Shown here piece by piece: positions 1 through 45,850 of a stretch of 45,850 nucleotides of DNA. A program made the position numbers and the translations under genes. How positions within the stretch are numbered: the first letter of the stretch is position 1; each line of letters opens with the position of its first letter. The notes under the pieces are model-generated. The model was not told where the DNA came from, searched no databases, and saw only the letters and a program-made list of their open reading frames with translations. This DNA comes from an uncultured Rhodospirillales bacterium (lineage in GTDB: Bacteria > Pseudomonadota > Alphaproteobacteria > Ferrovibrionales > Ferrovibrionaceae). The stretch spans positions 1 to 45,850 of the forward strand of contig CALCYJ010000310.1 of NCBI GenBank assembly GCA_937905845.1, in the 5' to 3' direction.

Positions 1-1632
1 CCGGTTTACGACAAGATCGCCGCGCTCAAACTGGCCGCCCGCGATTCGGCCGGCGCACACGCGGCATTTCACAATGCCATCGCGCGTTTCCAGAACGACC
101 GTGCCGGACGCCCGCTGCTACTGCCGCTGGCGTTCGAGCAGGCCAGGCTCTACGTCGCCGAAAAGCAACCCGAAAACGCCGTCGCCTCGCTGCGCGCGTT
201 CAAGGTCGAGCTCGAAGCCCAGCGCGACGGCACGCTGTTCTACGCCGGCTTGCTACAGAGCCTGAACGACCGTCCGGCGCTCATCGATTTCATCGCCGAC
301 GCCCTTCGCCGCGGCGCCAGCGCCGTGCTGGCGCACCCGGGCGCCCAGGTAAGCCTGCCGGGCGTCGCCTTCATCGCCGATGAGAATCCGCGCCGCCGCC
401 TGGCCTTTCTCGCCGCCCGGTTCTTCGGTTTGCAGCCCCAGGTGCTGGTGGCCGTCACCGGCACCAACGGCAAGACGTCGGTTGCCGATTTCACCCGCCA
501 GATCTGGCAGGCGCTGGGCCAGGCCGCAGGCTCGCTCGGCACGCTCGGCGCCATCGGGCCCGGGATCGTCGCGGCGCAGGACCGCACCACGCCCGATCCC
601 GTGGCACTGCACCGCAGCCTCGCCCAATTCGCGCAAGCCGGCGTTCAGCATGTCGCCCTCGAAGCCTCGAGCCACGGGCTCATGCAGCATCGCCTCGACG
701 CGGTCAATCTTGCCGCCGCCGCCTTCACCAATCTCGGCCGCGACCATATGGACTACCACCCGACGGCGGAAGCCTATCTCGCCGCCAAGCTCAGGCTGTT
801 CGAGCAGGTGCTGCCCGAAGGCGGCCTGGCGGTGGCCGATGGCGGCGCCGAAGTGCTGCCGGCGATTGCGGCCGCCTGCCGTGCCCGGCGCCAGAGGCTC
901 CTCACCTATGGGCCCAAGGGGCGCGAGCTGAAGCTCATCGATCTTGCCGCCAGCACGCACGGCCAGCGCCTCCGCGTCGCGTCCTTCGGGCGGGAACAAA
1001 CGGTCGATCTGCCGCTTGCCGGAAGCTTTCAGGCGCTGAATGCGCTCTGCGCGGTGGGCCTGGTGGCGGCCGCGGCGCCCGAGGCCGAGCGGGCCGATGC
1101 CGCAGCGGCGGCGCTCGCGGCCTTGAGCCGTCTTGAAGGCGTGCCGGGACGCATGCAGCGGGTGGCGCTGCACCCGGACGGCGCGCCGGTCTATGTCGAT
1201 TACGCCCATACGCCCGATGCGCTCAAATCCGTGCTCGAAGCCTTGCGTCCGCATGCGAGCGGCAGGCTGGTGGTGGTCTTCGGCTGCGGCGGCGACCGCG
1301 ACCGCGGCAAGCGACCGCTGATGGGCCGGCTGGCGGCGGCGCTCGCCGACCGGGTGATCGTCACCGACGACAATCCGCGGCACGAAGAGCCGGCCACGAT
1401 CCGCCGCGCCATTCTGGAGGCTTCGCCCGGCGCCCGCGAGATCGGCGACCGCGCCGCGGCGATCGCCGCCGCCATCGCCGATCTGGCACCAGGCGATCTC
1501 CTGGTCATTGCCGGCAAGGGGCACGAGCAGGGCCAGATCGTCGGCGACCTGGTGCGGCCCTTCGATGATGCCGCCGTGGCCCGCAGCGCCGTCGCAGCTC
1601 TCGGCGGCACGGCGCTGAGCGGGGCCGCCTGA
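1..1632 (+). CDS. murE: UDP-N-acetylmuramyl-tripeptide synthetase (MurE); frame open from the window edge, N-terminal Mur domain not recognisable
   Basis: VAVTGTNGKTSVADF P-loop, DHMDYHPTAEAYLAAK, VDYAHTPDALKSVLEAL, VVFGCGGDRDRGKRPLMG, TDDNPRHEEP and AGKGHEQGQ motifs. Frame 1 is open from nt 1; the listed start at 250 is only an in-frame TTG. Confidence 0.93.
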   Translation, partial: PVYDKIAALKLAARDSAGAHAAFHNAIARFQNDRAGRPLLLPLAFEQARLYVAEKQPENAVASLRAFKVELEAQRDGTLFYAGLLQSLNDRPALIDFIADALRRGASAVLAHPGAQVSLPGVAFIADENPRRRLAFLAARFFGLQPQVLVAVTGTNGKTSVADFTRQIWQALGQAAGSLGTLGAIGPGIVAAQDRTTPDPVALHRSLAQFAQAGVQHVALEASSHGLMQHRLDAVNLAAAAFTNLGRDHMDYHPTAEAYLAAKLRLFEQVLPEGGLAVADGGAEVLPAIAAACRARRQRLLTYGPKGRELKLIDLAASTHGQRLRVASFGREQTVDLPLAGSFQALNALCAVGLVAAAAPEAERADAAAAALAALSRLEGVPGRMQRVALHPDGAPVYVDYAHTPDALKSVLEALRPHASGRLVVVFGCGGDRDRGKRPLMGRLAAALADRVIVTDDNPRHEEPATIRRAILEASPGAREIGDRAAAIAAAIADLAPGDLLVIAGKGHEQGQIVGDLVRPFDDAAVARSAVAALGGTALSGAA

Positions 1633-3047
1633 TGGCGCGGGCTCCCCTCTGGACCGCGGCGGAGGCGCTGGCTGCCACCGGCGGCCGATCGAGCGCCGAT
1701 TGGGCGGCGGGCGGCGTCGCCATCGACAGCCGCAGCCTGGCCCGGGGCGATCTTTTCGTGGCGCTCGCCGGACCCAACCACGACGGCCATGATTTCACCG
1801 CCGCGGCCTTCCGCGCCGGTGCCGCCGCGGCGCTGGTGAGCCGCGTGCCGGGAGACCTGCCCGAGGGCGCGGCCCTCCTGATCGTCGAGGACACGCTCGC
1901 CGCCCTCACGGCCCTTGCCGCCGCCGCGCGGACCCGCACGCGGGCGCGCGTTATCGCCGTCACCGGCAGCGTCGGCAAGACTTCGTCCAAGGAAGCGCTG
2001 CGCCATGTGCTCGGCGCCCAGGGCGAGACGCATGCCGCACCCGGAAGCTACAACAATGCCTTCGGCGTGCCCTTGAGCCTTGCCCGCCTGCCGCAACAGG
2101 CCGAATGGGCCGTCTTCGAGATCGGCATGAACCATGCGGGCGAGATCACGCCGCTTTCGCGCCTGGTGGCGCCCGATGTCGCCCTGATCACCACGATCGA
2201 GGCGGTGCATCTTGAGCATTTCAGCGGCATCGAGGCGATCGCCGAGGCCAAGGCGGAGATCTTCCTTGGCCTGAAAGCCGAAGGCTGTGCGGTGCTCAAC
2301 CGGGACAATGAGTGTTTTGGATATCTGGCGGCGCGGGCCGCCGACGCCGGCGTCTCCCGGACGTTGAGCTTCGGCCGCCATGTGGCGGCGGACGCGCATC
2401 TCGAACGTCTGGCGCTGCATCCTCATTGCTCCTGCGTCAGCGCCAGCATCGCCGGCGAGCCGGTGACCTACAAGATCGGCGCTCCGGGCGAGCATTGGGT
2501 GATGAACAGCCTGGCCGTGCTGGCGGGGGTCAAGGCGCTCGGCGCCGACCTAGGCCAGGCCGTGCTGGCGCTGGCCGGCATCGAGCCGCCGGCGGGCCGT
2601 GGCCGCCGCCGCCGGCTGGCGCTGACCTCGGGCGCGATCGAGCTGATCGACGACAGCTACAACGCCAGCCCGGCCTCCATGCGGGCGGCCTTCGCCGTGC
2701 TCGCCTTGACCCCGGTCGGGCCGCGCGGCCGGCGGATCGCGGTGCTGGGCGACATGCTCGAACTGGGCGCCACGGGGCCGGCCCTTCATGCCGCCCTCGC
2801 GGTCGATCTCGAAGGAGCCGCCATCGACTTGACTTTTACCGCCGGGCGGCACATGGAGCGGCTGCACGAGGCACTGCCGGCGGCACGCCGCGGCGTGCAC
2901 GGGGCCACGGCGGCCGATGTGGCGGCACCGCTCCTGGCGGCGCTCAGGCCGGGGGATGTGGTGCTGGTGAAAGGCTCGCACGGCAGCCGCATGGACCTCG
3001 TCATCGAACAGCTCGTGCGCGCGGCGCCGGCGGCCGGCACCGGCTGA
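1632..3047 (+). CDS. murF: UDP-N-acetylmuramoyl-tripeptide--D-Ala-D-Ala ligase (MurF)
   Basis: IDSRSLARGDLFVAL N-domain, VTGSVGKTSSKE P-loop, SYNNAFGVPLSL, DDSYNASPASM; overlaps the murE stop (TGATG). Confidence 0.97.
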   Translation: MARAPLWTAAEALAATGGRSSADWAAGGVAIDSRSLARGDLFVALAGPNHDGHDFTAAAFRAGAAAALVSRVPGDLPEGAALLIVEDTLAALTALAAAARTRTRARVIAVTGSVGKTSSKEALRHVLGAQGETHAAPGSYNNAFGVPLSLARLPQQAEWAVFEIGMNHAGEITPLSRLVAPDVALITTIEAVHLEHFSGIEAIAEAKAEIFLGLKAEGCAVLNRDNECFGYLAARAADAGVSRTLSFGRHVAADAHLERLALHPHCSCVSASIAGEPVTYKIGAPGEHWVMNSLAVLAGVKALGADLGQAVLALAGIEPPAGRGRRRRLALTSGAIELIDDSYNASPASMRAAFAVLALTPVGPRGRRIAVLGDMLELGATGPALHAALAVDLEGAAIDLTFTAGRHMERLHEALPAARRGVHGATAADVAAPLLAALRPGDVVLVKGSHGSRMDLVIEQLVRAAPAAGTG

Positions 3048-3131
3048 TCGCGGCCCTGAAGCCCTTGCGGGCCGGTCTTCCGCTTTAAGGAGCCGGCTGG
3101 ACCATCACGGAGAACGGAGAGACTCAAGGCG

Positions 3132-4220
3132 ATGCTTTACAATCTGCTGCATCCATTTGCGGGGTCGCTCTCCCTCCTCAACCTCTTCCGCTATCTGACG
3201 TTCCGCACCGGCGGCGCGGTGATGACCTCGCTCCTGGTCAGTTTCCTGCTTGGCCCGGGTGTGATCGGCTGGCTCCGGGTGAAGCAGGGCCGCGGCCAGC
3301 CCATCCGCAGCGACGGGCCGCAGGGCCATCTCGTCACCAAGAAGGGCACGCCCACCATGGGCGGCTTCCTGATATTGCTGGGGATTTCCATCGGCACCTT
3401 GCTCTGGGCCGATCTTTCCAACGGCTATGTCTGGGTGGTGCTGCTGGTGACGCTGGGCTTTGGTCTGATCGGATTCGCCGACGATTTCCTCAAAGTCACC
3501 AAGTACAACGTCAAGGGCGTGCCGGGAAAGCTCAAGCTGGTGCTGGAAATCGCCATCGCGCTCCTCGCGGCGATCTGGATCACGCATCTGACCCGGGCGC
3601 CGCTTTCAACGTCGTTGACCGTGCCGTTCTTCAAGGATGTTCTGCTCAACCTCGGCTGGATGTTCGTGCCGCTGGCGGCTTTCGTCATCGTCGGCGCCTC
3701 GAATGCGGTGAACCTGACCGATGGGCTCGACGGGCTGGCGATCGTGCCGGTGATGATCGCCGCGGCGAGTTTCGCGCTGATCGCATATCTCGTGGGTAAC
3801 GTGGTGTTCGCCAGCTATTTGCAGATACATTTTGTGGCTGGAGCCGGCGAATTGTCTGTATTTTGTGGCGCGCTGGTCGGGGCCGGACTAGGATTTCTCT
3901 GGTTCAATGCCCCGCCGGCGATGGTGTTCATGGGAGATACCGGGTCGCTTGCCATCGGCGGGGCGCTGGGGGCCATCAGCGTGGTGACCAAGCACGAGCT
4001 GGTGCTGGCCATCATCGGCGGGTTGTTCGTATTGGAGACGGTTTCGGTGATCGTACAGGTGGTGTCCTTCAAGCTGACGGGGAGGCGGGTCTTCCGTATG
4101 GCGCCGCTCCACCACCATTTCGAGCAGAAGGGCTGGGCGGAGCCGACCATCGTGATCCGGTTCTGGATCATCGCCGTGATTCTCGCCCTGGCCGGACTTT
4201 CCACCCTGAAGCTGCGGTGA
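3132..4220 (+). CDS. mraY: phospho-N-acetylmuramoyl-pentapeptide transferase (MraY)
   Basis: [46 protein letters not shown] motifs. Confidence 0.98.
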
Positions 4221-4241
4221 TGCCATGACCGCGAGGACGCC

Positions 4242-5653
<1,412 letters not shown>

Positions 5654-5657
<4 letters not shown>

Positions 5658-6778
5658 TCGCCCTGTCGCGCACCGATACGAGCGTCGTCGGCCGCTGGTG
5701 GTGGACGGTCGACCGCTGGACCCTGGCGGCGCTGGGCCTGCTCATTGCGCTGGGCTGCCTCCTGACGCTGGCGGCGAGCCCGGCGGTGGCGCAGCGCATC
5801 GGCCTTGATCAGTACCATTTCGTGCGCCGGCAGTTCGCCTTCCTGGTGCCGGCGCTCTGCTTCATGTTCGGCGCCTCGCTGCTGACGCCGCTGTGGGTCC
5901 GGCGTCTGGGCCTCGCCGGTTTCGTCTTCTTCCTGCTCCTGATGGCGCTGACGCTGGTGATGGGAAGCGAGATCAAAGGCGCCCACCGCTGGCTCTATCT
6001 CGGCGGCCTGAGCCTGCAACCCTCCGAATTCGTCAAGCCGTGCTTCGCCGTGGTTTCCGCCTGGATGTTCGCCGAGCAGCGGCGGGTCAGGGGCTTTCCC
6101 GGCAATCTGATCGCCATCGTCCTCGTCCTGGTGGTGGCCGGAATCCTGCTCATGCAGCCCGATTTCGGCATGACGGTGGTGATCGTGGCGGTGTGGCTGA
6201 CGCAATTCTTCCTGGCCGGCCTGCCGATGGTGCTGCTGGCCCTGGGCGGCGGGGTCAGCGCGGCGGGGCTGGGCGGCGCCTATTTCCTGTCGCCCCATGT
6301 CGCGAGCCGCATCGATCGCTTCCTCGATCCCGCGGTCGGCGATACCTACCAGATCCAGCGCGCCATGGAAGCCTTCCAGGCCGGCGGCCTGTTCGGCCGG
6401 GGTCCTGGCGACGGGTTGGTGAAATCGGTGCTGCCCGACGCCCATACCGACTTCATCTTCGCCGTTGCCGGCGAGGAATATGGCGTCTTCCTCTGCCTCG
6501 TCATCATCGCCATCTTCGCCTTCATCGTGCTGCGCAGCCTGAGCCGGCTTTTGTCGGAGAACAACCTCTTCATCCTGCTTGCGGGCACCGGCCTGATCGC
6601 CCAGTTCGGCTTGCAGGCGATCATCAATATCGGCGTCAATCTGCGGCTGATGCCGACCAAGGGCATGACGCTTCCCTTCATCTCCTACGGCGGGTCGTCG
6701 CTGGTGGCGCTGGCGCTCGGCATGGGCATGATGCTGGCCCTGACGCGAACGCGGCCGAGCCTGAGGGGGGAATTATGA
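5654..6778 (+). CDS. ftsW: SEDS-family peptidoglycan glycosyltransferase FtsW
   Basis: Multi-TM protein, QPSEFVKPCF, QPDFGMTVV, PFISYGGSS; 4-nt overlap with murD. Confidence 0.96.
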
Positions 6779-7952
6779 CCGGCGGCATCGTTCTGGCCGC
6801 CGGCGGCACCGGCGGCCATCTCTTCCCGGCGCAGGCGCTGGGCGCCGAACTCCTCCGGCGCGGCCACGAGGTGGCGCTGATCACCGACCGCCGCGGCCAT
6901 GGCTACGAAGACCGCTTTGAGGGCATCGCCGTCCATCGCGTACCCGCGGCGAGCCCGACCGGCGCCGGGATTTTCGGGCAGTTCCTTGCCATGACGGAGT
7001 TGGCCCGCGGCACCTTCGCCGCTCGGCGGCTGCTCAAGACCCTGCGGCCGCGGGCGGTGGTGGGGTTCGGCGGCTATCCCTCCCTGCCGACGCTGTGGGC
7101 GGCGACCCGGGCGGGGCTGCCGAGTCTGGTGCATGAGCAGAATGCGCTGCTCGGCCGCGTCAACCGACTTCTCGCCCGCCGCGTCGATGCCATCGCGCTG
7201 AGCCATGCCCAGACCGCCGGCCTGCCGCCAGACCTGCGGGCCGAGGTGGCGGTGACCGGCAATCCCGTGCGCGCACCCATCCTGGCGGTGCGCGAGGTGT
7301 CCTATGCCCCGCCCGGCAGCGATGGCCCCATCCGCCTCCTGATCCTGGGCGGCAGCCAGGGGGCGCGCATCCTGAGCCAGGTGGTGCCGGCGGCGCTGGC
7401 GGCGCTGCCCCCGGGCCTCCGCCGCCGTCTCGACGTGACGCAGCAATGCCGGGCGGAGGATCTGCCCTCAGTGCGCCAGGCCTATGGCGAAAGCGGCATC
7501 GCCGCCGCGCTTTCGCCCTTCATCGAGGATGTGCCGGCGCGCCTTGCGGCAACTCATCTCTGCATCACGCGCGCCGGCGCCGGGACGGTGGCGGAGCTGA
7601 CGGTAGCGGGGCGGCCGGCGGTTCTCGTGCCCTATCTCCATGCCGCCGACGATCATCAGAGCGCCAATGCCAAGGCGCTCGCAGCCGCCGGTGCCGCCAG
7701 CCTCCTGCCGCAGGCGGAATTCACCCCCGAAACGCTCGCCCGGCGGCTGGAGGGGCTGCTCGGCGAGCCGGCGGCGCTGACCGCCATGGCGCAGGCGGCG
7801 CGCGCGCTCGGCCGGCCGCAGGCGACGCACGCGCTGGCCGATCTGGTGACGCGGATCGCGATCGGTTCGACCTGTACCAATCCGGCTGGCGGCGCAGCCG
7901 GCGCGGCCGGTGCGGCCGCTGCCGGCGGCGCAAGGCTCGGGAGGAACGCGGC

Positions 7953-7956
<4 letters not shown>
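6775..7956 (+). CDS. murG: UDP-N-acetylglucosamine--LPS N-acetylglucosamine transferase (MurG); real start ATG 6775 inside the longer listed ORF
   Basis: [23 protein letters not shown]-terminus, [31 protein letters not shown]-type [15 protein letters not shown] overlap with ftsW; Gly/Ala repeat tail. Confidence 0.96.
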
Positions 7957-9382
<1,426 letters not shown>

Positions 9383-9386
<4 letters not shown>

Positions 9387-10333
9387 TGACGGCCATGGCG
9401 CGCAACACCGACTGGATCGACCGCCTGCCCAAGGTGCGCGGCCGCTATACATTCGAGGCGCCGCTCGCGACCGTCACCTGGTTCCGCGCCGGCGGTGCGG
9501 CCGAGGTGATGTTCCGCCCCGCCGATGCCGAGGATCTCGCTCATTTCCTGCGCGAGCGGCCGCGCGACATGCCGGTGACGGTGCTGGGCGTCGGCTCCAA
9601 CCTCCTGGTGCGCGACGGCGGCGTGCCGGGCGTGGTGATCCGCCTGGGCCGTGCCTTCGCCGCGGTTGCGATCGAGGGCCATGAGGTGGTGGTGGGTGCC
9701 GGCGCGCTCGATATCAATGTGGCGCTCGCGGTCTGCGACATGGGCCTCGCCGGGCTCGAATTCCTCCGCGGCATTCCCGGGACCATCGGCGGCGCGCTGC
9801 GGATGAACGCCGGCGCCTATGGCAGCGAGATCAAGGACGTGCTGGTTTCCGCCCTGGTGATGGACGGGAGGGGAAACCACCGTAACTTGAGCGCCGCGGA
9901 GCTTGGCCTGTCCTACCGGCATTGCGCCTTGCCCGAGGATGTCGTCTTCCTCCAGGCGACCTTGCGGGGACGGGAGGGCGCTGCGGCCAATATCGCCGCC
10001 CGCATGGCGGAGATCAGCGCCGCCCGGGCCGAGACCCAGCCGGTCCGCAGCCGCACCGGCGGTTCGACCTTCGCCAATCCGCGCGGGCCGGAGGCCAAGG
10101 GCGCCAAGGCCTGGCAACTCATCGAGGCGGCGGGCTGCCGCGGCCTGCGGGTCGGCGCGGCCGAGGTTGCCGAGCAGCATTGCAACTTCCTCATCAATAC
10201 CGGCGGCGCCACCGCGGCGGATATCGAGGCGCTGGGCGAGCTGGTGCGCGAGCGCGTGCGGGCGCATTCAGGCGTCCTGCTCGAATGGGAGATCCGGCGC
10301 ATCGGCCGGCCGGCCGGGGAGGGCGGATCATGA
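9383..10333 (+). CDS. murB: UDP-N-acetylenolpyruvoylglucosamine reductase (MurB); ATG 9383
   Basis: [64 protein letters not shown] overlap with murC. Confidence 0.97.
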
Positions 10334-11244
10334 ACCGGCATGTCGCGGTTCTGCTCGGCGGCTGGTCGGCGGAGCGCGAGGTCTCGCTCGTGAGCGGCGC
10401 CGCCGTGGTATCGGCGCTGCGCGAGCAGGGCTATCGCGTCAGCGCCGTCGATGTCGGGCGCAATGTCGCGGACGTTCTGTCCAAGCTCAAGCCCGACGTC
10501 GTGTTCAATGCGCTGCACGGGCGTTTCGGCGAGGACGGCACCATCCAGGGGATGCTCGAAATCCTCGGCCTGCCCTATACCCATTCCGGCGTGCTTGCTT
10601 CCGCCCTGGCGATGGACAAGCCCGCCGCCAAGCGGCTTTTCGCCGATGCCGGCATTCCGCTCGCCGAAGGGGCGGTGGTGACGCGCCAGGACCTCGTCAA
10701 AGGCTCGCCGCTGCCGCAGCCCTACGTCATCAAGCCGCTGAACGAAGGTTCTTCCGTCGGCGTGCGCATCGTCTTTGCCAGCGACAATTTCATGCCGGCC
10801 GACGATCTGCACTGGACCTATGGCGAGCGCGTGCTGATCGAGCGCTATATCCCCGGCCGCGAGATCCAGGTGGCGGTGATGGGGGAGCGGGCGCTGGGCG
10901 CCGTGGAGATTCGCCCGCACGGCCGCTTCTATGATTACGAGGCGAAATATACCGCCGGCCGGGCGCAGCACCTGATGCCGGCGCCGCTTGCCCGGGACGT
11001 CTATGCTGAGGCGCTGCGGCTGGCGCTTCTGGCCCATCGCACGCTTGGTTGCCGCGGCGTCAGCCGGGCCGATCTGCGCTATGACGACACGACGGGCGAG
11101 CCCGGCCGCTTCGCCCTGCTCGAAATCAATACCCAGCCCGGCATGACGCCCCTGTCGCTGGTGCCCGAAATTGCCGCCCACCAGGGCATAAGCTTCGCCG
11201 ATCTGGTGCGCTGGATGGTGGAGGACGCCGGATGCGACCGCTGA
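10330..11244 (+). CDS. ddl: D-alanine--D-alanine ligase; ATG 10330
   Basis: VLLGGWSAEREVSLVSG, VFNALHGRFGEDGTIQGMLE, YTHSGVLASALAMDK, KPLNEGSSVGV, EINTQPGMT. Confidence 0.97.
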   Translation: MNRHVAVLLGGWSAEREVSLVSGAAVVSALREQGYRVSAVDVGRNVADVLSKLKPDVVFNALHGRFGEDGTIQGMLEILGLPYTHSGVLASALAMDKPAAKRLFADAGIPLAEGAVVTRQDLVKGSPLPQPYVIKPLNEGSSVGVRIVFASDNFMPADDLHWTYGERVLIERYIPGREIQVAVMGERALGAVEIRPHGRFYDYEAKYTAGRAQHLMPAPLARDVYAEALRLALLAHRTLGCRGVSRADLRYDDTTGEPGRFALLEINTQPGMTPLSLVPEIAAHQGISFADLVRWMVEDAGCDR

Positions 11245-12131
11245 ACCTCCCCTTGAGCGACCGCGGGAAGCCCAATCCCGAAGCCCGACCCAAGGACGGC
11301 CGGCGCCGCGCCTCCGCCCGCCGGGCACCGCCGCCGGCCTGGCGCGAGCCGGCGCTGCGCTATGGGTTGCCGCTCGTTGCGGCCGGCCTTCTGCTCGGTC
11401 TTGGATTCTGGTCGTGGCAGAGCGGCCTTGGCCATGCGGTGGCGGCGCGCACGCGCGCGGCGCTGACGCGGGCCAGCATCGCCGCCGGGCTTACGGTGCA
11501 GGATGTCGAGGTGCAGGGGCGCACGGTGACGCCGGCCAGGCTGTTGCTGGCGGCCTTGGGCATTCGTCGCGGCGATCCGATCCTCTTCTTCGACGCCGAA
11601 GCCGCCCGCGAGCGGCTGGAACATATCGGATGGGTGAAGACGGCGTCGGTGCAGCGGCTGCTGCCCGGCACGATCCTGATCCGCGTCGTCGAGCGCCAGC
11701 CTTTCGCGCGCTGGCAGATCGACGGACGGATGATGGTGATCGACCGCGACGGCGTGGTCCTTACCGCGGGCGATCCCGAGCGCTATGGCGCTCTCAAGCT
11801 GGTGGTGGGGCAGGGGGCGGCCGATCACGCCGGCCCGCTGTTCGACATGCTGACGCTGGAACCGGGCCTTGCGCGGCATGTGGCGGCGGCGGTCCGGGTG
11901 CGCGACCGGCGCTGGGATATCGACATGGACAACGGCATCACGGTGCGGCTGCCCGAGTTCGGCGCGGCCGCGGCCTGGCGGGAGCTGGCCGTGCTCGAAC
12001 GCCAGGACCATGTGCTGGGCAAGGCGCTGGTGGCGATCGACATGCGGCTGGCCGACCGGGTCGTGTTCCAGCTGACGCCGGCTGCGGCGGCGGCGCGCGA
12101 GAAGGCCCCGGGCCGGAACAAGAGCACGTGA
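11232..12131 (+). CDS. ftsQ: Cell division protein FtsQ (POTRA/FtsQ)
   Basis: Single N-terminal TM, POTRA-like region IRRGDPILFFDAEAARERLEHIGWVKTASVQRLLPGTILIRVVERQPFARW; position between ddl and ftsA. Confidence 0.93.
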   Translation: MRPLNLPLSDRGKPNPEARPKDGRRRASARRAPPPAWREPALRYGLPLVAAGLLLGLGFWSWQSGLGHAVAARTRAALTRASIAAGLTVQDVEVQGRTVTPARLLLAALGIRRGDPILFFDAEAARERLEHIGWVKTASVQRLLPGTILIRVVERQPFARWQIDGRMMVIDRDGVVLTAGDPERYGALKLVVGQGAADHAGPLFDMLTLEPGLARHVAAAVRVRDRRWDIDMDNGITVRLPEFGAAAAWRELAVLERQDHVLGKALVAIDMRLADRVVFQLTPAAAAAREKAPGRNKST

Positions 12132-12201
12132 GGCGCGGGGCTGAGGCGGCGGCCGGGATCGGCGGCCGGGATGGACGGGTGATGGGGAAGGCGGACGAGA
12201 C

Positions 12202-13443
12202 ATGGCGGTAGGGCGGCACGGCTACATCGCCGGACTGGATATCGGCACCACCAAAGTGTGCTGCTTCATCGCGCGCGTCGAGGGGGCGGCGGGCCTGCGC
12301 GTCGCCGGCATCGGCCATCAGGTCTCGCGCGGCCTGCGGTCGGGCAATGTGGTGGATATGGAGGCGGCAGAGGAATCGATCCGCGCCGCGGTCGATGCCG
12401 CCGAGCGCATGGCCGGAGAGACCATCCGCGAGGTCTTCGTCAATTCCTCGGGCGGCCATCCCGCCTCGCATACGATCGGGGTCGAGGTTTCGATCGCCGG
12501 CCACGAGGTGGGCGAGAGCGACGTGCGCCGGGTGCTGGAGCAAAGCCGCCTCGAAGGCGACGTGCAGGAGCGCCATGTCGTCCATGCCATCCCGGTCGGC
12601 TATACGATCGACGGCAGCCGCGGCATCCGTGATCCGCGCGGCATGTACGGCGAGCGCCTGGGCGTCGACATGCATGTGGTGACGGCGGCACTCGGGCCGC
12701 TGCGCAACCTCGCCACCTGCGTCGAGCGCTGCCACCTGCGCATCGCCGGCCTCGTCGTCTCGCCGCATGCCTCGGGCCTTGCCTGCCTGGTCGAGGACGA
12801 GATGGATCTCGGCGTGACGCTGGTGGACATGGGCGGCGGCACCACGACGCTCGCCGTCTTCTACGATGGCGTCCTGGTGCAGACCGACCAGCTCCCGGTG
12901 GGCGGCAGCCATGTCACCAACGACATCGCCCGCGGCCTCTCGACGCCGATGCTGCATGCCGAGCGGATGAAGACGCTCTATGGCAGCGCCATTCCGAGCG
13001 CTTCCGACGAGAACGAGATCATCGACGTGCCCCAGGTGGGCGAGACCGAGCAGCACAGTCCGAACCACGTGTCGCGCTCGATCCTGGTCGGCATCATCAA
13101 GCCCCGCGTCGAGGAGACGCTGGAACTGGTGCGCGACCGGCTTCAGCGTTCGGGCTTCGACAAGGTGGCGGGCCGGCGTGTCGTGCTGACGGGCGGCGCG
13201 AGCCAGCTTCAGGGCCTGCGCGACCTCGCGGCGCGCGTGCTCGACAAGCAGGTGCGGCTTGGCCGGCCGATCCGGGTCGGCGGCCTGGCGGAAGCGACCG
13301 GCGGGCCGGCCTTCTCCACCTGCGCCGGGCTTCTCACCTACGGTCTGCGCCACCGGGCGGAGACGGCGGAACGATTGCACGAGCCGGAGGCCCAGGCTGG
13401 ACGATTCGGCCGCCTCGGCCAATGGCTGAAGACCAACCTGTGA
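12202..13443 (+). CDS. ftsA: Cell division protein FtsA
   Basis: AGLDIGTTKVCCFIA, VVDMEAAEESI, VDMGGGTTTLAVF, LTGGASQLQGLRDLA. Confidence 0.97.
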   Translation: MAVGRHGYIAGLDIGTTKVCCFIARVEGAAGLRVAGIGHQVSRGLRSGNVVDMEAAEESIRAAVDAAERMAGETIREVFVNSSGGHPASHTIGVEVSIAGHEVGESDVRRVLEQSRLEGDVQERHVVHAIPVGYTIDGSRGIRDPRGMYGERLGVDMHVVTAALGPLRNLATCVERCHLRIAGLVVSPHASGLACLVEDEMDLGVTLVDMGGGTTTLAVFYDGVLVQTDQLPVGGSHVTNDIARGLSTPMLHAERMKTLYGSAIPSASDENEIIDVPQVGETEQHSPNHVSRSILVGIIKPRVEETLELVRDRLQRSGFDKVAGRRVVLTGGASQLQGLRDLAARVLDKQVRLGRPIRVGGLAEATGGPAFSTCAGLLTYGLRHRAETAERLHEPEAQAGRFGRLGQWLKTNL

Positions 13444-13512
13444 TGGGCACCAGAGTGAACGGAATGGCGGCGACACGCGCGAGCATGGCAATTTTTCGGA
13501 GGGTTAAGTGAC

Positions 13513-15171
13513 ATGGGCATCAACCTGAGCGTTCCGTCGACCACGGAACTGAAACCCCGCATCATCGTCTTCGGCGTCGGCGGCGCCGGCGGCAACGCGG
13601 TTAACAACATGATCAACTCCGCCCTCGACGGGGTGGAGTTCGTCGTCGCCAACACCGATGCGCAGGCGCTGGCGAATTCCTTGTCCGAGCACCGCATCCA
13701 GCTCGGCATCGGCCTGACCCAGGGGCTGGGCGCCGGCGCCCGGCCCGACGTCGGCCGCTCGGCGGCGGAAGAGGCGCTCGATTTCATCGTCGAGCGCATG
13801 CAGGGCAGCCACATGGCCTTCATCACCGCCGGCATGGGCGGCGGTACCGGGACGGGCGCCGCCCCGGTCATCGCGCGGGCGGCGCGCGATCTTGGCATCC
13901 TGACGGTCGGCGTGGTGACCAAGCCCTTCCAGTTCGAGGGCAACCACCGCATGCGCATCGCGGAAGCCGGGATCGACGAACTCTCGCAATATGTCGATAC
14001 GCTGATCATCATCCCCAACCAGAATCTCTTCCGCATCGCCAACGAGCGCACCACCTTCGCCGACGCTTTCAAGATGGCCGACAATGTGCTGCATTCCGGG
14101 GTGCGCGGCGTCACCGACCTCATGGTGATGCCGGGCCTGATCAATCTCGACTTCGCCGATGTGCGCACGGTGATGAGCGAGATGGGCAAGGCGATGATGG
14201 GCACCGGGGAGGCCGAGGGGGCGAGCCGCGCGCTCGAAGCCGCCGATGCCGCCATCGCCAATCCGCTGCTCGACGATGTTTCGATGAAGGGCGCCAAGGG
14301 CGTGCTCATCAACATCACCGGCGGCAACGACCTCACCCTCTACGAGGTGGACGAGGCTGCCAACCGCATCCGCAACGAGGTCGATCCGGAAGCCAATATC
14401 ATCGTCGGCTCGACCTTCGACGAAAGCCTGGCGGGCAAGATCCGCGTCTCGGTCGTCGCCACCGGCATCGAAGGCCTGGCCCAGATGCAGCCGGCGCGCC
14501 CGCCCATCACCATGCCGGGCGTCGTCGCCCAGGCGGCGCAAGCCGCCGCCCGCCCGGTGCCGCTGCGCAATGCCGCGGCACCCCGGGTCAGCGCGCCCGC
14601 GCCGGTGCCGGCGCCCGAGCCGGAACCCGAGACGGATGGGGCGATGGCACCGGACGGCGCCTATGAGGAGGCCGAGAACGCCTATGCGCCTTCGGTCCAG
14701 CCCGCGCCCGAATCCGTGCCCGAGGCGATGCCGGTGGTGCGGCCGGCGGCGAACGGCCCTTTCATCCCCCCGCGGCCGGTCGAGCCCTTGGTGCGGCGGG
14801 AACCGGCACGGACTCAGGCCGCCTATCGGACCCAGTCCGAGGCGGCGACGCCCGATGATCGCGGCGCCCGCAAGCCGACCCTGTTCGAGCGCATGACGCG
14901 CCCGGTATGGGGCCGTCCGGTGCCGCCTTCCGCGCCCCAGCCGGCGGCGCCGCCGACGCTGCGCCCCGAGGCGGTATCGATCCGTGCGACCGCGCCGCAG
15001 CCGGCGGTTCAGCCGCAGCCGGCCGTTGCCCGCCCGGCGCCGCAGCCGGCGGCCAAGACGGTGCTGAAAAGCCCGGGACTGGGCGGGATGGACGCGGGCG
15101 AGCGCCTCGCCGGCCAGCGCGAGGACGATCTTCTCGACATTCCCGCTTTCCTGCGCCGGCAAGCGAACTGA
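13513..15171 (+). CDS. ftsZ: Cell division protein FtsZ, with long Pro/Ala-rich linker and conserved C-terminal peptide
   Basis: [31 protein letters not shown] tubulin signature, [11 protein letters not shown]-like [16 protein letters not shown]-terminal [13 protein letters not shown]. Confidence 0.98.
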
Positions 15172-15503
15172 GACGAGAAAATAACCGAGTGATATCAATG
15201 GATTGCAGGAGGATCCCGACGTAACAAACGGTAACAAAGAGTGATTTGTGTGCGGCGGGGGATAAGACCCATTATCTCCCGCAGCCGGGCCTCCCGATAG
15301 CGGAGCCGGCGGCATTCAAAACCTTGGTCAGGCGATGTCTGATCGGGTGGGGATGTCGGTCTAAGGGTCGGGTCTGCCTTGCCGCAAGAGTTTCGTGGCA
15401 AGGAAGGAGGCGGCGGCAGAGGTGGTTCTTTCACACTGTCACATCGTCCGCCAGCAATACCCGCCCTGGCGTGAGCGTACACGGTCTGCTGAGGAGTGCC
15501 TCT

Positions 15504-16610
15504 GTGCTGCAAGATTCCAATAGCCTGGAACTGATCGCCCTTGATGCGGCATCCGCTGGTGGTGTGGATGTCGCTGGTACTGTGGATATCGTTGGCGCCG
15601 TGGATGTCGCCCCGATCCATGATCTGGCCCCGGTGCGTCCCATCGCGCTTCATGCCGCGCCTCAGGCCGCTGCGGCGCTGGTACGCCAGCATACGGTCAA
15701 GAACCGGATCGTCTGCACCGGCATCGGCCTGCATTCCGGCCATCGCGTCACCATGGTGATCGCGCCCGCGCCGACGGGCAGCGGCATCGTCTTCCGCCGT
15801 ACCGATCTTGCCGCTGGTGCGGCCAGCGTGCCGGCGCGCTTCGACCGCGCGACCGATCTGGTGCTCGGCACCAATATCGCGAACGAGGCCGGCGTGCGGG
15901 TCGGCACCGTCGAACATCTCCTGGCGGCGCTTTCGGGCCTTGGCATCGACAATGCGGTGATCGAGCTTGACGGGCCGGAAGTGCCGGTGATGGATGGTTC
16001 GTCTGCACCTTTCGTCTTTCTGATCGAATGTGCCGACCGGCAGGAGCAGGCGGCGCCCCGGCGCTATATCGAAATTCTGAAGCGGGTGGAAGTGCGCGAC
16101 CAGGAGCGGCTCGCGGCGCTGGAGCCCGACGACAGCTTTGCCGTCAGCGTGGAAATCGACTTCGACAATGCGGTGGTGGGCTCGCAGCATTGCGTCTTCA
16201 CGGTCGGCGACGGCGTCTTCAAGGCGGAATTGAGCCGGGCGCGCACCTTCGGCTTCGCGGGCGACGTGGAGCGGCTGCATGCCCTGGGCCTGGCGCTCGG
16301 CGGCTCGCTCGACAATGCCGTGGTGGTGAGCGGCGACCGGGTGCTGAACGAGGGCGGCCTGCGCTATGCGGACGAATTCGCCCGCCACAAGGCGCTCGAT
16401 GCCATCGGCGATCTCTATCTCGCCGGCGCGCCGCTGCTTGGCCGCTTCATCGGCGTTCGTTCCGGCCATGCCCTGAACAACCGGCTGCTGCAGGCGCTCT
16501 TTGCCGACGAGACGGCCTGGCGCTACACGTTCCAGCCGGCGGTGTTGGAACAGGCTGCCGTCGGCCGGAATGGCCGCCGGGCGGTTGCCGCCCGTTCGGC
16601 GATCGCCTGA
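15504..16610 (+). CDS. lpxC: UDP-3-O-acyl-N-acetylglucosamine deacetylase (LpxC); proposed GTG start 15504, not the listed 15246
   Basis: [96 protein letters not shown] at 15491-15496, 7 nt before GTG. Confidence 0.9.
15564..15617 (+). repeat. Three imperfect 18-bp tandem units in the lpxC 5' coding region
   Basis: GTGGATGTCGCTGGTACT / GTGGATATCGTTGGCGCC / GTGGATGTCGCCCCGATC. Confidence 0.85.
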
Positions 16611-16658
16611 TCCGCGCCGCTACGCTCCGGCAGCCGACGGCGGCGCGAAGATCCCCTC

Positions 16659-17036
16659 ATGAAGATTGACCGCCTGGATCATCTGGTGCTGACGGTGCGC
16701 GATCACGCCCGCACCTGCGATTTCTATACGCGCGGGCTCGGCATGACATTGGTGACGTTCGGCGAAGGGCGGACGGCGCTTTCCTTCGGCCGGCAGAAGA
16801 TCAACCTCCATATCGCCGGCCGCGAGTGGGAGCCGAAGGCGGCACGGCCGCTGCCGGGTTCGGCCGACCTCTGCCTCATCGCCGCGGGCACGCTCGCCGA
16901 GGCGATGGCGGACCTTGCCGCCGCCGGCATCGCCATCGAGCTTGGGCCGGTCGCCCGCACCGGCGCTCTTGGCCCCATGCAGTCGGTCTATATCCGCGAT
17001 CCCGACGAGAACCTGATCGAAATCTCGGTCTATTGA
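16659..17036 (+). CDS. VOC-family (glyoxalase/bleomycin resistance fold) protein
   Basis: IDRLDHLVLTVRDHARTCDFYTRGLGM ... VYIRDPDENLIEISVY. Confidence 0.88.
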   Translation: MKIDRLDHLVLTVRDHARTCDFYTRGLGMTLVTFGEGRTALSFGRQKINLHIAGREWEPKAARPLPGSADLCLIAAGTLAEAMADLAAAGIAIELGPVARTGALGPMQSVYIRDPDENLIEISVY

Positions 17037-17127
17037 CCGGCGCGGCCGGCCCGTCGACACGGCCGGACCGCCGGCGCGGCCGGCCCGCACCGGCACGACC
17101 GCACCGGCGTCAGGAGATGCCGGCCTC

Positions 17128-17649
17128 TCAGGAGACCGGCTGCCCTTGCTCGGAGCGCAGACGCGCCCGGCGCACTGGCGCGCTCATCGCCTTGGCCTCG
17201 TGCGCCTCGCTCATCCGGATGCCGGATCTGGCGAAGGAGGGCGGCGCCTCGCCGGCGCCGTCCGGGAGGGCGGATCGCCGCCGCGGCCGGCCGGCAAGGC
17301 TCTTGATCAGGCCGGAAACGGCGGAGCGCACGCCCGTATCCTTGATCTCGGCGAAGTTGCGGACAAGCTCGATGGTCGAACGGTTCTTGCCGCCATGTTC
17401 CATCGGCTGATTAGGAATCCTGGGCTCCAATCCTTCGAAAAAGTAGCTCATCGTGACTTCCAGGCGCTGGGCGATCTCGAACAGCCGTCCGGCGCTGACC
17501 CGGTTGGCGCCGGTTTCATACTTCTGGATCTGCTGATAGGAAATCGCCAAGGCCAGGGCGAGATGCTCCTGCGTCAAGCCCATCTGCGTTCGCCGCAGCC
17601 GGACCCGTTCTCCGACATGCTCGTCAACTCGCTTCGCGAGATTACCCAT
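17128..17649 (-). CDS. XRE/Cro-family HTH transcriptional regulator
   Basis: VRLRRTQMGLTQEHLALALAISYQQIQKYETGANRVSAGRLFEIAQRLEVTMSYFFEG. Confidence 0.92.
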   Translation of the reverse strand: MGNLAKRVDEHVGERVRLRRTQMGLTQEHLALALAISYQQIQKYETGANRVSAGRLFEIAQRLEVTMSYFFEGLEPRIPNQPMEHGGKNRSTIELVRNFAEIKDTGVRSAVSGLIKSLAGRPRRRSALPDGAGEAPPSFARSGIRMSEAHEAKAMSAPVRRARLRSEQGQPVS

Positions 17650-17753
17650 GGTGCTGCCTCTTTATTTCGCGTAGCACCGACGTTGCTGTTCTGTGCGCTA
17701 CGCGACCCTGTTTACGGCCATGGCATCGATGCAAAAGCCCCAGAACAGCCCGG

Positions 17754-17780
17754 CAGCCAGAACCGGACAGCCAGAACCGG
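17754..17780. repeat. Two copies of CAGCCAGAACCGG, period 14 bp
   Basis: 17754-17766 and 17768-17780 identical. Confidence 0.85.
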
Positions 17781-17806
17781 GCACTGTTGCTTCGCCGATG
17801 CCACCT

Positions 17807-17862
17807 CCCATTTCCTCAAGCCGGCCCATTTCCCAAGGCCGACGCCTATTTCCCAAGGCTGA
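17807..17862. repeat. Three degenerate ~18-20-bp tandem units (CCCATTTCCCAAGGCCGA)
   Basis: cccatttcctcaagccgg / cccatttcccaaggccga / cgcctatttcccaaggctga. Confidence 0.8.
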
Positions 17863-18056
17863 CCGAGTCCGGTTGCACCCCGCCGCCCGCCTCGACAAGT
17901 CCTTGATCGGACCGTATCTTTGGGTGCCGGCGACAGTAGCGAACACAAGGGGAAGAAGAAATTACCCGAAAGTATAACAATCATGGCGGGGCACCCGGCC
18001 TGCGGCCGCCCCACCCAGCCTTGATTTCGTCTGCCGCCCGTGCGAGATAGAACGCG

Positions 18057-18881
18057 ATGAAGCTCCATCCCATCCTCCGCCCCGCCGGCATCGCGGTCCT
18101 GGCAGCGCTTGGCCTGAGCCTGGCCGGCTGTTCCAGCACGAAGCCCAAGCCCTATGTCGAGCACCCGGTGGACCAGCTTTACAACAGCGCGCTCGATACG
18201 CTGAATTCCGGTCAGTACCAGAAGGCGGCGAAGGATTTCGACGATGTCGAGCGCGAGCATCCCTATTCCGTCTGGGCGACCAAGGCGGAACTGATGGCGG
18301 CCTTCGCCTATTACGAGGGCAACAAGTACGACGATGCCATCCTGGCCGCCCAGCGCTATACCCAGCTTCATCCCGGCGACAAGGATGTCGCCTATGCCTA
18401 TTACCTCATCGCCATCTGCTATTACGAGCAGATCACCGATGTGCAGCGCGACCAGAAGATCACCGCCCAGGCGCTGGCGGCGCTGAGAGAAGTGGTGCGG
18501 CGCTTTCCCGATACCGCCTATGCCCGCGACGCGCGCCTGAAGATCGACCTGGCGCGCGATCACCTCGCCGGCAAGGAAATGTCGGTCGGCCGCTATTATC
18601 TCGATCGCGGCGATTATACCGCGGCGATCAACCGCTTCCGCGTCGTCGTCGTGCGCTATCAGACCACGACCCAGGTGCCGGAAGCGCTGGAACGGCTGAC
18701 CGAATGCTATCTGGCGCTCGGCATCGTCGACGAGGCGCGGACGGCGGCGGCGGTGCTCGGCGCCAATTACCCCGCCAGCACCTGGTATCGCCATGCCTAT
18801 ACGCTGCTCACCGGCCGCAACCTGACGCCGAAAGCGGACAAGGGTTCGTGGATCAGCCGCGCCTTCACCTCCGTCTTCTGA
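18057..18881 (+). CDS. bamD: Outer membrane assembly lipoprotein BamD (ComL)
   Basis: Lipobox LAGCSS; TPR protein ELYNSALDTLNSGQYQKAAKDFDDVEREHPYSVWATKAELM; next to recN. Confidence 0.93.
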   Translation: MKLHPILRPAGIAVLAALGLSLAGCSSTKPKPYVEHPVDQLYNSALDTLNSGQYQKAAKDFDDVEREHPYSVWATKAELMAAFAYYEGNKYDDAILAAQRYTQLHPGDKDVAYAYYLIAICYYEQITDVQRDQKITAQALAALREVVRRFPDTAYARDARLKIDLARDHLAGKEMSVGRYYLDRGDYTAAINRFRVVVVRYQTTTQVPEALERLTECYLALGIVDEARTAAAVLGANYPASTWYRHAYTLLTGRNLTPKADKGSWISRAFTSVF

Positions 18882-19007
18882 GGGCGAGGCCCATGGCATC
18901 TGTCCCCATGATGGCGGCCGCAATCGGGAACCGGGCTCCAGCAAACAGATAGGGCCAGCCTTGCGCCGGGCGGCCGGCGCCGGCCACGCTCTAGGGCGGC
19001 GGACATC

Positions 19008-22828
<3,821 letters not shown>

Positions 22829-22847
22829 GCGGCAGAGGGATTCTGCC

Positions 22848-24887
22848 CTAATCCCCTATCGGCCGCGTCGCCCCTTCGAGCCAGGCGCCGCTTTCGGCAT
22901 CGAGCAGCGGCGCCAGCTCCTCGTAAAGCGCGGCGTGGTAATTATCGAGCCAGACCATTTCGGCCAGGCCGAGCAGCATGGGATCGACCAGCCGGCGGTC
23001 GATCGGCACCCGGGTCAGGGTCTCGAAGGCGAGCAGGGTCCGCTCGGCGCCGAGCGGCGGCGGCGCCTCGACCACCGCCACCAGATTCTCGATGCGGATG
23101 CCATAATGCCCGGCCTTGTAATAGCCGGGCTCGTCGGAAAGGATCATGCCGCGCTTGAGCGGCACCGCGCTGCCGGCCTTGGCGACGCGCTGGGGGCCTT
23201 CATGCACCGAGAGATAGCTGCCGACGCCGTGGCCGGTGCCGTGGTCGTAATCGAGCCCCGCCTGCCACAGCGGCTGGCGCGCCAGGATGTCGAGCTGGCC
23301 GCCGCTGGTCCCTTCGGGGAATTGGCACAGCGCCAGCGCGATATGCCCCTTGAGCACGCGGCTGAAGCGGTCGCACATCTCGGCCGTGGGCGTGCCGATG
23401 GCGATGGTGCGGGTGACGTCGGTGGTGCCGTCAAGATATTGCGCCCCCGAATCGAGCAGGTAGAGCTGGCCCGGCGCGAGCGGCCGGGAGCTTGCCGGCG
23501 TGACCCGGTAATGCACGATGGCGCCGTTGGGTCCAGCACCCGAGATCGTGTCGAAGGAAAGGTCCTGGAACAGCGCATTCTCGCGGCGGAAGGATTCGAG
23601 CCTGGCGGCGGCGCCAAGCTCGTCCACCACCTCGCCCCGCGTCAGCGCCTGATCGAGCCAGGCCAGGAAACGCACCAGGGCGACGCCGTCGCGCCGGTGC
23701 GCTTCGCGGCTGCCCGCAAGCTCGATGGCATTCTTGCAGGCTTTCGGCAGCAGGCAGGGGTCCTCGGCGCGGTGCAGGCGCGCGCCTTGCGCGGTGAGGC
23801 GGGCGAGCACGGCGGCCGGCGCGCTCGCCGGATCGACCTGGACCGCCGCCCCGGCCTCGCCCAGGGCATCGAGCGCCGGGGCGAAGGAGGCAAGCTCGTG
23901 CACCCTCACCTCGGGATCGAGATGGGCCCGCGTCGCCGGCGTCAGCTTGCGCTGGTCGATGAACCAATCGACCCCGGCGTCGGCATGAAGAATGCCGAAG
24001 CTCAAGGGGAGCGGCGTGCGCGGCACGTCGCCGCCGCGCACATTGAGCAGCCAGGCCAGGCTCTCGGGCAAGGTCAGGATGGTGCAATCCCGCCCGCGTT
24101 CGGCGAGTGCTGCGGCAAGGCGCCGGCGCTTGTCGGCGGAAGCCTCGCCGGCATAATCGAGCGGATGCGGCTTCACCGGCGAGAGCGGCGGCGGCGGCTG
24201 GTCGGTCCATACGGCGTCGAGCGGGTTGCTCTCCACCGCGACAAGCTCGGCCTGGGCCGCGGCGCAGGCCTCGTCCAGGCGCGCCAGCCCGTCGCCGGTA
24301 TGCAGCCAGGGGTCGTAGCCGAAGCGCTGGCCCGATGACAGATGGCGCGCGAGCCAGGTCGAGGGCGGCGTCTCGACGATATGGTGGATGGCATAGAGCG
24401 CGCCGTCCACTTGCTCGCCGGCCTGGAGCGTATAGCGGCCGTCGGTGAAGAAAGCGGCGCTTTCCGCCAGCACCAGCGCCACCCCGGCCGAGCCGGTGAA
24501 GCCGGTGAGCCAGGCCAGCCTCTGGCCGTGCCGGGGCACGTATTCGCCGTGATATTCGTCGTTGAGCGGGACGATGAACCCGTCGAGCCCGCGGCGCTCG
24601 AGTTCCGCCCGGAGTGCCGCCAGCCGCTCGCGGCCGGCACCGGCGCCCCGGCGCTCCACCGCCTCGGCATAGCGCTGCGCCTGCGCCCGGGTCAGCGCCT
24701 CGATCTGCCGGCTCAAGGCCGGTTCGACCTCGCCCAGAAGCGCCACGCCGCTATAGCCCGCGGGCGTCGGCGGCGCCGCGGCGATGCCGGCGAGAAGCGC
24801 CGCGGCACCCGCCGGCAGGCCGGCCGGAGCGAGGGCCGCAAGCTGATCGGCCAGCGGCTGGGGCGAGGCGGGCGGCGCAGGCGGCAT
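22848..24887 (-). CDS. M24-family aminopeptidase P (Xaa-Pro aminopeptidase); start likely MPPAPPASP at 24887
   Basis: DEYHGEYVPRHGQRLAWLTGFTGSAG, LLDSGAQYLDGTTDVTRTI, DYDHGTGHGVGSYLSVHEGPQ, ILSDEPGYYKAGHYGIRIENL. Confidence 0.93.
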   Translation of the reverse strand: MPPAPPASPQPLADQLAALAPAGLPAGAAALLAGIAAAPPTPAGYSGVALLGEVEPALSRQIEALTRAQAQRYAEAVERRGAGAGRERLAALRAELERRGLDGFIVPLNDEYHGEYVPRHGQRLAWLTGFTGSAGVALVLAESAAFFTDGRYTLQAGEQVDGALYAIHHIVETPPSTWLARHLSSGQRFGYDPWLHTGDGLARLDEACAAAQAELVAVESNPLDAVWTDQPPPPLSPVKPHPLDYAGEASADKRRRLAAALAERGRDCTILTLPESLAWLLNVRGGDVPRTPLPLSFGILHADAGVDWFIDQRKLTPATRAHLDPEVRVHELASFAPALDALGEAGAAVQVDPASAPAAVLARLTAQGARLHRAEDPCLLPKACKNAIELAGSREAHRRDGVALVRFLAWLDQALTRGEVVDELGAAARLESFRRENALFQDLSFDTISGAGPNGAIVHYRVTPASSRPLAPGQLYLLDSGAQYLDGTTDVTRTIAIGTPTAEMCDRFSRVLKGHIALALCQFPEGTSGGQLDILARQPLWQAGLDYDHGTGHGVGSYLSVHEGPQRVAKAGSAVPLKRGMILSDEPGYYKAGHYGIRIENLVAVVEAPPPLGAERTLLAFETLTRVPIDRRLVDPMLLGLAEMVWLDNYHAALYEELAPLLDAESGAWLEGATRPIGD

Positions 24888-24995
24888 GGGAAACTCCTCG
24901 AACGGCCGATTTGGGGAACGGCAACGGCGCTTTCGCCGCACGGACAGGCATCCGTGCGATTGCCCGACGAGAGTAGCGCTTTTCCGCCATGGGCT

Positions 24996-25895
24996 CTAGC
25001 GCCGGGGCGGGCCGGCATGCCGGTCGAGCAGCAGCGTATGCCAGCGGCCGAGGACCAGGCGCCGCTTGAGCGTCAGGCCCTGCGCGCGGTAGGCCGCGAG
25101 AACGCCGGTCTCCTGGGCGTCGAGCAGGCCTGAGAGGACCACGATGCCGCCCGGCGCGAGATGGCGGGCCAAGGCCGGCGCCATCCGGCAGAGCGGCCGG
25201 GCCAGGATATTCGCCAAGATCAGGTCGAAAGGCGCAGCCGATGCGATGGCGCGATGACGGAAGCCCGCGGCGGTCACCGCCCGCAGATGCGGCGCACTGT
25301 GGCGGACGAAATTCTCTCGCGCGATTCCGGTGGCGACGGCATCGATGTCGGCGGCGAGCACCCGCCGGTGCCAGATCTTGGCCGCCGCCAGGGCCAGCAC
25401 GCCCGAACCGGTGCCAAGATCGAGCACATTGCGACGGGAGCCGCGCTTGGCCAGGCCGGCGATGGCGAGCAGGCAGCCCCTGGTCGTCTCGTGCTGGCCG
25501 GAGCCGAAGGCGAGCCCGGCCTCGATGGTCAGGTCGATCGCGCCGGGGGAGGGGTGGCGCGGCAGATGCGCGCCGTGGATGTGGAAGCGCCCGGCGGAAA
25601 CCGCCGGCTGGCCTTTCTGCGATTCGACCACCCAGTCGCGGTGGCTGAGCGGCGCCAGGTGATGCGCCGGCAGGATGCCGCCGAAGCAGCGGCGCAGCGC
25701 CGCCGCCGCCGGCCGGCCGTCGCAGAGGACTTCGAGGTCCCAGAGCGCACCGGTTGCGACACTCTCGGCCGGATCGCCGCTCTCGATCATCGTCACCGCC
25801 AGCGCCAGCTCTTCCAGCGCCGCCGCTGCCGCTTCCGCCTGGGCGAGATGCAGCGCGGGGACGTGGAGTTGCCACAGATCGGCTGTCTCGGACAT
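24996..25895 (-). CDS. prmA: Ribosomal protein L11 methyltransferase
   Basis: LAFGSGQHETTRGCL, VLDLGTGSGVLALAAAKI, NILARPLCRMAPALARHLAPGGIVVLSGLL. Confidence 0.93.
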   Translation of the reverse strand: MSETADLWQLHVPALHLAQAEAAAAALEELALAVTMIESGDPAESVATGALWDLEVLCDGRPAAAALRRCFGGILPAHHLAPLSHRDWVVESQKGQPAVSAGRFHIHGAHLPRHPSPGAIDLTIEAGLAFGSGQHETTRGCLLAIAGLAKRGSRRNVLDLGTGSGVLALAAAKIWHRRVLAADIDAVATGIARENFVRHSAPHLRAVTAAGFRHRAIASAAPFDLILANILARPLCRMAPALARHLAPGGIVVLSGLLDAQETGVLAAYRAQGLTLKRRLVLGRWHTLLLDRHAGPPRR

Positions 25896-25935
25896 GGCGG
25901 TATGGGCCTCGAAAAGGGATAAGAGGATCCGATCC

Positions 25936-28197
25936 TCAGGCGGGCTTGACGAAACGGTCCACGACTTTCTTGCGCCCGGCCTTCTCGAACTCGATCTCGA
26001 GCCGGTCGCCTTCCGCCGCCATCACCCGTCCATAGCCGAACTTCTCGTGGAAGATGCGGCTGCCCAGGGGGAAGGGGCTCGCTTCCGACTCGGTTGTGAG
26101 CGCGGGCGCGGGCGCCGCGCCGCGGCTTCTCAGGCCGACGCCGCTCTGCGCCCAGCGGGCATAATCGAAACGATCGGCAGCAAGGGAGGGATCGCGCGCC
26201 GCCGCGCCGCCGATCGCATAATGGCCGAGGGCAAGGCCGGGCTCGCCCTGGCGTTCGACATGCGCCTCGGGCAGTTCGTCGACGAAGCGGCTTTGCAGCG
26301 AGGATTGCCACTGGTTGTAGACGCGGCGGTTGGCGGCGAACGAGATCAGGCAGCGCTGCCGCGCCCGGGTGATGCCGACATAGGCCAGCCGGCGCTCTTC
26401 CTCCAGGCCGGCTGCTCCCGCTTCTTCCAGCGCCCTTGGATGAGGGAACAGCCCCTCCTCCCAGCCGGGCAGGAAGACGGTGTCGAATTCGAGTCCCTTG
26501 GCGGCATGAAGCGTCATGAGGGAGACGAGGTCCTCGTCGGGGCGCGCCGCAATCTCCATCACCAGGGAGACATGTTCGAGGAAGCTTTCGATGGTGGCGA
26601 AATCCTCCACCGCCGCGACCAGTTCCTTCAGGCTTTCCAGGCGCCCCGGCGCCTCGATGGATTTGTCCTGGCGCCACATGTCGGCATAGCCGCTCTCCTC
26701 CAGCACCGTTTGCAGCAGCGCGCCCGGCGGGCTTGCCGCCATGAGGTCGCGCCAGCGCGCGATATCGCCAAGAAAGCGGGCCAGCGTGCCGCGGGCCTTG
26801 GGCTTGAGCCCGCCGCCCGCCGCCGGCGCCGCCGCGGCCGCCGAGAGCGGGATGCCGTCACGCTGCGCCTGCTGACGCAGCGCGAGCAGGCTGGCCGGCC
26901 CGAGGCCGCGCTTGGGCTGGTTGACGATGCGCTCGAAGGCGAGATCGTCGTCGCCCTGCGCCACCAGGCGGAGATAGGCGATGGCATCGCGGATCTCCGC
27001 CCGCTCGTAGAAGCGCGGACCGCCGATGACGCGATAGGGCAGGCCGAGCACGATGAAACGCTCCTCGAACTCCCGGGTCTGGAAGCCGGCGCGCACCAGG
27101 ATGGCGATCTCGGAAAGGGAACTGCCCTGGCGCTGGAAGGTTTCGATCGCCTCGCCGACCGCGCGGGCTTCCTCGGCGCCGTCCCAGAGGCCGGTGAGCC
27201 GCACCTTTTCGCCGCCTTCCGCCGCCGTCCACAAGGTCTTGCCGAGCCGGCCGGCATTGTGCGCGATGAGGCCGGAGGCCGCGCCCAGGATATGCGGCGT
27301 CGAGCGGTAATTCTGCTCCAGCCGGATCACCGCGGCGCCGGGGAAGTCGCGCTCGAAACGCAGGATGTTGCCGACCTCCGCCCCGCGCCAGCGATAGATC
27401 GACTGGTCGTCATCGCCGACGCAGCAGAGATTACGGCTTTTCTGCGCCAGGAGGCGCAGCCAGAGATATTGAGCCACGTTGGTGTCCTGGTATTCGTCCA
27501 CCAGGATATAGCGGAAGCGGTTCTGGAAGGCTTCCCGCACGTCGGCCGCGGCTGTGAGCAGGCCCAGGCAATGAAGCATGAGATCGCCGAAGTCGCAGGC
27601 ATTGAGCGCCAGCAGCCGCTCCTGATAGAGGGCATAGAGGCGGGCGGCCTTGCCCTCGGCGATGGCTTGGGCCTCCTCGGGCGGCAGCTTGTCGGGCGTG
27701 AGGCCGCGATCCTTCCAGCGTTCGATCGCAGCGCCGAGCGCGCGCGGTGGAAAGCGCTTCTCGTCGAGCTTCAGTCCCTGCATCCCCTGCTTCAGCAGGC
27801 GGAGCTGGTCGTCGGTATCGAGGATGGTGAAATTGGGCTTGAGGCCGACGCGCTCGGCATGGCGGCGCAGCATGCGGGCGGCCATGGCATGGAAAGTGCC
27901 CAGCCACAGGCTCGGGGCGGGACCGCCGAGCAGGGCGGCGACGCGCTCCTGCATCTCGCGCGCCGCCTTGTTGGTGAAAGTGACGGCGAGGATCTGCGAG
28001 GGATAGGCCAGGCGCTGCGTCAGGATATGGGCGAGCCGCGCCGTCAGCACGCGGGTCTTGCCGCTGCCCGCACCCGAGAGCACCAGCAGCGGACCCTCGG
28101 TGATCAGGACGGCTTCTCTTTGCGCCGCATTCAGCCCGGCGAGGGCGTCGGGGCGTTCAGGCGGCCGCGCGGCGGCGAATCCGGCCGGATCGCTCAT
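25936..28197 (-). CDS. uvrD: ATP-dependent DNA helicase, UvrD/PcrA family (SF1)
   Basis: GLNAAQREAV, LSGAGSGKTRVLTAR, TFTNKAAREM, VDEYQDTNVAQ, VGDDDQSIYRWRGAE, TLHAAKGLEFD, YVGITRARQ. Confidence 0.96.
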   Translation of the reverse strand: MSDPAGFAAARPPERPDALAGLNAAQREAVLITEGPLLVLSGAGSGKTRVLTARLAHILTQRLAYPSQILAVTFTNKAAREMQERVAALLGGPAPSLWLGTFHAMAARMLRRHAERVGLKPNFTILDTDDQLRLLKQGMQGLKLDEKRFPPRALGAAIERWKDRGLTPDKLPPEEAQAIAEGKAARLYALYQERLLALNACDFGDLMLHCLGLLTAAADVREAFQNRFRYILVDEYQDTNVAQYLWLRLLAQKSRNLCCVGDDDQSIYRWRGAEVGNILRFERDFPGAAVIRLEQNYRSTPHILGAASGLIAHNAGRLGKTLWTAAEGGEKVRLTGLWDGAEEARAVGEAIETFQRQGSSLSEIAILVRAGFQTREFEERFIVLGLPYRVIGGPRFYERAEIRDAIAYLRLVAQGDDDLAFERIVNQPKRGLGPASLLALRQQAQRDGIPLSAAAAAPAAGGGLKPKARGTLARFLGDIARWRDLMAASPPGALLQTVLEESGYADMWRQDKSIEAPGRLESLKELVAAVEDFATIESFLEHVSLVMEIAARPDEDLVSLMTLHAAKGLEFDTVFLPGWEEGLFPHPRALEEAGAAGLEEERRLAYVGITRARQRCLISFAANRRVYNQWQSSLQSRFVDELPEAHVERQGEPGLALGHYAIGGAAARDPSLAADRFDYARWAQSGVGLRSRGAAPAPALTTESEASPFPLGSRIFHEKFGYGRVMAAEGDRLEIEFEKAGRKKVVDRFVKPA

Positions 28198-28700
28198 CGC
28201 GGCGCCACGCCGTCCGGGCGAGGCCGGATGGCAATGACATGGCCGGCCTGCGCGGGCGGCTTCAGGGCGCGGTGCGACGTGGCAAGCGTAGCCAGCGCCT
28301 TGGCCGTCGCGGCGGCGAAGGGCTCGGCGCGGCGGGCCTGGAGGTTCACGTGCAGGGCGATCTGCTCCGAGGTCGCGGCCAGGTAGCCTTCCTCGCCATG
28401 GACCATCCCGAGAAAAAAGTGGAAGCGCTTCTCATCGCAATCCAGGAGCTGGAAGGTGAAATGCAACGGGTCGTGGACCTTGACCTCGTGCAGATAGGTC
28501 ACATGCGCCTCCAGCACGAAGATCGAGCGGCCGGTGCGCCGGACATAGGCCTGGCCAAGGTCGTGACGGTCGCAGAAATCATCGAGCGCCCGGTCGAAGG
28601 CCAGGCTGTAATAGGCGACGTTCATATGGCCGTTGTAATCGATCCACTCGGGCAGCACGCGGGCGGGGGCAAGATCGAGAGGGGGCGCTGGCATCATCAT
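28194..28700 (-). CDS. Hotdog-fold acyl-CoA thioesterase family protein
   Basis: VLPEWIDYNGHMNVAYYSLAFDRALDDF, EAHVTYLHEVKVHDPLHFTFQLLDCDEKRFHFF. Confidence 0.85.
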   Translation of the reverse strand: MMMPAPPLDLAPARVLPEWIDYNGHMNVAYYSLAFDRALDDFCDRHDLGQAYVRRTGRSIFVLEAHVTYLHEVKVHDPLHFTFQLLDCDEKRFHFFLGMVHGEEGYLAATSEQIALHVNLQARRAEPFAAATAKALATLATSHRALKPPAQAGHVIAIRPRPDGVAPR

Positions 28701-28854
28701 GGCGGCAGTATAATCGCTGGCGCCGCGCCCGGCGAGAACAAGGCTTGCGCACCGAGCCGCCTATTGCGGCCGTGGGGACCCGGGGATAGACTCCGCCCCG
28801 ATCACGCCATCATCGGCGCCCGCAGGCCGCGATAGGCGCCCGGAGGATCCCGCC

Positions 28855-30240
28855 ATGTCGACAGTTCCGGCGCGCAATGCTCGCGCCATCGCGCATCTTC
28901 AGCAACTCCTGGGCGATCGCCTGTCGCTGTCGCAAGCGGTGCGCGAGCAGCACGGGCGGGACGAATCCTGGCACCCGGCCCATGCTCCCGACGCCGTCGC
29001 CTTTCCGCAATCGACCGAGGAAGTGGCGGCGATCGTCAAATTGTGCGCCGAACATGCGATGCCGGTCATCGCCTTCGGCACCGGCACCTCGCTCGAAGGC
29101 CATGTCGCGGCTCTCTTCGGCGGCCTCTGCCTCGACATGACGCGGATGAACCAGGTGGTGCGCGTGAATGCGGCCGACCTCGATGTCACGGTGCAGCCCG
29201 GCATCACCCGCAAGGCGCTGAACGAGTACCTGCGCGATACCGGCCTGTTCTTTCCGATCGATCCCGGGGCCGATGCCTCGCTCGGCGGCATGACGGCGAC
29301 GCGCGCCTCGGGCACCAACGCGGTGCGCTATGGCACGATGCGCGAGAACGTCCTCTCGCTCACCGTCGTGCTGGCGGATGGCCGCATCATCAGGACTGCC
29401 CGGCGCGCGCGCAAATCGGCGGCGGGCTACGACCTCACCCGGCTGTTCGTGGGTTCGGAGGGGACGCTCGGCGTCATTACCGAGATCACGCTGCGCCTCT
29501 ATGGCATTCCCGAGGCGATCTCGTCGGCCGTCTGTTCCTTCACCAGCATCGGCGGCGCCGTCAATTCGGTGATCACCACCATCCAATCCGGCATTCCGGT
29601 GGCGCGCATCGAGTTGCTGGACGAGGTGCAGGTCGATGCCATAAACCGCTATTCCGGCCTCTCCTATCCGCTGCAACCGACCCTCTTCCTGGAATTTCAC
29701 GGCACCGCGGCCGGCGTGCGCGAGCAGGCGGAGATGGTGCAGGCGATCGCCGCCGAGCAGGGCGGCAGCGGCTTCCAATGGGCGACCAAGCCGGAGGAGC
29801 GCAGCAAGCTGTGGCAGGCGCGCCATGACGCCGCCTATGCCAACAAGGCGCTGCGCCCGAACGCCGGATTGTGGGCGACCGATGTCTGCGTGCCGATTTC
29901 CAGGCTCGCCGAATGTATTCTCGAAACCAAGAAGGACATTGCCGAAAGCGGCGTGCTGGCGCCGCTGGTCGGCCATGTCGGCGATGGCAATTTCCATCTG
30001 ACGCTGGTTTTCGATGCCGGCGATCCGGCCGAGATGGCGGCGGTCGAAGCGCTGAACGACCGGCTGGTGATGCGCGCGCTGGCCATGGAAGGCACCTGCA
30101 CCGGCGAGCACGGCGTCGGCACCGGCAAGATGAAGTTCCTTCAGGCCGAGCATGGCGATGCGGTCGCCGTCATGCGCCAGATCAAGAAGGCGCTCGATCC
30201 GCAGAACTTGATGAACCCGGGCAAGATGGTGGCGCTCTGA
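28855..30240 (+). CDS. FAD-binding oxidase, D-lactate dehydrogenase (cytochrome)-type
   Basis: VIAFGTGTSLEGHVAALFGGLCLDMTRMN, GLFFPIDPGADASLGGMTATRASGTNAVRYGTMRENV, GHVGDGNFHLTL, CTGEHGVGTGKMKFL. Confidence 0.93.
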   Translation: MSTVPARNARAIAHLQQLLGDRLSLSQAVREQHGRDESWHPAHAPDAVAFPQSTEEVAAIVKLCAEHAMPVIAFGTGTSLEGHVAALFGGLCLDMTRMNQVVRVNAADLDVTVQPGITRKALNEYLRDTGLFFPIDPGADASLGGMTATRASGTNAVRYGTMRENVLSLTVVLADGRIIRTARRARKSAAGYDLTRLFVGSEGTLGVITEITLRLYGIPEAISSAVCSFTSIGGAVNSVITTIQSGIPVARIELLDEVQVDAINRYSGLSYPLQPTLFLEFHGTAAGVREQAEMVQAIAAEQGGSGFQWATKPEERSKLWQARHDAAYANKALRPNAGLWATDVCVPISRLAECILETKKDIAESGVLAPLVGHVGDGNFHLTLVFDAGDPAEMAAVEALNDRLVMRALAMEGTCTGEHGVGTGKMKFLQAEHGDAVAVMRQIKKALDPQNLMNPGKMVAL

Positions 30241-30263
30241 ACCTCGCCGCGTGCCGGGTGCGG

Positions 30264-30476
30264 TCAGCGGCTTTCGCCGGGCTCCTCGTCTTTGGGCGGC
30301 GGCGTGTCGATCCGCTTGCCATCCAGCGCGCGGCGATCCTGCGCTTGCGTCTTGGCCTGCGCCGCCCGCTCCGACCCCGTCCGCCCATAGCGAACGCGGT
30401 TCTGCGCCGCCACCTCCGCCTGTTCCGTGCGCCGGCGCGCCTTGCGGTAGCGATTGAGATTGACGATGTCGGTCAC
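30264..30476 (-). CDS. DUF4169-like small protein; proposed GTG start 30476
   Basis: VTDIVNLNRYRKARRRTEQAEVAAQNRVRYGRTGSERAAQAKTQAQDRRALDGKRID resembles the DUF4169 pattern (IVNLR..RKAR..A..NR..FGR). Confidence 0.7.
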   Translation of the reverse strand: MTDIVNLNRYRKARRRTEQAEVAAQNRVRYGRTGSERAAQAKTQAQDRRALDGKRIDTPPPKDEEPGESR

Positions 30477-30718
30477 GCCGCGTCTCCCGCCGGCTCCAGG
30501 CCGCCCTGATCGAGCCATAATTTAGCATGATTTTTCCACGCTCGATCTTTTTCGGCGGGTGGAGTCTCCAATTCCAGCGCGGCCCGGCCTTGAAACCACG
30601 CTTTGGCGCCCTTCGACCTATTCCCGCTCGGCCAGAAGGGTTCTAGAATGACGGGGGCCCGAGCCGGCGACCGCGCCTGATACAGCCCTGGGGTTCGATA
30701 CAACCAGCGGAGTGGCGG

Positions 30719-33700
30719 GTGAGAAGGATTATCGTCGGCCTCGTTGTCGTCGTGGCGCTGCTGGCAGCGGCGGCGGCCCTGGTGCCGCATTTCATCGATC
30801 TCGGCGGCTATCGCGGCGCGATCGCGGCGCGGGTCGAGGCTTTGACCGGGCGCAAGCTGACCCTCTCGGGCCCGCTTTCCTTCGCGCTGCTACCGAGCCC
30901 GCGCCTGAGTGTCGATGGCGTCCGTCTCGCCAATCCGCCGGGCGCTTCCCTGCCCGACCTCCTCGCGCTCAAGAGCCTGGAACTGCGGGTGGCGCTGCTG
31001 CCGCTCCTCACCGGTCATATCGAGGTCGAGAGCCTGCGCCTGGTCAAGCCGGTGCTCGATCTGGAAACGCTGGCGGATGGCAGCCGGAGCTGGGACTTCA
31101 GCCCGCGGCCGCCAGGGGCGGCCGGTGCGACCGGTGCGATCGGGGCGGCCGGGGCGGCTGGGGCGTCCCATCCCTCCGGCATCGAAGCCTCGGCCATCTC
31201 CGCCATCAGCCTGCAAAGCGTCGCGATCGACGACGGCACCTTGCTCTATCGCGATGCCGGCGGCGGGCGGCACGAGCGGCTGGAGCATATCGACGCCACC
31301 CTCGGGGCGACGACGCTTCAAGGCCCGTTCGTAGCCCAAGGCAGGCTTGAGACGGCGGGAAGGCCGGTAACTTTCTCGGCCGATATCGGCGCGCTCGATG
31401 CGACGCAGCCGGCCCTGGTCGATCTCACCCTCGGGCTTGGGCCCGGCGGCGCCGGCCTGCATTTCACCGGCCTCTTGACCGGCGGCACGCTTGCCGACGC
31501 CAGGATCGCGGGGCACGTCACGGCGCAGGTGAAGGATGCCGCGGCGCTGGCTGCAAGCTTCGGCCTTGGGGCCGGACCGGCCGGGCCGTTCAGCCTCGAT
31601 GCCAAGGCGGCACTCAGCGGCGCCGGCCTCGCCCTGGACGATCTCACGCTGGAAGGCGCGGGCAGTCATGCCCACGGCGCCCTGGCGGTCGGCTTCGGCC
31701 CGACGCCGCAGATCACCCTTTCCCTCGCGCTCAACCTGCTCGATCTCGACCGGCTGCTGGCGTCACCGGCGCACGGCGCCGCGGTCCCGCCGCCGTCATC
31801 AGGCGTGGCGCCGTCGTCACCGGGAGTGGCCCCGCCACCGGCCGCGGCCCCGCCGCCGGCCTTCACTCTGGCCCTGCCACCGGGAGTGGCCCTGCCACCG
31901 GGGGTGAGCGGCCGCCTCGATCTGACGGCGGAGGCGATCGTCTGGCGCGGCGACGTGATGCGGCAGGCGGCAATCCATGCGAGGCTCGCCGGCGGGATCC
32001 TCGATATCTCCCAGGCGCGCGTGCTGCTGCCGGGCGATAGCGCGCTCACGCTGCAAGGCCGCCTCGCCACGCCGTCGGGCGGGCCGCGCTTTGCCGGCAC
32101 GATCACCGCCACCGCCGACAATCTGCGCTCTCTCGCCACCTGGCTCGGCGCCGACCTGTCGCCGGTGCCGGCGAACCGGCTTCTCCGCGCGCGCCTGACC
32201 GCCGGCCTTGCGCTCGACGGCGGCGTGGTGCGGGCGGCGCCGCTCGATCTCGTGCTCGATTCCTCCCACCTCACCGGCGCGGCGGCGCTGACGCTCGGCG
32301 CGCGGCCGGCGGTCAGCGCCACCCTCGACCTCGACCGCGTCAGCCTCGACGCCTACCTGCCGGCCTCGACCGCGCCGGTCGCACCGGCCGCACCGGTCGC
32401 ACCGGCCGCACCGGTGGTGGCCAGCCCCGGCAAGGCTCCGGCGCACCCTGCGGGCCGGGGTTTTGGCGCGCTCACCGCCAAGCTCGGGCTGCATGTCGGC
32501 GAGCTGACCTTCCGCGGCATACCGGTGCGCGGCATCGTGGCGGACGCGCATCTTTCGGACGGGGTGCTGACGCTGGATCCGCTGACGGCGGCCGATGCCG
32601 GCGGCGCGGCGGTGGCGCTGTCGGGGCGGGTTGCGGGCCTTGGCGGCGCCCTGAGCCTCGATCTCAAGGTCAGCGTCAAGGCGGCCGATCCGACCGGCCT
32701 GTTCCTCCTGGCCGGCATCGCGCCGCCGCCGGCGCTGGCGGGTCTGCGGCCGATCGATCTGACGGGCGAGATTACCGGCGGCACAAGGGCGGTGACGGTT
32801 GCGAACCTGCGCGGGCGCATCGCCGGCACGAGCCTTCAGGGCAGCCTCGGCGTGGATCTCGGCGGTATGCGGCCGCGTCTGACGGCGAGGCTTGCGGTCG
32901 GGACGCTCGATCTTGATACCAGGACGAAATCTTCGAGGTCGTTAAGGCCGGCGCCGCCACCGGCGCTGCGGCCGACCGAACCGCCGGCCGGCGCCGCGCA
33001 ACAATCATCCAGACCGCCATCCCCGGCGCCATCTCCAGCCGATGCGCTCTCGCCACCCCTACCGGCCGCGGCCGCGGCTTTTGCCGGGACCAGCACGCCC
33101 TGGTCGCACGCGCCGCTGGCCCTAGGCCTGCTCCAGGCGTTCGACGCCGATGCCGTGTTCAGCGCCAAGCGCCTCATCTTCCAGGGCTATGACATCGGTC
33201 AGCCCGGCGCGAGCCTCAGCCTCGATAACGGTACGCTCACATTGCGGGCGATCACCGGGCAGATCTTCGGCGGCAGTTTCATCGTCAAGGGCCGCATCGC
33301 CAGCCGGCCGGCGATGCAGGCGAACCTGTCGCTCTCGCTTCAGAACGGCGATCTGGCGCAGGCCCTGACCAGGCTCACCGGCAGCGACCGCCTCTCGGGG
33401 CGCTTTTCGCTCACGGGCGATCTCGCGGCCGGCGGGCAGAGCCTGTTCGCCCTGGTACAAAATCTTGGTGGGACGCTGCGCTGGAGCGCCGCGAACGGCG
33501 TCATCCACGGCATCGATCTCCCGGGCCTGGGCAACGGCCTTGCGCAGTTCCACGGGCTGGCCGGCGGCGCGCAGGCCCTGAGCACGGCGCTATCGAGCGG
33601 CCAGACCCGCCTGATCAGCGGCGGCGGCACGTTCACGATCGCCCATGGCATTGCCACTACAAGCGACAGTCAGGCCCTGCTCGACGGCGGCACGACGAAA

Positions 33701-34006
33701 CTCACCGGCCAGATCGACCTGCCCGCCTGGACGATGGATCTCGTGTCGGCGCTGCAATTGAGCACGCCGACCTCGGTTCCGCCCGTCGCCATCGCCCTCA
33801 AGGGACCGATCAACCAGCCGCGGCGCGAGGTGAAGACGGCCGCGCTCGAGCGCTATCTGCTGCAACGAATCGGCGGCCGGCTGCTCGGCACGGGCGATGC
33901 GGGTGCGGCACCGGGAACATCGGCCGCGCCGGGGACGGCGGGATCATCGCCACCGCCCAAGCCGCAGGATGTGCTGAAAGGGCTGCTCAAGAGCCTCGTG
34001 CATTGA
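30719..34006 (+). CDS. AsmA-family protein (outer-membrane assembly/lipid homeostasis), GTG start, several low-complexity linkers
   Basis: N-terminal TM RRIIVGLVVVVALLAAAAALVPHFIDLGGYRGAIAARVEALTGRKLTLSGPLSFALLPSPRLSVDGVRLAN; C-terminal AsmA-like LKGPINQPRREVKTAALERYLLQR. Confidence 0.9.
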   Translation: MRRIIVGLVVVVALLAAAAALVPHFIDLGGYRGAIAARVEALTGRKLTLSGPLSFALLPSPRLSVDGVRLANPPGASLPDLLALKSLELRVALLPLLTGHIEVESLRLVKPVLDLETLADGSRSWDFSPRPPGAAGATGAIGAAGAAGASHPSGIEASAISAISLQSVAIDDGTLLYRDAGGGRHERLEHIDATLGATTLQGPFVAQGRLETAGRPVTFSADIGALDATQPALVDLTLGLGPGGAGLHFTGLLTGGTLADARIAGHVTAQVKDAAALAASFGLGAGPAGPFSLDAKAALSGAGLALDDLTLEGAGSHAHGALAVGFGPTPQITLSLALNLLDLDRLLASPAHGAAVPPPSSGVAPSSPGVAPPPAAAPPPAFTLALPPGVALPPGVSGRLDLTAEAIVWRGDVMRQAAIHARLAGGILDISQARVLLPGDSALTLQGRLATPSGGPRFAGTITATADNLRSLATWLGADLSPVPANRLLRARLTAGLALDGGVVRAAPLDLVLDSSHLTGAAALTLGARPAVSATLDLDRVSLDAYLPASTAPVAPAAPVAPAAPVVASPGKAPAHPAGRGFGALTAKLGLHVGELTFRGIPVRGIVADAHLSDGVLTLDPLTAADAGGAAVALSGRVAGLGGALSLDLKVSVKAADPTGLFLLAGIAPPPALAGLRPIDLTGEITGGTRAVTVANLRGRIAGTSLQGSLGVDLGGMRPRLTARLAVGTLDLDTRTKSSRSLRPAPPPALRPTEPPAGAAQQSSRPPSPAPSPADALSPPLPAAAAAFAGTSTPWSHAPLALGLLQAFDADAVFSAKRLIFQGYDIGQPGASLSLDNGTLTLRAITGQIFGGSFIVKGRIASRPAMQANLSLSLQNGDLAQALTRLTGSDRLSGRFSLTGDLAAGGQSLFALVQNLGGTLRWSAANGVIHGIDLPGLGNGLAQFHGLAGGAQALSTALSSGQTRLISGGGTFTIAHGIATTSDSQALLDGGTTKLTGQIDLPAWTMDLVSALQLSTPTSVPPVAIALKGPINQPRREVKTAALERYLLQRIGGRLLGTGDAGAAPGTSAAPGTAGSSPPPKPQDVLKGLLKSLVH
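31115..31168 (+). repeat. Six 9-bp units, GGTGCGACC family, inside asmA (encodes [18 protein letters not shown])
   Basis: ggggcggcc ggtgcgacc ggtgcgatc ggggcggcc ggggcggct ggggcgtcc. Confidence 0.85.
32372..32416 (+). repeat. Five 9-bp units, GCACCGGTC family, inside asmA (encodes APVAPAAPVAPAAPV)
   Basis: gcgccggtc gcaccggcc gcaccggtc gcaccggcc gcaccggtg. Confidence 0.85.
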
Positions 34007-34265
34007 GATTGGGCGTGGCGCCGGCGGCGGGAGCGGTCAGGGCGGCATCCTCGGGCCGCGCGCGCAGGCTGTGCAGCACGAACACCCGGATGGCGCTGGA
34101 CAGATTGCCCTGGCGGTCGTGGTCGATCTCGCTCACCAGGTGATTGACGGTGATGTCGCGCGCGGCGGCGATCTCGCGCAGCGCGGCCCAGAACGCCTCT
34201 TCGAGCGATACGCTGGTGCGGTGCCCCGCCACCACGACGGAGCGCTTTCTGAGTGTCGTCGGCAT
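33987..34265 (-). CDS. Ribbon-helix-helix domain protein
   Basis: KRSVVVAGHRTSVSLEEAFWAALREIAAARDITVNHLVSEIDHDRQGNLSSAIRVFVLHSLRAR matches the alphaproteobacterial RHH_4 pattern. Confidence 0.85.
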   Translation of the reverse strand: MPTTLRKRSVVVAGHRTSVSLEEAFWAALREIAAARDITVNHLVSEIDHDRQGNLSSAIRVFVLHSLRARPEDAALTAPAAGATPNLNARGS

Positions 34266-34317
34266 TCGCCACTCCTTAACCGTCTTGCGGCCTCTCCTCC
34301 ATTCGCCTGCCCGCGCC

Positions 34318-35787
<1,470 letters not shown>

Positions 35788-35981
35788 CGCTGCCTCCGCG
35801 ATTACCCGGCGCCGGGCCGGGCGCCGGGTCAGGCCAGTCTAGAGCCATATCGGTTCCGATGGAATGGAAAGCGGGCTCTATCTCTTTGCCCGGGCAGGCT
35901 CTTTTCCCAAAAATGACCGGATTTTGTCGCAGAAACATCCCGATTGCGGCGCCGACACGGGCCGACCTGCCCGGGCGCGGG

Positions 35982-37595
<1,614 letters not shown>

Positions 37596-37764
37596 GGCAA
37601 ATCCTCAAGTCGGGGCGCGGTATCGCGGGAAATCCGGGCAGGGCCCAAGGCTTGAACGGGCCGCTGTTACCATCGTGCAATCATGCGGCCGTTACGGCGA
37701 TGAGACGGCGATGAACGGGGGACGACCCCAGCCGTGGGACGGCCGGAACTGTCGTATGGCGGGT

Positions 37765-38295
37765 CTAATGTTTCTTGCGAAAGGCGTCGAGCGGCACCAC
37801 TTCGCCACTCTTGCGATCGGCATCCTCGATGGTTTCACCCACGGCTTCGGCCGGTTCGGGCAGCGGCGGCTCGGGTTGCTCCTCGGGCGGCACCGGATGG
37901 GCGCGGGCGGAGAGCGGTTTGCCGGCGACCGCAGCCGTCATGGTACCGCGGAACTGCAAGCCGAAATCCACGCTCGGATCGGCGAACGAGGTCACGGCGG
38001 CGAACGGGATCTTCATGCGCTCCGGGATGCGGTTGAAGGAGAGCGTCACCGCGAAACCCGCCTCGTCCACGGTAAGATCCCAGAACTGATGCTGGAGGAC
38101 GATGGTCATCTCTTCGGGATAGGTGTTCTGAAGATAAGGAGGGATCTCGACCCCGGGTGCGGCGGTGCGGAAGGAGATGAAGAAGTGGTGGTTGCCCGAC
38201 AGGCCGTTGATCCCGGTCTGCTGCAAAGCGGTGCGGACGACGCCGCGCAGCGCGTCCTCCACCATGAGGCTGTAGTTCAATCCTTCGCTCGGCAT
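37765..38295 (-). CDS. sspB: SspB-family ClpXP adaptor (stringent starvation protein B, alphaproteobacterial type)
   Basis: LNYSLMVEDALRGVVRTALQQTGINGLSGNHHFFISFRTAAPGVEIPPYLQNTYPEEMTIVLQHQFWDLTVDEAGFAVTLSFNRIPERMKIPFAAVTSFADPSVDFGLQF. Confidence 0.9.
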   Translation of the reverse strand: MPSEGLNYSLMVEDALRGVVRTALQQTGINGLSGNHHFFISFRTAAPGVEIPPYLQNTYPEEMTIVLQHQFWDLTVDEAGFAVTLSFNRIPERMKIPFAAVTSFADPSVDFGLQFRGTMTAAVAGKPLSARAHPVPPEEQPEPPLPEPAEAVGETIEDADRKSGEVVPLDAFRKKH

Positions 38296-38480
38296 CTGTC
38301 GTCAGCTCCTGGTCCGCCGGCCGGGGGTGAAACCCGGTCCGCAATCCATCCCGATCCACAAGACCGGGGCCCCGCGCGGCCGGGCGCCCGTCCGGCCTCA
38401 ATACTAGCCCGGATCATGGCCAATCCCAGTAAAAAAGTCGTGTCCTGCCGGGGTGGATAAGACCCAAGGATGGCACGGTA

Positions 38481-38514
38481 TGGGCCAGGGAGGGTTAATG
38501 GGCCAGGGAGGGTT
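38481..38514. repeat. Two exact copies of TGGGCCAGGGAGGGTT (period 18) adjoining the 3' end of the tmRNA coding piece
   Basis: 38481-38496 and 38499-38514 identical. Confidence 0.9.
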
Positions 38515-38880
38515 GGAAGGTTCAAGTGGTGGGCTTCTGTTGCCAGGTGCCCACCGAACCCCGAGGCTACCGCTGTTTAGGCGGCGATCCTCATGTCAAC
38601 GGAATTGTCGTTGGCATTTGTCATTTGACCCGATAACGGCGGTATCATGCCGGGCAAAAGCTGAGTCTTTACCGCGCACGTCGATCCTGATTCGCCCCCA
38701 GCAGAAGCCCACGATCCAAATCTCGCATCGGGTCTTGCGCCGGAGCCCTGCCGGCTTCGCAAAGCGCGGCTGGGGATGGGCGCAGGCCATGGGCTTGTGG
38801 TGGAGGCGCCGGGTACTGCCCCCGGGTCCGCAACGCTTATTTCAAACAGCGTTTATCGCCATAGTCGGTTGCCCGACCCA
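38515..38880 (-). ncRNA. ssrA: Circularly permuted (two-piece) tmRNA: acceptor piece about 38880-38798, intervening segment about 38797-38700, coding piece from 38699 to about 38515; tag ANDNSVDMRIAA
   Basis: Minus strand: T-arm CCGGG-GGCAGTA-CCCGG followed by CGCCTCC-ACCA. 5' GGGGGCG of GGGGGCGAATCAGGATCGACG pairs with CGCCTCC over 7 bp (one G-U). Tag ORF GCC AAC GAC AAT TCC GTT GAC ATG AGG ATC GCC GCC TAA. GGTGGGC/GCCCACC hairpin after the tag. Confidence 0.93.
38577..38615 (-). other. tmRNA tag reading frame including stop (ANDNSVDMRIAA*)
   Basis: In-frame end of the listed ORF 38577..38762 (...TNANDNSVDMRIAA); ANDN start and AA end typical of alphaproteobacterial ssrA tags. Confidence 0.88.
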
Positions 38881-39017
38881 GGATATATAGGCCATCGGCG
38901 GTGCAATTAGAAGGGGTTTGCGCGGACGGCGGGGCGAAACGAAATCCGATTCCCTAGGGTCGGATTTCGCTCTAGTGTCCCTGTTCCGCCGCCAGCCCCG
39001 AATCGAGCCGATCCGCC

Positions 39018-39956
39018 ATGCCCTTAAGTCCCGAGCAAGCCCAGGAGATCGAGCAGAGCCGCGCGCAGAGCTTTACCACCCGGCGCGCCACCGTCCCGGC
39101 GCTGGAGGAGATCCTCTATCAGGCGCTTCCCGTGCTCGACCATGGCTTCATCCGCGTGGTCGATTACATGGGCGACGATGCCGCGGTGGTGCAGGCGGCG
39201 CGGGTATCCTATGGCCGCGGCACCCGCCGGGTGAGCGAGGACCAGGGGCTGATCAACTACCTGATGCGCCATCGCCATACCACGCCCTTCGAGATGTGCG
39301 AGATCAAGTACCACGTGAAGCTGCCGATCTTCGTGGCGCGCCAGTGGATCCGCCACCGCACCGCCAATGTGAACGAATATTCGGCGCGCTATTCGATCCT
39401 CGACCGCGAGTTCTATCTGCCGGCGCCGGCGCAGCTTGCGGCGCAGTCCCGCACCAACCGCCAGGGCCGCGGCGAGGTGCTGGAAGGGGCCGATGCTTCG
39501 TTCGTGCTCGATCTTCTCAAGCGCGACGCCGAACAGGCCCATGACGATTACGAGGCGATGCTGAACGAGGGGTCGCAGGGCCGCCCGCACGATCCCGCCA
39601 GGGCGGGTCTGGCGCGCGAACTCGCCCGGATGAACCTGCCGCTCAGCACCTATACGCAATGGTACTGGAAGACCGATCTCTTCAACCTGCTGCATTTCCT
39701 GTCGCTGCGCGCCGATTCCCATGCCCAGTACGAGATCCGCGTCTATGCCGAGGCGATGCTGGAGACGGCGCGCCGCTGGGTTCCCATGACCCATGCCGCC
39801 TTCCTCGATTACCGTATCGGCGGCGCGCCGATTTCCGCCAAGGGTCTGGCCCTGGTGCGGCGTCTGCTGGCCGGCGAGGCCGTCGATCAGGCGGAAAGCG
39901 GGCTCAGCGCGCGGGAATGGCGCGAGCTGATGGCCCTGCTCGGCCGCGCGGGCTAG
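39018..39956 (+). CDS. thyX: FAD-dependent (flavin-dependent) thymidylate synthase ThyX
   Basis: ThyX motif in [71 protein letters not shown]. Confidence 0.97.
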
Positions 39957-39962
39957 CGCGCT

Positions 39963-39992
39963 TTCCGACCGGCTGGAATCAGCCGGTCGGAA
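39963..39992. terminator. Perfect 13-bp inverted repeat with 4-nt loop immediately after thyX
   Basis: TTCCGACCGGCTG-GAAT-CAGCCGGTCGGAA. Confidence 0.5.
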
Positions 39993-40149
39993 TTCGCGCT
40001 CACTCAACATCTTGAGCCTGTCGCCGCCGGCCGGGGGCGGTGGAGGCGGCAAAAAATCGGGCCGGACGATGTTGATGGCGCCGGCCCGGCGGAGTTGGGA
40101 CTTGGGAGAGTGATCGGCGCAGAATGCCACGGAGAGAGCCGGCAACGAC

Positions 40150-40163
40150 TTGATTTATGTCAA
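40150..40163. promoter_or_regulatory. FNR/FixK-type box upstream of lipoprotein gene
   Basis: TTGAT-TTAT-GTCAA, full match to TTGAY-N4-RTCAA. Confidence 0.55.
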
Positions 40164-40299
40164 GTTCCTGGCGCGGATGGTCAAGAAACCCGGAATTTTC
40201 TCCCGGCCGGAAAAGCGATTCCCCTTTTTCGGGTTATGTTCTAGGGTCCGTCCGCATTGGGGGTTCCGTCCGCCGATAGACCGGCGTAAAGGAGGCAGA

Positions 40300-40794
40300 A
40301 TGTCGCTTGCAACCCGGATTGCCGCCGCGCTTCTCGTGGTGCTGTTCGGCCTGACCGGCTGTAGCACCAACGATGCCGGCGGGAAGCAGACCGATACGCA
40401 GCTCACGCAATTGACCGATGTTCCGCTGCCGGCCGGCTACAGCCTCGACCACAGCGATACGTTCCTTCTCGGCGAAGGCGACCAATGGAGCGGCCGGCTG
40501 GTCTATAAGATCAATTCCTCGGCCGACGAAATGTTCAATTTCATCCGCCGGCAGATGCCGGTTCTGGGCTGGAAGGAAGTGTCGGTCTATCGGGCACCGA
40601 TCAGCGTTCTGACCTTCACCCGCGGCAACCGGGTGGCGACGATCCGCATCTCGCGCGGCACTTTCTATGGCGCCACGGTGGATATGGTGGTGGCGCCTTC
40701 GACCGCGGGTGGCGGCGCCATGCAATCGGGCGATCTGCAACCGCCGCCGCCGCCGGGCCCCAACCGCGGCGTCGAGGTGCAGCCGCTCAAATAG
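40300..40794 (+). CDS. Putative lipoprotein of unknown function
   Basis: Start ATG 40300 with AAAGGAGGCAGA RBS; signal peptide and lipobox LFGLTGCS; Pro-rich C-terminus. Confidence 0.85.
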   Translation: MSLATRIAAALLVVLFGLTGCSTNDAGGKQTDTQLTQLTDVPLPAGYSLDHSDTFLLGEGDQWSGRLVYKINSSADEMFNFIRRQMPVLGWKEVSVYRAPISVLTFTRGNRVATIRISRGTFYGATVDMVVAPSTAGGGAMQSGDLQPPPPPGPNRGVEVQPLK

Positions 40795-41407
40795 CCGGCC
40801 GCCGCGGCTTTCGCCTGCCGTGGGCGGGGTGGCGGAAGCAGCCGGTCACGTGATCGTTCACCATGCCGACCGCCTGCATGAAAGCGTAGCAGATGGTGGG
40901 GCCGACGAAGGTGAAGCCCTGGGCTTTCAGGGCTTTCGACATCGCGCGGCTCTCCGCCGTCTCGGCCGGCACCTCGTCCCGGCTGCGCCAGGCATTGACC
41001 TTGGGCGCGCCGCCGGTGAATTGCCAGAGATAGGCGGCGAAACTCTCCTCGCGCGCGGAAAGCGCGAGATAGGCGCGGGCGCTGGCGATGGCGCCGGTGA
41101 TCTTGGCGCGGTTGCGCACGATGCCGGCATCCGCCATCAGCGCGTCGAGCTTGCGCTGGTCGTAGCGGGCGATGATCTCCGGCGCGAACCCGTCGAAGGC
41201 GGTGCGAAAACGGTCGCGCTTGCGCAGGATGGTGATCCAGGACAGGCCGGCCTGGAACCCGTCGAGCAGCAGCTTCTCGAACAGGGCCCGGCTGTCATAT
41301 TCGGGCACCCCCCATTCCTCGTCGTGATAGGCGATATAGAGCGGATCGGCCGTGGCCCAGCCGCACCGCTGCCGGCCATCCTCGGCCACTTTTCCTGCCT
41401 CGCTCAC
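40787..41407 (-). CDS. tag: DNA-3-methyladenine glycosylase I
   Basis: RCGWATADPLYIAYHDEEWGVPEYDSRALFEKLLLDGFQAGLSWITILRKRDRFRTAFDGF, VGPTICYAFMQAVGMVNDHVTGCFRH. Confidence 0.97.
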   Translation of the reverse strand: MSEAGKVAEDGRQRCGWATADPLYIAYHDEEWGVPEYDSRALFEKLLLDGFQAGLSWITILRKRDRFRTAFDGFAPEIIARYDQRKLDALMADAGIVRNRAKITGAIASARAYLALSAREESFAAYLWQFTGGAPKVNAWRSRDEVPAETAESRAMSKALKAQGFTFVGPTICYAFMQAVGMVNDHVTGCFRHPAHGRRKPRRPAI

Positions 41408-41449
41408 GGCTTCCTCCAGCTCCTGCCCGCCTGCTCCGGCCCGGCCCTT

Positions 41450-42430
41450 TCAGGCCTCCATCGCGCGCGTCTTCACCGGCCTCAGTCTGGCCGCGCCCGC
41501 GGTGAGTGGCAAGCCGCCGCCCTCGGCACTCTCCACCGCCTCCAGGCGGAGCAGCGCCAGCCCGACCTGGTCGCGGCCCGAGCGCATGATCCCGGCCTCC
41601 TTCCCCGCCAGCAGGATCGTCGTGTCGGGCGGCGGCAGCGGCCCCTCGACATCGACGCGGAACAGCCGCTTGCGCACCAGCCCGCGATATTTGGTGCGGG
41701 CGGTCAGTTCCTGTCCCATGTAGCAGCCCTTGGCGAAATCGACGCCGTTTAGCGCCTCGAAATTGGACTCGAGCAGGAGCGAGCGCTCGATTTCGAGATC
41801 GCGGCTGCCATCGGGGACGCCCAGCGCCAGGCGGTGGCGGTCGTAATCCTCGGGCGTGGCGAGACCAAGACCCAGGCCCGCCAGCGCCGCTTGCGCTCCG
41901 GCCGCACCGGCCGCACCGGTCGCGCCGGTCGCACCGGTCGCACCGGTTGCCGGCAGGATGGCGCGGGCGCCGAGTTCCGCCAGGCGCGGATCGCGGAACA
42001 ATACGCCGCCGGCATAGGGGATTGCCGCGCCCGCCTCTTCGCCAAGGCCGGTGCCAAGGTCGGTGCCAAAGCCGGAGGCGATGCCGGCCGGCGCCGCGGG
42101 ATCGTGGCCGAACAGAGCGGCGACGCGGAAGAGGGCGCTCGCATCCGCAATCGTGACCTTGGCCCGGAGCTTGTAGAGGCTCAGGCGGCGCAGCAGATCG
42201 GCGGCCCGCCCGCCCTCGCAATCGAGCAGCAGGGCGCCTTCGTGTTCGACGATGAAGAAATCGTGCAGGAACTTGCCCTGGGGCGTGAGAAGGGCGGCAT
42301 AGATCGCGCGTTCGGGCGTTACCCGGGTGACGTCGTTGGAGATCAAGCCTTGCAGGAAGGTCCGGCATTCGGGGCCTTCCAACCGCAAGATCCCGCGCTC
42401 CGGCAGCACCACGCCGCTCATGCCGCTCAT
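41450..42430 (-). CDS. ygfZ: YgfZ/GcvT-like folate-binding protein; start ATG 42430 (MSGMSGVVLPERG)
   Basis: GPECRTFLQGLISNDVTRVTPERAIYAALLTPQGKFLHDFFI and KGCYMGQELTARTKYRGLVRKRLF signature. Confidence 0.95.
   Translation of the reverse strand: MSGMSGVVLPERGILRLEGPECRTFLQGLISNDVTRVTPERAIYAALLTPQGKFLHDFFIVEHEGALLLDCEGGRAADLLRRLSLYKLRAKVTIADASALFRVAALFGHDPAAPAGIASGFGTDLGTGLGEEAGAAIPYAGGVLFRDPRLAELGARAILPATGATGATGATGAAGAAGAQAALAGLGLGLATPEDYDRHRLALGVPDGSRDLEIERSLLLESNFEALNGVDFAKGCYMGQELTARTKYRGLVRKRLFRVDVEGPLPPPDTTILLAGKEAGIMRSGRDQVGLALLRLEAVESAEGGGLPLTAGAARLRPVKTRAMEA
41895..41948 (-). repeat. Six 9-bp units, GCACCGGTC family, inside ygfZ (GATGATGATGAAGAAGA on the coding strand)
   Basis: gctccggcc gcaccggcc gcaccggtc gcgccggtc gcaccggtc gcaccggtt. 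Confidence 0.88.
42041..42076 (-). repeat. Three 12-bp tandem units inside ygfZ
   Basis: gccaaggccggt gccaaggtcggt gccaaagccgga. Confidence 0.85.
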
Positions 42431-42545
42431 TCTTCCGCCTCGCTCCGCCCGCCTCAATGCTTTCATCAAGTAGGGGAGCGCCGGGCAAATGGCAAGCGGC
42501 GCCGCTTGGCACGCGGGCACTGAGGACGTATAACCCGCCCCGACC

Positions 42546-43541
42546 ATGCGCATCCTGTTCATCACCGCGACCCGCATCGGCGACGCCGTACTCTCGACCG
42601 GCCTGCTCGCGCATCTGATCGAGCGCCATCCAGGCGCCCGCCTGACCATCGCCTGCGGACCGGCGGCAGCTCCCCTCTTTGCCGCCGTGCCGGGGCTGGA
42701 CGAGGTGATCGTCATGAACAAGGCGCCGCTCGCCCTTCACTGGCGAAAGCTGTGGCGGGCGACCTGGGCGCGGCGCTGGGATCTGGTGGTGGATCTGCGC
42801 GGCTCGGGCCTGGCCTATCTGCTGCGGGCCCGTGAGCGCCGGGTCATCGCAGGGTCGGGCGCGCCCTTGCACCGGGTAAGCCTGCTCGCCCAGGCCTTCG
42901 CTCTCGCGCCGCCGCCCTCGCCCCGTCTGTGGACGGGACCTGAGCATCGCCAGGCCGCGCTCCGGCTGATGCCCGCCGCACCCAAAGCGCTGGCGCTCGG
43001 CCCGACCGCGAACTGGATCGGCAAGCAATGGCCGGCGGATCGGTTCGCGGCGCTGGCCCTGCGGCTGACGGCCGCAGACGGCATTCTCCCCGGCACGCCG
43101 ATCGCGGTTTTCGGTGCCGCGAGCGAGCGGGCGATGGCGGCGCCGCTTCTGGCGGCGATTGCGCCCGAGCGCCGCATCGACCTGGTCGGTCACCTCGATC
43201 TCCTCACCGCCTATGCCTGCCTAGGGCAGGCGGCGCTCTATATCGGTAACGACAGCGGCCTCATGCATATGGCGGCGGCGAGCGGCATCCCGACCCTTGG
43301 CCTGTTCGGGCCGAGCCGGGACGAGCTTTACGCGCCCTGGGGCCGCTGCACCGCGCTGGTGCGGACGCCCGAGAGCTTCGCCGAGATCATCGGCAAGCCC
43401 GGCTACGACCATCGTGCCGGCATCAGCCACATGGGCTCGCTCGCCCTGGAGCCGGTGGTGGCGGCGGCCACGGCGCTGTGGCAACGGCGCCAGGCCGAAC
43501 CCGGAATCGAACCCGAGCCCGAGGCCCCGGCGGGCGAATGA
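42546..43541 (+). CDS. Glycosyltransferase family 9 (heptosyltransferase-like)
   Basis: MRILFITATRIGDAVLSTGLLAHLIERHPGARLTIACG ... LYIGNDSGLMHMAAASGIPTLGLFGPS. Confidence 0.93.
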   Translation: MRILFITATRIGDAVLSTGLLAHLIERHPGARLTIACGPAAAPLFAAVPGLDEVIVMNKAPLALHWRKLWRATWARRWDLVVDLRGSGLAYLLRARERRVIAGSGAPLHRVSLLAQAFALAPPPSPRLWTGPEHRQAALRLMPAAPKALALGPTANWIGKQWPADRFAALALRLTAADGILPGTPIAVFGAASERAMAAPLLAAIAPERRIDLVGHLDLLTAYACLGQAALYIGNDSGLMHMAAASGIPTLGLFGPSRDELYAPWGRCTALVRTPESFAEIIGKPGYDHRAGISHMGSLALEPVVAAATALWQRRQAEPGIEPEPEAPAGE

Positions 43542-43635
43542 CGGCTGGCCGGCACCGGCCGCTGACGCTAATAATGCCGCAAGGCGGCGCCGGGCGGGCG
43601 AGGGGCGCGGCGGTATCGGGAGACGGCAGGCGAAG

Positions 43636-44670
43636 ATGCGCGTGTTGCAGGCAATGGCGGGCGGCGGTGCGGGCGGCGCGGAGGCTTTCTTCGCCCGGCT
43701 GTGCCTGGCGCTGGCGCGCGCCGGGCTGGAGCAGCAGGTGGTGGTCCGCCGTCAAGCCGCCATTGTCGGCCCCTTGCGCGCCGGCGGGATCGCGCCGGTG
43801 GAACTGCCCTTCGGCGGCTGGCTCGACTGGCGCAGCCGGGGACGGCTACGCCGCCAGATCCGCGCCTTCCGCCCCGATATCGTCCTCACCTGGATGAGCC
43901 GGGCGACGCGGGCCTGCCCGAGCGGGGCCTTCGTGCATGCGGCGCGCCTCGGCGGCTATTACCCGCTCGGCAATTACCGCCGCTGCGATCACCTCATCGG
44001 CAATACCAACGACATCGTGGACTGGCTGGTACGCTCGGGCTGGCCCGCGGCGCGCGCGCATTACCTGCCGAATTTCGTGGCCGCGCCGCCGGCATCCCCG
44101 CTACGCCGAGCGGATCTCGCCACGCCGGACGGTGTGCCGCTGCTCCTGGCGCTCGGCCGGCTCCATCGCAACAAGGCGTTCGACGTGCTGCTGGAAGCGA
44201 TGGCGAATCTGCCGCAAGCCCATTTGTGGCTGGCGGGTTCGGGGCCCGAGGAAGACCGGCTGCGGCGGCAGGCAGAGCGCCTGGCGCTGACCTCGCGCGT
44301 GCGCTTTCTCGGCTGGCGCGAGGATGTGCCGGCGCTGCTGCGGACGGCCGATATACTCGTCTGCCCCTCGCGCCACGAACCGCTCGGCAATGTGGTGATC
44401 GAGGCCTGGGCGCACGGTCTGCCGGTGGTCGCCGCCGCCGCCGTGGGCCCGGCGGCGCTGATCCGGGACGGCGAGAACGGCCTCCTGGTGCCGATCGAGG
44501 AGCCGAAAGCGCTGGCGGCGGCGCTCGCCCGGCTGATCGCGGCGCCGGATCTGCGCCAGCGCGTGCAGGCGGCCGGGCGGGCGGCCTATGCGGCGGAATT
44601 CACGGAAGCCGCGGTGGTCGGCCGCTATCTCGACTTCTTCCGCCAGGTCCTGGGCCCATGTGCGGCATAG
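43636..44670 (+). CDS. Glycosyltransferase family 4; ATG 43636
   Basis: MRVLQAMAGGGAGGAEAFFARL, LLALGRLHRNKAFDVLLEAM, WLAGSGPEEDRLR, FLGWREDVPALLRTADILVCPSRHEPLGNVVIEAWAHGLPVVA. Confidence 0.94.
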   Translation: MRVLQAMAGGGAGGAEAFFARLCLALARAGLEQQVVVRRQAAIVGPLRAGGIAPVELPFGGWLDWRSRGRLRRQIRAFRPDIVLTWMSRATRACPSGAFVHAARLGGYYPLGNYRRCDHLIGNTNDIVDWLVRSGWPAARAHYLPNFVAAPPASPLRRADLATPDGVPLLLALGRLHRNKAFDVLLEAMANLPQAHLWLAGSGPEEDRLRRQAERLALTSRVRFLGWREDVPALLRTADILVCPSRHEPLGNVVIEAWAHGLPVVAAAAVGPAALIRDGENGLLVPIEEPKALAAALARLIAAPDLRQRVQAAGRAAYAAEFTEAAVVGRYLDFFRQVLGPCAA

Positions 44671-45850
44671 CCGGGGTGATGACGGCTTCGGGCGGCGCGG
44701 TGGCGGAGACGATCCTCGACCGGCTGGAGGCGGCGCTCGCCCATCGCGGTCCCGACGGCGCCGGCCGCTTTCACGGCACCGGCGTCGGCCTGGTGCACCG
44801 GCGGCTGGCGATCATCGATCTGACGACGGGCGACCAGCCCTTGCATGCGCCGGGCGGCGCCGTCCTGGTGGCGAACGGCGAGATCTATAATTACCTCGAA
44901 CTGAAGGCGGCGCTGCCCGATATCGCCTTCGCCACCCGCTCCGACTGCGAGCCGCCGCTCCATCTCTACCAGCGCGAGGAGACCGGCTTTGCGCGCAGCC
45001 TGCGCGGCATGTATGCGATCGCGCTGTTCGATCCCGCCACCGACCATCTTCTGCTCGCCCGCGACCGGTTCGGCATCAAGCCGCTCTATTATGCCGAGAC
45101 GCCTACGGGCTTCGCCTTCGCCTCCGAGCCGCAGGCGCTGATCCGCGCCGGCTGGATCGGGGCCGAACTCAATCCCGCCGCCCGCAACGAGCTGCTCCAG
45201 CTTCAGTTCACCACCGGCCGCGACACGATCTTCGCCGGCATCGAGCGTGTCCTGCCGGGCGAGACGCTGGTGGTCGGGCAGGGGCGGGTGGTGGAGCGGC
45301 AGCGGCTGGCGGCGCTGCCCGAGGCTGGCCCCGCCGACTGGAGCGAGGAGGAGGCTCTGGCCCGGCTGGAAACGGCGCTGATGGAAAGCGTCGAGCTGCA
45401 CCAGCGCGCCGATGTCCCCTATGGGCTTTTTCTCTCGGGCGGCATCGATTCGAGCGTCATCCTCGCCGCCATGGCGCGGCTCAATGCCGAGCCGGTCCGG
45501 GCCTTCACGGCCGGGTTCTCCGGCACCGACGTGCATGACGAGCGCGCGGCGGCGCGGCACCTGGCCAAGGCGGTCGGCGCCGATCATGTCGAGGTCGATT
45601 TCGCCGAGCGCGATTTCTGGCAGCTCCTGCCGCGCATCGCCGCCGCCCTAGACGATCCGGCGGCCGATTATGCCGTGCTGCCGACCTGGAAGCTCGGGCA
45701 GCGGGCGGCCGAGGCCGGGCTCAAAGTGGTGCTGTGTGGCGAGGGCGGCGATGAACTCTTCGCCGGCTATGGCCGCTACCGGGCGGCGATCAGGCCGTGG
45801 TGGATCGGCGGGCGGGCGATGCGCGCCAAGGGCATTCTCGACCGGCCCGG
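44658..45850 (+). CDS. asnB: Asparagine synthase (glutamine-hydrolysing), truncated by the window edge; absent from the ORF track because no stop is reached
   Basis: MCGIAGVMTASGG, HRGPDGAGRF, VANGEIYNYLEL, RDRFGIKPLYY, GLFLSGGIDSSVILA, LCGEGGDELFAGYGRY. Confidence 0.95.
   Translation, partial: MCGIAGVMTASGGAVAETILDRLEAALAHRGPDGAGRFHGTGVGLVHRRLAIIDLTTGDQPLHAPGGAVLVANGEIYNYLELKAALPDIAFATRSDCEPPLHLYQREETGFARSLRGMYAIALFDPATDHLLLARDRFGIKPLYYAETPTGFAFASEPQALIRAGWIGAELNPAARNELLQLQFTTGRDTIFAGIERVLPGETLVVGQGRVVERQRLAALPEAGPADWSEEEALARLETALMESVELHQRADVPYGLFLSGGIDSSVILAAMARLNAEPVRAFTAGFSGTDVHDERAAARHLAKAVGADHVEVDFAERDFWQLLPRIAAALDDPAADYAVLPTWKLGQRAAEAGLKVVLCGEGGDELFAGYGRYRAAIRPWWIGGRAMRAKGILDRP

Follow-up and report, generated by a model that had tools for sequence, protein, structure and literature searches.

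tmRNA releases stalled ribosomes and tags their incomplete proteins. Two-piece tmRNAs encoded in permuted order have been described for alphaproteobacteria, betaproteobacteria and cyanobacteria (PMC3985003), and in Alphaproteobacteria they have been known since 2000, when the two-piece tmRNA of Caulobacter crescentus was first shown to function (Keiler, Shapiro and Williams 2000, as cited in PMC3985003). Processing of the permuted precursor is thought to be due to RNase P and tRNase Z (PMC3985003), and 11,946 unique sequences of permuted tmRNA are collected in a recent database, some with spacers far longer than the 98 nt described below (PMC11915505). In Candidatus Pelagibacter ubique, the split and permuted gene adjoins thyX and was initially overlooked in an intergenic region (PMC2704228).

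Here, we analyzed a stretch of 45,850 nucleotides from an uncultured Rhodospirillales bacterium (contig CALCYJ010000310.1, hereafter the window), in which an earlier note, made from the sequence alone, had placed an unannotated, hidden two-piece tmRNA gene (ssrA) at 38515–38880. The gene is an ordinary alphaproteobacterial two-piece tmRNA gene, in which every defining feature that can be tested was found. It resembles its Pelagibacter counterpart in being split, permuted and adjacent to thyX, whereas the latter is flanked on the other side by COG4696 and resides in a small AT-rich genome (PMC2704228).

Identification of a permuted ssrA gene

Covariance analysis of the window using cmscan matched RF01849 (alpha_tmRNA) at 38916–38525 on the minus strand with 253.5 bits (cut-off 50 bits; E 1.2e-72), spanning model positions 1–355 of 355, and additionally RF04321 (tmRNA_permuted), the general permuted model, with 140 bits (E 1.4e-27). 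The permuted tmRNAs of Betaproteobacteria and Cyanobacteria (RF01850, RF01851) share the same two-piece plan, but the best match to the window was RF01849. ARAGORN called a permuted tmRNA (tmRNA*) at 38892–38486 with the tag ANDNSVDMRIAA and, together with the coordinates, this call confirms the permuted order, the acceptor piece lying upstream, followed by the spacer and then by the coding piece (Table 1).

The split, permuted alphaproteobacterial architecture proposed in the earlier note, along with the covariance match and the permuted ARAGORN call that it anticipated, is borne out by these searches. The place that it gave for the gene was right nearly to the base; the gene is slightly wider, with outer bounds that differ by tool (Rfam 38525–38916, ARAGORN 38486–38892). 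The description as hidden holds for protein-coding annotation alone, in which a spurious 145-aa ORF overlies the region on the opposite strand (38453–38890), but fails for RNA, as two standard programs find ssrA untuned. Since standard annotation programs detect it immediately, the gene is real, yet not new, and it leaves existing knowledge of tmRNA unchanged.

Table 1. Positions of the ssrA elements and of the adjoining genes in the window
Feature	Position	Strand	Evidence
Whole permuted ssrA gene region	38525..38916	-	Rfam RF01849 positions 1-355; cmscan 253.5 bits, E 1.2e-72
Acceptor piece (first in gene), with T-arm and encoded CCA	38798..38892	-	ARAGORN, Rfam, sequence; upper bound is the ARAGORN gene start, which may differ from the mature 5' end
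T-arm CCGGG-GGCAGTA-CCCGG	38809..38825	-	Sequence; Rfam structure line
Acceptor-stem 3' strand CGCCTCC (38808-38802), then ACCA (38801-38798), CCA encoded	38798..38808	-	Sequence
Spacer between the pieces, 98 nt, expected to be removed; ends form 7-bp stem plus G-U extension (AAGCCCATGG/TCGTGGGCTT)	38700..38797	-	Sequence, cross-locus comparison, fold, inverted repeat
Coding piece, opening with acceptor-stem GGGGGCG	38525..38699	-	ARAGORN, Rfam; 3' end uncertain: 38525 (Rfam) vs 38486 (ARAGORN)
Tag reading frame: resume codon GCC, peptide ANDNSVDMRIAA, stop TAA	38577..38615	-	ARAGORN; sequence
3' hairpin/pseudoknot-like element of coding piece (GGGGTTCGGTGGGC... / GCCCACCACTTGAACC)	38519..38563	-	Fold, inverted repeat I3, conserved RF01849 block
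sspB (SspB-alpha), ClpXP adaptor for ssrA-tagged proteins; downstream of ssrA, same strand	37765..38295	-	PF04386, E 4.7e-41; PDB relatives 2nys, 2qaz, 2qas
thyX, flavin-dependent thymidylate synthase; upstream of ssrA, divergent	39018..39956	+	PF02511, E 2.5e-57

Elements of the two pieces

The T-arm, CGCCTCC, ACCA, the 98-nt gap, the 5' half and the tag ORF all lie on the minus strand where the earlier note had read them, the 5' half GGGGGCGAATCAGGATCGACG beginning at 38699. The acceptor stem that it had drawn between the two pieces (GGGGGCG/CGCCTCC) is paired at 7/7 positions. Its single G-U falls at position 3, where the G3-U70 wobble would be expected in an RNA charged with alanine; this pair constitutes a recognition feature of alanyl-tRNA synthetase. 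The tag starts with ANDN and carries two alanines before the stop, as required of an alpha_tmRNA tag. At its 3' end, the coding piece forms a long hairpin whose loop is the conserved ACCTGGCAACAGAA.

In permuted order, 7-bp inter-piece acceptor stem, T-arm, encoded CCA, ANDN...AA tag and conserved 3' block, the window gene is thus akin to other RF01849 tmRNAs, from which it differs in three respects. First, approximately 35 nt of the consensus after the tag, where the model has no base pairs, are absent. Second, its 98-nt spacer is the longest of the 88 loci in which a permuted gene was recognised, the 87 others having 4–81 nt; these lengths were defined by a regular expression (4–97 nt over the 88 loci), which at some loci displaces the boundary by one base. 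Third, the tag ends in IAA, whereas LAA or VAA are the commoner endings.

Directly past the tmRNA 3' end lie two tandem copies of the 17-nt sequence ATGGGCCAGGGAGGGTT (spacing 18; window 38480–38514), which may belong to the 3' trailer or follow it.

A single ssrA copy and its relatives

Searching the whole assembly (88% complete, 374 contigs) with RF01849 returned the window copy only. The earlier note had named a better conventional ssrA elsewhere as a finding that would speak against its reading; none was found in the assembly, where no match to the standard one-piece model RF00023 exceeded the 47-bit gathering cut-off. Six weak RF00023 matches were rejected as conventional ssrA, as all of them are ordinary tRNAs, the best one (34.8 bits) being a tRNA-Ala. 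SmpB is encoded once in the assembly, by a 164-aa open frame (PF01668, E 5.5e-54).

Including the window's own genome and 40 relatives, the same gene type (RF01849 family) was present in 39 of 41 genomes, and in all 28 of those with a completeness of 90% or more and a contamination of 5% or less. Other members of the taxonomic family have tags such as ANDNTVDMKAAA, ANDNFVDMKVAA, ANDNSVALAA and ANDNRVALAA; the window's tag resembles these and thus fits.

These results indicate that the genome almost certainly has one functional ssrA, namely this gene, whose circularly permuted layout is the typical one in Alphaproteobacteria. Alternatively, the gene might be a pseudogene, decayed or horizontally acquired, and the active copy might reside on sequence missing from the assembly; this would be compatible with the incomplete and fragmented assembly, the unusually long spacer and the absent block after the tag. 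However, all functional parts are intact, from the acceptor stem with its G3-U70 pair, the T-arm and the CCA to the resume codon, the tag and its stop, the score of the gene equals that of relatives, and ssrA is flanked by sspB and by an upstream, divergent thyX in most close relatives examined, as it is in the window, which together render this explanation very improbable. An accidental likeness to tRNA in GC-rich intergenic DNA, where spurious stems do arise and where ARAGORN also reports a poorly supported tRNA-Thr nearby, is excluded for all practical purposes by the strength of the RF01849 match over the full model and of the RF04321 match, and by the conserved blocks AGGATCGACG, GCCAACGACAA (tag start) and ACCTGGCAACAGAA. 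The tRNA-Thr candidate itself (tgt; 38314–38397, minus strand, between ssrA and sspB) matched no Rfam tRNA model up to an E of 10 and is therefore probably spurious, the DNA here being GC-rich.

Pairing of the spacer ends and proposed processing

The earlier note had further suggested an AAGCCCA/TGGGCTT stem within the intervening segment. Folded alone and compared with shuffled sequences, the spacer containing this stem was not unusual (z -1.19). As this comparison was uninformative, we made use of a between-species swap test, in which the duplex energy of native spacer ends was compared with that of ends swapped between loci, using the 82 loci whose spacers measure 20 nt or more. Native ends paired far better than swapped ones (mean -13.3 versus -7.8 kcal/mol), the native partner ranked in the best 5% of partners in 49% of loci, and the spacer ends of the window's gene (-18.6 kcal/mol) were unmatched by any foreign partner. 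The suggested stem is thereby upheld, and comparison across loci supports a spacer stem which the Rfam model lacks. Across alphaproteobacteria, the sequence and length of the spacer hairpin vary widely and its complementary ends are kept; together, spacer stem and acceptor stem form two arms of 19 nt with 84% complementarity in the window. Since the spacer ends belong together across species, a hairpin that stacks on the acceptor stem recurs among these genes, and it may guide the two cuts that release the spacer.

We propose a model in which the gene would be expressed as one transcript, acceptor piece first and coding piece second, with both pieces held together by the 7-bp acceptor stem stacked on the 98-nt spacer hairpin. 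Processing would then remove the spacer; the cut at 38699/38700 would most likely be made by RNase P and that at the encoded CCA (38798) by a nuclease that processes tRNA 3' ends. Once in two pieces, the RNA is predicted to receive alanine and to act with SmpB in the rescue of stalled ribosomes, whereby ANDNSVDMRIAA would be appended to the unfinished protein, directing it to degradation by ClpXP aided by SspB from the adjoining gene. A scan for a sigma-70 consensus promoter, which fits alphaproteobacterial promoters poorly, found none upstream of ssrA.

In several sspB-bearing loci (L047, L049, L067, L068 and others; e.g. Bosea, Chelatococcus, Methylorubrum), the acceptor CCA site does not read CCA, and CCA may therefore need later addition in these loci.

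Genomic neighbourhood of ssrA

Among solved structures, the product of the adjoining sspB gene is closest in sequence to SspB proteins (2nys, 2qaz, 2qas). With ssrA, smpB and sspB, the annotation of the ribosome-rescue and tag-degradation pathway of this genome is complete. Among 80 sspB loci fetched independently, by sspB alone (L037–L116), the permuted tmRNA motif was found in the flanks of 63, mostly ∼230–500 nt upstream of sspB and on the same strand; ssrA thus precedes sspB in the majority of the alphaproteobacteria sampled. We found no paper stating the ssrA–sspB arrangement in a literature search that reached little primary work, and it may already be described. A tentative and rather doubtful reading of these patterns is that selection maintains the spacer hairpin as a processing signal, which stacks on the acceptor stem and places both cuts, and that the conserved position of ssrA, closely preceding sspB, could bring the tag-adding RNA and the tag-reading adaptor into one transcription unit and so couple them.

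Two unrelated fumarase types also adjoin in the window (34318–37595, minus strand), a FumC-like class II enzyme (34318–35787) and a class I iron-sulphur enzyme (35982–37595).
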